Source: Bacillus sp. (in: firmicutes) (lineage in GTDB: Bacteria; Bacillota; Bacilli; Bacillales; Cytobacillaceae). Taken from it: a stretch of DNA of 64,000 nt. The notes beneath the pieces were generated by a model. The model saw nothing but the letters and a program-made list of their open reading frames with translations, ran no database searches and had not been told where the DNA came from. This document shows, one piece after another, positions 1 through 64,000 of the stretch (within the stretch, counting starts at the first letter, position 1; every line of letters begins with the position of its first letter). The stretch spans positions 1-64,000 of the forward strand of contig JAPSKD010000003.1 of NCBI GenBank assembly GCA_031177865.1. Reading direction: 5' to 3'. Both the position numbers and the translations under genes were made by a program.

Positions 1-397
1 CCTCAAAGGTGGCTTCCAAAATATCTCTAGGTACATATAAACTCTTAATAAGCTTTTGATTTTTCTTTTGCTCATCTGCCATCACTTTTCTTGGACAGCG
101 TTTATAAACCACATCAATAGAGTTTCGTACCAATACTAAATCAGGGTGATACCCTTTCATGAAATTTATACAGCCATCAAGACTCTCGCAGCGATTACAT
201 TCTTTACTTTGCTGAGTGTATTCATAAAGCTTGCTCATGCTTTTTTCAATGGTATTCTGATTGAGCTCATTTTCATGTTCTGTTAGAAATGCATGAATAT
301 CAGGATGACTTAATACTTGCTTTCGCTGCTCTTCATAGCGCTTTTGAAAATTTTCATTCGAGGCTAATCGCTTAATTGTTCGATTTATCCTTTCCAA
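1..397 (-). CDS. dnaI: Primosomal protein DnaI, N-terminal part (runs off the window edge; TTG start)
   Basis: Reverse-strand reading from TTG at 397 gives MERINRTIKRLASNENFQKRYEEQRKQVLSHPDIHAFL..., DnaI-like; directly downstream of dnaB. Confidence 0.8.
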   Translation of the reverse strand, partial: MERINRTIKRLASNENFQKRYEEQRKQVLSHPDIHAFLTEHENELNQNTIEKSMSKLYEYTQQSKECNRCESLDGCINFMKGYHPDLVLVRNSIDVVYKRCPRKVMADEQKKNQKLIKSLYVPRDILEATFE

Positions 398-410
398 TTC
401 CCTTCACCAC

Positions 411-1808
411 CTATTTACGAAATGCTTTTAGCTTTTCTTCAATCGCACGCTTTTTGGCTTCAAGCTCTGTGTTTTGCTCTTTTGTATCTGCCTTAACACT
501 TGCTTTTTGGCTATCATCAAACCAATCAGGTAATACTTCTGTCCGAATCGGTTTTTGTTTTGTAGATTTTCCAGTCTTTTTGCTCTCTTGAAAGCCTCGC
601 TCTTCTTTCCTAGCTGCTTCCATTGCTTCTTTAACAGTCTTTATTTTAAGCCGAGCCCAATGGCTTGCAATCGATTCAACAAATCCCTTTGTAAATTTCA
701 TATCTGTTTTTCTAAGAACAACCTCGATTAACACATTTACAACACCAGGAGGAAGTTTATATTTAATCATGACTTCCTCTAATATTTTTAAATTGGCAGC
801 AGAAGGCTCCACTCCACCTGAGAGTTCTTTAAAAATAACAATGGGAGGTGTGGTTTCATAATAACGAATTAATTTTTCTTCCTGTGTTTTCGGTTCCGTT
901 AATTGGACTTGGTGGACAGCAGGCTGCGTTCGATTAATAAGACTCGGAAGTTGGTCATAATTTTCAAATTGATACCAATCGCGTGCACCTTTTCTGAGGT
1001 CCTCGATATCAACTTCATCCTTTTCATTAATAGCCCCTAATATAAAGTTTTTCATCTCGATTGGGCTGATTCCATAAAGAAATGCAAGGTTACTGATAAC
1101 CTCTTTTACCTTTTTGGTCAGTGCCTTTTGTGGGACCAGTGATTCATTAAGGCCCGCCATTAACAAATCAAAATCAAAGGTACTGGTATCAATTTGAATT
1201 GGTTTTTGGTCCTGACGGCCAATAAATTCTTGATTGGATTCTGCCTCCAATTCTTCTGCATGCTCTTGCATATACTGAAGACTGCCTGGAGTTGCCGACG
1301 CAAACACATCCTGAAAAGCTCTGGTTACTTCTAAATAATCTTCATCCAATGGCTTTTTTGGGGTGCTAAAAAAACGTTTTAATCGCGCAAAGTGATTTTT
1401 GCCAATTTTACGATATAGATAAATATTTAACATTCCATCTAGAAAAAATTGCTCTGGATTCAATGGCGGATAAAGTTCATAAATAAATGAACGTCCACTT
1501 TCATCACTTTTTACGTATGTTTTTAACAGGCCAATGCCCTCTAATCTTAACCTAGCTTCGTAGATATCCTTTAAGTTGACACTTAACAAATTCATTAACA
1601 AATGGTGAGTCGAAGATTCAGACCATAATTTATTTTCTTCAAGCTCTGCCCAAAGAGTCATATATAAACTTAAACAAGCGGAGCCGATTAAGGGCTGATA
1701 CAAAAAAGTCAGCACTTTGCGGTCGTATTCATGCAGCAATCCATTTGACGTAACAAGATAACGGTCAATCGGAATCAATTCCTGCCAATGCTGCGCCATA
1801 TCATTCAC
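411..1808 (-). CDS. dnaB: Replication initiation and membrane attachment protein DnaB
   Basis: 465-aa ORF with DnaB/DnaD-type C-terminus; adjacent to dnaI and nrdR. Confidence 0.92.
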   Translation of the reverse strand: MNDMAQHWQELIPIDRYLVTSNGLLHEYDRKVLTFLYQPLIGSACLSLYMTLWAELEENKLWSESSTHHLLMNLLSVNLKDIYEARLRLEGIGLLKTYVKSDESGRSFIYELYPPLNPEQFFLDGMLNIYLYRKIGKNHFARLKRFFSTPKKPLDEDYLEVTRAFQDVFASATPGSLQYMQEHAEELEAESNQEFIGRQDQKPIQIDTSTFDFDLLMAGLNESLVPQKALTKKVKEVISNLAFLYGISPIEMKNFILGAINEKDEVDIEDLRKGARDWYQFENYDQLPSLINRTQPAVHQVQLTEPKTQEEKLIRYYETTPPIVIFKELSGGVEPSAANLKILEEVMIKYKLPPGVVNVLIEVVLRKTDMKFTKGFVESIASHWARLKIKTVKEAMEAARKEERGFQESKKTGKSTKQKPIRTEVLPDWFDDSQKASVKADTKEQNTELEAKKRAIEEKLKAFRK

Positions 1809-1851
1809 CCTTTAAAAAAGTAATAAAGAGCCAAAGACTTTCTTTAGCTCC

Positions 1852-2328
1852 CTAGGATTTCTCCTTGTTTATCAGTTCTTTTAATTCTTGAATAAAAACA
1901 TTTATATCCTTAAATTGACGGTAAACAGAAGCAAAGCGCACATAAGCTACTTCATCAACATGTGCAAGCCTGTCCATCACCATTTCACCAATCAATTCAC
2001 TTTTTATTTCTGATATTCCTTGATTGCGTAATTCCTTTTCTACACCTTGGGTTATATCCTCTAATTCTTTTAAGGCGACAGGGCGCTTTTCACAAGCTTT
2101 AATCAAGCCTCGCAGGATTTTATCCCGGCTGAATTCTTCCCTCGTACCTTCCTTTTTTACGACAATAAGTGGAATTTCTTCAATTTTCTCGAAAGTCGTA
2201 AAACGATATCCACATTCTTCACACTCACGTCTTCTTCGAGTTGCACGACCCTCATCAACCGGCCGGGAATCAAGCACACGTGTACCATAATTTTGACATG
2301 AAGGGCACTTCATTTGATCAACTCCCAA
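1852..2328 (-). CDS. nrdR: Transcriptional repressor NrdR
   Basis: [67 protein letters not shown]: zinc ribbon plus ATP-cone. Confidence 0.97.
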
Positions 2329-2397
2329 ATCAATCCATTCATAAGTATATTATCTATTCTTTATCTTATTTGAAAGAAAACGGTAACACAAGAAGTA

Positions 2398-2808
2398 TTA
2401 TGAGCTTTTTCCGACTCTAACAAGAGTATGTAATTTGTCGATTTTCTCGTAATAGGAAATTAGCCTTTTCCTTAAAATTGGATACAATCCGATAGGTGAA
2501 AATTTTTCAGAAGAGATACTAAAGTCTACTGCCGTTTCCATTCCTCTCACAGAAACTACCGTCACGATTAGAAAACAAGGTATCGGTTTGTTGATTTCCA
2601 CAGCAATCTCCCCATGGTCTTTGGAAACCGTAACGATTCTGCAGTCTGCATCTTGGCGAAATAATTCTTCAACGGATTGAAAAAGCTGGTTGAAAGTTGC
2701 TTTATAATAACGGGTAGCTAAGGAACTGTCTTTTTGATGATCTGAGGTTTCAATTTGCTTTCTAAAACGAATAAATAAATTACCAAATATAGCCATAGGA
2801 GCCTCCAA
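2398..2808 (-). CDS. Conserved hypothetical cytosolic protein
   Basis: 136-aa ORF in a conserved gene neighbourhood; no motif recognised. Confidence 0.65.
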   Translation of the reverse strand: MEAPMAIFGNLFIRFRKQIETSDHQKDSSLATRYYKATFNQLFQSVEELFRQDADCRIVTVSKDHGEIAVEINKPIPCFLIVTVVSVRGMETAVDFSISSEKFSPIGLYPILRKRLISYYEKIDKLHTLVRVGKSS

Positions 2809-2839
2809 ATATAGTCTTTTATCTAATTTTACAATACTT

Positions 2840-2885
2840 TACGAAAAAAATAAAAAGAGGTGTACTATAAATACACCTCTCGTCG
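2840..2885 (-). terminator. Rho-independent terminator of speD
   Basis: GAGGTGTA-ctataaa-TACACCTC stem followed by a T-rich run on the minus strand. Confidence 0.75.
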
Positions 2886-2902
2886 CATTTTTATTAAAAA
2901 AA

Positions 2903-3283
2903 TTATAGAGCTTTTGCCTGTTTTACTTGAACAGGACCCATACCGCGTGGAATTTCAATATTCTCGCGTGTTTGCGCATTTAAGCTTTCTGCAATATAAT
3001 CTGCTGCTACATTTGGATTTAAATCACCACAAGTATATACATCAATGCTAGCATATCCATGTTCAGGGAAGCTGTGAATCGTTAAGTGAGACTCAGAAAT
3101 AATGACCACACCGCTTACGCCTTGTGGTGCAAACTTATGAAATGCTACTTCGCGGATTTCCGCACCTGATTTAAGAGCTGCTTCGACAAAAGTTTGTTCA
3201 ATAAAATTCATATCATTCAATTTTTCAAAATCGCATCCCCATAATTCAGAGATCACGTGACGTCCCATTGTTTCCATATTCAT
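2903..3283 (-). CDS. speD: S-adenosylmethionine decarboxylase proenzyme
   Basis: ...[24 protein letters not shown]... pyruvoyl self-cleavage region; start trimmed to MNMETMGRH at 3283. Confidence 0.94.
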
Positions 3284-3432
3284 TTTTCCCCCTCTAAACA
3301 TTTTTGCTTCATTCTTGAAACCTGAATTATTGACGGTATTCAAGTAATTACCACGGGGGAAAGTTAGTCCAGAGAGGTCCTAACCCTTTAAGTAATTAAT
3401 TGCTACCTAATTTCAAGAAGTTCACGATGACT

Positions 3433-3461
3433 AGTATACTAAGTTTATATTTTTTTTGCAA
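3433..3461 (-). promoter_or_regulatory. Predicted sigA-type promoter for speD
   Basis: Minus strand TTGCAA (3461-3456), 17-nt spacer, TATACT (3438-3433). Confidence 0.6.
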
Positions 3462-3564
3462 CCTATCAATCTAAATTTTTTAAGTTTCCGTGTTTAAAGG
3501 GCTTATCTCCTCAAGAAAAATACAAATTTCAAACTATATTATGCACAAATGGTTTAGAAAGCTA

Positions 3565-3600
3565 CAAAAAAAATACTGTCAATGCGACAGTATTTTTTAG
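3565..3600 (-). terminator. Rho-independent terminator of gapB
   Basis: AATACTGTC-aatgc-GACAGTATT stem with A/T runs on both sides. Confidence 0.75.
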
Positions 3601-3604
3601 AGAA

Positions 3605-4636
3605 TTATCCAACTTTCACTTGATTTGAATTAGCCATTAGATGTGCGACATATAATGTAAGATCGACAACGCGGGAAGAATAGCCCCACTCATTATCATA
3701 CCAAGCAAGCACTTTCACTTTTCTGTTCCCCATAACCATGGTTGACAATCCATCAATGATGGCGGAGTACGGATTTGTATTGAAATCAACGGATACAAGC
3801 GGTTCCATCGTAAAGTCGATGATACCCTTTAATGGACCATTTTTTGCTTCCAAAAAGGCCTGGTTGATATCATCAACCGTGACATCTTGTTTCAAATCGA
3901 CTACTAAATCCACTAATGAAACATTTGGTGTAGGTACACGAAGTGACATTCCATGCAGTTTACCCTTTAGCTGAGGTAATACCAGCGATAACGCTTTAGC
4001 AGCCCCAGTTGTGGTTGGGATGATAGATTGTCCACATGCTCTAGCTCTTCGCAAATCTTTATGTGGGTTGTCAATGTTTCGTTGATCATTTGTGTACGAG
4101 TGAATCGTTGTCATTAAACCATTTTCAATTCCAAACTTTTCATCCAACACCTTCGCCACAGGTGCTAAACAGTTCGTAGTACAAGACGCATTAGAAATAA
4201 CATCATGTTGAGTGATGTCTAGTTCGTCTTCATTTACGCCCATAACAATGGTAATATCCTCGTTTTTCCCCGGTGCAGTAATAATGACCTTTTTTGCTCC
4301 TGCGTCTAAGTGCAGACCTGCCTTTTCTCGTGAGTTAAATTTACCAGTCGCCTCAATCACCACGTCAATATTTAACTCTTTCCATGGAAGCTGCTCAGGA
4401 TTCCGATTATTTAATAATTTCACTCGTTTACCGTTTACAATTAGCTCTTCATCCAGCGCTATGATGTCCCCTTGAAATGGTCCATGAACCGTATCATATT
4501 TTATTAAATGAGCTAATGTTTCCGCAGGATAACTCGCATTTATAGCAATAATATCTAGCGTATTTTCAAGGATCGCTTTTCTAAAAACCATCCTTCCAAT
4601 TCTCCCAAAACCGTTTATTGCAATTCTCGTCTTCAT
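3605..4636 (-). CDS. gapB: Glyceraldehyde-3-phosphate dehydrogenase, GapB type
   Basis: MKTRIAINGFGRIGRMVFRKAI..., SNASCTTNCLAPVAKVL active site; synteny with speD/nrdR. Confidence 0.93.
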   Translation of the reverse strand: MKTRIAINGFGRIGRMVFRKAILENTLDIIAINASYPAETLAHLIKYDTVHGPFQGDIIALDEELIVNGKRVKLLNNRNPEQLPWKELNIDVVIEATGKFNSREKAGLHLDAGAKKVIITAPGKNEDITIVMGVNEDELDITQHDVISNASCTTNCLAPVAKVLDEKFGIENGLMTTIHSYTNDQRNIDNPHKDLRRARACGQSIIPTTTGAAKALSLVLPQLKGKLHGMSLRVPTPNVSLVDLVVDLKQDVTVDDINQAFLEAKNGPLKGIIDFTMEPLVSVDFNTNPYSAIIDGLSTMVMGNRKVKVLAWYDNEWGYSSRVVDLTLYVAHLMANSNQVKVG

Positions 4637-4654
4637 TTCACGGCCCCTTCCGTA

Positions 4655-4701
4655 ATATGTTATACTTATTAACTTGTTTCGATGTAATTAGTATAACATA
4701 T
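4655..4701 (-). promoter_or_regulatory. Two inverted CcpN-type operators upstream of gapB
   Basis: Perfect 12-bp inverted repeat ATATGTTATACT (4655-4666) / AGTATAACATAT (4690-4701); each contains TATGTTATACT, matching the CcpN consensus TRTGHYATAYW (recalled). Confidence 0.7.
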
Positions 4702-4886
4702 TTAGTTTAATATGTAATATATAAAGTGCGGAATTTTATAAATGTTTTTTAATTCTGATAACTCATTTAATTAATACGTCACATTAAAGTTTATTTGGGA
4801 TTTTATTTCATAGTAGATTTAACAAAACATTCATTTTATGACGTAAGAACATTAGTTAGAATAAGAGATAAGAAAAGAAGTGGGCT

Positions 4887-5785
4887 ATGGTTAAAAAGGA
4901 ACGGTCTATACCTGCAGAATTGGTTAACTTGAGAATTTTGGATTAGAACAGATTTATCGGAAAAAGCAAAGAAGCAACTCTTTAACAAGGAGAAGGGTTA
5001 TGTAGGGGAATTGAAATTTGACAGTTTAATACGTGACCTAGATACTTTGGTTATTAATGATTTGTTGCTCGAAGTAGGTGATACAGTTTTCCAAATTGAT
5101 ACTTTGATTATCTTCTATGGACGTATCTACCTTATTGATGTCAAAAATTTCGAAGGAGAATATTGTTATGAAGATGGTCTGTTTAAAACAATAACTGGAA
5201 GTGAAAAGAAAGATCCTATGCTTCAGTTAAATTGGTGTCACTTGGCACTCCGACAATTACTCCAAAAATATGGATATAATTTACCCATTGAAGCTTGCCT
5301 AGTATTCATAAACCCCGATTTTACTTTATTTCAGCCATCTTTAAAGCCGCAGATTATCTTACCTACTCAAGTTAATTCTTTTATTAAAAAACTGCATAAA
5401 TTGCCTGCTAAGCTAAGTGATAAGCACCATAAACTTGCAGACCTGTTAGTTTCTTTACATAAAACCGAAAATCCTTATGTTCGATTACCAAAATATCATT
5501 ATGACACAATGGAAAAAGGGATAACCTGTGGGGCCTGCCACTCGTTTGGATATTTCTGTCTCTACAACGAAAATAACTTGTAAGAATTGTGGTTGTGAGG
5601 AGCGGATGGAAGAAGCGGTGTTACGGAATGTGGAGGAATTGAAGATACTGTTTCCAGATATAAAGATAACAACTAATCTGGTTTTTGAATGATGTAAGGT
5701 TATTGATTCTACTAAAATGATTTGGAGGATTCTCAAGAAAAACTTTAAAGCAATGGGGAATACTAAAAAATGCTATTATGAGTAG
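4887..5785 (+). pseudogene. Degraded NERD (nuclease-related domain) protein gene
   Basis: MVKKERSIPAELVNLRILD | frameshift | RTDLSEKAKKQLFNKEKGYVGELKFDSLIRDL... | frameshift near 5550-5585 | CKNCGCEERMEEAVLRNVEELKILFPDIKITTNLVFE | TGA 5690-5692 | CKVIDSTKMIWRILKKNFKAMGNTKKCYYE, stop 5783-5785. Confidence 0.8.
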
Positions 5786-5818
5786 TTTTTATTAGACTTG
5801 GTCTGTAACAATCTCTTT

Positions 5819-6020
5819 ATTGTTACCGAATTTTGCATTTCGCATCTTTTTCGGGCATTATCCTGACCTGATTGTTACCATAATCTCGCTCCCTCTGCTT
5901 TTTGGGTAACAATCCTGACTTGATGGTTACCCTGTTCTCTCTCCCTCTGCTTTTTGGGTAATAATCCTAGCCTAATGTTACCGTAATCTCTCTTCCCCTG
6001 CTTTTTGGGTAAAAATCCCG
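5819..6020. repeat. Tandem hairpin array, 52-bp period, about 4 units (ATTGTTACC...GGGTAACAAT)
   Basis: GTTACC at 5822, 5874, 5926, 5977; each followed by CTCCCTCTGCTTTTTGGGTAA-like segment. Confidence 0.8.
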
Positions 6021-6068
6021 TTATATCATTTAAATAAAAAAAGAAGGGTTCCCCCTTCTCAATCTAGT

Positions 6069-6677
6069 CTATTCTAAAGTTGTTATTCCCCAACTTTTCA
6101 GAACCTCAATTACCTGTTTTTTTGATTCGGCGATGGGGCCGTTATTATCTATGATAGCGTCGGCTAATGCGACTTTTTCTGAAAGGGGCATTTGTGATTT
6201 TATTCTTGCCTCTGCGTCTTCCATGGATAAATCATTTCTTTCCATCAGTCTTTTTAGCTGGATATCTCGATCAACATAAACGAGGATGGTTTTTTCGACC
6301 ATATGCGTTAGTTTACTTTCAAACAGCAATGGAATGTCGAGGACAATGACTTGTTCTCCGCGAACCCTGGCTGCTTCGACTTGATTGTTCATCCTTTTTC
6401 TCACCTCAGGATGAACAATGCTATTTAAGAGCTGTCGTTTTTCAGCGTTATGAAAAATGATGGAACCGAGTTTCACCCTATCGATTTCCTCAGTATCTAA
6501 TAAAATATCATCACCAAATTCAGCAACGATTCTTTGATAGGCGGGTTCTCCTTTTTCAACAGCTAGGCGGGCTTCTACGTCTGCATCAATAACAGTGATG
6601 TTCATTTCTTTTAACATATTGGAAACTGTACTTTTTCCACTGGCTATTCCGCCTGTTAGTCCGATTACTAGTGACAT
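6069..6677 (-). CDS. coaE: Dephospho-CoA kinase
   Basis: MSLVIGLTGGIASGKSTVSNMLKE P-loop; CoaE-like throughout. Confidence 0.96.
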   Translation of the reverse strand: MSLVIGLTGGIASGKSTVSNMLKEMNITVIDADVEARLAVEKGEPAYQRIVAEFGDDILLDTEEIDRVKLGSIIFHNAEKRQLLNSIVHPEVRKRMNNQVEAARVRGEQVIVLDIPLLFESKLTHMVEKTILVYVDRDIQLKRLMERNDLSMEDAEARIKSQMPLSEKVALADAIIDNNGPIAESKKQVIEVLKSWGITTLE

Positions 6678-6702
6678 ACTCTGTTCCTTTCCACATGAAC
6701 GT

Positions 6703-7371
6703 TCATAATTTCAAGATTCCAATGATTATTAATAAAATCCCCGGTAAAAAGGTAAACTTTTGGACCAAGTTAAATTTATGAAAAAAAGCACCGCTTTTTA
6801 TTCCTAAAACAAGAAATAATGAACTCATAACAGCAACGCTGGCGGCTAGGTAAAAAGGAGAGAATCCAATCATTGCCGCTCCAATTCCAGCACCAAACGC
6901 GTCGATGGATAAGGCAAAGCCCAGCATGAATGCCTCGATTCCAGTGATCGTACCCGAACGATCAAAGTCAGCTGTCATTGGTTTCCTTAGAATATTTATG
7001 GCAATCCCTAAGGAGCGGATTTCAAAATTAATGATCAGCTTTTCATGTTCGAGCAGTTCTGAGTCCTTTTCTTTCTCCGGCCTGAAAAATTGATATAAAA
7101 CCCAGGCGCCAAGAGCGATTAAAATAATCCCCCCAAGGCTTGCCGTGATATCCGGAGATAAGATTTTTTCTAGGCCATGGCCGATTGACACAGCAATCAT
7201 TAAAGAAATCGCTGAACAGGTTGCAATGATGAGAACTGATTTAAGCGGCAGTACCATTTTTCTAAGTCCATACGTAAACCCTACGCTAAAGCTATCAAGA
7301 CTGAGAGCAAAAGCCAGCAGGAGAAGTGAGAACATTTGAAACATGATGTCTAGGCTCCTTCCGTCAATCAC
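6703..7371 (-). CDS. ytaF: Sporulation membrane protein YtaF (MntP-like)
   Basis: Multi-TM, LLLAFALSLDSFSVGFTYGLRKM and FALSIDAFGAGIGAAM repeats; synteny coaE-ytaF-mutM. Confidence 0.88.
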   Translation of the reverse strand: MIDGRSLDIMFQMFSLLLLAFALSLDSFSVGFTYGLRKMVLPLKSVLIIATCSAISLMIAVSIGHGLEKILSPDITASLGGIILIALGAWVLYQFFRPEKEKDSELLEHEKLIINFEIRSLGIAINILRKPMTADFDRSGTITGIEAFMLGFALSIDAFGAGIGAAMIGFSPFYLAASVAVMSSLFLVLGIKSGAFFHKFNLVQKFTFLPGILLIIIGILKL

Positions 7372-7432
7372 TACGATAGTATATGGAAGGAGCCTATCCT
7401 TTGTTATTAAATTGTCATCTCACTTCTAACGC

Positions 7433-8260
7433 TTAAAGTTTTTGGCATCTAGGACAAAAATGTGTACCTCGTCCCCCTACAGTGGTTTTTTCTAACGGGG
7501 TTCCACACCTTTTGCATTCTTCCCCTTTTCGGCCGTAGGCATATAATTCAAGCTGAAACATTCCAATTTCACCTTGAGAGTTTACGTAAGAGCGAATGGT
7601 ACTTCCACCTTTTTTAACCGCTTCATCCAATGTCTTAACAATTTCTTGATGCAGCAAGGTTAATTCTTTGTCACTCAGAGAGTTTGCAATCCGTTCAGGA
7701 TGAATTCCAGAACGGAACAGGGCCTCATCCACATAAATGTTTCCAAGTCCAACAAAGACTTTTTGGTCTAGTAGTGCAGGCTTTAACTTTCTGTTTGTCT
7801 TTTTCAGCTTGTCCGATAGATATTCCTTCGTGAATTCTTCTGAAAAAGGCTCTGGTCCAAGGTCAATAAGTGGAGGTTTTTGAAATTCCTCCCCCTTTAT
7901 ATATAAGTGCATGGTTCCAAATTTACGAACATCTCGATACCTCAATTCACTTCCATCGGTGAAATGAAAGATAACATGAGTATGTTTATCATACGGTTCT
8001 TCTTTTGGATAAAGCCCATATTTCCCTTCCATCCTTAAATGGGAAACGAGGGCGAACGTAGTCGTATAGATGATTAAAAACTTACCTCTTCTACCGACAT
8101 CCTCAATTGTTTCCCCTCTAAGGGCGTCAATAAATTGTTCAACCTCAACTGGATTTTTAATGATTTTCGGCCAGTGGACGGTTATATTTTCAATCTGCTT
8201 ATGTGAAACAAGCTTTTTTAAGGTTTTTCGTACGGTTTCTACTTCAGGTAATTCAGGCAT
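7433..8260 (-). CDS. mutM: Formamidopyrimidine-DNA glycosylase
   Basis: MPELPEVETVRKTL N-terminus and C-terminal zinc finger CKRCGTPLEKTTVGGRGTHFCPRCQ. Confidence 0.97.
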   Translation of the reverse strand: MPELPEVETVRKTLKKLVSHKQIENITVHWPKIIKNPVEVEQFIDALRGETIEDVGRRGKFLIIYTTTFALVSHLRMEGKYGLYPKEEPYDKHTHVIFHFTDGSELRYRDVRKFGTMHLYIKGEEFQKPPLIDLGPEPFSEEFTKEYLSDKLKKTNRKLKPALLDQKVFVGLGNIYVDEALFRSGIHPERIANSLSDKELTLLHQEIVKTLDEAVKKGGSTIRSYVNSQGEIGMFQLELYAYGRKGEECKRCGTPLEKTTVGGRGTHFCPRCQKL

Positions 8261-8271
8261 TCGTCTCCCCC

Positions 8272-10905
8272 TTATTTCGCGTCAAACCATGTTGGGCCAT
8301 AGGAATAATCTACTTTTAATGGCACTTTTAATTCGAGGGCATTTTCCATAACATCAGGAACGAGTTTCTTGAGTGTTTCGATTTCTTCTTCTGGCGCTTC
8401 AAAGATCAGTTCATCGTGCACTTGAAGCAGCAGTCTAGTTTTTAACCCATAATCCTTTAGAGCTTCAGCCATATCAATCATCGCTTTTTTAATGATATCT
8501 GCAGCACTTCCCTGGATTGGGGTGTTCATTGCTGTTCTTTCAGCAAAACTTCTGATGTTAAAATTACGATGTGTAATCTCAGGTATATATCTTCTTCTTT
8601 GCAGAAGGGTGGTTACAAAACCTTTTTGTTTAGCTGAATGGATGATGTCGTCCATATAATCCTTCACCCCAGGATAGCTGGCAAGATAGCGGTCAATAAA
8701 CAGACCAGCTTCTTTTCGAGTAATTCCTAAGCTCTGTGAAAGACCATAGTCACTTATTCCATAAACTATACCAAAGTTAACCGCCTTTGCCTGCCTTCTC
8801 ATATTGGATGTTACCTCGTCTGCGTTAACGTGGAATACATCCATCGCTGTTTTTGTGTGAATATCGAGGTCATCCTTAAAGGCTTGAATCAGTTTCTCAT
8901 CACCAGCAATGTCTGCTAGAACTCTGAGCTCAATTTGCGAATAATCGGCCGCAAAAATCAGCCAGCCTGGTTCCGATGGTACAAAGGCTTGGCGAATTTT
9001 CCGGCCCTCTTCCAAACGGATCGGAATGTTCTGCAGATTCGGGTCAATGGAGCTTAATCGTCCCGTTGCGGTTAAAGTCTGTTGATATCGTGTATGAACT
9101 TTACCCGTTTTAGGATGAATGACCTTGAGCAATCCTTCAATATAAGTTGACTGGAGCTTTCCTAACTGCCTGTAATTGAGAATATGCTCTATGATTTCAT
9201 GGTCATTTGCTAATTTCTCCAAAACATCTGCTGACGTTGAATAGCCTGTTTTCGTTTTCTTTGAGGTTGGCAGGTTTAATTTTTCAAATAAAATCACACC
9301 TAATTGCTTAGTAGAATTAATATTGAACTTTTCACCAGCTAATTCATAAATCATTCCTTCTATTTCAATCAGCCTGTCATGAATTTCACTGCCCATCCTT
9401 TGTAGTCGTTCGCTATCCACCTTAATCCCGCAAGATTCCATATCAGCTAAAATGAGCGATAGCGGCATTTCAAGGTCAGTAAACAATTCATATTGTTCAT
9501 TTGTTTTTAACTCGTCTTCTAGTTTTTGTTTCAAATCAAACATGGCAAGACTTTTTCGAACAAGGTGCTCAGCTGTAAGGGTTGCTTCAGGTATTTTCCG
9601 TTTAGCACCTTTTCCATAAAACGACTCATCTGATTGGATATTTACCCCGTATTTTTTGGCAATCGTTGACATGTCATCGATGGTTTCAGAAGGATTAATA
9701 ATATAAGAAGCCATTAACGTATCGAAATTAACCCCTTTTAAATGAATATCATACCTTCTTAACGATACCTCGGAACGCTTTGCATCATAGACTGTTTTCT
9801 TTTTTGTTTCATCTTCAGCCCACTTTTTAAAGCTATCGGATTTAATGGCTAATTCAGTTGGTAAATAATAATATCCGTTTTCATTTACAAGCGAAAAACC
9901 AATGATATCGGCGTAATGATAATTATCATCTAGCATTTCAAGATAAAAGTAATTATCATCCGCAAATAGTTCATCTGTTATCACATCGGGTGTTTGAAAA
10001 TCGATTTCTTCAAGTTCAAGCTGCTCAGTGCCCGATGTGTCTCCACCTAATTTTTCTAATAAAGAATGAAAGCCAAGCTCTTTATAAAGTGCAACAAGTT
10101 TTTCTCTTTCAAATCCTTCATAAGCGACATTTTCTACGGATACTTCGACTGGTGCGTGTCTTTCAATGGTGGCAAGCTGCTTGCTCATTACTGCTTGATC
10201 CTTAAATTCTTCAAGCTTTTCTTTTAACTTACTTCCCGTTACTTGATCAACAGACTCTAGTAAATTTTCTAATGTTGAAAAATCCTTTAGCAGTTTAATC
10301 GCTGTTTTTTCACCGACTCCCGGTACACCTGGAATATTATCTGAAGGGTCACCCATTAGCCCCTTCATATCAATAATTTGCTCAGGCGTTAAACCATACT
10401 TCTCCATAACATGTTCTGGAGTATATTCCTCAATATCGGTAATTCCTTTACGAGTGATTCCAACGGTAGTATGTTCGGAGGAAAGCTGAGTTAAGTCTTT
10501 ATCTCCTGATATGACTTTGATTTCATAACCTTCTTTTTCAGCCGTTAATGACAGCGTTCCAATAATGTCATCTGCCTCATAATTCTCAAGCTCATATCGC
10601 TGGATACCATATGCGTCAAGAAGATCACGAATAAAAGGGAATTGTTCGGATAATTCAGGAGGTGTTTTCTGCCTTCCACCCTTATATTCACCAAAAGTAG
10701 CGTGACGAAATGTTGTCTTCCCCGCGTCAAATGCCACTAGTATATGCGTTGGCTTTTCGTCTTCTATAATCTTATTTAACATCATGGTAAAACCGTAAAC
10801 TGCATTTGTGTGTACGCCTTTATCGTTATTAAGTAGGGGCAGCGCAAAGAATGCACGGTAAGCGATACTATTCCCGTCTATTAATACTAACTTCTTCTTT
10901 TCCAT
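8272..10905 (-). CDS. polA: DNA polymerase I
   Basis: 877 aa; 5' nuclease N-terminus and family A polymerase motifs (DYSQIELRVLA, RRQAKAVNFGIVYG, QVHDELIFE). Confidence 0.98.
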   Translation of the reverse strand: MEKKKLVLIDGNSIAYRAFFALPLLNNDKGVHTNAVYGFTMMLNKIIEDEKPTHILVAFDAGKTTFRHATFGEYKGGRQKTPPELSEQFPFIRDLLDAYGIQRYELENYEADDIIGTLSLTAEKEGYEIKVISGDKDLTQLSSEHTTVGITRKGITDIEEYTPEHVMEKYGLTPEQIIDMKGLMGDPSDNIPGVPGVGEKTAIKLLKDFSTLENLLESVDQVTGSKLKEKLEEFKDQAVMSKQLATIERHAPVEVSVENVAYEGFEREKLVALYKELGFHSLLEKLGGDTSGTEQLELEEIDFQTPDVITDELFADDNYFYLEMLDDNYHYADIIGFSLVNENGYYYLPTELAIKSDSFKKWAEDETKKKTVYDAKRSEVSLRRYDIHLKGVNFDTLMASYIINPSETIDDMSTIAKKYGVNIQSDESFYGKGAKRKIPEATLTAEHLVRKSLAMFDLKQKLEDELKTNEQYELFTDLEMPLSLILADMESCGIKVDSERLQRMGSEIHDRLIEIEGMIYELAGEKFNINSTKQLGVILFEKLNLPTSKKTKTGYSTSADVLEKLANDHEIIEHILNYRQLGKLQSTYIEGLLKVIHPKTGKVHTRYQQTLTATGRLSSIDPNLQNIPIRLEEGRKIRQAFVPSEPGWLIFAADYSQIELRVLADIAGDEKLIQAFKDDLDIHTKTAMDVFHVNADEVTSNMRRQAKAVNFGIVYGISDYGLSQSLGITRKEAGLFIDRYLASYPGVKDYMDDIIHSAKQKGFVTTLLQRRRYIPEITHRNFNIRSFAERTAMNTPIQGSAADIIKKAMIDMAEALKDYGLKTRLLLQVHDELIFEAPEEEIETLKKLVPDVMENALELKVPLKVDYSYGPTWFDAK

Positions 10906-10923
10906 CCATTTACCCCTTTCAGG

Positions 10924-12687
10924 TTAATTCATATATTTATGTAGTTCGAGGATAAACTCACTGCCCTCGCCCAGGGTACTTCTCACCGAGATGTTTCCGT
11001 GATGTGCTTCAACTAAATGTTTTACGATTGCTAATCCTAGACCTGTCCCGCCAGAATCCCGGCTTCTTGCACGGTCAACCCGATAAAATCGTTCAAAAAT
11101 ACGCGGAATTTCTTCTTGTTTAATTCCTACGCCTGAGTCTTTTACATGGATTTTCACTGTTCTCACGTGATCGAACAGTGAAACTTGTACATATCCTCTT
11201 GGCGGGGTATATAAAATTGCATTGCTTATTAGATTAATAAATACCTGTTTTAAGCGATCATGGTCTCCTTGTATATATAATTCTTCCCTCTGAAACTCAA
11301 GTTCTAGACGAATATCTTTCGATTCTGCTTTTTTAGTAAGCATGGTGATTACTTCGTTTATTAATTCATAGAGGTCAAAGTCCTGGATGTTTAACTTAAA
11401 TTCCTGCTGCTCAATTTTCGAAAAATCAAGCAAATCTTGAATGAGCGATTGCATTCGCTCACTTTCTTTATTAATAATCGATAAAAATGCTTCAAGCGTG
11501 TCTTGGTTGTTCATCGCACCATCTAATAGCGTTTCAGAAAAACCTTTAATAGAGGTAACTGGCGTTTTCAATTCATGTGACACATTGGCAACAAAATCTT
11601 TTCTCATTACTTCCAGTTTTTTAAGCTCGGTAATATCATGGAAAACGAGTAAAACCCCTTTCCACACATTATTTATCCCAATAATCGGTATCCCATAAAC
11701 ATCAAAGTATTTTCTCTCGATCCCTAACGGGAGAAGGAGATGTTTACTGATTTTTTGTTCAGTCCTGAAAACATCTGCTATGATGTTGCAAATCTCCTCT
11801 TGCTCAATAACTTCATAATATAGTTTATTTAAGTAATTAGAGGAGTTCACATGAAAGATATCGATGTAGCCCTTATTGATTAGATTAACGAATCCACGGC
11901 TGTCCATTAGAAGTAGTCCTGCACCCATATTTTCAATTAGTGCACTTAAGCGATCTTGCTGAATTTCTTGAGCTTTACTCATTTCTTGAAGGTTTTGGGC
12001 TAGTACATTGATTGAAGTGCTCAACATACTCGTCTCATTTAATTTGTTACTTTCTATTCTAGCTCGGTAATTTCCTTTCGCCAGCTCGATGGCAACATTT
12101 GTTGCAGCTTCTATTGGCTTGGTATATCTAGTAGTTATTCTGTAACCAAGATAAATAAAAACAATAAACACCATAAGTAAGCTAATTGAAAGAATCCACC
12201 AAATTTGCCCGTACGCTTGTTTCAGTTCACTCGTTTTAGTAAAAATGAACAAATAACCTTCATTTGCATTTGCTTTTAAAATTGGTTTCCAGGAATAGTG
12301 TAAATCGTATTCCTCACGTTCAACAAGCTTCGTCTGATTTTTTTGCTTTTCCTTTAAGACCTCATTAATAATTTCTTTTATCCCTTTTATATTAGAAGGA
12401 CTCATTTCGACGCTGTCAAAAAGTATCTTCCCTTTGGTATCTGTGATGGCAAGTCTCACATTAAGGATATTGCTTATTTCCATTATTTTTTGTTGATTAA
12501 ATGAATTCACTCCGCCGTTATTTTCAATATGCAAGCTTAGAAGTTTACTCTCTTTATCTAAACGTTCATTATATGTATCAAGGTAATAGCCTTTAAAAAG
12601 TTGTCCAAGTAATATTTCAAGTCCAATTAATCCAATTATAAGTAAAGAAATTAGTGCAAGAAGAAGCTTTGTTCGGAATTTGTTCAT
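10924..12687 (-). CDS. phoR: Phosphate regulon sensor histidine kinase PhoR
   Basis: HAMP/PAS/HisKA (FVANVSHELKTPVTSIKGFSETLLDGA) and HATPase; next to phoP. Confidence 0.92.
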   Translation of the reverse strand: MNKFRTKLLLALISLLIIGLIGLEILLGQLFKGYYLDTYNERLDKESKLLSLHIENNGGVNSFNQQKIMEISNILNVRLAITDTKGKILFDSVEMSPSNIKGIKEIINEVLKEKQKNQTKLVEREEYDLHYSWKPILKANANEGYLFIFTKTSELKQAYGQIWWILSISLLMVFIVFIYLGYRITTRYTKPIEAATNVAIELAKGNYRARIESNKLNETSMLSTSINVLAQNLQEMSKAQEIQQDRLSALIENMGAGLLLMDSRGFVNLINKGYIDIFHVNSSNYLNKLYYEVIEQEEICNIIADVFRTEQKISKHLLLPLGIERKYFDVYGIPIIGINNVWKGVLLVFHDITELKKLEVMRKDFVANVSHELKTPVTSIKGFSETLLDGAMNNQDTLEAFLSIINKESERMQSLIQDLLDFSKIEQQEFKLNIQDFDLYELINEVITMLTKKAESKDIRLELEFQREELYIQGDHDRLKQVFINLISNAILYTPPRGYVQVSLFDHVRTVKIHVKDSGVGIKQEEIPRIFERFYRVDRARSRDSGGTGLGLAIVKHLVEAHHGNISVRSTLGEGSEFILELHKYMN

Positions 12688-13400
12688 TGACCTTTCGGCT
12701 CCTCAAGCTTATACCCTAGTCCACGGACGGTTTTGATATAAGCCGGTTTCTTCGTATCCTCTTCAATTTTTTCTCTCAGGTGTGAAATGTGAACATCCAC
12801 AATACGAGTATCGCCAGCAAATTCATAATTCCATACAGCACTTAATAATTGGTCACGAGTTAAAACGCGATTTTTATTCTGAGCCAAATAATGAAGTAAT
12901 TCGTATTCCTTTAGGGTCAGTTCCAATTGTTGATTTTTAAAATAGGCTTCATATTTCTCTGGGATAATTTGAAGGTTTCCAATAACTATGTCAGAACTTT
13001 CCTGTGGGTCCGACTCACTACTGTTGGATTGTATTTGAATTCTTCTTAAAATTGCTTTTACCCGTGCTACCACTTCTCTTGGGCTAAATGGCTTAATCAT
13101 ATAATCATCCGCACCCAGCTCTAGCCCCAATATTTTATCAAACTCATCGTCTTTCGCTGTTAACATAAGGATTGGTGTCATAATTTTTTGCTGCCGAAGC
13201 TGCTTACATACTTCAATCCCATCCATCTTCGGAAGCATAAGATCTAAAACAATAATATCAGGTGCCATACTTTCAGCTAATTGTTTTCCCATTAAGCCAT
13301 CCATTGCCGTTGTTACTTCAAAACCGGCTTGTTCCAAATTATATTGAAGCAAAGTTACAATTGATTGTTCATCGTCTACAACTAGTACCTTGTTTTTCAT
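12684..13400 (-). CDS. phoP: Response regulator PhoP
   Basis: Receiver plus OmpR-type wHTH; 4-nt overlap with phoR. Confidence 0.93.
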   Translation of the reverse strand: MKNKVLVVDDEQSIVTLLQYNLEQAGFEVTTAMDGLMGKQLAESMAPDIIVLDLMLPKMDGIEVCKQLRQQKIMTPILMLTAKDDEFDKILGLELGADDYMIKPFSPREVVARVKAILRRIQIQSNSSESDPQESSDIVIGNLQIIPEKYEAYFKNQQLELTLKEYELLHYLAQNKNRVLTRDQLLSAVWNYEFAGDTRIVDVHISHLREKIEEDTKKPAYIKTVRGLGYKLEEPKGQ

Positions 13401-13486
13401 AAAAACCTCCGAGTTTTTTATCTATTTTGTCACCTTCCTCCATTATAATATACAATTAAAAAGAATTCCCACTATCGACCTTGAGA

Positions 13487-13518
13487 CAAAAAAAAGGAAT
13501 GTGAAATACATTCCTTTA
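13487..13518 (-). terminator. Terminator downstream of MaoC-like gene
   Basis: AAAGGAATGTatttcACATTCCTTTTTTTT on the minus strand. Confidence 0.7.
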
Positions 13519-13524
13519 AAGATA

Positions 13525-14001
13525 TTAAAAATTATCTAACACATTGGCATCCATTCGTCCTAAACGATGAGGAGGACAGACTTTCAGTTTCCCATTAATC
13601 ACTACTTCGTCTTTTTCGTTTGTTCCAACAACTGTCATCATCACTGTGTGATCATCATGATTTACTTCGACAACCTCTAACAACAACTGGACCGTTGCAT
13701 AATGGTAAACAGGCTTAGGAAATTGGATATCTTGATTTAAAACATGGCTTCCTGGCCCAGGTAAATACTTTGAAACAGCCGAGGTAATCATGCCCGTCAG
13801 CATAATACTTGGAACAATCGGTTTTTTATAAGGTGTTTGGGATGCGTAATCATGCTGAATAAAGAGTGGATTCGCATCATCAGTTAACCCTAAATATAGA
13901 AGAATATCCTTATCTTCGACTTTTTCGGTTAACGACAGTTTTTCTCCGACTGACATTTCTTTAATTTCTCTGCCTAACTTTCTCTTTTTTCCTAAAAGCA
14001 T
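13525..14001 (-). CDS. MaoC/FabZ-like hotdog dehydratase family protein
   Basis: GEKLSLTEKVEDKDILLYLGLTDDANPLFIQHDYA...KKPIVPSIMLTGMITSAVSKYLPGPGSHVLNQDIQFPKPV. Confidence 0.8.
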   Translation of the reverse strand: MLLGKKRKLGREIKEMSVGEKLSLTEKVEDKDILLYLGLTDDANPLFIQHDYASQTPYKKPIVPSIMLTGMITSAVSKYLPGPGSHVLNQDIQFPKPVYHYATVQLLLEVVEVNHDDHTVMMTVVGTNEKDEVVINGKLKVCPPHRLGRMDANVLDNF

Positions 14002-14015
14002 TTAGTCACACCCTT

Positions 14016-14030
14016 TTGTAAACGGTTTCA
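14016..14030 (-). promoter_or_regulatory. Predicted cre (CcpA) site upstream of the MaoC-like gene
   Basis: TTGTAAACGGTTTCA matches WTGNAANCGNWNNCW at all positions. Confidence 0.65.
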
Positions 14031-14039
14031 TTTGTAGTA

Positions 14040-14075
14040 GAAAAAATTCGGGGAATATGTTTCCCCGAATCTTTT
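14040..14075 (-). terminator. Terminator of mdh
   Basis: ATTCGGGGAA-tatg-TTCCCCGAAT stem with T-run on the minus strand. Confidence 0.8.
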
Positions 14076-14078
14076 CAG

Positions 14079-15017
14079 TTACACTAATACTTTCATTACA
14101 CTTTGAACGGACTCAACTGATTTGTCTAAGGCCGCTTTTTCTTCAGGAGTTAGGTCAAGCTCAATAACCTTCTCAATTCCGTTTGCACCGAGGATTGTTG
14201 GTACTCCAAGATAAATACCCTCATATCCAAATTCTCCTTCAAGATAAGCAATGGAAGGAAGAACGCGGCGCTGGTCTTTTAAGATCGCTTCGCACATTTC
14301 CACAAGTGATGCTGCTGGAGCATAATAAGCACTGCCGTTACCTAAAAGGTTAACGATTTCGCCGCCACCTTTTCTAGTGCGCTCAACAATCGCTTCTAAA
14401 CGCTCTTTAGGAATTAATGTTTCTAATGGAATACCACCAGCGTAGGAATAACGAACAAGTGGTACCATGTCATCACCATGACCACCTAAAACAAAACCGG
14501 TAATATCTTTAACAGAAAGATTTAATTCCTGAGCAACAAATGTACGGAAACGAGCTGTATCTAGTACACCAGATTGGCCAATGACACGGTTTTTAGGGAA
14601 TCCTGATTCTTTAAATACAGTATACGTCATTGCATCAACTGGATTTGTTAATACAAGGATCGTACAGTTTGGAGAATACTTTACGATTTCCTGTGTAACA
14701 CTTTTCATTACCTTTTGGTTTGTTTGTACTAAATCATCACGACTCATTCCAGGCTTACGAGCTATACCAGCAGTAATTACAACGATGTCAGAGTCACGAG
14801 TATCTTCGTAATTGGATGTACCAGTAATGTTTGAATCAAATCCTTGAACTGGACTTGCTTCAAGCATATCTAATGCCTTTCCTTTTGTAGGGTTTTCCAT
14901 TTGAGGGATATCAACTAGAACGACATCACCTAATTCTTTTTGTGCAAGTAAGAATGCAGTTGTAGCCCCAGTGAATCCTCCGCCGATTACAGAAACCTTT
15001 TTACGTTTCAATGACAT
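14079..15017 (-). CDS. mdh: Malate dehydrogenase
   Basis: [53 protein letters not shown]. Confidence 0.97.
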
Positions 15018-15128
15018 TATGAACTCTCCCCTTTGAAAGTCTTAAATTCCTTATTCGAAGGGGCTGTTCGAAAACAGCCCTACTCGCGCTTATACAGCTT
15101 CAGCGGGAAAGCACTGAAGCCGTATTAA

Positions 15129-16397
15129 TTATTCCATGTTCTTAATTAATTCATCACCAAATTCAGATGTTTTAACTTCTGTTGCTCCATCCATTAATCG
15201 AGCAAAGTCATATGTTACTACTTTAGAAGCAATTGTTTTTTCTACTGATTTAATGACCATTTTAGCTGCTTCATTCCAGCCTAAGTGCTCAAGTAATAAA
15301 ACACCTGAAAGGATAACGGATGAAGGATTCACTTTATCAAGACCAGCATATTTAGGTGCTGTTCCGTGTGTAGCTTCAAAGATTGCATGGCCAGTTTCAT
15401 AATTGATGTTTGCTCCTGGGGCAATACCAATTCCGCCAACTTGCGCTGCAAGAGCGTCAGAAATATAGTCACCGTTTAAGTTCATTGTTGCAACAACATC
15501 AAACTCACGTGGACGAGTAAGGATTTGCTGTAAGAAGATATCCGCAATCGCATCTTTTACGATGATTTTGCCAGCTGCTTCTGCATCAGCTTGAGCTTGG
15601 TTTGCTGCTTCAGTACCTTGCTCAGCTTTAATACGGTCATATTGAGCCCAAGTAAATACTTTATCGCCGAATTCTTTTTCAGCAAGCTCATAACCCCAGT
15701 TTTTGAATGCACCTTCAGTAAATTTCATGATATTACCTTTGTGCACGAGTGTTAATGATTTACGGCCTTCTTTAATTGCGTAATTAAGGGCAGCACGTAC
15801 TAGGCGTGTAGTTCCTTCTTCAGAAATAGGCTTAATTCCGATACCAGAAGTCTCTGGGAATCTGATTTTGTTTACACCCATTTCAGTTTTTAAGAAATTG
15901 ATTAGTTTATTAACAGCTTCTGAGCCTTTTTCATACTCAATTCCTGCATAAATATCTTCAGTATTTTCACGGAAGATCACCATATCCGTATCTTGCGGAC
16001 GCTTTACAGGAGAAGGAACACCTTCAAACCATCTTACTGGACGCAAGCATACAAATAAATCTAACTCTTGACGAAGCGCAACGTTGAGTGAACGGATACC
16101 GCCGCCAACAGGAGTTGTAAGTGGACCTTTGATCGCAATCAAATATTCATTGATTACATCAAGAGTTTCTTGTGGAAGCCATTCACCAGTTTGGTTAAAA
16201 GCTTTTTCTCCAGCTAGAACTTCTTTCCATTCGATTTTACGCTCTCCTTTATATGCTTTTTCTACCGCTGCATTTAAAACTCTCTCGGAAGCTGCCCAGA
16301 TATCAGGTCCGATACCGTCACCTTCAATAAATGGGATAATTGGATTGTTTGGTACATTTAATACTCCGTTTGTTACCGTGATTTTTTCGCCTTGCAT
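15129..16397 (-). CDS. icd: Isocitrate dehydrogenase (NADP)
   Basis: 422 aa; [52 protein letters not shown]. Confidence 0.97.
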
Positions 16398-16532
16398 AGT
16401 TGTTCTCCCTCCTAGGTATGTATCAATGGTAATAATCAGTTAAAGAGATTGCGTCCAAGGTTAAAGATTTAACTCTTTAACCTTTTCCCACAATCCTATT
16501 AGAACAATTTTTTTGAAAAAAGTAAATATTTA

Positions 16533-17651
16533 TTAACCTCTTTGATTAATTGGTACATATGTCTGCATGCCAGGACCTGTATATTCAGCACGTGGACGAA
16601 TTAACCGATTGTTATCATATTGTTCTAGAATGTGAGCAAGCCATCCTGAAACCCTGCTTACTGCAAAGATTGGTGTAAATAAATCATGGTCAATGCCTAA
16701 GCTGTGGTACATGGAGGCTGAGTAGAAATCAACGTTTGGCGGTAGTTTCTTTTCTCCAGTAACGATGCTTTCAATTTTCTCAGACATTTCATACCAGTGC
16801 GGCTCGCCTGTCAGCTCCGTTAATTTTTTGGACATAGCTCTTAAATGCTTGGCACGCGGATCCCCTGAGCGATATACGCGGTGTCCAAATCCCATGATTT
16901 TTTCTTTCTTCTCAAGTTTTCCACGAACATATGGCTCTACATTCTCAATTGTACCAATTTCTTTAAGCATTTTCATTACAGCTTCATTTGCACCGCCGTG
17001 CAATGGTCCTTTAAGGGCACCGATTGCAGCAGTGACACCAGAGTAAACATCTGATAAAGTAGCTACACAAACTCTAGCAGTAAATGTTGATGCATTAAGT
17101 TCATGGTCAGCATGTAATACAAGAGCTTTGTCCATAGCTTTAACTGCGATTTCATCAGGCTCATTCCCAGTCAACATGTATAGGAAATTAGCTGCAAAGC
17201 TTAAATCAGTTCTTGGTGCAATTGGTTCAAGTCCTTTTCGAACACGTGCAAAAGTTGTCACAATCGCAGGCATTTTTGCTTGAAGACGAATCGCCTTTTG
17301 ATAGTTTGACTCTGGATTCATAGAGTCGGCATCTTCGTCATAAAGACCTAGTAAGGAAACTGCGGAACGCAGTGCAGCCATAGGATGAACTTTTTCAATA
17401 GGATACATCTTAAAATGCTCAATTACTTCTGGTGGAAGTGCTGCATTTTCTGATAGCTGTTTTTTTAATTCTGCTAATTCAGGCTCAGTTGGTAATCTGC
17501 GGTGCCACAATAAATAAATTACTTCTTCAAAGCTTGCATTCTCAGCTAAGTCATCAATGTCATACCCAACATACGTTAACGTATCATCAATAATTGAGCT
17601 GATGGAAGAAGTTGTTGCCACTACCCCTTCAAGACCTCGAGTTACTGTCAT
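16533..17651 (-). CDS. citZ: Citrate synthase
   Basis: 372 aa; LKGPLHGGANEAVMKML, GFGHRVYRSGDPRA; citZ-icd-mdh order. Confidence 0.97.
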   Translation of the reverse strand: MTVTRGLEGVVATTSSISSIIDDTLTYVGYDIDDLAENASFEEVIYLLWHRRLPTEPELAELKKQLSENAALPPEVIEHFKMYPIEKVHPMAALRSAVSLLGLYDEDADSMNPESNYQKAIRLQAKMPAIVTTFARVRKGLEPIAPRTDLSFAANFLYMLTGNEPDEIAVKAMDKALVLHADHELNASTFTARVCVATLSDVYSGVTAAIGALKGPLHGGANEAVMKMLKEIGTIENVEPYVRGKLEKKEKIMGFGHRVYRSGDPRAKHLRAMSKKLTELTGEPHWYEMSEKIESIVTGEKKLPPNVDFYSASMYHSLGIDHDLFTPIFAVSRVSGWLAHILEQYDNNRLIRPRAEYTGPGMQTYVPINQRG

Positions 17652-17908
17652 AGAAAATCTCTCCTTCTCATTCTAATTTCCCCATTACCCGCCATTTGTT
17701 AAAAGAAGTATTTTTATCAGCTGAAACTGTTGTTACAGCTATGTTGAAAGAAAATCTTCATTTCAAATATGAATGACTAGCGCCCTTTTTAAACAAATAT
17801 CTAGATTGAGCGCTTGCTCGGGAAAAATCCGACAAGCGGAATAACCTTTATTTAATAAAAAAGTTATTTTACAAGTAATCTAGCATATTTATGTGAATTA
17901 TGTAAAAA

Positions 17909-17923
17909 AGGATGCGCTTTCAA
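17909..17923 (-). promoter_or_regulatory. Predicted cre (CcpA) site upstream of citZ
   Basis: Minus-strand TTGAAAGCGCATCCT matches WTGNAANCGNWNNCW at all positions. Confidence 0.6.
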
Positions 17924-18004
17924 GTCCTATTATAAACAATTATCAGATTTTTGTGAATGAAAAGGGGCTGAAAAGTTTAAAAAAAATATTATTTTACAAA
18001 ATAG

Positions 18005-18508
18005 CTAACTAAAAAAATCAATCATTTTCATAGCTGTATACGCTATTCCTGCGCCAATAAGAGGGCCTACAGCCACACCTTTGAAAATGGATACGGATAG
18101 AATGGTCCCTAAAACAAGTGCGGTTGTAATATGCGGATCATTTTGTAATAGAGATACTCCACCCTTCGCTAATAAGGCAACCGCCATACCTGAAATAAGT
18201 GCTACCCAAGCAAGCGGTGATTTAAAGGCACTAGTCAAATCTTTAAAACCAATTTCACCCGAGGCAATTGGAGCTAATACTGCTATCGTGATTACCGTAA
18301 CTCCCCAATTAATCCCTTTACTCTGTATAAATGTAAAGGATTTTGTTTCAAGTCCGCTTAATTTTAATAGTAATAAAACCACAATTGCAATCAATAATGA
18401 GTTATTTTTTGCGATAATTCCTATGACTAAAAGCAGTAATAAGAACAATAATGGCTGATTAAACATCAATTTCATCCTTCCTTTTCTTCTTACAATATGG
18501 AAAATCAT
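18005..18508 (-). CDS. ytwI: DUF441 family membrane protein (YtwI-like)
   Basis: Four-TM protein; divergent from ytvI-like gene as in B. subtilis. Confidence 0.8.
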   Translation of the reverse strand: MIFHIVRRKGRMKLMFNQPLLFLLLLLVIGIIAKNNSLLIAIVVLLLLKLSGLETKSFTFIQSKGINWGVTVITIAVLAPIASGEIGFKDLTSAFKSPLAWVALISGMAVALLAKGGVSLLQNDPHITTALVLGTILSVSIFKGVAVGPLIGAGIAYTAMKMIDFFS

Positions 18509-18564
18509 GCAGTTTTGTACAAAAAATGTTAAACTAGTACTACCTAAATGACCGCTAAGGAGGC

Positions 18565-19686
18565 TTGTTATTGGAAAAAAAGTACTTATATCGAACCTTG
18601 AGGTTCTTTTTAGTCATTGGCATTGTGGTTCTTGGACTTCTATCATTTTATTATTTGTCAAAAGTGACCTATCCATTTCTTATCGCCTTTGTAATTGCCT
18701 TTTTTATCAACCCAATTGTTAACAGTTTTGAAAAAAAACTTCGAATGCCCCGTGGCTTAGCCGTTTTTGTAGCTTTAATCATCATTTTTGCCTTCGTTGC
18801 AGGCCTAGTTACACTGTTAGTAGCTGAATTGGTTTCCGGCGCAAATTACCTTGCTCGAGTTGTTCCAGAGCATTTGGATACCTTAATAAGCTATATTGAG
18901 GAGTACATAACTGCTCAAATTATCCCACTTTATAATCAATTAACAAGTATGTTTAATCAATTAGAAGATGGGCAGCAAAACACTATTATTTCTAATATTA
19001 AAAATGTTGGTACTACGATTGGGACAAATGTTGGAAACTTCATCCAAAATCTGTTTGGCAACATTCCAGTCATCTTATCATGGTTCCCAAATGCCGCAAC
19101 CGTACTTATTTTCTCCTTTTTAGCAACCTTCTTCATAAGTAAGGACTGGTACAGACTTTCACGTATTAGCAGCACCATTTTACCTGAGAAAGCTAAAACA
19201 AGTGGGAAAACTGTATTCGTGGATTTACAGAAAGCTTTATTTGGTTTTCTTAAAGCCCAATTAACCCTAATCTCCATTACAACCGTTATTATTTTAATTG
19301 GACTGCTTGTACTTCGCGTTGATTACGCGATTACCATCGCTTTGATAACAGGTATCGTAGACATTATTCCATACCTTGGTACCGGAGCCGTTTTTGTACC
19401 ATGGATAATATATGAGGTCATTACAGGTGATATCAGTCTTGCAATAGGTTTAGGAGTTCTCTATTTACTCGTAATCGTGCAAAGACAGATTATGGAGCCA
19501 AAAATACTATCGTCTAATATTGGTCTTGATCCATTAGCTACACTAATCGCCTTGTTTGTCGGATTTAAGTTAGTCGGCTTTCTAGGATTAATTTTAGGTC
19601 CTGTCACTCTCGTCATTATTAACACACTCTACCGTGCAAATGTGTTTCACGATATATGGACCTTTATTAAAGGAAAAGAAGTTTAA
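18565..19686 (+). CDS. ytvI: AI-2E family transporter / sporulation protein YtvI
   Basis: 8-TM family; DYAITIALITGIVDIIPYLGTGAVFVPWIIYEVITGD; TTG start. Confidence 0.85.
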   Translation: MLLEKKYLYRTLRFFLVIGIVVLGLLSFYYLSKVTYPFLIAFVIAFFINPIVNSFEKKLRMPRGLAVFVALIIIFAFVAGLVTLLVAELVSGANYLARVVPEHLDTLISYIEEYITAQIIPLYNQLTSMFNQLEDGQQNTIISNIKNVGTTIGTNVGNFIQNLFGNIPVILSWFPNAATVLIFSFLATFFISKDWYRLSRISSTILPEKAKTSGKTVFVDLQKALFGFLKAQLTLISITTVIILIGLLVLRVDYAITIALITGIVDIIPYLGTGAVFVPWIIYEVITGDISLAIGLGVLYLLVIVQRQIMEPKILSSNIGLDPLATLIALFVGFKLVGFLGLILGPVTLVIINTLYRANVFHDIWTFIKGKEV

Positions 19687-19687
19687 C

Positions 19688-19932
19688 AAGAAAAGCGTAA
19701 GCGCCTTGCCCAGGGGCGACAGGCATAAAGCGAGCCGTCAAGAAGGTCGGTCTTTACCTTCTTGACGGATTGTATGAAATGTGGAGGCGACTGCCCTGGG
19801 ACGAAGGCATAAGACGACCCCTGAAAGAAGGCGCTTTTTGCCTTCTTCAGGGGGTGGCTCATGACTCGAGTCCCAAGGAGCCGTAACTAGACACGCTTAT
19901 GACCCCGAGCCCCTAGGCGCTGAAGCTAGACA
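19688..19932 (+). repeat. Modular intergenic repeat, long form (copy A)
   Basis: AAAAGCGTAAGCGCC...GGGGCGACAGGCATAA...GAGCCCCTAGGCGCTGAAGCTAGACA; nearly the same layout as 33262-33505. Confidence 0.85.
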
Positions 19933-19970
19933 AAAAAACGTCAACCTCCATTTGGAAGTTGACGTTTTTA
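19930..19970. terminator. Bidirectional terminator between ytvI and fxsA-like gene
   Basis: AAAAACGTCAACctccatttgGAAGTTGACGTTTTT. Confidence 0.75.
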
Positions 19971-20375
19971 TTTGATAATTTTTATATTTCCATTTTGAAT
20001 TCTCTTTCGTAAAGCATTAATCATCAAAAACTTAAAAGGTTTTCTAGAGGGAGGGAATAACAATAAAAATCCAAATAAATCGGTAAAAAATCCAGGAGTT
20101 ACTAACAGGGTAGCTCCAATAAGAATACATATGCCATCCAGGACAGATTCACCTGGAATTTGACCATAAGCAAGCTGTTCTTGAGCTTTTTTTATTGTTT
20201 GCAATCCTTCTCTTTTAGCCAAATAGGCACCGACTACTCCTGTTAGGATGATAAGGGCAATGGTGGGCAGAAATCCTATTGTTTTACCTGATAACAGCAG
20301 GAATCCGATATCTATTGCGGGTATGACAATAATTAATAGAGCTAAATAGCGCATTGTTTTATCTCCTTCAAACAA
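19968..20375 (-). CDS. fxsA: FxsA family membrane protein (YtzA-like)
   Basis: RYLALLIIVIPAIDIGFLLLSGKTIGFLPTIALIILTGVVGAYLAKREGL. Confidence 0.88.
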   Translation of the reverse strand: MFEGDKTMRYLALLIIVIPAIDIGFLLLSGKTIGFLPTIALIILTGVVGAYLAKREGLQTIKKAQEQLAYGQIPGESVLDGICILIGATLLVTPGFFTDLFGFLLLFPPSRKPFKFLMINALRKRIQNGNIKIIK

Positions 20376-20399
20376 GCTTTAATTTATTATATACCTAAT

Positions 20400-20432
20400 C
20401 ATAAAAAAAAGAAGGGAATATCCCTTCTTTCT
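20400..20432 (-). terminator. Terminator of pyk
   Basis: AAAGAAGGGatatTCCCTTCTTT with T-run on the minus strand. Confidence 0.75.
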
Positions 20433-20436
20433 GATT

Positions 20437-22224
20437 TTATAGTACACTAGCGTGCCCGTTATAAATGACACCTCTTGTCGCGTCTACGGTTATTTCTTGA
20501 CCATCTCTAAATAATTCAAGTGCATTTTCCACACCAACAATGACTGGGATGCTAAGGTTAAGGCCAACTACCGCTGCATGGCTGGTTAACCCGCCCTCTT
20601 GAGTGATGAGAGCAGCACATTTTTCAATTGCTGGTACCATATCACGGTCTGAACCAATCGTAACTAAAATGGAACCAGGCTTAACCTTCTCGATTGCTTC
20701 CTGAGCATTATGGGCAATAACCACTTTACCGAAAGCAGACTTTCGACCAATCCCTTGAGCTCTAGCAATAATATCGCCGACAACATGAATTTTCATTAAG
20801 TTCGTTGTACCCGCTTCACCAACTGGAACACCAGCAGTGATGACAACTAAATCACCATGTTTGACAATTCCGCTGTTTACACTTTCCTCAACAGCACTGT
20901 CTAGCATTTCATCTGTAGAGCTGCACATTCTTCCAAGCTTAGGATATACGCCCCATACAAGCGCTAAACGGCGGCAAATTTGCTCATTGGCTGTAACTGC
21001 TACGATTGGTGCCTTTGTACGGTATTTTGATATCATCCGAGCAGTATGACCACTTTCAGTTGGTGTAATAATGGCATTTACATCAAGATTTAAAGCGGTA
21101 TGAGCAACAGACTGACCAATGGCATCAGTAAGATTGTGTTCTGTATCTTTACTGCGTGCTGATAAAATTTCTTTATGATCTAACGCTTGTTCTGCTCTAG
21201 AAGCAATATTGTGCATAGTTTGCACTGCTTCAACAGGGTAAATTCCAGCTGCTGTTTCACCTGATAACATAATTGCATCTGTACCATCAAATATTGCATT
21301 GGCAACATCACTAGCCTCGGCACGTGTTGGACGCGGATTACGCTGCATTGAATCAAGCATTTGTGTAGCGGTAATTACAGGTTTACCATGTGCATTACAC
21401 TTCTTGATTAACATTTTTTGCACAAGTGGTACTTCTTCAGCTGGTATTTCTACACCTAGATCTCCACGTGCGACCATTAAACCGTCAGAAATTTCAAGGA
21501 TCTCATCAATGTTATCGACGCCTTCTTGGTTTTCAATTTTAGGGATAATATGGATGTGCGTAGCCTGCTTTTCCTCTAATAGCTGACGAATCTCCATTAC
21601 GTCGCTGGCACGGCGTACAAAGGAAGCAGCAATAAAATCAACACCTTGTTCGATTCCAAAAATGATATCGTTTGTGTCTTTTTCTGTGATACCTGGAAGT
21701 TTTACTGATACTCCTGGAACGTTGACACCTTTTTTATTCTTCAATGTTCCACTGTTTAGAATTTTTGTCTGAATTTCATTTTGTTCCTTATCAATATTAA
21801 GGACCTCTAATCCAATTAATCCATCATCTAATAATATTTTAGAGCCCACATGAACATCATCAATTAATCCTGGGTATGTAATTGAAAACTTTTCTGTAGT
21901 ACCTTCCACTTCAGTCATAGAAACTGTAATGTTATCACCAGATTTAAGTTCAATTGCTCCATTTACCATATTATTCGTACGGATTTCTGGACCTTTTGTG
22001 TCAAGTAAAATGGCAACAGTCTTACCTGTTAGTTTTGAGGCTTCACGTATATTTTGGATACGCTGTCCATGCTCTTCAAAATCACCGTGGGAAAAATTTA
22101 ATCGGGCAACATTCATCCCGGATTCAATTAATTGGGTTAACTTTTCTACACTTTCACTTGCGGGACCAATCGTACAAACGATTTTTGTTTTACGCAACAT
22201 CTTTTGTTTCCTCCTATAATTCAA
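20437..22224 (-). CDS. pyk: Pyruvate kinase with C-terminal PEP-utilising domain
   Basis: [32 protein letters not shown]-terminal [21 protein letters not shown]. Confidence 0.97.
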
Positions 22225-22234
22225 CTAGTACTGA

Positions 22235-23227
<993 letters not shown>

Positions 23228-23397
23228 TTATGTATGTCTAAATAGGAGTTTTCATTTTACAAGTACTTCATTTATTATCTACAGAAAATCAGGGAATATT
23301 TATAAAATACCATTAAAGAGACCCCTATAACAACTCAATCACATTAGTAAATTTAATAGACGGAATTATCGGTTAACTGGAAACGCTTAACTGAGAA

Positions 23398-23412
23398 ATG
23401 GAAACGTCATCA
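23398..23412 (+). promoter_or_regulatory. Cre-like element upstream of pfkA-pyk (1 mismatch)
   Basis: ATGGAAACGTCATCA; a second weaker TGGAAACGCTTAAC lies at 23378-23391. Confidence 0.4.
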
Positions 23413-23469
23413 TTTACACAAAATGGATATTTGTTGACATAATTGTGAAATGGAAAATAATCTCCAAAA

Positions 23470-23496
23470 ATCAAAACGTGCCCAAAGAGCACGTTT
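23470..23496 (-). terminator. Terminator of accDA
   Basis: AAAACGTGCtctttgGGCACGTTTT on the minus strand. Confidence 0.75.
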
Positions 23497-24470
23497 TAGA
23501 TATTTATATAATCCTTTAAAAATGAGTATTCGCCAATCGTTCTGAATCGATTGTAGCGATCGGTAACAAGCTCCTCTTCGGAGAGTTCTAATAGTTCCTT
23601 TAAGGATTTCTTCAAGAAAATGTCAATCGCTTCCGCTTGACCCTTAACGTCTTTATGGGCACCACCCTTAATTTCAGGAATAATATCATCGATAATACCA
23701 AGTTCCTTTAAGTCTGGTGCTGTTATTTTCATAGACTCTGCTGCCTTCTTTGCAAGGGCAGAATCCTTCCATAAAATTGCCGCTGCACCTTCTGGTGATA
23801 TAACAGAGTAAGTGGAATTTTCGAGCATGTACATGCGGTTACCCACTCCTAAAGCGAGGGCACCCCCACTTCCTCCCTCACCAATAACGATGCAAATAAC
23901 TGGCACCTTAAGACCAGCCATTTCAAATAGGTTTCGAGCAATGGCTTCACTTTGTCCCCGTTCTTCTGCAGCTTTTCCTGGATAGGCACCTTTTGTATCA
24001 ATAAAACAAATAATCGGACGATTAAATTTATCCGCCTGTTTCATTAGACGAAGTGCTTTTCTATAGCCTTCCGGATGCGGCATACCAAAGTTCCTGCGGA
24101 TATTTTCTTTGGTATCTTTCCCTCTTTGATGGCCAATGACGGTAACAGGAAGCCCGCGAAACTTCGCAACACCGCCAACAATCGCTTCATCGTCACCAAA
24201 TGCCCTGTCTCCATGACATTCAAAGAAACCGTCAAATAGATTAGAGATATAATCTAATGTAGTAGGTCTATTTGGATGTCTGGCAATTTGAACACGGTCC
24301 CATGGCTTGATGTTGTTATAAATATCTTTTTCAAGTTTTTCAAGTCGTAATTCTAATTTTTCAATTTCGGATGATAAATCAACATCTGCAGTTTTTGTAA
24401 ACTCTTTGATTTCGGCAATTTTATTTCTTAATTGCACGATCGGGCGTTCAAATTCTAATTCCCCTACCAT
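23496..24470 (-). CDS. accA: Acetyl-CoA carboxylase carboxyltransferase subunit alpha
   Basis: [64 protein letters not shown]. Confidence 0.97.
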
Positions 24471-25381
24471 TCGAGCTCCCCTCCTGGTTGATGAATTTCA
24501 AGTAAGTTCGTGATTTTATCGATTAACTCAGGACGAGAAATGATCGCGTCCAGCTGGCCATGCTTTAATAGAAACTCCGCTGTTTGAAAGTCTTCAGGCA
24601 ATTCCTCACGAATGGATTGTTCGATAACTCTACGCCCTGCAAAACCGATTAATGCACCTGGTTCTGCAAAGTTATAGTCACCCAATGATGCGAAGCTTGC
24701 AGAAACACCGCCAGTTGTTGGGTGAGTCATAATTGAAATAATAAGTCCGCCATTATCACTAAATCTCTTTAATGCCACACTAGTTTTCGCCATTTGCATT
24801 AAGCTTAGTACGCCTTCTTGCATTCTAGCACCGCCAGAGGCAGTAAAAATAATAAATGGCACTGACATTTCATCCGCTTTTTCGATAGCACGGGTTATTT
24901 TTTCACCTACAACTGAACCCATACTGCCCATTCTAAAAGTTGAATCCATAATGGCTACCACAATTTTATTCCCGTTAACACTTCCCGAGCCAGTTACGAC
25001 GGCCTCATTAATCTTCGTTTTTTGACGGTCTTTTTCTACTTTTTCCAGGTAATCAGGGAAGTTCAATGGGTTCTCAGAAACCATGTTTTCGTCTATTTCA
25101 GTAAAGCTGTCTTCATCTAAAAAACTGATAATACGTTCTTTTGCGTTCATTGCAAAATGAAATCCACAATGTAAACAAACCTTCAAATTTTTATTAAGTT
25201 CTTTGGTATACATAATTGTTTTACATGACGGACATTTTGTCATGATTCCTTCAGGTACATCATTTTTCGCAGCCTCGGTAGGAATCGTTGCATATTTTTT
25301 CTTTTTAGTCGTGTTTTTTATAAAAAGCTCTTTAAGCAATTTGTCCAACCTCCTTTGTTCGAAAAATCTGCCAATCCGCAA
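24464..25381 (-). CDS. accD: Acetyl-CoA carboxylase carboxyltransferase subunit beta
   Basis: Zn finger [27 protein letters not shown]; overlaps accA. Confidence 0.97.
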
Positions 25382-25446
25382 GTTTTTATCATTCTTTATT
25401 TAAAGTCTATCCTTAAATAATGACAATTCAAACCTAAACTCTAAAA

Positions 25447-25460
25447 TTGGTCAGACCACC
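25447..25460. promoter_or_regulatory. FadR-type operator candidate upstream of accD
   Basis: TTGGTCAGACCACC; core palindrome TGGTC-A-GACCA at 25448-25458; same 11-mer upstream of the malic enzyme gene. Confidence 0.65.
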
Positions 25461-25539
25461 AAAAAAACTAAAAATGCCCACATCCAATTGGGCTTGATTG
25501 CTTGTCTATCACTATAAAGGAAAAATACTTTAAAATCTG

Positions 25540-26178
25540 TTAGTATTTGTCGGTTAAAATAGACAAATTTCTTAATTGGCGATAAGCAGATAATGTTTTT
25601 TCCTCATCTTTTTCAACCAAGGCTTCGATTAACATTAAATAGCTATCACGATTATACCCCACGTTTTTTAATCTTAATGAATGGTGATAGTCCTTTAATA
25701 TTAACCATATCCTTGAAAATAAATAATTGCCTGCCAGCTCAATAAGCTGATAAAAGAATTGCTCATCATTTAATTGATCGGCTTCAACCAAGCTCTTTAG
25801 CTTCCCTAACTGCTTCTCATCAGCTCGAATAAGAACTAACCGAAGAAAATCCATCTCTATTAGGTTCTTTGTTTCAATTACATCTAACTTTGCTTTCTCA
25901 TCTTGAAGAATAAAGGTCCCAAGCAGCTGTACAAGCTGATTTCCCCGAAAATCTCGGATAAAGGTGCCTTCTCCACGTCTCGTTTCGATTAAGCCTAACA
26001 GTTCTAAAGCTCTTAAAGCTTCCCGAACGGAAGAGCGCCCGACATTCAGGCGCTCTGATAATTCCCGTTCAGATGGGATTTTATCTCCAGATTTCAAATT
26101 ATCTGCAGATATCATCTCTCTTAGCTGTTTTACAATCTCAAGATATACTTTAGTATTCGTCACTAAGTAATCACTCAC
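25540..26178 (-). CDS. FadR-subfamily GntR transcriptional regulator
   Basis: YLEIVKQLREMISADNLKSGDKIPSERELSERLNVGRSSVREALRALELLGLIETRRGEGTFIRDF winged helix; C-terminal FCD-like helices. Confidence 0.9.
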   Translation of the reverse strand: MSDYLVTNTKVYLEIVKQLREMISADNLKSGDKIPSERELSERLNVGRSSVREALRALELLGLIETRRGEGTFIRDFRGNQLVQLLGTFILQDEKAKLDVIETKNLIEMDFLRLVLIRADEKQLGKLKSLVEADQLNDEQFFYQLIELAGNYLFSRIWLILKDYHHSLRLKNVGYNRDSYLMLIEALVEKDEEKTLSAYRQLRNLSILTDKY

Positions 26179-27409
26179 TTTTACCTATAGTAGCGAGCCT
26201 CATTGTTTTCTCTTTTACATCTTCAGGGTCAACTTTTAAACGTGCGACACCCGTTTCCATTGCTGCTTTTGCTACTGCGGCAGCAACTGCAGGCGCAACA
26301 CGCGGATCAAATGGTGCAGGGATAACATAATCCTCATTTAACTCAGATTCATTTATTAAGCTGGCTATTGCCTCAACAGCTGCCACTTTCATTTCCTCAT
26401 TAATGTGTGTAGCCCGTACATCTAGTGCTCCACGGAAAATGCCGGGGAAGGCTAAGACATTATTTACCTGGTTTGGAAAATCTGATCTACCTGTTCCTAC
26501 CACTCTTGCTCCCGCTTCTTTTGCTTCATGCGGCATAATTTCTGGAGTAGGGTTTGCCATAGCAAATATGATTGCATCTTTATTCATTGAAGTAACCATT
26601 TCTTTTGTTAGAGCACCTTCAACCGATACGCCAATAAACACATCGGCACCTTTTATTACATCTTCAAGGCTCCCAGTTAGATTATCACGATTTGTGAATT
26701 TTGCTACTTCCGCCTTGACGTTGTTCATTCCTTGCGGTCGTCCTTCGTAAATGGCACCCTTCGTATCACACATAATAATATCTCTTACACCATAGCTGTG
26801 TAATAATTTTATAATTGCAATTCCAGCTGCTCCAGCACCATTGGCAACCACTTTGATTTCAGTAATTTTTTTGTCAATCAGCTTTAGAGCGTTCACAAGG
26901 CCGGCTGCTGTGACAATAGCAGTACCATGTTGATCATCATGGAAAACTGGAATATTCGCTTCTTTTTTTAAACGTTCCTCAATAACAAAGCAATTTGGTG
27001 CGGCGATATCTTCAAGATTCACACCGCCAAATGTTGGCTCGAGCAACTTAACAGTTTCAATTATTTTTTCTACATCGGTTGTGTTTAAGCAAATTGGGAA
27101 GGCATCGACGCCGGCAAAGCTTTTGAATAAAACTGCTTTACCTTCCATTACTGGAAGTGCAGCTTCCGGTCCAATGTTTCCGAGACCTAAGACTGCTGTA
27201 CCATCTGTCACTACAGCAACCATATTGCCTTTCATTGTGTAATCGTAAACCGTTTCCGGCTTTTCATAAATATCTTTACACGGTTCGGCAACTCCCGGAG
27301 AATACGCTAAACTTAGATCCTTGGCATTTCTTACTGGTACTTTTGATTTTGACTCAAGCTTTCCCTTATTAATTCGATGCATGTGTAGTGCTTCTTCCCG
27401 TAATGTCAA
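26171..27409 (-). CDS. ytsJ: NAD(P)-dependent malic enzyme (YtsJ-like; TTG start)
   Basis: LSLAYSPGVAEPCKDIYEKPETVYDYTMKGNMVAVVTDGTAVLGLGNIGPEAALPVMEGKAVLFK; FHDDQHGTAIV. Confidence 0.92.
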   Translation of the reverse strand: MTLREEALHMHRINKGKLESKSKVPVRNAKDLSLAYSPGVAEPCKDIYEKPETVYDYTMKGNMVAVVTDGTAVLGLGNIGPEAALPVMEGKAVLFKSFAGVDAFPICLNTTDVEKIIETVKLLEPTFGGVNLEDIAAPNCFVIEERLKKEANIPVFHDDQHGTAIVTAAGLVNALKLIDKKITEIKVVANGAGAAGIAIIKLLHSYGVRDIIMCDTKGAIYEGRPQGMNNVKAEVAKFTNRDNLTGSLEDVIKGADVFIGVSVEGALTKEMVTSMNKDAIIFAMANPTPEIMPHEAKEAGARVVGTGRSDFPNQVNNVLAFPGIFRGALDVRATHINEEMKVAAVEAIASLINESELNEDYVIPAPFDPRVAPAVAAAVAKAAMETGVARLKVDPEDVKEKTMRLATIGKSE

Positions 27410-27477
27410 GATATGTCACCCCTTAAATTAGTACAAAAAGATATCGTTAAATACAATGATCCTAGTCTGATTATTTA

Positions 27478-27490
27478 GTGGTCAGACCAC
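27478..27490. promoter_or_regulatory. FadR-type operator candidate upstream of malic enzyme-gntR
   Basis: GTGGTC-A-GACCAC, perfect 6-bp half sites about 1-nt centre. Confidence 0.7.
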
Positions 27491-27539
27491 ACCCATCTTC
27501 ATTTACCACTATAACACATCTGCAAGAGTTGTAAAGAAT

Positions 27540-30500
27540 TTATTCTTTCAAAACTACATTGTCTGTTCCAAGAAAATCACGCAATACTTTCATAAAACTC
27601 TCGCTAGGGTCAATCATAAATTCACTACCCAGTCTGATTGTTTTCTTGCTGATTTCAAAATGTAAAACAACTTTGGTTTTTCCGATATTATCCTTAAATA
27701 ATTGCTTTAATTGATATAACGATTCCTCGTCTTGCTGTCCATTGCCTATTTTTAAATATAAAACCGATTCCTGCTTAGGTTTTGAACTTAGCCATGTTTC
27801 CATTTCAACTGCTTGTTGGATAATAAATTGAAGCTTACCATCTCGTTCTTCTATTTTCCCTTCTATCACCGCAAATTTCCCATGTTCCAGCAAGTGAGAA
27901 TATTTTTTGTACACGACTGGAAAAGCGACAGCTTCCATTTCACCACTTGAATCACTTACATTCAAGAAGGCCATTGAATCCCCTTTTTTTGTTCGGATTT
28001 TCCGTAAAGATGTTATATAAACACCAGCAGCCGCTCGTTTTTGGTCCGCAGACAATTCAAGCAAAACATTTGCTCCCGCTTGTTTAAGTCTTTTTTCAAA
28101 AATGGAGACTGGGTGATCTGAAAGGTAAAAGCCGAGAGCCTCCTTTTCAAAAGAAAGCTTATCCTCTAGTCTAATAGGATCAACTTGGACATATTTCGGC
28201 TTAAGTTGAAATTCCTCAAGAAATAACTCCACTTGACTTGATTCATCTACCTTAAATAATTGCGCGTGTTCAAGCGCAACATCCAAACTTGCAAGCAAGA
28301 CAGCACGGTCTTCTTTAAATTCATCAAAGCTTCCAGAATGAACGAGAACCTCTAATGTTTTTCGATTGATGGCTTTTGAAGAAACCCTGGTGCAAAAATC
28401 AAATAAATCCTCAAACTTTTTACTTTTCCTTGCTTGAAATATTTCTCTTAATGATGCTGCACCTACACTTTTTATCGCTGCAAGGCTGTATCTGATACCA
28501 TTCTTCTCTACTTGAAAGGAAAACCCGCTGTAATTGATGGAAGGAGGCAGGATTTCAATATCCTTTTGCTTTGTTTCCAAAATATATTGGGCTATTTTGG
28601 TTTCATTCCCAATTGCGGATGTTAACAGACCAGCCATAAAATAAAGGGGGTAATTTGCTTTTAAATAGGCAAGCTGGTAGGCAATCATACTGTATGCCAC
28701 TGCATGGCTTCGATTAAAACCGTAATTCGCAAAGCGAACGATTAAATCATAAATATCATTTGCAAGAGCGACATTATAACCTTTCTTTAAGGCACCTTGG
28801 ACAAAATGGTTTCGTTCCCTGTCCAATACATCCTTTTGTTTCTTACCTACCGCCCTTCGCAGTAAATCCGCTTCACCGAGGGAAAAACCCGCCATTGTAG
28901 AGGCAATTTGCATGATTTGCTCTTGGTATACGATGACTCCATATGTATTTTCCAAGATGGGTTTCAAATCTTCATGTGGGTACTCAACTGCTTGCGTACC
29001 ATGTTTCCGGTCAATAAATAGCGGAATATTCTCCATTGGACCTGGACGATATAAAGCATTAACTGCAACAATATCTTCAAAGCGTGAAGGTTTCAATCGC
29101 AATAATACCTTCCTCATCCCATCTGATTCTAACTGGAAAATCCCCGTTGTCTCTCCTCTTGCTAACAGTTCGAATGTTTTTTCATCATTTAATGGTATGG
29201 TTTTAATATCTACTTTTCTTCCGGTTTTCTTTTGAATAGAAGATACTATCGATTCGATTAATGATAAGTTTCTTAGACCAAGAAAATCCATTTTCAGTAA
29301 GCCTATTTCCTCAAGATGTTCCATCGAATACTGAGTTAAATAAACCTGATTATGTCCCTGTTGAATGGGAATTAACTCAATGAGCTGCTTCTCACTAATA
29401 ACGACACCTGCAGCATGTGTAGAGGTATGACGAGGCAATCCCTCTAACTTTAATGCGGTTTCATAGAGCTTTCGATTCAATGGGCTTTCATCGATAAAAG
29501 CTCTAAGCTGCTGCGATTCTTTATATGCGTCTTTTAGGTTTATTCCCAAGCGAGATGGAATACGTCTTGACAGCTGTTCTAATTCCTTTGTATTTAGGCC
29601 AAAAGCCCTGCCAACATCTCTTATCGCAGCCTTGGCGGCCATGGTTCCAAACGTTACGATTTGTGCAACATGTAATTCGCCATATTTTTTTGCCACATAT
29701 TCAATAACCTCGTCTCGACGATGGTCCGGAAAATCTATATCTATATCCGGCATCGAAATCCGCTCTGGATTTAAGAAACGTTCGAATAATAACTGATGTG
29801 TTAGTGGGTCGACATCGGTAATATACAAAACATAGGCAACAAGCGATCCTGCTGCAGATCCCCTGCCCGGACCGGTCAAAATACCATGCTCCCGGGCATA
29901 TCTCATAAAATCCCAAACAATTAAAAAGTAGTTACTGAATTTCATGGAGTTAATCACCGATAATTCATAAGACAATCGATCATAGTGTTCTTGGGTAGGT
30001 GATGCATAGCGCTCCATTAACCCTTTTTTACATAGCATTTCCAAGTAATCTTCCGCTGGCTGCTTGTTCTCAGTCGGGTATTCAGGTAAATAGGTTTTGT
30101 TTAATTCGATATTTACCATGCACCTTTTAGCGATGGTAATACTGTTCTCTAACGCTTCAGGTAATTCAGGAAATACTTCGATCATTTCTTTTGCACTTTT
30201 TAAATAAAATTGATCGCTTTCCAGTCTTTCTCTGTGCTCATCCTGAAGTTTTTCTCCATTTTTTATTGCTAATAGGCATTCATGAGCAAACATATCTTCT
30301 TGTTCTAGATAATGAACTCTATTGGTTGCCACCACTGGAATCTCAAGTTCTTCGGCAACCCTTTGAATCCTCTGTGTTACAATTGCTTCCTCCTCTAATT
30401 GATGGTTTTGCACAGAAAGAAAAAATGACTCTATGCCAAAGATAAGCTGAAGTTTTTTAATGATTGCGATTGCTTCTTCTTGTTGATTGTTTAATAGATT

Positions 30501-30902
30501 TTGTTCAATCTCTCCTTCTATTCCCGGAGAAATGGCAATAAGTCCTTCTGCATAATGTTTTAACCATTTAAAAGGGATACCGTTTGCCGCTTTTGTTTGA
30601 ACTGCACTAGAGATTTTTAAAAGGTTTTTAAATCCTTTTTCATTTTCAGCAAGTAACACTAATGGAAATGATTCTTCCTCTCTGTGTTCACTTTCTACAT
30701 CAACGGTTAACCCCATAATCGGTTGAATATTGTTTTTTTGACATAATTTATAAAATTCAATCATTCCATACATAACATTTCTATCGGTTAATGCAATGGC
30801 TTTAAATCCTTTTTTCTTTGCATTTTGAACTAATTCATGAACCGATGCTGTGCTTGTTAACAAGCTGTAGGCACTATAAACATGAAGGTGAATAAAAGAC
30901 AT
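27540..30902 (-). CDS. dnaE: DNA polymerase III subunit alpha DnaE
   Basis: PHP N-terminus MSFIHLHVYSAYSLLTSTASV (start trimmed to 30902), GPGRGSAAGSLVAY, PDIDIDFPDHRRDEVI. Confidence 0.96.
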   Translation of the reverse strand: MSFIHLHVYSAYSLLTSTASVHELVQNAKKKGFKAIALTDRNVMYGMIEFYKLCQKNNIQPIMGLTVDVESEHREEESFPLVLLAENEKGFKNLLKISSAVQTKAANGIPFKWLKHYAEGLIAISPGIEGEIEQNLLNNQQEEAIAIIKKLQLIFGIESFFLSVQNHQLEEEAIVTQRIQRVAEELEIPVVATNRVHYLEQEDMFAHECLLAIKNGEKLQDEHRERLESDQFYLKSAKEMIEVFPELPEALENSITIAKRCMVNIELNKTYLPEYPTENKQPAEDYLEMLCKKGLMERYASPTQEHYDRLSYELSVINSMKFSNYFLIVWDFMRYAREHGILTGPGRGSAAGSLVAYVLYITDVDPLTHQLLFERFLNPERISMPDIDIDFPDHRRDEVIEYVAKKYGELHVAQIVTFGTMAAKAAIRDVGRAFGLNTKELEQLSRRIPSRLGINLKDAYKESQQLRAFIDESPLNRKLYETALKLEGLPRHTSTHAAGVVISEKQLIELIPIQQGHNQVYLTQYSMEHLEEIGLLKMDFLGLRNLSLIESIVSSIQKKTGRKVDIKTIPLNDEKTFELLARGETTGIFQLESDGMRKVLLRLKPSRFEDIVAVNALYRPGPMENIPLFIDRKHGTQAVEYPHEDLKPILENTYGVIVYQEQIMQIASTMAGFSLGEADLLRRAVGKKQKDVLDRERNHFVQGALKKGYNVALANDIYDLIVRFANYGFNRSHAVAYSMIAYQLAYLKANYPLYFMAGLLTSAIGNETKIAQYILETKQKDIEILPPSINYSGFSFQVEKNGIRYSLAAIKSVGAASLREIFQARKSKKFEDLFDFCTRVSSKAINRKTLEVLVHSGSFDEFKEDRAVLLASLDVALEHAQLFKVDESSQVELFLEEFQLKPKYVQVDPIRLEDKLSFEKEALGFYLSDHPVSIFEKRLKQAGANVLLELSADQKRAAAGVYITSLRKIRTKKGDSMAFLNVSDSSGEMEAVAFPVVYKKYSHLLEHGKFAVIEGKIEERDGKLQFIIQQAVEMETWLSSKPKQESVLYLKIGNGQQDEESLYQLKQLFKDNIGKTKVVLHFEISKKTIRLGSEFMIDPSESFMKVLRDFLGTDNVVLKE

Positions 30903-31054
30903 TTTGTCACCCCTTCCAATTAAAACTCTTATCTTCATTATAGAACCAAACTGTAAAAAAGGAAAATATGTTCTTATTTTTAAATTCATAATCAAGCACG
31001 TTTGTCCATATAAATGTAGAAAGTAATTGATACTCCGTGAGGGTGGCTATAGTT

Positions 31055-31390
31055 ATGAAAGAAATTGGTTTTTTTCCTACATTTATTGAGAGCTATTTTA
31101 TTGCCTTGGGCGTTATCCTAGGCGGTTCCTTGATTGGCGGAATCGCAGCCTTTCTAACTGGACAACCACCGCTTACAGCTGTGTATAGACTGTCCACAGA
31201 CTTAAGAATATGGGCAATCGTCGCTGCCATCGGCGGGACATTTGATGCGGTCTACACCTTTGAAAGAGGAATATTTAATGCAGAAACAAGGGACATTTTT
31301 AAACAGCTTCTTATTATCCTATCTGCCTTAGGCGGTGCCCAGACAGGCGCACTGATTATTAATTGGTTAACACAGGAGTATATATCGTGA
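31055..31390 (+). CDS. ytrH: Sporulation membrane protein YtrH
   Basis: FINSYF-like FIESYFIALGVILGGSLIGGIAAFLTGQPPLTAVYRLSTDLRIWAIVAAIGGTFDAVYTFERGIF; paired with ytrI. Confidence 0.87.
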   Translation: MKEIGFFPTFIESYFIALGVILGGSLIGGIAAFLTGQPPLTAVYRLSTDLRIWAIVAAIGGTFDAVYTFERGIFNAETRDIFKQLLIILSALGGAQTGALIINWLTQEYIS

Positions 31391-31890
31391 GAATTCCTCC
31401 CTATTATCGAAGACCTTCCTGGCAGCGTTTTTTTGCAGGGATGGTCATTGGCGGTGCGATTAGCTGGTGTATTTTCATTTATATTTTTGGTGTGTGGCAG
31501 GAGAAGCATACTGCATTAATTGATAAACAAAGAGAGGAAATCATTGACTTAAAGGAAGAAAAAAAGATTTGGCAGGAAGAATATAAAGAGATAAATAAAC
31601 GGACGATTGAGCAGCTAACTATTCAGAAAATCAATATAAAAATAACAAATTGGGAAAAATACAAGCTAGACCTACTAAGTGTTTCAGAAATCGAAGATTC
31701 AGTAAAAGATGACATTAGTATGATGCTTGCAAAGGACATTGATACCGTCTATAAAAGCAAAGAATTAATCAAGAAAATCATTCAAAATAAACCCGTTAAA
31801 ATAAATGACAAACGGTACAAACTGAATGTGAGGGAAATGGTCATCTTCACCACCCTCTCAATTCAACTAGAAATAGAATTCGAACAATAA
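31387..31890 (+). CDS. ytrI: Sporulation protein YtrI (likely GTG start at 31387)
   Basis: Single N-terminal TM plus coiled coil; overlaps ytrH; next to dnaE. Confidence 0.82.
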   Translation: MRIPPYYRRPSWQRFFAGMVIGGAISWCIFIYIFGVWQEKHTALIDKQREEIIDLKEEKKIWQEEYKEINKRTIEQLTIQKINIKITNWEKYKLDLLSVSEIEDSVKDDISMMLAKDIDTVYKSKELIKKIIQNKPVKINDKRYKLNVREMVIFTTLSIQLEIEFEQ

Positions 31891-31926
31891 AAAGAATCGA
31901 CCTGAAAAATACGGCCGATTCTTTCT
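31888..31926. terminator. Terminator in ytrI/nrnA convergent gap
   Basis: AAAGAATCGaCCtgaaaaatacGGcCGATTCTTT. Confidence 0.65.
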
Positions 31927-32871
31927 TTATTGTTGATAATTGTCACATACTTCGCTAAGTTCTTTTATTACATGCTCAACCTCATCCCATGAATGGATAG
32001 ATGCACCGGAGGCAAGTGGATGTCCCCCGCCTTTAAACTTTCTTGCAACTCCATTAATGACTGGTCCCTTTGAACGTAAACGTACCCTGATTTGATCTTC
32101 CTCTTCAATAAAAAACACCCATGCTTTAATACCTTTTACATCGCCTAAAGTTCCAACAAGTAAGGAAGCCTCTGATGGCTCTGCGTTGTATTCATCCAAT
32201 AGCTTCTTTGTTAGCAAGACAGAAGCTACACCATTATTCTGCATTTCAAAGTTTTGAAGAATGTAGCCGTTTAATTTAATGATATTGGTATCCCGCTCGT
32301 ACATTTTGTCAAAGAGTTCAGTACGAGAAAAATCATAATGAATGAGTTCACCTGCATAGGCAAAGGTTTTGTCTGTAGTGCTTGGAAATAGGAATCTTCC
32401 TGTATCTCCAACAATACCAGCAAATAATAGCCTTGCAGCCGCATCATTTAATTTTAACCCTCTGTCCTTGCCAAATAAATAAAATTCATAAATCATTTCA
32501 CTGCAGGAACTTGCCGTTGTATCCACCCACAATAAGTCACCATATGGATCTTCATTTGGATGATGGTCAATTTTAATTAGTTTATCTCCTAATGTATACC
32601 TTCGATCACAAATCCGCTCTTCATTAGCGGTGTCACAGACAATAACCAGTGCTCCGTTATACACTTCATCTTCAATAGAATCCAGACGGCGCATAAAATG
32701 GAGCGACCTTTCTTCTTTCCCAACTGCAAATACGTTTTTATTTGGATATGAGGCCTTAAGTATTTCAACTAATCCGCATTGTGAACCGTATGCATCCGGA
32801 TCTGGACGGACATGGCGATGGACGATTATGGTCTCATATTGTTCGATCATTTCTAAAATTTTTTCATTCAA
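31927..32871 (-). CDS. nrnA: Bifunctional oligoribonuclease/PAP phosphatase NrnA (TTG start)
   Basis: DHH/DHHA1: VHRHVRPDPDAYGSQCGL, VCDTAN, IDHHPNEDPYGD, GGGHPLASGA. Confidence 0.94.
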   Translation of the reverse strand: MNEKILEMIEQYETIIVHRHVRPDPDAYGSQCGLVEILKASYPNKNVFAVGKEERSLHFMRRLDSIEDEVYNGALVIVCDTANEERICDRRYTLGDKLIKIDHHPNEDPYGDLLWVDTTASSCSEMIYEFYLFGKDRGLKLNDAAARLLFAGIVGDTGRFLFPSTTDKTFAYAGELIHYDFSRTELFDKMYERDTNIIKLNGYILQNFEMQNNGVASVLLTKKLLDEYNAEPSEASLLVGTLGDVKGIKAWVFFIEEEDQIRVRLRSKGPVINGVARKFKGGGHPLASGASIHSWDEVEHVIKELSEVCDNYQQ

Positions 32872-32966
32872 TGTGATCACCTCTCTATTGTTTTGAAGCA
32901 AGGGTAGTATTTTGTTAAAATAATATGTACAATTAACAAGAGAATTTTTGGCTTGGAGGAAATGTA

Positions 32967-33263
32967 ATGTCAGTTCTAGTTTTTTTCATCGTCATACTTT
33001 TTGCTTTTTATTTATTTTATAAAACCAAATACTTTCGAAGCAGCCGGCCAGTAGAAAAGAAATGGATTGGTGCCAAATCGAATATAGCCCTTGGTTTATT
33101 TGTATTCTTATTTGGCATTAATCATTTATTCTTTATTTCACAAACGACGGTGACACTGATTGTATCAGTCATCTTTATTGTGTATGGCGGTGTGTTTACT
33201 TGGGTTGGATTCAAAAAGTATAAACATTATCTCCCATTTGCCGCAGAAGAGGCAGAGAGCTAG
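32967..33263 (+). CDS. ytpI: YtpI-like membrane protein
   Basis: Three-TM small protein; synteny with nrnA and ytoI. Confidence 0.75.
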   Translation: MSVLVFFIVILFAFYLFYKTKYFRSSRPVEKKWIGAKSNIALGLFVFLFGINHLFFISQTTVTLIVSVIFIVYGGVFTWVGFKKYKHYLPFAAEEAES

Positions 33264-33505
33264 AAAAGCGGAAGCGCCTTGATCAGGGGCGACAGGCATA
33301 AGCCCGAGCCGGCAAGAAGGTTGTTCTTTAACCTTCTTGATGGATTGTCTGAAATGTGAAGGCGACTGTCCTGGGACGAAGGCATAAGACGAACCCTGCA
33401 AGAAGGCGCTTTTTGCCTTCTTCAGGGGGCGGCTTATGACTCGAGTCCAAGGAGCCGCAACTAGACAAGCTTATGACCCGAGCCCCTAGGCGCTGTAGCT
33501 AGACA
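33262..33505 (+). repeat. Modular intergenic repeat, long form (copy B)
   Basis: AAAAGCGGAAGCGCC...CAGGGGCGACAGGCATAAG...GAGCCCCTAGGCGCTGTAGCTAGACAAG; begins at the ytpI stop codon. Confidence 0.85.
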
Positions 33506-33524
33506 AGTTACAATGTTAAATAAA

Positions 33525-33556
33525 TGATAGCCGCTTATTTCAAGCGGCTTTTTTCA
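33525..33556 (+). terminator. Rho-independent terminator
   Basis: GCCGCTTatttcAAGCGGCTTTTTT. Confidence 0.8.
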
Positions 33557-33561
33557 TTTGC

Positions 33562-34890
33562 TTAATTCCGATCGATAAGCTGACACATCATCATTGCCTT
33601 ACCAACTAAAATCCCATCATTAAAGACCTCGACATCGACCTTTCCAAACTTACGGCCCACTTCTAGGACCCTCGGATAAATTTCTAAGATACTCTCCATC
33701 TGAACAGGCTTTAAAAAGTAAATCGTCATATTCTCAACAACCAAATCTCCTTTTTTATAGCTCCTTAAAATCCTGTTCGCAGCTTCCGATACAACCGTAG
33801 TAAATACCCCGTAAGAAATAGTACCGAGATGGTTTGTCATTTGAGGGGTAACTTCACAGGTATACACTTCTTCCCCTTTAGCTCTACCCCGCATTAAGAC
33901 CATTTGGTTGGTGACAATATCATCAAGTGTCTCTCCTACCTGCGGCTGACGCTGATTCATCTGCAATGCTTTTAATACATCCTGCCTGCTAATAATCCCT
34001 TCAAGGCGGTTGGTATCATCGACAACCGGAAGAACTTCGATTCCTTCCCAAACCATCATATGTGCTGTCGAGGCTACACTTGTTTTACCAGAAACAGTCA
34101 TCGGCTGTTTTGTCATAATCTTTTCGATGGTCGTATCAGAGTCCTGCCCCATGATATCTTTAGCGGTTACCATTCCCTGAATCTTCATGTTCTGATCTAC
34201 AACAGGATAACGGCTATGGGTGGTTTCGAGGTTGAGAGTATGCCACCTAGAAACCTTATCAGAAGTTTTAAGATAATACGTCTCAGTAAGTGGTGTTAGG
34301 ATATCCTCAACCAGAATAATTTCTTTCTTTATCAACTGGTCATAGATGGCCCGGTTTATCATGGTTGCCACTGTAAAGGTATCATAACTTGTTGATATGA
34401 TTGGCATTTCTAAACTATCAGCCAGCTTCTTGATATCGTCGTCGGTATCGAAACCACCGGTTATTAAGACAGCTGCACCTGCTTTCAGTGCAAGTTCCTG
34501 CGCCTGCGTACGGTTTCCGACGATTAACAAGTTGTCAGGACCGGTATAGCGCATCATTGCCTCAAGTTTCATTGCACCGATAACAAATTTATTAAGCGTT
34601 TTATGCAAGCCAGTCTTTCCGCCTAAAACCTGACCCTCCACAATATTAACGACTTCTGCAAAGGTAAGCTTTTCAATATTCTCTTTTTTCTTCCGTTCAA
34701 TCCTAATCGTGCCTACACGTTCGATTGTACTTACGTAGCCTTTATTTTCAGCTTCCTTGATTGCTCTATAAGCTGTACCTTCGCTAACAGTCATCGCCTT
34801 GGCGATTTGCCGTACTGATATTTTTTCCCCAACAGGAAGTTCATCAATATATTGCAGAATCTGTTCATGTTTTGTAGCCAAGACCTTCAC
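33562..34890 (-). CDS. ytoI: CBS/DRTGG/hotdog domain protein YtoI
   Basis: N-terminal HTH, DRTGG region, two CBS motifs, C-terminal thioesterase-like domain. Confidence 0.88.
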   Translation of the reverse strand: MKVLATKHEQILQYIDELPVGEKISVRQIAKAMTVSEGTAYRAIKEAENKGYVSTIERVGTIRIERKKKENIEKLTFAEVVNIVEGQVLGGKTGLHKTLNKFVIGAMKLEAMMRYTGPDNLLIVGNRTQAQELALKAGAAVLITGGFDTDDDIKKLADSLEMPIISTSYDTFTVATMINRAIYDQLIKKEIILVEDILTPLTETYYLKTSDKVSRWHTLNLETTHSRYPVVDQNMKIQGMVTAKDIMGQDSDTTIEKIMTKQPMTVSGKTSVASTAHMMVWEGIEVLPVVDDTNRLEGIISRQDVLKALQMNQRQPQVGETLDDIVTNQMVLMRGRAKGEEVYTCEVTPQMTNHLGTISYGVFTTVVSEAANRILRSYKKGDLVVENMTIYFLKPVQMESILEIYPRVLEVGRKFGKVDVEVFNDGILVGKAMMMCQLIDRN

Positions 34891-35008
34891 CCATTTCTAT
34901 AACCCTTTAATTAATAATAATAATTGATATATTATTTATACCATTAATTTGAATAATAAACCAACACAAAGGGAGCCGTTTTTACAGGCCCCCCTTGTAT
35001 TATGAGTA

Positions 35009-35245
35009 TTAATAATAAGATCGTGATTTTTTGTTTAATCTGAGCTGCTGTCGTTTTTTTACTGCTTTTTTGGGGCTATACAACATGGCTGTGAGATTTC
35101 CTGCAATGACAATTAATGCAAACGCCAGCCAGGTTAGGGCAAATGTCCCTTCAAGTCCTTCTGCAAAAACCGATAGTCTTGGTACAGCAAAATAAAGCAT
35201 AAAACCACATAGCAACAGGCATAGTAAATATCTGTTTTTTTTCAA
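35009..35245 (-). CDS. Small conserved membrane protein
   Basis: 78 aa, signal/TM plus second TM and basic tail. Confidence 0.6.
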   Translation of the reverse strand: MKKNRYLLCLLLCGFMLYFAVPRLSVFAEGLEGTFALTWLAFALIVIAGNLTAMLYSPKKAVKKRQQLRLNKKSRSYY

Positions 35246-35309
35246 TTCCGTTATCTCCCTTCAAAACTACTGCTTGTTTCACTTTATGCATAGAAGGGAC
35301 AAAAAAGTA

Positions 35310-35990
35310 TTATAATTCGATAAAATCTCCAGGTTCTAGGACTCTTCCATTTTTATTTTCAAGCATTTCAATAAATTGCTTTGGATCTTTCTTAATCGGC
35401 GGGAATGTATTGTAATGAATCGGAACAATTGTTTTTGCTCCAAGTAATTTTGCAGCATACGCAGCGTCTTCAGGCCCCATTGTAAAATTATCACCGATTG
35501 GCAAGAATGCTAAATCGATCGGATGTCTTTCTCCAATAAGCTTCATGTCCGAAAATAACGCTGTATCACCGGCATGATAGACCGTTTTTCCTTCTGCCAT
35601 AAATAGAATACCAGCTGGCATACCACAGTAGATAATTTCATTATTTTCTGTTATATAGCTTGACCCATGAAATGCTTGTGTTAATTTTACTTTTCCAAAT
35701 TCAAATTCGTGAGCACCTCCAATATGCATAGCATAAGTATTGACTCCCTGCCAGCCTAAGAATGTAGAAAGCTCATGATTGGCTATAACAAGGGCATTGT
35801 TTCTTTTCGCTAATTCAACGGTATCACCGACGTGATCACCGTGACCGTGAGTTAGGATGATTACATCTGGATTTACATCTTGCAAATTTAAGTCTGTTAA
35901 TTGGTTTCCAGTAATAAAAGGATCGATGATAATGTTTTTGCCATCGACCTGAATTTGAACAACCGAATGCCCATGATAAGATACTTTCAT
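35310..35990 (-). CDS. ytkL: UPF0173 metal-dependent hydrolase YtkL
   Basis: [41 protein letters not shown]. Confidence 0.93.
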
Positions 35991-36188
35991 TTTTCCATCT
36001 CCTCTATTTGTGTGATAATATGTATTTCCATAAAAATTTCAAAATTCCTTCCATATTTATATCCATAAATAGGATGTTTTAGCACAAGCAAAAAAGATCG
36101 TTTTTACCCTTCCTATAAGCAGATTGTTTACACACAGAAGTAAAATTGATACGCTCAAATAGGAATGATTAGTTTAGGAGGAGAAAAA

Positions 36189-37286
36189 ATGAACCAACGT
36201 TTACACAAACTTCAAGCTTGGATGAAGGAAAATGGTATTGAAGTTAGCCTTATCACCTCTTCTGAAAATGTTTTTTATTTAAGCGGATTTTACACAAATC
36301 CCCACGAGCGTTTACTAGGATTAGCACTGTTCCAAGAGGAGGAACCATTCCTTGTCTGTCCAGGAATGGAGGTTAACGATGTCAAAAGGTCAGGCTGGAA
36401 CCATGAAATAATCGGCTATAGTGATATCGACAATCCATGGGATTTGGTACATACCTCAATCAATAAAAGAATCAGCACGGTACGAAACTTCGCCATTGAA
36501 AAAGAACATATGAATGTGGAACGCTATGAGCAGTTGACATCATTATTTCCGAGTGCTGCTTTTGTTTCCGCTGAGGAAAAAATGAGAAAGCTGCGGATGA
36601 TAAAAGATGCCAAGGAGTTAAAAATTATAGAAGAAGCGTGTGCATTGGCTGATTATGCTATCGAAGTTGGCTGCAGTGAAATTAAAGAAGGTCGAACAGA
36701 ATTAGAAGTCCTAAATGCAGTGGAATATACGCTTAAGCAAAAAGGTGTAACGGAAATGTCGTTTTCAACCATGGTCCTAACAGGTGCAAATGCCGCGTCC
36801 CCTCACGGCAACCCAGGAAGTACTAGAATCCAAAAGGGTGATTTAGTCTTATTTGATTTAGGCGTAGTGGTAGACCGCTATTGTTCAGATATCACAAGAA
36901 CCGTTGCTTACGGTGATATTAATGATAAACAAAAAGAAATATATGATACCGTCTTAAAAGGACAATTAGCGGCTATAGAGAAAAGCAAACCAGGTGTTAC
37001 TGCAGCTGAGGTTGACATAACGGCGCGTAGAATCATTTCAGAAGCAGGCTACGGAGAATACTTTCCGCACCGTCTCGGTCATGGACTTGGAATCAGTGTA
37101 CACGAGTATCCTTCGATGACAGAAACAAACCAATTGGTGATTGAAGAAGGAATGGTGTACACCATTGAACCAGGGATTTACGTACCAAATGTTGCAGGTG
37201 TACGAATAGAAGATGATGTGTTCATTACTGCAGATGGAGCTAAAGTTTTAACCAAATTCCCTAAAGAATTACAAATCATTAGGTAG
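36189..37286 (+). CDS. Xaa-Pro peptidase family protein (M24)
   Basis: FDLGVVVDRYCSDITRTVAYG; HRLGHGLGISVHEYP; GMVYTIEPGIYVPNVAGVRIEDDV. Confidence 0.9.
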   Translation: MNQRLHKLQAWMKENGIEVSLITSSENVFYLSGFYTNPHERLLGLALFQEEEPFLVCPGMEVNDVKRSGWNHEIIGYSDIDNPWDLVHTSINKRISTVRNFAIEKEHMNVERYEQLTSLFPSAAFVSAEEKMRKLRMIKDAKELKIIEEACALADYAIEVGCSEIKEGRTELEVLNAVEYTLKQKGVTEMSFSTMVLTGANAASPHGNPGSTRIQKGDLVLFDLGVVVDRYCSDITRTVAYGDINDKQKEIYDTVLKGQLAAIEKSKPGVTAAEVDITARRIISEAGYGEYFPHRLGHGLGISVHEYPSMTETNQLVIEEGMVYTIEPGIYVPNVAGVRIEDDVFITADGAKVLTKFPKELQIIR

Positions 37287-37307
37287 ATCATTTAGTTTTT
37301 TTTACCA

Positions 37308-37336
37308 TTGCACTATTCAAGGAATTGCAGTAATAT
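37308..37336 (+). promoter_or_regulatory. SigA-type promoter for the downstream ncRNA candidate
   Basis: TTGCAC (37308-37313), 17-nt spacer, TAATAT (37331-37336). Confidence 0.65.
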
Positions 37337-37342
37337 ACTAAT

Positions 37343-37535
37343 ACAAGCTGCGTTGCTCGTAGTGATAATAAAGTTTTAACCTTTAAGCTGTAAAAGGGAG
37401 TTTTACTATCGGAGCTATAATGACAAGCCTCTGTCTATAGGATATGGAGGACAAGCAGGAAGGCTTCTGCGAACACCCACTTTGAGGAGTGGTGGTTTAA
37501 AACTTTCTTATATGAGGTACGGCAAATGCGGCTAT
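37343..37535 (+). ncRNA. Structured RNA candidate, 6S RNA-like
   Basis: Terminal stem GCUGCGUUGCUCGUA / UACGGCAAAUGCGGC; inner AAGCCU...AGGCUU stem; CCACUuugaggAGUGG hairpin; preceded by consensus promoter, followed by terminator; no ORF. Confidence 0.6.
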
Positions 37536-37555
37536 ATAATCTAATACATTTAACT

Positions 37556-37591
37556 GCCAGCTTCGATTTGAAGCTGGCTTTTCTTTATTTT
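37556..37591 (+). terminator. Rho-independent terminator downstream of ncRNA candidate
   Basis: GCCAGCTTC-gattt-GAAGCTGGC-TTTTCTTTATTTT. Confidence 0.88.
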
Positions 37592-37697
37592 ACATAATCA
37601 GACATGGCTTGGTGAAACCAAAATATCCGGATCAAGGGCGCATTCGGACAGCGTTAAACAACAACAGCACAACAATGTTTCTAAACAGCCCTCATTT

Positions 37698-38819
37698 TTA
37701 CATTTGTCCAAGTAATGTTTTTGTATCGGAGTAATGCAGACCATGAGCGTCGGCCACTGCTTCATAGGTTACGAAGCCGCCTAACGTATTGATTCCCTTC
37801 AGTAAGGCTTCATTCTCAAGGCAAGCCTGTGTAAAACCTTTATTAGCAATTTGGATGGCATAAGGGACTGTTACGTTGGTTAAAGCGATGGTTGATGTTC
37901 TTGGTACCGCTCCAGGCATATTTGCAACAGCATAATGAACCACACCATGTTTAATGTACGTTGGGTTATCGTGAGTAGTTATCCGGTCAGTTGTTTCAAA
38001 AATGCCACCTTGGTCGATGGCAATATCAACTACTACACTTCCTGGATTCATGGATTGAATCATTTCTTCCGTTACTAGTTTTGGAGCTTTTGCACCCGGA
38101 ATTAGCACGGCACCGATTACAACATCAGAACCTTTCACAGCTTCAGCTATATTATAGGGGTTCGAAATCAGGGTTGTAACATCAGATCCAAAAATATCAT
38201 CTAACTGACGAAGGCGCTCTGGATTTAAGTCAATAATCGTAACTTTTGCCCCAAGTCCGATTGCCATCTTTGCAGCATTTGTTCCTGCTACTCCGCCACC
38301 GATTATCGTAACGCTCCCTCTTTGCACACCAGGAACCCCAGAAAGTAATATTCCTTTTCCGCCATGAACTTTTTCTAAAAATTGTGCTCCAATTTGCGCA
38401 GCCATTCTTCCAGCTACTTCACTCATTGGTGTTAATAAAGGTAATGATCTATTTGGCAGCTGCACTGTTTCATAAGCTATACCAACTACTTTATTATCAA
38501 TTAAAGCCTCTGTTAATTCAGGCTCTGGAGCTAAATGTAAGTATGTAAAGAGAATTAATCCTTCACGGAAATATTGGTACTCACTTGGCAGTGGTTCTTT
38601 AACCTTCATTACCATTTCCATTGACCATGCTTCAGAAGCAGTTTCTACGATTTTTGCACCGGCAGAAGTGTAATCTTCATCCGTGAAACCTGAACCTAGT
38701 CCTGCTCCTTTTTCAATATAAACTTCGTGTCCAAATTTCAGTATATTGAAAACTCCTGCAGGTGTCATCGCAACACGATTTTCATTATTTTTTATCTCTT
38801 TAGGAATGCCGATCCGCAT
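37698..38819 (-). CDS. ald: Alanine dehydrogenase
   Basis: [49 protein letters not shown]. Confidence 0.97.
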
Positions 38820-39042
38820 GTACTAACCCCCATTTAATATAATTCATAGTAAATAAAACATAGATGTAATTACTATATCCCATTTCCCAAGGAAAGATAA
38901 TCCATTTCTACTTTACTATGAAAACACTTCCATTTTACCAAATAATTGAAGGAATCCCAACTCTTTTATAATCTAATCAACCATATGAAAATAATCTAGT
39001 AAAAAAGCCCGGCGGGATTTACACCTGCACAGGCTATTATTT

Positions 39043-39261
39043 TTAATAATAAGGATAGTAAGGGTACGGGTAAGGTGGATAATATGGGTATGGGTATGGA
39101 TATGGATAGTAAGGATATGGTCTTATTGCAGCTCCTAGTGCTAATCCCCCTAAAAATCCAAGTGGAAACCCGAAACCAAATCCAAAACGGCGTCGACCAA
39201 ACCCGAAGCCTGGGCGTCCAAAGCCGAAGCCAAACCTCATATCATTTTGATTCATGTGCAT
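39043..39261 (-). CDS. Low-complexity Gly/Phe- and Pro/Tyr-rich protein
   Basis: GFGFGRPGFGFGRRRFGFGFG...PYPYYPYPYPYPYYPPYPYPYYPYY; has upstream RBS-like GGAGGAG. Confidence 0.6.
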   Translation of the reverse strand: MHMNQNDMRFGFGFGRPGFGFGRRRFGFGFGFPLGFLGGLALGAAIRPYPYYPYPYPYPYYPPYPYPYYPYY

Positions 39262-39371
39262 AATCTTCTCCTCCTCATTTTATACTTCTCACACTAAAGA
39301 ATATGCACATAGAAAACTCAATTCTTGGGTTAATGTCCCTAAGTATAAAAATTAAATAGACACAAGCATAG

Positions 39372-39400
39372 AAAAACTCGCCTGATGGCGAGTTAACATT
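39372..39400 (-). terminator. Rho-independent terminator
   Basis: AACTCGCcatcaGGCGAGTTTTT on the minus strand. Confidence 0.75.
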
Positions 39401-39401
39401 G

Positions 39402-39560
39402 CTATTCATCGTTATTTAAAATAACCTCGCTTCTGATTTGTCCTGTCTCTTGGTCGATATATCCGCTATTATACGAATCCATAATTAGCTCACTTACCTC
39501 ATTTGTCCCTTGTTCATCGTACTCAAATGAAAATGTTTTATTCGGATCCTGGTTAGACAT
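39402..39560 (-). CDS. Small acidic conserved hypothetical protein
   Basis: MSNQDPNKTFSFEYDEQGTNEVSELIMDSYNSGYIDQETGQIRSEVILNNDE; RBS-like GGGAGAC upstream; terminator downstream. Confidence 0.6.
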   Translation of the reverse strand: MSNQDPNKTFSFEYDEQGTNEVSELIMDSYNSGYIDQETGQIRSEVILNNDE

Positions 39561-39663
39561 ATGTCGAGTCTCCCTTCTATGGATAATTACCCTTTTATTT
39601 TTCGAAAAATTGAAACATTTATCCCTAGAAAATAATGTATAATTTAGGTAAGGAGGGATTACC

Positions 39664-40113
39664 ATGGGAGGAAGATATGGCCATATTTTAGTCGCAATTG
39701 ATGGTTCAAAAGAATCAGAGTGGGCCCTAGAAAAATCGATTGAAATTGCTAAAAGAAACAACGCTAAACTGTTATTAGCACATGTAATCGACACAAGGTC
39801 ATTCCTGTTAATTGATTCATATGATCCAGATATTGCCGAACGCGCAAACAAGCTTGCGATTGATATGCTGGAAAAATATCAAACCCAGGCCATAAATGCA
39901 GGAGTTACACATGTCCATTATGAAATCGAATATGGCTCTCCAAAAGTGAAAATTCCAAAGGAAATTGCTAAAAAACATGATATTGATTTAATTGTTTGCG
40001 GTGCCACTGGTATGAATGCGGTTGAAAGGTTCTTGATTGGCAGTGTTTCTGAACATATTACTCGTTACTCCCTCTGTGATGTCCTCATTGTCCGTACACA
40101 AAAAAGTTCCTAA
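39664..40113 (+). CDS. UspA-family universal stress protein
   Basis: GHILVAIDGSKESEWALEKSIEIAKRNNAKLLLAHVID...GATGMNAVERFLIGSVSEHITRYSLCDVLIVR. Confidence 0.94.
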   Translation: MGGRYGHILVAIDGSKESEWALEKSIEIAKRNNAKLLLAHVIDTRSFLLIDSYDPDIAERANKLAIDMLEKYQTQAINAGVTHVHYEIEYGSPKVKIPKEIAKKHDIDLIVCGATGMNAVERFLIGSVSEHITRYSLCDVLIVRTQKSS

Positions 40114-40190
40114 ATTCTATAGAATAAAATCGTGATTGCATTCTAGATGTGTTGTAAAATAAAAGAATAACTCGTCTTGGAGGCTATCAC

Positions 40191-40505
40191 ATGAAAGAAT
40201 ATTTTTCCTACGATCAAAGGCTTGGCATTTCAATTCCCAATCTAGAAATGCAATGGGCTCACTATAGTGAGGAAACACAGCAGGCAATCCTGTTTCATTG
40301 GGAAAAAATTCGAGGTTCCATTCCTGATCGGATTGCAGAACTTGAAAGTACAATTAATCAAAAACAAGCACAACTTTCTAATGAAAATAATTTTAAAAAA
40401 TCATGTGAATTAAACAGTGGGATAGCTGAACTGGCTTCCATCATTAATGATTTATGGTTGTGGTATCGAGCCAATCAAACCGTATCAGAAAAAATGCACA
40501 GTTAA
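40191..40505 (+). CDS. Conserved hypothetical protein
   Basis: 104-aa ORF with upstream TTGGAGGC RBS; coiled-coil-like centre. Confidence 0.7.
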   Translation: MKEYFSYDQRLGISIPNLEMQWAHYSEETQQAILFHWEKIRGSIPDRIAELESTINQKQAQLSNENNFKKSCELNSGIAELASIINDLWLWYRANQTVSEKMHS

Positions 40506-40507
40506 AT

Positions 40508-40660
40508 AAGAAAAGCTCAAGCGCCCTGGTCAGCGGCGTATGGCCTGGAGCGCTCCAACTGAGATAAAGGAAACACGAAGAGCCGGAGGCGATTCGATGT
40601 TGACTTATCGTAGGGCGGAGAGCGAAGGACACTAGCCGCTAGGGCGCTAGAGCTGGACAA
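40508..40660 (+). repeat. Modular intergenic repeat, divergent form (copy C)
   Basis: AAAAGCTCAAGCGCCCTGGTCAGCGGC...GCCGCTAGGGCGCTAGAGCTGGACAA; same ends, different interior. Confidence 0.7.
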
Positions 40661-40663
40661 TCA

Positions 40664-40697
40664 AAGAGCTCCCTGCTTCAGGGAGCTCTTTATCCTA
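40664..40697. terminator. Bidirectional terminator
   Basis: AAAGAGCTCCCTGcttCAGGGAGCTCTTT. Confidence 0.82.
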
Positions 40698-41207
40698 TAA
40701 ATCTTTTTTTATTTCTCTCACTACATGACCAATCTCCGGAAGGATTAACTTATTCATAGCAAGCTTTACAGCGCCTGTAGAGCCAGGGGTAGAAAAGACA
40801 CCTTTATTTTTTACTACACCAGCAATAGCGCGTGAAAGTATAGCTGCCGAGCCAATATCCTCTTGATAGCTCAGCATCCTGAATAATTCTCCAAATCCAA
40901 CTATTTCTTTATCTAGTATGCTTTGAACACTTTCAATCGTGACATCGCGCTTTGCTATTCCTGTCCCTCCATTTGTTAGGATGACATCAATATCTCCGCG
41001 CTCACATCCTTGTAAAATGGCCTCTTTAATAGGAGTTGCTTCATCTTTGACTATACAATAGTCAACAATGGCATGCCCGGCTTGTTCTAGTAATTCCATC
41101 ATCAGCTTGCCACTTTTATCTGTATCCTTATTTCTTGTATCACTCACGGTAATTACTTTACAATTTACAGTCTTTGGAGCTCCTTGCTTATGCTCTGTTA
41201 TACTCAT
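40695..41207 (-). CDS. moaB: Molybdenum cofactor biosynthesis protein B
   Basis: ITVSDTRNKDTDKSGKLMMELLEQAGH; ILTNGGTGIAKRDVTIE; FSTPGSTGAVKLAM. Confidence 0.94.
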   Translation of the reverse strand: MSITEHKQGAPKTVNCKVITVSDTRNKDTDKSGKLMMELLEQAGHAIVDYCIVKDEATPIKEAILQGCERGDIDVILTNGGTGIAKRDVTIESVQSILDKEIVGFGELFRMLSYQEDIGSAAILSRAIAGVVKNKGVFSTPGSTGAVKLAMNKLILPEIGHVVREIKKDL

Positions 41208-41209
41208 CC

Positions 41210-42052
41210 TTAGATTTCCTCTTTCTGATTAAGATATCGCAATTGGTAATAGTTATGGGCAAATTCCGTAACTTTTCTTGTTAATTGATAATTAGTCCCT
41301 GCACCAATGGCCATACTTACGAGCGGAATACCTTGAATGAGCCTTTTTCGGAACACCGTAATGACCATAGCTTTCAGTAATTGCTGGATCGGCTGTTCCA
41401 GCCAAGTTACATCCGTAATTTCTTCATTTCCTTCATAAAAATAATTATCTCGGCTGGTTTTCATTTCATCCATCAACACCGACCATCCCTCTTTTTGTAG
41501 ACGGGGAGGTAATGTAGCGGTATGAAAAACCTTTAAAGAACTCATCATCTCGTAAGGTGTATTTACCTCAAAACCATATGTCATGGCAATTAATTGTACC
41601 GCCCTTAAATTAATTACGGCCATAGCTGGTATGTCAGTACCCAAAAGGAGCGGCCCACCTGTCCCCGCTAAGCCCCCCTGTGCAAAAGAGTATAATCGGT
41701 GCCTTGCAATTTGCTGCATGGCTATGTATTGTAACTGATCAATATCCAATTTTGTTAAATCCTCAATTTGGTGCAAATCCTTATTAAAAACACGACCTGA
41801 AGATAGGATTCTTTCCTTTGCGTCCATCTGTAATTGAGTGCCCTGAATCATCCCATGCAAATGGAACAACCAGCTATCAATAACTGAAAAAAATTGACTT
41901 TGAACTTTTTCAGGTAACAAAGAGAAAGAACGCTCTAAATATTTTTCATACGTAAGCTGTAGATCATTTGCCTCGTAGTTTAATAATTGCTTTTCCCACT
42001 CCCTAATTGCATTCAATACCTCTGTTTCCCGGTCAGTTAATGGCATAGGCAA
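41210..42052 (-). CDS. EcsC family protein
   Basis: YSFAQGGLAGTGGPLLLGTDIPAMAVINLRAVQLIAMTYGFEV; PLVSMAIGAGTNYQLTRKVTEFA. Confidence 0.9.
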   Translation of the reverse strand: MPMPLTDRETEVLNAIREWEKQLLNYEANDLQLTYEKYLERSFSLLPEKVQSQFFSVIDSWLFHLHGMIQGTQLQMDAKERILSSGRVFNKDLHQIEDLTKLDIDQLQYIAMQQIARHRLYSFAQGGLAGTGGPLLLGTDIPAMAVINLRAVQLIAMTYGFEVNTPYEMMSSLKVFHTATLPPRLQKEGWSVLMDEMKTSRDNYFYEGNEEITDVTWLEQPIQQLLKAMVITVFRKRLIQGIPLVSMAIGAGTNYQLTRKVTEFAHNYYQLRYLNQKEEI

Positions 42053-42066
42053 TCCTCCTGACTTAA

Positions 42067-42268
42067 TGTCTAGCTGCAGCGTCTAGGGGCTCGATGGAAA
42101 AAGAAAAATCGCTTTTTCCTCGGTCATAAGCCAATCCGTCAAGAAGGTTAAAGATCAACCTTCTCGCCGGCTCGTCTTATGCCTGTCGCCTCTGTGCATT
42201 AAGGAAATCTCCTTCGATTAATCCTCGCAGGAACAAGCTGGCTTGTTCCGAAGACGCTTCCGCTTTTG
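42067..42268 (-). repeat. Modular intergenic repeat (copy D, reverse orientation)
   Basis: Reverse complement is nearly identical to 45364-45514 from GGCGACAGGCATAAGACGAGCC to GCAGCTAGACA, with a different 5' segment. Confidence 0.85.
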
Positions 42269-42317
42269 GTGGCTCTCTTTCCTCAAGTATATCACAAAGA
42301 AATACATAAAAAATGTA

Positions 42318-42358
42318 AAAAGGCAAACCGTCTCTATGACAGTTTGCCTTTATTCATA
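42318..42358 (-). terminator. Terminator of ackA
   Basis: AAAGGCAAACtGTCatagaGACgGTTTGCCTTTTT. Confidence 0.75.
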
Positions 42359-42360
42359 AA

Positions 42361-43548
42361 TTATTGAGCTAAACGAACAACATCTCGGGCAATCATTACT
42401 TCTTCATTTGTAGGAATAACGATTACTTTTACAGGGGAATGAGGATAGTTTATAAATCTTTCCTCACCTCTGATTTTATTTAAAGCCGGATCCCAATAAA
42501 CGCCCATAAATTCTAGACCCTTTAAGACCTTTTCACGTACTACATCACTGTTTTCACCAATACCAGCAGTAAAGATGATGGCATCTACACCATACATTCG
42601 TGAAGCATATGAACCAATATATTTATGAATACGATTGGCAAATACATCCAATGCCAATTGTGCACGTTCATTTCCTTTGCGTGCTTCAATTTCAATATCT
42701 CTTAAATCACTAGAGAAACCAGAGACACCTAACATTCCACTCTTTTTATTTAGAACATCGAGAACCTCTTCAGCCGTCTTATTTGTTTTTTCCATGATGA
42801 ATGGAATGAGTGCTGGATCAATGTTACCTGAACGTGTTCCCATCGTAACGCCTGCAAGTGGTGTAAAGCCCATAGATGTATCAATGGATTTACCACCCTC
42901 TATCGCAGCAATACTTGCTCCATTCCCTAAATGGCACGAAAGAAGGCGAAGCTGTTCAACCGGACGACCCAATAGCTCTGCAGCCCGCTGTGAAACATAT
43001 TTATGACTTGTCCCATGGAAGCCATATTTACGAATACCGTATTTCTCGTAGTATTCATATGGAAGGCTGTATAGATAAGAACTTTCTGGCATAGTTTGAT
43101 GGAATGCTGTGTCGAAAACAGCTACAGCTGGGACATTAGGAAGTACAGCTTGAAAAGCTCTAATTCCCGTTACGTTTGCAGGATTATGCAATGGAGCTAA
43201 CTCTGATAAATCTTCAATTTTCTTAAGAACTTCTTCCGTAATAAGAGCGGAATCACTAAACTCTTCTCCGCCATGCACAACACGGTGACCAATTCCTTCA
43301 ATCTCATTTAATGATTGAATGATACCTAAAGAAGTAAGCTTATCAAGCAGCATTTTTACCCCGACTGCATGGTCAGGAATATCAGTGGTTTCGGTGATTT
43401 TTTCACCGTTAACAGAAATAGTAAAGATTGAATCATTTAATCCGATTCTCTCAATGATTCCTTTCGTAATAACATCTTCACTTGGCATTTCAAATAATTG
43501 AAATTTCAATGAAGAACTTCCTGCATTAATGGCTATGATTTTAGACAT
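42361..43548 (-). CDS. ackA: Acetate kinase
   Basis: [22 protein letters not shown] (start trimmed to 43548); [28 protein letters not shown]. Confidence 0.97.
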
Positions 43549-43694
43549 TTCGTTTACCGCTCCTTTTATAAAAACAACATCGGTTCGGGGAAGGTCATAT
43601 CCGTACAAGGTTATTTTGCTCAAACAGACATCGTTTATTGCTTTCATCACCTCATTTAATCACTGTATATATTACATTTCAAGGAGGAAATTGG

Positions 43695-43709
43695 ATGGAA
43701 ACGGTTACC
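43695..43709 (-). promoter_or_regulatory. Predicted cre (CcpA) site upstream of ackA
   Basis: ATGGAAACGGTTACC, one mismatch to WTGNAANCGNWNNCW; ackA is a known CcpA-activated gene in B. subtilis. Confidence 0.6.
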
Positions 43710-43759
43710 TCCAAAATGAAAATTTATTCACATTATTCTAATTGTTCTTAACCAATAAA

Positions 43760-43802
43760 AAAGCGATAAAACCGTCACTAATCCCGGTTTTATCGCTTAT
43801 TA
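43760..43802 (-). terminator. Terminator of ytxK-like gene
   Basis: AAGCGATAAAACCGggattagtgaCGGTTTTATCGCTT. Confidence 0.8.
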
Positions 43803-44773
43803 TCTTGAAACCATTTATCGATTTTCTTTAAGATATTGTCCATCTCAACTGCATTAGATAAGTTTGGCAAATTAGCAAGTAAGGCTTGTTTCGGTGCTAC
43901 TATCCCTTCACCCTTCTTTTGCAGGACTAAGATACTCTTCGCAGCATTTTTATTCTTAAACATACTGATTGGCAATTGGAGTACACCTTGAATAATGACT
44001 TCTTCTTTAAAGAAATCACGAAGTTGATGTGCTTGTTCACTTTCAAAGAGACCATTTGGAATGATAAAAAATAAATATCCTCCCGGTTTGGTGTGTCGGA
44101 CACTTTGCTCCATAAATAAATGGTGCGCATAGGAGTGGCCTTTATCCGCCTTTAATTGGTAATCTAACGCACGAACATCATTTGGATAATACCCAACAGG
44201 TAAATCAGCTATCACCGCGTCTACGGGATCAATAAATAATGGTTCCAGACTATCCTGATTAAAAAGCTCAATCGGATGTTCTTGTAAATTTGCATTTACA
44301 TAGGCAAGTTTAATTAACAAGTCATCAATATCAATTCCAATTGATTGTACATTTTTTTGCAATTGGTTTAGTACGGTTGTTAATAAATTCCCCGTTCCAA
44401 TGGCAGGGTCTAATAATCGGAAGGAAGGCTGTGTCATCAACTTATCCACTAGATAACTAAGTAACATTCCTACACTATCAGGTGTCATCTGATGGTTAGG
44501 CTGCACATTTTCTTTCATCCCCTTTAAGATTACCAGCTGATAGGCTTTACGAATTTCTTCCTTTGTAAAATTGTCTAAATCGATTTCTTTGTATTGTTTA
44601 TTAAGTCTTTTTTCCGTTATTTCACTTACTTCATCCTGAAGAATAGAGCCGTGAAATAGATTCTCACCTGTTTCGGCTAATGCCTCTAAATATGTACATG
44701 ATAATTCTTCCTGTAAAACAAGAGCAGTTTCATTGAATAGTGTGAAAAGCTGTTCGACTGGAGAGATTTTCAT
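43790..44773 (-). CDS. ytxK: Class I SAM-dependent methyltransferase, YtxK-like
   Basis: LLDPAIGTGNLLTTVLNQL; DAVIADLPVGYYP; ackA-ytxK-tpx synteny. Confidence 0.88.
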   Translation of the reverse strand: MKISPVEQLFTLFNETALVLQEELSCTYLEALAETGENLFHGSILQDEVSEITEKRLNKQYKEIDLDNFTKEEIRKAYQLVILKGMKENVQPNHQMTPDSVGMLLSYLVDKLMTQPSFRLLDPAIGTGNLLTTVLNQLQKNVQSIGIDIDDLLIKLAYVNANLQEHPIELFNQDSLEPLFIDPVDAVIADLPVGYYPNDVRALDYQLKADKGHSYAHHLFMEQSVRHTKPGGYLFFIIPNGLFESEQAHQLRDFFKEEVIIQGVLQLPISMFKNKNAAKSILVLQKKGEGIVAPKQALLANLPNLSNAVEMDNILKKIDKWFQDNKR

Positions 44774-44839
44774 GCTTACACCTCCTAAATAAAGAAAAAG
44801 ACCTCATCCAATAGACGAGGCCGTAATAGCCATTAATAA

Positions 44840-45340
44840 TTACTTTGCGTTTCTAGCTGCTTCAAGTACTGCTTCATAGTTAGGGTGATTTGTTGCCTCA
44901 CTTACATATTCCACATAAGTAACAGTATCTGTAGAATCTACAACAAAGACTGCGCGAGTTAATAATCTTAACTCTTGAATCGCAACACCGTATGCTTCTC
45001 CAAAAGATAGATCGCGGTGGTCTGATAATGTTTGGACATTTTCAATGCCGTTTGCTCCACACCAGCGCTTTTGTGCGAATGGTAGGTCTACGCTGATAGT
45101 TAGGATTTTAACATCTCCTAAGCTATTTGCTTCTTCATTAAAACGACGTGTTTCTGCGTCACACACGCCAGTATCTAAAGAAGGAACGGCACTAATTAAA
45201 CGAACCTGACCCTTTGTGTTTTCTAAGGTTACAGGTGTTAAATCATTTGCCAATACGCTAAAATTAGGAGCTTTGTCTCCCACCTTTACTTCGTTGCCTA
45301 GCAGAGTTACTGGATTCCCCTTAAAAGTTACGTTTGCCAT
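44840..45340 (-). CDS. tpx: Thiol peroxidase
   Basis: VRLISAVPSLDTGVCDAETRRFNEEA peroxiredoxin active site. Confidence 0.97.
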   Translation of the reverse strand: MANVTFKGNPVTLLGNEVKVGDKAPNFSVLANDLTPVTLENTKGQVRLISAVPSLDTGVCDAETRRFNEEANSLGDVKILTISVDLPFAQKRWCGANGIENVQTLSDHRDLSFGEAYGVAIQELRLLTRAVFVVDSTDTVTYVEYVSEATNHPNYEAVLEAARNAK

Positions 45341-45363
45341 TTAAACATCCTCCTTTTTCGTAC

Positions 45364-45514
45364 AAAGAAAAGCGTAAGCGCCTGCCTAGGGGCGACAGGC
45401 ATAAGACGAGCCGGCGAGAAGGTTGATCTTTACCTTCTTGACGGATTGGCTTATGACCGAGGAAAAAGCGATTTTTCTTTTTCCACCGAGCCCCTAGGCG
45501 CTGCAGCTAGACAA
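45364..45514 (+). repeat. Modular intergenic repeat, short form (copy E)
   Basis: AAAAGCGTAAGCGCC...GCCCCTAGGCGCTGCAGCTAGACA with internal GGAAAAAGCGATTTTTCTTTTTCC. Confidence 0.85.
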
Positions 45515-45639
45515 TTCTCAAAGTCGAAATTTTAATTTGACAAAAGCGAAGTACTTTTCGCGTTCATCAAAATTATGTACAGTGTAAATATATCTTTTCA
45601 GAATTCTTTTTGCAATTATTTAAGCTTTTACTTTCATGA

Positions 45640-45683
45640 AAAAAGTTAACCTCCCCCTTTATATGTGGAAGTTAACTTTTTTT
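45640..45683 (-). terminator. Terminator of gerW/ytfJ
   Basis: AAAAAAGTTAACttccacatataaagggggagGTTAACTTTTTT on the minus strand. Confidence 0.7.
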
Positions 45684-45684
45684 C

Positions 45685-46185
45685 CTATATATCAAATTCT
45701 TGTTTAGGAGATTCGTTTTGCTTGGATTGCTGCGATCCCTGTTGGGATCCCTGTTGGGAGCCCTGCTGGGAACCTTGCTGCTCATTTTTTTTCGAGAACA
45801 TTTGTTGAATCTTATCGACCGCTTGAGGCGCCAATTCTAGAATCTTCTCATACAGATGGGTACTTTCGTCAAGATGGAGCATTTTTACGCCTTTTGAGTT
45901 TACAATTAAGAATGCAATTGGAGTTATCGAGACTCCGCCACCACTACCTCCTCCAAATGGAAGCCTAGACTGACCTTTACCTTCTTCTTGTCCTTTTGAT
46001 TGTGACCCGTCTAGTTTAAATTCACTTCCACCAGCGGCAAATCCAAAGCCCACTTTGGAGACGGTGAGAATAACGCTTCCGTCAGGAGTTTCAACAGGAT
46101 CACCAATAATCGTATTAACGTCAATCATTTCTTTTAAACTTTCCATCGCAGTCGTCATTAAACCTTGAATTGGATGTTCAGACAT
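45685..46185 (-). CDS. ytfJ: Spore germination/sporulation protein GerW (YtfJ)
   Basis: HPIQGLMTTAMESLKEMIDVNTIIGDPVETPDGSVILTVSKVGFGFAAGGSEF; PFGGGSGGGVSITPIAFLIV. Confidence 0.93.
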   Translation of the reverse strand: MSEHPIQGLMTTAMESLKEMIDVNTIIGDPVETPDGSVILTVSKVGFGFAAGGSEFKLDGSQSKGQEEGKGQSRLPFGGGSGGGVSITPIAFLIVNSKGVKMLHLDESTHLYEKILELAPQAVDKIQQMFSKKNEQQGSQQGSQQGSQQGSQQSKQNESPKQEFDI

Positions 46186-46202
46186 AGCTGTTTCCTCCTC
46201 TT

Positions 46203-46904
46203 TTACACGGTTTTAGTTTTTTCCTTTGAATAGGCAGTTTCCATTTTGAGATTTGGGCGTCCGCCCTTCCAGAATTTAATTAGTTTTAATCCTGCTAAAA
46301 TAGCATACCCGATACGGAACTGAAAAATACATGTGATATGGGTTTGGATGATTGCCAATTGAAAATGGGGCGTAATCGACAATACTGGCATTTCCTTCAT
46401 CCTCAAAAAGTGACTTAGCACCCCCAAAATGCTTCCCTTTACTGTCCAAAGTGCACCCGTTATAATCCCTGTATGTGCAGCATCACCTACACCCACTAAT
46501 GAATGCCATTCAAAATGTTTGATTACCATTCTTTTCATAAATTTCTTTACGATTACATTGGTGTTAACAACATGATGGATGATTTCTTTTCCGTTAGTAA
46601 ATTTTGATATGATACCATCTTCTGTAATTTTCGCTTCCTTTGTCGGGGACTGTTTTTCACTAGAATCCCCCATTTGTGTATTGCCCTTCATGACAATGCT
46701 TGGTGAGTTTTCGTCAATTTTGATAAGGGGTACATTCATTGTGTACCTAATTAGGCCGAACCAGATTCTAAATTGAATTTTTAATTCATCATTGTCGTTA
46801 TGATGGAAATAATTAAGGCGAATCGTTAGTTTTGAAAAAATGATTAGTAGAATGAATAAAATGATAAAAATGAGAGCTATAACCAGCCAAACCAATTTTC
46901 TCAC
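46203..46904 (-). CDS. ytfI: DUF2953 domain protein (YtfI-like)
   Basis: N-terminal TM; directly upstream of gerW/ytfJ. Confidence 0.85.
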   Translation of the reverse strand: MRKLVWLVIALIFIILFILLIIFSKLTIRLNYFHHNDNDELKIQFRIWFGLIRYTMNVPLIKIDENSPSIVMKGNTQMGDSSEKQSPTKEAKITEDGIISKFTNGKEIIHHVVNTNVIVKKFMKRMVIKHFEWHSLVGVGDAAHTGIITGALWTVKGSILGVLSHFLRMKEMPVLSITPHFQLAIIQTHITCIFQFRIGYAILAGLKLIKFWKGGRPNLKMETAYSKEKTKTV

Positions 46905-46936
46905 ACCCTTTCAGCCTATTAGTATCACCTCAAGAA

Positions 46937-46976
46937 AAAAAAATAAACCCGCTAACAATTGTTAGCGGGTCAAAAA
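46937..46976 (-). terminator. Terminator of RDD gene
   Basis: ACCCGCTAACaattGTTAGCGGGT with T-run on the minus strand. Confidence 0.8.
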
Positions 46977-47456
46977 TTATCGTTCTACATGGATAACGGA
47001 AGTGTCTGTAAATAGGTCGTGTAGACCTTGTTTCTTTGGTAAAAAGGCAACAACGATATAGCCTACAACAATGGTTGCAGAGATAAATCGACCAATCCAT
47101 TCTCGGAAGAGGATTGTTCCCCAGGATAATTTGTCACTCTTCAAATCAATTACTCTTAATCCAAATACCATTTTTCCTAGAGTCTGATGAAAGTACTTTG
47201 TCATTAACACAAAATATAAATAAAATATGATTGCTGAAGCGATTGAAATAGGGGCAAACATATTAAATTCCATTAATGGAACCTCTAAGATTCGAAATAA
47301 AGGGTTAATGATTAATCTCTCTATACTCCCTATAACAATCAAATCTAGCAGGTATGCCCAAAAACGCATCCAAAAACCTGCAAAACGAATGGAGACAGTA
47401 TCGGGTTCCTGAATTGTTACTGATTCAGCAAATTCCTCTTGATTTTCAATTTCCAT
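46977..47456 (-). CDS. RDD family membrane protein
   Basis: RFAGFWMRFWAYLLDLIVIGSIERLI; QTLGKMVFGLRVIDLKSDKLSW. Confidence 0.9.
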   Translation of the reverse strand: MEIENQEEFAESVTIQEPDTVSIRFAGFWMRFWAYLLDLIVIGSIERLIINPLFRILEVPLMEFNMFAPISIASAIIFYLYFVLMTKYFHQTLGKMVFGLRVIDLKSDKLSWGTILFREWIGRFISATIVVGYIVVAFLPKKQGLHDLFTDTSVIHVER

Positions 47457-47468
47457 CTGCTTTCCCCC

Positions 47469-48479
47469 CTACTCTGCATATAAGTACATTAGACGTGGAG
47501 AATTAGGTCTTGATAAAATTTCCATCAGCCCAGCCATCTCATTTTCGGTACCGATTAATTTCTGAACCTTTAAATTCAAAAGTGAACCGAAACCTAATGC
47601 CTCAGTATATCGGACTACCTTAGCGTCTTTAAGCTTCTCGTCTTCCATCATTTGTTGTATTACATCTTCTAAATATCCAAAGCCATCTATCAAATTTAGC
47701 TCTTTGGCTTGTCTTCCATCGTAAATTCTTCCATCGGCAATCTCTTTTACTTGGTCTGTTGTCATATTTCTTCCCTCTGAAATTACCTTCACAAACCCTT
47801 CGTAGGAATTGTCAATCATACTTTGGAGAATTTGCCGTTCGTCTTCTGTCATTTGGCGAGTTGGGCTCATTATGTCTTTATATTGGCCACTTTTGATGGT
47901 TACAAAATCTACGCCATACTTATCTGCCAATCCCTCATAATTAATTCCTTGCATGATGACTCCGAGAGAACCTGTAAGAGTTTCTTCACTTGCAAAGATC
48001 TTTTTGGCACCAGCTGAAATATAATAACCTCCAGAAGCAGCCATTGAGCCCATTGAAACATAGACCGGTTTCTTTGTTTCCTTTTGAATTTCAACTAATT
48101 TATCATGAATTTCAGCACTCTCCACTACACCGCCACCGGGAGAGTTAACCTTAAGAATAATCCCCTTTACGGTATCATCTTCTTTTATGTACTCTAATTT
48201 TTTCATAAATCCTTGGTGATTGTATCCAGCGGATTGAAAAAAAGATTCCGCACTATTTGTATCTTGTATAACGCCATCAACGTCGAGTACGGCAATCTTT
48301 TTCATTTCATTTCCTTCCTGCACAATTTCCTCCGTAAAAGGCAGCTCTGTCGCGGCTAAGAGCTCACTTAAATCCGTTTCAACCCCTTTAAAAGCAAATG
48401 CAGATAAAAAGTTAATCACGACTGATACAAAAAATAATGCTGCAGCAATTCCAAGGGCGGCCCATCGTTTCCCATTCAT
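47469..48479 (-). CDS. sppA: Signal peptide peptidase SppA
   Basis: ILKVNSPGGGVVESAEIHDKL; MGSMAASGGYYISAGAKKIFA. Confidence 0.96.
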   Translation of the reverse strand: MNGKRWAALGIAAALFFVSVVINFLSAFAFKGVETDLSELLAATELPFTEEIVQEGNEMKKIAVLDVDGVIQDTNSAESFFQSAGYNHQGFMKKLEYIKEDDTVKGIILKVNSPGGGVVESAEIHDKLVEIQKETKKPVYVSMGSMAASGGYYISAGAKKIFASEETLTGSLGVIMQGINYEGLADKYGVDFVTIKSGQYKDIMSPTRQMTEDERQILQSMIDNSYEGFVKVISEGRNMTTDQVKEIADGRIYDGRQAKELNLIDGFGYLEDVIQQMMEDEKLKDAKVVRYTEALGFGSLLNLKVQKLIGTENEMAGLMEILSRPNSPRLMYLYAE

Positions 48480-48640
48480 GCTTTAGACTCCTCCTTTTAA
48501 TTCTTATTAATTTTCCCTTACATAATTTAATATTGTTTCAAAATAATGCTAAAATTAAAGCAGACTACCTAAGTTTATCAAAAATAAAAAGTTTCATGGG
48601 AAATTTTCTCAAAATTAATAATCAAAATTTGGAGGGCATT

Positions 48641-49459
48641 ATGGGCCATAGACGTAATATCTACTTTTATCATCATTTAGATAAGGAAATGCTAGATAAG
48701 GTCGGAAATTTAGATGATTCTGCAAAGCAATATGGTTTAACGATTGTAAATGATCACCGTGATGCCAATATTATTGCAAGCATCGGTGATGATGGTACCT
48801 TCCTTCAAGCTGTAAGGAAAACAGGTTTTCGTGATGATGTCCTTTATTGTGGGATCACAACAAAGGATAGCTTGAGTATGTATTGTGATTTCAAAATTAA
48901 TGATTCCTCCAAAATGGTTGAAGCCGTTTCAAAGGTTGAGGCTGTTACGAATGAAGATTTAAAGGTACGGCGTTATCCTATTATTGAAGTGATCGTCGAT
49001 GGACAAGGGATATTTCCATGCCTCAACGAGTTTAGTATTCGCTCTTCGATCATTAGAACGCTTGAATTAGATGTTTTTATTGATGAATTACATTTTGAAA
49101 CCTTCCGTGGAGATGGATTGATTGTTGCTACACCAACGGGAAGTACGGCTTACAATAAATCGGTTAATGGCGCTGTCGTCGACCCGTTAATCCCCTGCAT
49201 GCAGGTGAGCGAGGTCGCATCCATTAATAATAACAAATATCGTACATTAGGTGCTCCCTTTGTTATTGGCGGTAATCGCTCGTTAACTCTGAAAATTATT
49301 TCGGAAGGCAATGAGCACCCTACAATGGGATTAGACAATGAAGCTCTAAGCATTCGTCATGTTGATAAAATCCAGATCAGACTCAGTGAAAAGAAAATTA
49401 AAACCCTGAAGCTAAGAGATAATTCTTTCTGGGAAAAGGTTAAGAGAACATTCTTATAA
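48641..49459 (+). CDS. nadK: NAD kinase
   Basis: IGDDGTFLQAVRKTGF, TPTGSTAYNKSVNGAVVDP; start trimmed to ATG 48641 after GGAGGG RBS. Confidence 0.92.
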   Translation: MGHRRNIYFYHHLDKEMLDKVGNLDDSAKQYGLTIVNDHRDANIIASIGDDGTFLQAVRKTGFRDDVLYCGITTKDSLSMYCDFKINDSSKMVEAVSKVEAVTNEDLKVRRYPIIEVIVDGQGIFPCLNEFSIRSSIIRTLELDVFIDELHFETFRGDGLIVATPTGSTAYNKSVNGAVVDPLIPCMQVSEVASINNNKYRTLGAPFVIGGNRSLTLKIISEGNEHPTMGLDNEALSIRHVDKIQIRLSEKKIKTLKLRDNSFWEKVKRTFL

Positions 49460-49465
49460 TCTGAC

Positions 49466-49500
49466 AAAAAAGGGCTGTCGCATAATCGACAGCCCTCTCT
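49466..49500. terminator. Bidirectional terminator, nadK / acyl-CoA synthetase
   Basis: AGGGCTGTCGcataaTCGACAGCCCT. Confidence 0.82.
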
Positions 49501-49506
49501 TGCAGA

Positions 49507-51090
49507 CTATTGCTTTATTGATTGTATTTCTTGCTGGCGAAGTTCAATTCGTCGAATTTTCCCTGAAGTTGTTTTTGGCAATTCAGATATATATTCGATT
49601 TTTCTTGGATATTTATAAGGGGCCGTAAGTGTTTTAACATGCTCTTGAAGAGTCTTTGTTAATTCTGGATCATTTGCGTCGATATCCTCTTTTAACACGA
49701 CAAATGCCTTTACAATAAAGCCGCGAATTTCATCAGGGCTTGCCACTACCGCACATTCTTTAACATATGGATGTTTTACAAGTGCATCCTCTACTTCAAA
49801 AGGTCCAATTGTATAGCCTGAGCTGATAATGATATCATCACCGCGGCCTTCAAACCAAAAGTATCCATCTTCATCCCTCTTTGCCTTATCCCCTGTTATA
49901 TAATAATCACCTCGGAATTGCTTAGCTGTTCTTTCCGGGTCCTTATAATAATTTTTAAACAATGCTGGTGTATCGACATGTACAGCGATGTCCCCAACTT
50001 CACCGACTGGGCAGACTTCGCCTTCTTCATTAATAATTTCTACTCGATTGCCTGGAGTTGGTTTGCCCATAGAGCCAGATTTTAACTCCATTCCTTTGGT
50101 TACCCCAACCAACAAGGTGTTTTCAGTTTGTCCATAGCCGTCACGGACATCAACATTAAACTGTCTTTTGAAAGTATCTATAACCTCTCGATTAAGTGGT
50201 TCTCCAGCGGAAACAGCACTATGCAGACTAGGTAAATGATAATCATTAAGGTTTTCTACCTTAGCCATTAACCGATATTCTGTTGGTGTACAACAAAGGA
50301 CATTTACTGAATATTTTTCTAAAAGGCTTAAATACTTTTGGGGTTCAAACTTGCCATTATATACTAACCCCGTTCCACCTGAACCAAGTACGGATAAAAA
50401 TGGACTCCAAATCCACTTTTGCCAGCCAGGAGCCGCAGTTGCCCACACTGTATCACCATCTTCTATACAAAGCCACTTTGGTGCTGCAGTTTTTAAATGA
50501 GCAAATGCCCATCCATGTGTATGTACTACCCCTTTTGGATTACCGGTTGTTCCTGATGTATAGGATAAAAACGCCATATCTTCACGGAGTGTTTCTGCAA
50601 ATCCAAACCCCTGTGGAGCCGCTTTCATTTCTTCATCTAAGAAGATCCAGCCTTCCTGCCTTTCACCGACTGAAAACTTTAATAGTGTCTGTGGACTAGT
50701 AATATTTTCAAATTGATTCACATACGGGTAATAGCTGACTACTGCTTTTACATCCCCATGTGATATTCGATATTGAAGATCCTTCTCTCGCAGCATTTCT
50801 GAACTTGGAATAACAACCAGACCGGCTTTTAAAGCCGCCAAGTATACCACATAGGCTTCTATAAGTCTTGGTATTATCACTAAGACTACATCGCCTTTTT
50901 TCAAACCATTCTGTGTGAAGACATTTCCCGCTTGATTAACTTTTTTTATTAATTCTTTATATGTAACCTGTTTTGTTTCGCCTGACTCACTTTCCCATTT
51001 TAATGCTAATCTTTTTGGATCTTGTGCAAATCGTTCTACTTCCGATACAAGATTATACTTTTCTGGTGCAATTAACTCTTCGCGGTTCAT
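49507..51090 (-). CDS. Acyl-CoA synthetase (MbcS/YtcI-like)
   Basis: ANL adenylase motifs AFLSYTSGTTGNPKGVVHTHG, DGYGQTENT, YITGDKAKRDEDGYFWFEGRGDDII; start MNREELIAPEKYNL. Confidence 0.9.
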   Translation of the reverse strand: MNREELIAPEKYNLVSEVERFAQDPKRLALKWESESGETKQVTYKELIKKVNQAGNVFTQNGLKKGDVVLVIIPRLIEAYVVYLAALKAGLVVIPSSEMLREKDLQYRISHGDVKAVVSYYPYVNQFENITSPQTLLKFSVGERQEGWIFLDEEMKAAPQGFGFAETLREDMAFLSYTSGTTGNPKGVVHTHGWAFAHLKTAAPKWLCIEDGDTVWATAAPGWQKWIWSPFLSVLGSGGTGLVYNGKFEPQKYLSLLEKYSVNVLCCTPTEYRLMAKVENLNDYHLPSLHSAVSAGEPLNREVIDTFKRQFNVDVRDGYGQTENTLLVGVTKGMELKSGSMGKPTPGNRVEIINEEGEVCPVGEVGDIAVHVDTPALFKNYYKDPERTAKQFRGDYYITGDKAKRDEDGYFWFEGRGDDIIISSGYTIGPFEVEDALVKHPYVKECAVVASPDEIRGFIVKAFVVLKEDIDANDPELTKTLQEHVKTLTAPYKYPRKIEYISELPKTTSGKIRRIELRQQEIQSIKQ

Positions 51091-51235
51091 GTTTCTCCCC
51101 CTCATTCCAGATATATACATTATCACCAATCTTATTATACAAAATTATTTAAAAATTTAAAATTATTATACTAAAAAAAGTAATGAAAAAGAGAGTGGGA
51201 AAAATCCCACTCTCTGTAGCCATCGTATTCATTTG

Positions 51236-51439
51236 TTATCGTGAAAATCCGCTTAATTGAGACTCAGCCATTGATACTAAACGCTTAGTGATTTCACCAC
51301 CAACAGAACCGTTAGCACGTGAAGTAGTGTCTGCACCAAGGTTAACACCGAATTCTTGAGCAATTTCAAATTTCATTTGTTGAAGAGCTTGCTCTACACC
51401 AGGTACAAGTAATTGATTTGAGTTGTTGTTATTAGCCAT
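51236..51439 (-). CDS. Alpha/beta-type small acid-soluble spore protein
   Basis: [55 protein letters not shown]. Confidence 0.96.
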
Positions 51440-51544
51440 GTGATATCACCTCCTTGTGAGTATAGAATGTGTAGAATCACATGGCTGTATTCTTATTTAT
51501 AATTGGTAATTGTTCACAAATATTTCACAAATTTCTTTTTAAAG

Positions 51545-51728
51545 GGCTGTGTTAATTAGGTCTGTTGATTTGTGCTCCAGGCACTTCGCTTTCCGCGGGC
51601 GGTCCGGGGAGCCTCCTCGGCGCGTAAGCGCCTGTGGGGTCTCCCCAGCCCCGTCCTCCCGCAGGAGTCTTCGTGCCTTCCGCACAAATCAACAGAGTGC
51701 CAATATTACAATTAGCTTTAACACAGCC
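51545..51728. repeat. GC-rich MITE/REP-like palindromic element
   Basis: Outer inverted repeat GGCTGTGTTAA (51545-51555)/TTAACACAGCC (51718-51728); inner CTGTTGATTTGTGC (51562-51575)/GCACAAATCAACAG (51682-51695); GC-rich centre. Confidence 0.85.
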
Positions 51729-51732
51729 TATT

Positions 51733-52941
51733 TTAAAATAAATCCTCAAATTCGGATGGTTGTTCTTTGCTGTCTGGTCTGATGGTCAGCATTTCTGTTT
51801 TTTGGACTGCTTCTTGGATCAATGGTTCGAAGTCGAAGAAGCTTTCGTAGTGCTGAACTTTTTCTTTTTTCGGTTTTGTTTTTGGTGAAGATGGAACAAA
51901 TATCGTACAGCAATCTTCAAAAGGTCTAATTGAAATATCATAAGTATCGATATCTATGGCTTGTTTTATAATATCATTTTTGTCCATTGTCAACAGTGGC
52001 CTTAGTATTGGAGTATTGGTTACCTCATTAATCGCATACATACTTTCTAAAGTTTGACTGGCAACCTGACCAAGATTATCTCCAGTGATAATCGCTAGAC
52101 CTTCCTGTTTTTTTCTAATCTCATCGGTTATTCGCAGCATAAATCTTCTTGTGGTTGTCATGGAGTAATTTTCTGGAATTTGTTCTTTTATCGATTGTTG
52201 AATAGCCGTAAATGGAACGATATGAAGTTTCATCGAACCAAATATTTCAGCCAGCTTTTTTGCTAAGTCGATTACTTTTTCCTTGGATCTGTCACTTGTA
52301 TACGGTGGACTGAAAAAATGTACTGCTTCTATTTCTACTCCTCGTTTCATCGTCAAATATCCTGCCACTGGACTATCAATACCTCCAGACAGCATTAACA
52401 TCGCCTTACCACTGGAGCCAACTGGCAGGCCCCCAGCTCCTAAGATGTTCTCACAAGACATGTAGATAGCCTCACTAAGAACTTCTATTTTCAAGTTGAT
52501 ATCAGGATTTTTCACATCCACCTTGATGCCTGGTATGTTTGCGAGAATATGGCCGCCGAAGGTGTGATTGATGCCAGATGTATCTAATTCAAATGATTTA
52601 TCCGATCGTTTCGGGGTAATTTTAAAGGTTTTTCCCTCTTTGTAAAGGCTTTTCACTAAGGAAAGAGCTGCCTCTTTCATTTTTTCAAGGTCTCTCTCAA
52701 CTCTTATTGCTGGACTAAGGGATTGGATACCAAATATATTTTTTAAAGACTTGATGATCTCTTCCACATTTTCTCCATTAACAAGCACGTACATCCTGTC
52801 ACGCTCTGCCCTTATTTTTATTTTCGGAAAGGGAGCTAATGCAATACGAACACTCTTTCTTAACTTGTCTACAAATTTCTTTCGATTTCTGCCTTTGGTA
52901 GAGATTTCACCATAGCGAATCAGTATTCGATCATAATTCAT
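51733..52941 (-). CDS. thiI: tRNA 4-thiouridine synthase ThiI
   Basis: ILIRYGEISTKGRNRKKFVDKL; LMLSGGIDSPVAGYLTMKRGV. Confidence 0.97.
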   Translation of the reverse strand: MNYDRILIRYGEISTKGRNRKKFVDKLRKSVRIALAPFPKIKIRAERDRMYVLVNGENVEEIIKSLKNIFGIQSLSPAIRVERDLEKMKEAALSLVKSLYKEGKTFKITPKRSDKSFELDTSGINHTFGGHILANIPGIKVDVKNPDINLKIEVLSEAIYMSCENILGAGGLPVGSSGKAMLMLSGGIDSPVAGYLTMKRGVEIEAVHFFSPPYTSDRSKEKVIDLAKKLAEIFGSMKLHIVPFTAIQQSIKEQIPENYSMTTTRRFMLRITDEIRKKQEGLAIITGDNLGQVASQTLESMYAINEVTNTPILRPLLTMDKNDIIKQAIDIDTYDISIRPFEDCCTIFVPSSPKTKPKKEKVQHYESFFDFEPLIQEAVQKTEMLTIRPDSKEQPSEFEDLF

Positions 52942-52942
52942 A

Positions 52943-54085
52943 TTATTTCATAACCTTTCTTAGTTGTTTAGCAGCATCTTCGATTGCTACAATTACTTTT
53001 TCTGCCTCATCTTCAGTATTATCATACGAGAGGCTTATTCTAAATGCACTGTCAGCCAAATCATCTGGAACCCCCATTGCTAAGAGTGTTTGACTTGGTA
53101 ATTGTTTCTTAGAAGAACAGGCACTTGTTGTCGATAGATAGATTCCTTTTTGCTCAAGAGTATGGATTAAAACTTCTGCTTTAACACCCTTTATAGAAAA
53201 ATTGAGTATATGAGGTGCAGAATTTTCTAACGGTGTATTGATGATAAGATCATCTATCCTGCTTAACTCCGCTCTTAAAAGGGATTTAACCTTTTTCATT
53301 CTTTCTATTCCCAGCTCACTATTTACCATCGTCATCCTTAGAGCTTTTGCCATTGCAACAGCTCCTGCAACATTTTCCGTTCCACTTCTTACTTTCCATT
53401 CTTGGTTTCCACCCGAAAGCAATGGATCCAATCTAACCCCTTCTCTTATAAAGAGCGCACCAGTCCCCTTTAATCCATGAAACTTATGTGCTGAAAATGA
53501 ACATAAATCTACACTATTTTCCGATAAATGTAATGGAACCTTTCCGATAGCTTGTACAGCGTCAACATGAAAGAGAATGGTAGGATACTGCTTCAAAAGC
53601 TTACCAATTTCTGCAATTGGCTGTATTGTTCCGACTTCATTATTTACCTGCATAACTGAAACAAGTATTGTATCTTTTTTTATAGAAGCTTTGACATCAT
53701 CTACCATTACTCTTCCGTTTTGATCAGCCGGCAAATAGGTAATGTCAAAACCTAACTTTTTTAACTGTTCCATAGCACCACGGACAGAAGGGTGCTCAAC
53801 ACTAGATAGAATTAAGTGTTTCCCTTTATTCTTATGCAACATCACTGTCCCTTTAATGGCTAAATTATTACTTTCGGTACCACCAGAAGTAAAGTAAATC
53901 TCTGTTGGTTTTACAGTTAAGAGGTTAGCTACTTGTGCACGAGCCTGTGTGAGAAGTTTTTCAGCTTGCAGCCCTATGCCATGAAGGGACGAAGGATTGC
54001 CAAAAAATTCACTTGAGACCTTTATAAATGAGTCTAAAACCTCGTTATATGGTCTTGTCGTTGCACTATTATCAAAATAAATCAT
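52943..54085 (-). CDS. Cysteine desulfurase (NifS/IscS family), ThiI partner
   Basis: MIYFDNSATTRPYNEVLDSFIKV; SFSAHKFHGLKGTGALFIR. Confidence 0.95.
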   Translation of the reverse strand: MIYFDNSATTRPYNEVLDSFIKVSSEFFGNPSSLHGIGLQAEKLLTQARAQVANLLTVKPTEIYFTSGGTESNNLAIKGTVMLHKNKGKHLILSSVEHPSVRGAMEQLKKLGFDITYLPADQNGRVMVDDVKASIKKDTILVSVMQVNNEVGTIQPIAEIGKLLKQYPTILFHVDAVQAIGKVPLHLSENSVDLCSFSAHKFHGLKGTGALFIREGVRLDPLLSGGNQEWKVRSGTENVAGAVAMAKALRMTMVNSELGIERMKKVKSLLRAELSRIDDLIINTPLENSAPHILNFSIKGVKAEVLIHTLEQKGIYLSTTSACSSKKQLPSQTLLAMGVPDDLADSAFRISLSYDNTEDEAEKVIVAIEDAAKQLRKVMK

Positions 54086-54165
54086 CTTTCAAACACCTCA
54101 CCTTTGCAGGACTAAATCTTACCACAAACTTAATCAATTGAAAAAGTTTTGTGATATAAACAAAC

Positions 54166-54204
54166 AAAAACCGATTTGCCATTTTTAGCAGAATCGGTTT
54201 AAAG
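54166..54204 (-). terminator. Terminator of ezrA
   Basis: AACCGATTctgctaaaaatggcaAATCGGTT. Confidence 0.65.
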
Positions 54205-54211
54205 TTATTAC

Positions 54212-55924
54212 CTATTGCTTTACCACTGCTGCCTTAATTTTCTTCAAGACGCCAGGGTCAATTGATTCAAGAGAAGCAGCTGCCTGTTCTAAAGCTTCCT
54301 GATACTCAAAATGTCTGAATGCATTTTCTGCATCACTAAGTCCCTTGGCAACAGAAGGATATTGACTTCTGTATCTGTTTCCGTATTGAATCGCCTTTTC
54401 AGCAAGCAAAACACTTTCAATGAGTTCAACTGTTGTATTTGATAATTTTTCAACTGTTAAAACTGCAATCTCTAAATATTGATTTAGCGCTGATACGTTA
54501 AGCGGCTTTTCTTGAAGCTGAAGCTTTACGTTTTGTATACTTTCATTTGTATCTTCCAATAAATATTTGTAGTCTTCTGGTAATCCCGGAATATTACTTT
54601 TAGATACTAAACGAATCGTTTCGCCCACTTTTTTGGTTAATTCCCTTAGTGTTTCACGCGCTTCGAACTCATCTTTCCTTAGGGCTTGTAACTTGAGAGC
54701 GAAATTTTCTTGCTCTTCTTGAATCATTTCTATATGCATTTTTATTTCTTTAAGTTCTTCACAAAGAATCGTTAACGCCGTTTCATTGATATTTATTTTT
54801 TCCATCAAGATTTCATAGTGCTTTGTAACAGCAGCAAGCTGTTTTTCCAAATGCCTTTGGATTTCAAAGTCACTTTCGGTCAGATGATAGCTTTCTTGAA
54901 CATGCTTTACTTCATTAGAAAGATGATCATGTTCTTCTAGAACCAAGGATAAAAGTCCACTCATCCCTTTTTCATTTTGAAAGATGAAATGCTTCGCATT
55001 CACTTCTTTTTCCAATAAGTCAAACAGAATATCAATTCGCTCTTTAACTTCACCAATTCCTTCAAGTGCTTCCTCTATTTTCGTCTCTTCAATCAGTGCT
55101 AAATACTCAACCAATTTTTCTTGTAGACTTTCAATTTCATTTTCTAGTTGAATATGGCTTAAGTAATAACCCTTTTCTGTCATTTCACGATATCCATCAA
55201 AAATATCAGATAATTGAGCCGGGATTAGAGATTGACACTCTATTAACAGCTGAGGAATAGCATCCATATTGTTTTTAACCTTGATTAATTGATTGTGAAT
55301 TCCTAATACGAGCTCACGAGCTTCAAGATAGTTACCATGTTCAGTCTTCTCGTCAAATTCGTGAAACTTTTTCGTAACGTCCTCTAGTTGAGCTTCTAAG
55401 TATTTTTCTGACTTTCCAAAGCTATGTCGATGAGCAAGCAGCGTCTTTTTCGTTTCCCGATACAATTCCTTTAACTGCTCAATTTCAGTCCTGTTCTTTT
55501 CTTCGCTACCAACAAGTTCATGAAGCTCTTCAACAATTTTATTAATTTCATCTTGAGTTGACTGTAATTTATCTTTGATTTCCTGTTGAGTAGCCTTCGC
55601 TTTTTTAAAGCGGTATTTATCGATAAATTCTTCAGCATCAAATAACAACTCTTCTAATTCTGGCAATTTAACCGTAACAATATCATCCCATTGATTACGC
55701 CAGCCCTCGAATAATTCCTCGGTTTGTCCGGTCATATTTAATTGTTTTACCTTTGACATTTCATCCAAAATCGGCCGATTAAACAAATCGATTTTCCAAG
55801 TTTCCAACCTATCCATTTCTTTAAAATACTTTTTCTTTATAAAATACCCCAATACAAATAAGGCTAGTAGCAGGATAATAAATCCAATAAAATATGTCAC
55901 GTTCAAGCCCCCTGTTTCAAACAC
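54212..55924 (-). CDS. ezrA: Septation ring formation regulator EzrA
   Basis: 570 aa, N-terminal TM then long coiled coil; synteny with cysteine desulfurase. Confidence 0.93.
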   Translation of the reverse strand: MFETGGLNVTYFIGFIILLLALFVLGYFIKKKYFKEMDRLETWKIDLFNRPILDEMSKVKQLNMTGQTEELFEGWRNQWDDIVTVKLPELEELLFDAEEFIDKYRFKKAKATQQEIKDKLQSTQDEINKIVEELHELVGSEEKNRTEIEQLKELYRETKKTLLAHRHSFGKSEKYLEAQLEDVTKKFHEFDEKTEHGNYLEARELVLGIHNQLIKVKNNMDAIPQLLIECQSLIPAQLSDIFDGYREMTEKGYYLSHIQLENEIESLQEKLVEYLALIEETKIEEALEGIGEVKERIDILFDLLEKEVNAKHFIFQNEKGMSGLLSLVLEEHDHLSNEVKHVQESYHLTESDFEIQRHLEKQLAAVTKHYEILMEKININETALTILCEELKEIKMHIEMIQEEQENFALKLQALRKDEFEARETLRELTKKVGETIRLVSKSNIPGLPEDYKYLLEDTNESIQNVKLQLQEKPLNVSALNQYLEIAVLTVEKLSNTTVELIESVLLAEKAIQYGNRYRSQYPSVAKGLSDAENAFRHFEYQEALEQAAASLESIDPGVLKKIKAAVVKQ

Positions 55925-56189
55925 TTCAATTAAATCTTACAACGCTAGATACTAATCTATTAAAAACCATCTAAATTCGGTAAAGTTCAATGCCTCTATG
56001 ATACCATGTAAACGACATTTTTTGACTAGTATTTTCAATTTTTTTCTAAAAGAAATTTTAAATTACTATTTTATGACAAAAAACCTAGTGAAAAGATTAA
56101 TCATTTAAACTACAAATTAAAAAGCACTTGCTCAAGGAAATTTGGTTCCCAAGCTAGTGCTTACCATTTATATCTATATGATTGTCCAA

Positions 56190-56819
56190 TTACAGGATAG
56201 CCTCTTTCTTTTCTATCATTTTAGTTGCTAGCGTGTTTTCGATCCAACTATTAATTTCCTTTAGATACTTTTGTTCAAAGAACCTTTCATTTGGAAAAAT
56301 ATATAGTACCTCTCTCAGATAATGAGCATTAATAAAGGGCATCATAAGTAAGCCTTTGTATTGGATGATTAAATACGCGATAGAATGTGGACGAAATTCC
56401 TTCCTTTCAAACCCTTTTTCAAACATCTTTTGAAAATAATACTTCTCCTTTAATGCATAGGTAGACATAATTTCTCTGACTACCTGAGAATCCATTGACA
56501 TTTCTCGGTATACGAAGCTTGTAAGTTCAATATTTTCACATTGATAGTGGAGCAAGTCAGCTGTAATCCGTTTTAAACAATCCTTTACGCCTGTATCTAT
56601 TAAAGAAAACTTTTCTTCAATAATACTGAGATATCGCTCAAAAAAGTAAGTAAAGCAATATTCTAATAATCCAAGCTTATTCTCAAAATGGTAAGCGATG
56701 GTTGCTGAGTTTACTTTTGCTGCAGTTGCAATATCACGTATCGATGTTCCAGCATATCCATTTGAATTAAAAAGCGATATCGCTGCTTTCACTATTTCTT
56801 CTTTAGAATCCTTTTTCAT
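56190..56819 (-). CDS. refZ: TetR-family regulator RefZ (YttP)
   Basis: KEEIVKAAISLFNSNGYAGTSIRDIATAAKVNSATIAYHFENKLGLLEYCF; near ezrA and ytsP-like gene. Confidence 0.87.
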   Translation of the reverse strand: MKKDSKEEIVKAAISLFNSNGYAGTSIRDIATAAKVNSATIAYHFENKLGLLEYCFTYFFERYLSIIEEKFSLIDTGVKDCLKRITADLLHYQCENIELTSFVYREMSMDSQVVREIMSTYALKEKYYFQKMFEKGFERKEFRPHSIAYLIIQYKGLLMMPFINAHYLREVLYIFPNERFFEQKYLKEINSWIENTLATKMIEKKEAIL

Positions 56820-56974
56820 CGTACACCTCCTGTATACACGAGTTTTATATCTTTCTATAAACAATTCTTGCTTAGATGGTATATTCCTTCATGAATTTAT
56901 CGACAAAGTATGCCCTTTTTCATGTTAGTTTGATAAAATAAATAAGAAATTTATTAAAGGAGGGGTGAAAAAAC

Positions 56975-57457
56975 ATGTTTAATGTCGAAATGTACAAGGG
57001 AAGCCGCCAAGAAAATTATGAATTGGTAAAAAAACAATTACAGGCACTTCTCCATGGCGAGAATAACCAAATCGCTAATCTTAGCAACACTTCTGCATTG
57101 TTAAATCAGTTTCTTGATCGTATAAATTGGGTTGGCTTCTATTTAATGGACGAGAATAACGAGCTAGTATTGGGGCCCTTCCAAGGACTGCCAGCATGTA
57201 TCCGTATCCCGCTGGGCAAAGGTGTATGTGGAACATCGGCAAAGAAAATGGAAACCATCCGGGTAGAAGACGTTCATCAATTTCCTGGTCACATTGCCTG
57301 TGATGCTGCCTCCAATTCCGAAATCGTTATACCTCTAATCAAGAACGGAAAATTACTTGGTGTCTTAGACATTGACTCACCAGAGAAAAATCGCTTTGAT
57401 GAGTTGGACCAACAGCAGTTGGAAGAATTTACAGCCATTCTTGTTAATCATTTGTAA
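56975..57457 (+). CDS. ytsP: GAF domain protein, free methionine-(R)-sulfoxide reductase-like (YtsP)
   Basis: NWVGFYLMDENNELVLGPFQGLPACIRIPLGKGVCGTSA; HIACDAASNSEIVIPL. Confidence 0.92.
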   Translation: MFNVEMYKGSRQENYELVKKQLQALLHGENNQIANLSNTSALLNQFLDRINWVGFYLMDENNELVLGPFQGLPACIRIPLGKGVCGTSAKKMETIRVEDVHQFPGHIACDAASNSEIVIPLIKNGKLLGVLDIDSPEKNRFDELDQQQLEEFTAILVNHL

Positions 57458-57461
57458 AAAA

Positions 57462-57492
57462 AATAAAAACTCGCCTCGGCGAGTTTTTTATA
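57462..57492. terminator. Bidirectional terminator, ytsP / methionine gamma-lyase
   Basis: AAAAACTCGCCtcGGCGAGTTTTTT. Confidence 0.8.
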
Positions 57493-58675
57493 TTTTTTCA
57501 AGTGCTTGTTCTATGTCCTCTTGTATATCCTCCCATGCTTCAAGACCCACTGACAGGCGAAGTAATGTATCGTCAATCCCCATTTTTCTTCGTTCTTCTT
57601 CTGGAACCACAGCGTGTGTCATGGTTGCAGGGTGCTGTATCAACGTTTCAGCATCTCCTAAACTTACCGCTATTTTTACCAACTGTAATTGATTCATAAA
57701 TAATTGAGCTGATTCCTTCGTTCCTTTTACGGAAAACGAAATCACCCCTCCAGGTTTTTTCATTTGTTTATGCATAATCTTATTATCATCTATATAGTCA
57801 CTATTGCCAGGAAAATAGAGCTTCTTTATTTTTGGATGATTCCGTAAAAATTCAACAAGCATATTGGCATTCTCACAATGACGGTCCATCCTAACGGGCA
57901 GCGTTTTTAAACCCCTTAATAAAAGCCAAGCATCAAATGGTGAGATTGTGCCGCCGATATCTTTTTGTGTTGTTCTCGATACCTGTTGGATAAAATCACT
58001 CTTCCCTACAACAATTCCAGCAATTACATCACCGTGACCACAAATATATTTTGTTGCACTATGAATAACAATATCACAGCCTAGGCTAATAGGAGTTTGT
58101 AAATACGGAGAGCAAAAGGTATTGTCCACCACAACAGGTATACCACGTTGTTTAGCGAGCTTCGAGACTAATTCTAAGTCAACTAGTTTCATGGTAGGAT
58201 TAATTGGGGTTTCTATATAGATACAGGCAGTATTTGGGTGAATCTCTTCTTCTAGAATTTCTTTTGAGGCCATTAACGAAAAATCATGGTTGATGTTATA
58301 TTTTTCTTTTAACAATTGTAGTAATCCAAACGTACAACCATATACACCTTGTGAACACAGGATATGGTCACCTGTTTTAGTTAAAGCTGTTAACACGGCA
58401 GAAACTGCTGCCATCCCTGATGAGAATGCCAAGGCTGCTTCACCTTGTTCCAGTTTTGCCATTCGGTCTTCGAGAATTTTTACGGTTGGGTTTCCTAGAC
58501 GGGAGTATATAAATCCTTCTTCTTGACCAGCAAATCTTCTCTCCCCTTGTTCTGCAGTTGAAAAGGTGAATGTGGAAGTTTGATACAAGGGAGGAACTAA
58601 ACTTCCTTGGTGTTCATCGGAACAATACCCAGAGTGAACGGCTTCCGTTTCAAAGCGAAAATTTTCATTTCCCAA
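57488..58675 (-). CDS. Cys/Met-metabolism PLP enzyme, probable methionine gamma-lyase
   Basis: SATKYICGHGDVIAGIVVG PLP lysine; YGCTFGLL with Cys at the methionine gamma-lyase position; RFAGQEEGFIYSRLGNPT. Confidence 0.85.
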   Translation of the reverse strand: MGNENFRFETEAVHSGYCSDEHQGSLVPPLYQTSTFTFSTAEQGERRFAGQEEGFIYSRLGNPTVKILEDRMAKLEQGEAALAFSSGMAAVSAVLTALTKTGDHILCSQGVYGCTFGLLQLLKEKYNINHDFSLMASKEILEEEIHPNTACIYIETPINPTMKLVDLELVSKLAKQRGIPVVVDNTFCSPYLQTPISLGCDIVIHSATKYICGHGDVIAGIVVGKSDFIQQVSRTTQKDIGGTISPFDAWLLLRGLKTLPVRMDRHCENANMLVEFLRNHPKIKKLYFPGNSDYIDDNKIMHKQMKKPGGVISFSVKGTKESAQLFMNQLQLVKIAVSLGDAETLIQHPATMTHAVVPEEERRKMGIDDTLLRLSVGLEAWEDIQEDIEQALEKI

Positions 58676-58690
58676 TCTGACTCCTCCTAA

Positions 58691-58705
58691 ATGAAAACGC
58701 TATCA
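58691..58705 (-). promoter_or_regulatory. Predicted cre (CcpA) site upstream of methionine gamma-lyase-like gene
   Basis: ATGAAAACGCTATCA matches WTGNAANCGNWNNCW at all positions; 16 bp from the start codon. Confidence 0.65.
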
Positions 58706-58712
58706 TTTTTTT

Positions 58713-58755
58713 ATTCATTTCTTTATACTATTCATTTCTTTATACTATTCATTTC
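58713..58755. repeat. 17-bp tandem repeat, about 2.5 copies
   Basis: ATTCATTTCTTTATACT x2 followed by ATTCATTTC. Confidence 0.85.
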
Positions 58756-58811
58756 CTGAAATTAACTTGACACATTAATGAATAAAATTATATAATATTC
58801 TTTGTGTAAAA

Positions 58812-58996
58812 TAACTGCAGCCTATGTGAACACGTGAATGGATTCATTTTGTTCCTCATGAGTCATTTTTACTTATGATGGTGCATCTTGTAACCCTCTG
58901 CTGCTAGGGCGAAGGTGCATGAAAACAAAATGGCTATCATTGATGTTTCATAACGGTTTTTATTTTACCAAAAAATAAAAACACTAAGGAGGAGTC
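58812..58996 (+). promoter_or_regulatory. rpsD leader, candidate S4 autoregulatory region
   Basis: Long non-coding leader with paired segments directly upstream of rpsD; S4 autoregulation of rpsD is established in B. subtilis. Confidence 0.5.
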
Positions 58997-59000
58997 ATTC

Positions 59001-59603
59001 ATGGCTCGTTATACTGGCTCAAGCTGGAAAATTTCTCGTCGTCTTGGAATCTCTCTAAGCGGCACAGGTAAAGAATTAGAAAAGCGTCCTTACGCTCCTG
59101 GACAACATGGTCCAAACCAACGTAAGAAGCTTTCTGAATACGGATTGCAATTGCAAGAAAAGCAAAAACTTCGTCACATGTACGGAGTAACTGAGCGCCA
59201 ATTCCGTAACCTATTTGATAAAGCTGGCAAATTGGGTGGGGTTCACGGTGAAAACTTCATGATCCTACTTGAATCACGTCTTGACAACGTAGTTTACCGT
59301 TTAGGTTTAGCTCGTACTCGTCGTGCAGCACGTCAATTAGTTAACCATGGCCACATCTTAGTTGATGGTTCTCGCGTAGATATTCCATCATACCGTTTAG
59401 CTCCTGGTCAAACAATCAGCCTACGTGAAAAATCACGTAATCTTGATGTTGTTAAAGAAGCAGTTGAAGTTACTAACTTCGTTCCTGACTACTTAACGTT
59501 TGATGCAGACAAGCTTGAAGGTACATTCACTCGCTTACCAGAGCGTTCTGAATTACCGGCTGAAATTAACGAAACTCTTATTGTCGAGTTCTACTCTCGT
59601 TAA
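59001..59603 (+). CDS. rpsD: 30S ribosomal protein S4
   Basis: [37 protein letters not shown]. Confidence 0.99.
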
Positions 59604-59607
59604 TTTT

Positions 59608-59643
59608 TCAAAAACCGTGCCAGCAGTGGCACGGTTTTTTTAT
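59608..59643 (+). terminator. Terminator of rpsD
   Basis: AAAACCGTGCCagcaGTGGCACGGTTTTTTT. Confidence 0.85.
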
Positions 59644-59828
59644 TTCTTCTTTATCCACTTAATCGCCCTTGAATATAGTATTCCTAACAATGCGTATAGA
59701 ACAACTACCACCACTGCAGTCCAAATTCGTTCTTGTATCACACCATCAGCATACAAAACTGGGCCTAGCCCAAAGAAAGTAACAAGTAAAATGAGAATGA
59801 TAAAAAAAGCATGAACTAGAAATTTCAT
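59640..59828 (-). CDS. Small two-TM membrane protein
   Basis: 62 aa, two hydrophobic segments, basic C-terminus. Confidence 0.55.
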   Translation of the reverse strand: MKFLVHAFFIILILLVTFFGLGPVLYADGVIQERIWTAVVVVVLYALLGILYSRAIKWIKKK

Positions 59829-59931
59829 AAAAAATCACCACCAATTGGTCTTCTTATCCTACAAGACGTTGATTCTCCGTACGTTGTTACAAACTTGTAA
59901 TATTGGACTAGCTGTTTTTGATTAAGGGTGG

Positions 59932-60078
59932 ATTGTGACCGAAATTTCACTTCTTTCACCTTTTCGGTCACAATTATCATGTTATTGTGACCGTATTCCT
60001 GCTCCTTCCTCTTTTTCGGGCACAATTACCACTTTATTGTGACCGTATTCCTGCTCCCTCCAGTTTTTTGGGCACAAT
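59932..60078. repeat. Tandem hairpin array, 52-bp period, 3 units (ATTGTGACC...GGKCACAAT)
   Basis: GTGACC at 59935, 59987, 60039; each closed by GGTCACAAT or GGGCACAAT. Confidence 0.8.
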
Positions 60079-60121
60079 CAATAGATTCAGCCACAAGGAT
60101 ACCAATTTTTATAAAAGAAAA

Positions 60122-60160
60122 TCCCGGCCTCATGTACCGAATGAGGCCGGGTTTTCTAAT
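60122..60160 (-). terminator. Terminator of tyrS
   Basis: CCCGGCCTCATtcggtacATGAGGCCGGG. Confidence 0.8.
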
Positions 60161-60162
60161 AA

Positions 60163-61690
<1,528 letters not shown>

Positions 61691-61830
61691 ATTTATAACT
61701 TATAGAATTTTTACCATAAATTATTTCCACTGTCAAACAGAAATTGGTAATATCAGAAAAATGTAGAAGTTTGTCATTTCTACAATCATCATTATGCTAT
61801 AATATATGTGATTTTAAAAGAGGTGATTCG

Positions 61831-64000
61831 ATGAACGATAAATTTCAAGCGTGGATAGAGAAACTGAAATCCATTTCTAACTTGTTTACCCATAAAAAGA
61901 CAGTAAAAAGTGCACGTATTACGTACCAGGTCTTTTGGAACCTTATGCTGCTGATTATAACTGTCGTCATTCTTGGGGGAGCATTTGCAGGAGGTGTGGG
62001 TGCAGGATATTTTGCCTCGCTTGTTAAGGATGAGCCTGTCCGGTCTTATGACAGCATGAAAAAGGATATTTATAATTATACGGAAACATCGGACTTATAT
62101 TTTTCTGACAATGTTTATCTTGGAAAGCTGCGTACAGACCTAGAACGGGAAGAAGTAAAAATTGATCAAGTATCAGACTACCTTGTAAAAGCAGTAATTG
62201 CAACAGAGGATGAGTATTTCTACAAACACAAAGGGGTTGTCCCAAAAGCGGTTTTGCGAGCACTTTTCCAAGAAGTAACAAATTCTGCTATTCAAACAGG
62301 TGGTAGTACGTTAACACAGCAATTAATCAAAAACCAAATCTTAACGAATGAGGTTTCATTCGAAAGGAAAGCAAATGAAATCTTACTGGCACTGCGTCTA
62401 GAGAAATTTTTTAGCAAAAAGGAAATTCTAGAAGCTTACTTAAACGTTTCAACCTTTGGAAGAAATTCATCTGGTAAAAATATCGGCGGTGTTCAAGCCG
62501 CAGCAAATGGAATATTTGGGAAAAACGCGAGCGAATTAACCCTTCCACAAGCTGCCTTTATTGCAGGTTTACCACAAAGTCCCTTTGGCTACACACCCTT
62601 TACAAGAGAGGGTACTGTAAAAAACAATTTAGAACCAGGGCTTACCCGAATGAAAACGGTTTTAAAAAGAATGTATGATGGCGGTCACATCACTGAAAAG
62701 CAATATGCTGAAGCTGCAGCCTATGATATTACAAAGGATTTTATTCCAGCAAGCGACAACCCGCTTGAAAAATATCCATACTTATCATTTGAAATTGAAA
62801 AGCGAGCCGTCGAAGTATTGACCAATGTATTGGCGAAAAACGAAGGTTATGAAGAAAAAGATTTAAAGGAAGATGAAAATCTTTATTATAAATACCGAAC
62901 ATTAGCTAAGCAAAACTTAAGACAAAATGGATACGAGATTCACACAACGATTAACAAAGAAATATATGATGTATTTCAGACTGTTAAGAATAACTACCCT
63001 AACTATGGACCTGATAAGCAAGAAACGAAACAGGATCCTGAAACAGGTGAAACAATCACTGTCATGGAGCCCGTTGAAGTCGGTGCTATGCTTATCGAGA
63101 ATAAAACAGGGAGAATCATCAGTTTTGTCGGTGGACGAGACCATAATAAACAGGAGCTTAATCATGCGACGAGTGCTGTGAGACAAAATGGTTCTACGAT
63201 GAAGCCATTACTTGTTTATGCACCTGCCATTGAATTGGGGAAAGCATCACCAGGTACACCTTTACCGGATGTAGCCTTAAGGCTTGACCCTTCCAGTTCA
63301 AAACCATGGCCTAACAACTATGACAGGCGATACAGCGGTATCACATCAGCCAGATATGCACTAAAAAAATCTTATAACGTACCTGCTGTTAAATTGTATA
63401 AAGATATCATTGACCAGCAGCCTGCAAAGTATCTTGAAAAAATGGGCTTTACATCCTTAAGAAGCGAGGATTATACCAATCTCTCAACCTCTATTGGATC
63501 AATGAAAAATGGCGTAACAGTCGAAGAAAACACCAACGCCTTTGGAACCTTTGCGAATCAAGGTAAATTTATTGATGCGTACATGATCGAAAAGATTGTC
63601 GATAAAAACGGCAAGACCATTTACCAACATGAAGTACAGCCTGTTGACGTGTTTAAACCGCAAACAGCGTTTTTAACACTTGATATGATGCGGGATGTAA
63701 TTAAAAGTGGTACAGCTGCTGGTATTAACAGTAAGCTGAAGTTTAGGGCTGATTGGGCAGGTAAAACAGGAACTGGGCATGATTATCATGACGCTTGGTT
63801 TGTGGCTACCAATCCAAATGTAACCTTCGGAATCTGGACTGGCTATGATACACCAAAATCATTAAAAACCGGCGGAATGTCCTACTCACAGAGGACAAAT
63901 AATTTATGGGCTGAATTAATTAATGCCGCATATGATATTAAACCTGAGTTAATTAATCCTTCTGAATCATTTCCTGTACCAGAGGGAATAGTAAAGCGTT
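61831..64000 (+). CDS. Class A penicillin-binding protein (transglycosylase/transpeptidase), truncated by window end
   Basis: AVIATEDEYFYKHKGVVPKAVLRALF...GGSTLTQQLIKNQ glycosyltransferase motifs; later SKxK/SxN/KTG-type region (GKTGTGHDYHDAWF); RBS AGAGGTG. Confidence 0.95.
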   Translation, partial: MNDKFQAWIEKLKSISNLFTHKKTVKSARITYQVFWNLMLLIITVVILGGAFAGGVGAGYFASLVKDEPVRSYDSMKKDIYNYTETSDLYFSDNVYLGKLRTDLEREEVKIDQVSDYLVKAVIATEDEYFYKHKGVVPKAVLRALFQEVTNSAIQTGGSTLTQQLIKNQILTNEVSFERKANEILLALRLEKFFSKKEILEAYLNVSTFGRNSSGKNIGGVQAAANGIFGKNASELTLPQAAFIAGLPQSPFGYTPFTREGTVKNNLEPGLTRMKTVLKRMYDGGHITEKQYAEAAAYDITKDFIPASDNPLEKYPYLSFEIEKRAVEVLTNVLAKNEGYEEKDLKEDENLYYKYRTLAKQNLRQNGYEIHTTINKEIYDVFQTVKNNYPNYGPDKQETKQDPETGETITVMEPVEVGAMLIENKTGRIISFVGGRDHNKQELNHATSAVRQNGSTMKPLLVYAPAIELGKASPGTPLPDVALRLDPSSSKPWPNNYDRRYSGITSARYALKKSYNVPAVKLYKDIIDQQPAKYLEKMGFTSLRSEDYTNLSTSIGSMKNGVTVEENTNAFGTFANQGKFIDAYMIEKIVDKNGKTIYQHEVQPVDVFKPQTAFLTLDMMRDVIKSGTAAGINSKLKFRADWAGKTGTGHDYHDAWFVATNPNVTFGIWTGYDTPKSLKTGGMSYSQRTNNLWAELINAAYDIKPELINPSESFPVPEGIVKR

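Follow-up and report, generated by a model that had tools for sequence, protein, structure and literature searches.

Tandem 52-bp palindromes between rpsD and tyrS of a Neobacillus genome, and related extragenic arrays in the Bacillales

The DNA analyzed here, hereafter called the window, is a stretch of 64,000 nucleotides from a 5.43-Mb draft genome (G000) of the genus Neobacillus. Judged by ribosomal protein S4, its nearest named relative is N. niacini (two strains, at 99% and 98%). Between its rpsD and tyrS genes lies an array of three palindromic units, and a second array of four units is found near 5.8 kb. The features of interest are the following:

5818..6017, + strand: second array of the window, four units of the same family with spacings of 52, 52 and 51, beside coaE; the pyrimidine strand is +
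59001..59603, + strand: rpsD, 30S ribosomal protein S4, flanking gene (TIGR01017, E 2.1e-85)
59640..59828, - strand: short hydrophobic ORF of 62 aa between rpsD and the array, with no NCBIfam match
59931..59975, + strand: unit 1 (45 bp), GATTGTGACC-25-GGTCACAATT, a nearly perfect palindrome with a pyrimidine-rich + strand
59976..59982: linker 1, 7 nt, of sequence ATCATGT
59983..60027, + strand: unit 2 (45 bp), TATTGTGACC-25-GGGCACAATT, its core having one A.G mismatch
60028..60034: linker 2, 7 nt, ACCACTT, near the pyrimidine-strand consensus ACCTCT
60035..60079, + strand: unit 3 (45 bp), TATTGTGACC-25-GGGCACAATC, the complete right arm of which closes the array
60115..60157: terminator-like hairpin (A-run, CCCGGCCTCAT..ATGAGGCCGGG, T-run) between the 3' end of tyrS and the array
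60163..61467, - strand: tyrS, tyrosine--tRNA ligase, flanking gene (TIGR00234, E 1.2e-139)

The first-pass annotation of this DNA had reported three GTGACC units at 59935, 59987 and 60039, spaced by exactly 52 bp, which we confirmed both from the sequence and with Tandem Repeats Finder, this program giving period 52 at the 59931-60079 array as well as at 5860-6018. The closers of GTGACC are GGTCACAAT, GGGCACAAT and GGGCACAAT in units 1, 2 and 3, respectively, and our two-unit model of the family, R2, matches positions 59931-60027 with E 1.4e-16. The array is placed beyond the terminator-like hairpin of tyrS, and the DNA of the 62-aa ORF can be recognised between rpsD and tyrS in relatives devoid of the array. 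Elsewhere in the window, a T-box leader upstream of tyrS (61471-61685, - strand) and a 6S RNA gene (37342-37538, + strand) score above the Rfam gathering level. The other array neighbours coaE, the gene for dephospho-CoA kinase; the gene that precedes this array (5011-5583, + strand) has a weak NCBIfam match to antiphage_MADS6, at 18.7 bits vs a cut-off of 460.

The two arrays of the window are indeed related, as had been proposed, the one at 5.8 kb being composed of four units of the same family. The stem change described between them stands in large part, with a G:C pair in all three units at 59931-60079 and a T:A pair in three of the four units at 5.8 kb, but the first of the latter units has T.C instead. 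In the rpsD-tyrS array, units 2 and 3 end in GGGCAC and thus have an A.G mismatch in the adjoining pair. The loop motif thought to be kept (CTCCCTCC..TTTTTTGGG) fits unit 3 and, roughly, unit 2, but not unit 1. The T:A/G:C pair, which had been cited as evidence of covariation, fails in larger samples: it is unpaired in 20 of 34 units of G000, where the whole stem is 78.1% paired vs 77.1% with shuffled columns, and among 129 arrays drawn from the order, 81 have G:C at this place, 7 have T:A and 37 have T.C, on the basis of which we rejected the pair as evidence of covariation. The adjoining pair is A:T in 64 and A.G in 54 of these 129 arrays, and the T.C and A.G mismatches are polar, falling nearly always on the same sides.

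A structure model built from 34 units (R1) detects at least about 45 distinct units at ~18 places in G000, together with many matches in other members of the genus. A de novo scan for tandem units of 34-55 bp with inverted 10-bp arms, in which neither sequence nor period was assumed, gave 98 hits in ~100 loci of the genus (many of them fetched through an R1 match), and the period was 52 in all. Of ~45 arrays detected by a palindrome-blind scan for tandem repeats in 1.2 Mb, taken evenly from three relatives, 13 had period 52, and the next commonest period, 42, had 5. This excess of period 52 in both scans indicates that the array is not due to chance; the many arm types recovered at one period by the de novo scan also rule out a single species-specific family. 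Within the order, R2 matches 90 of 289 genomes and 38 of 113 genera (best 14 candidates per genome), whereas in a draw of 299 phylum-wide genomes, most of which appear to lie outside the order, it matches only two, namely G000 and another member of the order. Genomes negative for R1 are negative by the model only, and one of them, G020, holds arrays. Named genera with arrays near rpsD include Cytobacillus, Robertmurraya and Halalkalibacter, and the four genomes that have one main contig contain at least tens of arrays each. The array at 59931-60079 is a member of a family of extragenic tandem palindromes that spans the Bacillales. The literature searched, with most subscription journals outside its scope, gave no account of such arrays.

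The plan of the units consists of a 6-nt arm, the core GACM, a 25-nt centre, the core KGTC and a complementary 6-nt arm, amounting to 45 bp, which a 7-nt linker extends to 52 bp per repeat. The spacing between neighbours is exactly 52 bp, or about five helical turns, in 580 of 609 cases, and the centre measures 25 nt in 653 of 680 units. These lengths are kept although the centre sequences differ (mean identity is 38.6% between arrays with different arms and 49.1% between those with the same arms), a situation pointing to constraint on length. The centres carry a T-tract near the middle and are 73% one-sided in purine/pyrimidine content; two independent polar features, the core variants left T7 and right G38, agree in sitting on fixed sides.

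The core could be viewed as phased half-sites that a putative protein binds in duplex DNA, forming an operator or a bending or wrapping array. C9 and G37 are invariant, and A8 is conserved at 92%, in the arrays as selected; moreover, the phasing of 52 bp is exact and, being equal to five turns, would let the repeated units present one face to the protein. The presence in the genus of other intergenic tandem arrays at 41-42 and 63 bp, near whole helical turns, and the absence of an RNA strand signal (see below) are also consistent with such binding. We nevertheless consider it unlikely as the explanation of the arrays, because a reader of the core only would leave the complementary variable flanks and the likeness of arms within arrays unexplained, and at least six arm types occur in one genome sample (~400 kb of G034). 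Furthermore, since the register itself was set in part by the core, some of the invariance of C9 and G37 is built in.

We then considered the complementarity of the arms themselves. In the 129 arrays, which were chosen by period 52 and core without using the arms as a criterion, the two arms are complementary at 5.03 of their 6 outer positions vs 2.36 +/- 0.11 after shuffling, and as many as 68 distinct left arms are present. Given that fold-aware models fetched most arrays, only the small sampled sets are free of selection by fold; in ten arrays from sampled genome pieces the complementarity is 4.9 vs 2.43 +/- 0.46, the highest of 2000 shuffles reaching 3.9. An alignment of 24 arrays, partly chosen for palindromicity, has 90.6% paired cells vs 64.2%. 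The earlier proposal that the fold is preserved rather than the primary sequence is thus sustained by the comparison between arrays, the arms of which differ and remain complementary, but not by unit-by-unit compensation: within arrays, 195 arm changes are one-sided and 1 is compensated, where chance would yield 3.3. The arm types are homogenised within arrays, as had been surmised, with a deviation of 0.04 for the arms, 0.105 for the centre and 0.163 for the linker. The dominance of one-sided changes and the minimal deviation of the arms together show that arms are held alike across an array, not repaired unit by unit.

The genomic setting of the arrays provides additional information. Of 101 arrays with called neighbours (the gene calls being simple ORF calls), 65 occupy tandem gaps, 34 convergent gaps and 2 divergent gaps, as against 35% of the background intergenic bases in gaps of the divergent kind; the arrays avoid promoter gaps. 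A terminator-like hairpin lies between the gene end and the array on 66 of 97 sides, compared with 6 in the shuffled control. With respect to replication, 72 of 79 arrays from four genomes, among the matches listed, have the purine strand as the leading strand, each genome having a single main contig of 4.7-6.2 Mb, whose start was taken as the origin and whose midpoint as the terminus. GC skew confirms the two replication halves in G034. In G152, skew is positive around 4.65 Mb, suggesting an origin short of the contig end, in which case the leading-strand count would be 74 of 79. When local GC skew is used, the purine strand is on the leading strand in 84 vs 15 arrays, and the orientation of arrays beside lagging-strand genes follows replication in 10 of 10 cases. 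Other non-coding DNA has 52% purine on the leading strand vs the 73% skew of array centres. Five arrays on contig C1 of G034 (at ~262, 645, 794, 858 and 1155 kb) are exceptions to the replication rule, which the remaining 23 arrays of this genome obey; inversions or weak strand skew may be the cause. The orientation bias could arise through instability and loss of one orientation, rather than through function.

These data bear directly on the possibility that the arrays are RNA hairpins, that is transcribed 3' regions or small RNAs with selected stems. Besides the complementary arms and the changes on both sides, such a reading could draw on the + strand of the 59931-60079 array, which folds better than shuffled sequences (z -5.3), and on the purine strand being the sense strand in 48 of 65 tandem gaps. 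However, orientation tracks replication and not transcription, as seen in all ten arrays beside lagging-strand genes; compensation within arrays is absent, the arrays are usually beyond terminators and G-U pairs are not preferred (62 G-U vs 50 A-C, p 0.30; 45 vs 31 on the sense strand, p 0.14). Rfam gave no match to the arrays in the 64-kb window and none in eight arrays at relaxed threshold, the four hits obtained there being far below gathering scores. Covariation between arrays is shared with structured RNA families, but the excess of G-U is missing. We thus judge the RNA reading quite improbable, and the arrays appear to form a previously undescribed family of repeats at the level of DNA rather than RNA.

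Promoter avoidance, the terminator side, the lack of G-U bias and the replication orientation speak for a hairpin element at the DNA level that is linked to replication, more than for RNA or a conventional protein-binding site. With moderate confidence, we propose that the array is one of the Bacillales-wide extragenic tandem palindromes that act or persist at the DNA level and are tied to the direction of replication. The arms would pair either by extrusion of a cruciform or within the single-stranded lagging-strand template, the strand bearing the purine-rich sequence; the inverted symmetry of the units suggests that either structure may form. Slippage and unequal exchange between mutually pairing units might then lengthen, shorten and homogenise the array; each array would thereby hold one arm 'code', and a new code would come only via a new or converted array. 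Such an array may serve the cell, for example by helping to handle forks or to absorb supercoils beyond genes, roles of the kind suggested for REP/BIME elements, or it may be a tolerated parasite. The missing compensation at the unit level, which selection on each hairpin would predict, counts against this DNA-level explanation, as does the failure to find a partner acting in trans. A bolder version, which we find rather improbable, would see in the arrays a previously undescribed replication-linked system of DNA hairpins, in which the complementary arms give each array an 'address', uniform within it and different between arrays, the shape and core being read by a putative host factor at the fork.

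The comparison of orthologous gaps indicates that arrays are inherited vertically while their copy number changes and, occasionally, whole arrays come to differ in arm type; decayed remnants are also seen. In the nirD gap and the L026 gap, arms of the ATAGT type are kept across several species. The coaE gap of the 5.8-kb array contains ATTGTTACC units in G000 and G062, with a remnant in G008, and units of the TCATGAG/TCATAAA type in G016, G018 and G063, so that whole arrays at this gap differ in arm type between sister species. The rpsD-tyrS gap has ATTGTG units in G000 and G062 and ATTGGCGACA units in G011, while it has no array in G025 and G019, the flanks of which are too diverged to show a target-site duplication such as a MITE or IS-derived element would leave. 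Arrays with other arms located 3' of rpsD in G034 and G006 probably sit in the same gap, since they precede a tyrS match. A compound array in contig C93 of G000 (L011:1440-1720 plus its right flank) presents units of the ATTCTTACC type followed directly by units of the TCATGAGGACC type, uniting side by side both arm types of the coaE gap.

The dispersion of shared arm types and the gaps with and without an array among relatives might also be expected if the arrays were REP-like palindromes mobilised by an HUH (Y1) transposase that works on the single-stranded lagging-strand template. Replication orientation and the polar, mismatched palindrome would agree with this mobility, and a bias in replication orientation is described for IS200/IS605 elements as well. 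The tag GTAG or CGTC, however, is absent from the foot of the palindrome in the position profile of the 129 arrays, which shows the core GACM/KGTC. Y1_Tnp genes are present alike in model-positive and model-negative genomes, and 20 loci containing them have 2 arrays in 172 kb, with ~2.3 expected. RAYT was accordingly rejected as the partner; the partner protein or nuclease that the first-pass annotation had envisaged was not found, Y1_Tnp/RAYT as the candidate examined here being neither group-specific nor flanked by arrays. The 59931-60079 array has no match in phages or plasmids, and an origin from these was set aside; one viral contig (L404) matches an arm pattern, a lone occurrence in unrelated GC-rich sequence that we read as chance. 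Movement by Y1 transposases therefore seems very doubtful to us. We attribute still less probability to neutral quasipalindrome dynamics, whereby template switching perfects the arms and slippage multiplies the units without any function. Concerted differences in both arms between arrays, without compensation at the unit level, and the copy-number variation and decayed remnants in orthologous gaps would follow from such dynamics, but the constant lengths of 25 and 7 nt across diverged arrays, the constant core and the replication orientation would not.

Among known elements, REP/BIME sequences are the closest in kind. These elements, tagged with GTAG or CGTC (PMC3733652), are short extragenic imperfect palindromes having variable stems plus a short conserved motif, present in many copies and clustered in some species; like elements under the REP/RAYT definition, the 52-bp arrays are extragenic, imperfectly palindromic and multicopy. 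The 52-bp arrays differ by the lack of the GTAG/CGTC tag and of flanking RAYT, by the strict tandem period and by the array-specific arms; according to a survey of REP elements, CGTC REPs are also without a flanking RAYT (PMC3733652). A text search of this survey did not find the word Firmicutes, and passages of it assign the REP families to other phyla (PMC3733652). The bcr1-bcr18 elements of Bacillus cereus (PMC6542083) are likewise interspersed repeats of Bacillaceae, mostly chromosomal, but they are 100-400 bp long with a TTTAT motif (PMC6542083), in contrast to the 45-bp units in 52-bp tandem with array-specific complementary arms found here. The arrays might be read as CRISPR-like, with partly palindromic repeats of ~27 bp split by 25-nt segments; these segments, however, are related copies (~10% deviation within arrays) and not unique spacers, and the arrays number at least tens per genome. 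The strand bias set by replication direction recalls KOPS, Chi and the single-strand origins of plasmids. KOPS and Chi are strand-biased by the direction of replication and plasmid single-strand origins are read by their fold, but all of these are fixed sequences or single structures, whereas the 52-bp arms differ from array to array.

If our DNA-level interpretation is right, dozens of intergenic sites per Bacillales genome would be under one strict plan (52 bp, array-specific complementary arms, replication orientation), for which neither Rfam nor the literature searched has a description. The arrays offer tests of how DNA repeats that depend on fold and vary in sequence arise, stay alike and become oriented, and they warn that changed pairs in bacterial repeats can be evidence of DNA-level events rather than of RNA. 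Since their copy number differs between species, they may also serve as typing markers.

The genus contains other tandem repeats as well, with periods of ~41-42 and 61-63 bp and a sub-unit of ~20-21 bp (e.g., GAAATTCGCTGATTGACCGGA), close to whole helical turns; such 42/61-63-bp repeats lie at L151:5168, L163:3565, L167:11276 and L169:8763, 11896 and 15398. A 57-bp tandem array at L186:1484, built on AAACGTTTGATTAG, apparently represents a different palindromic family.
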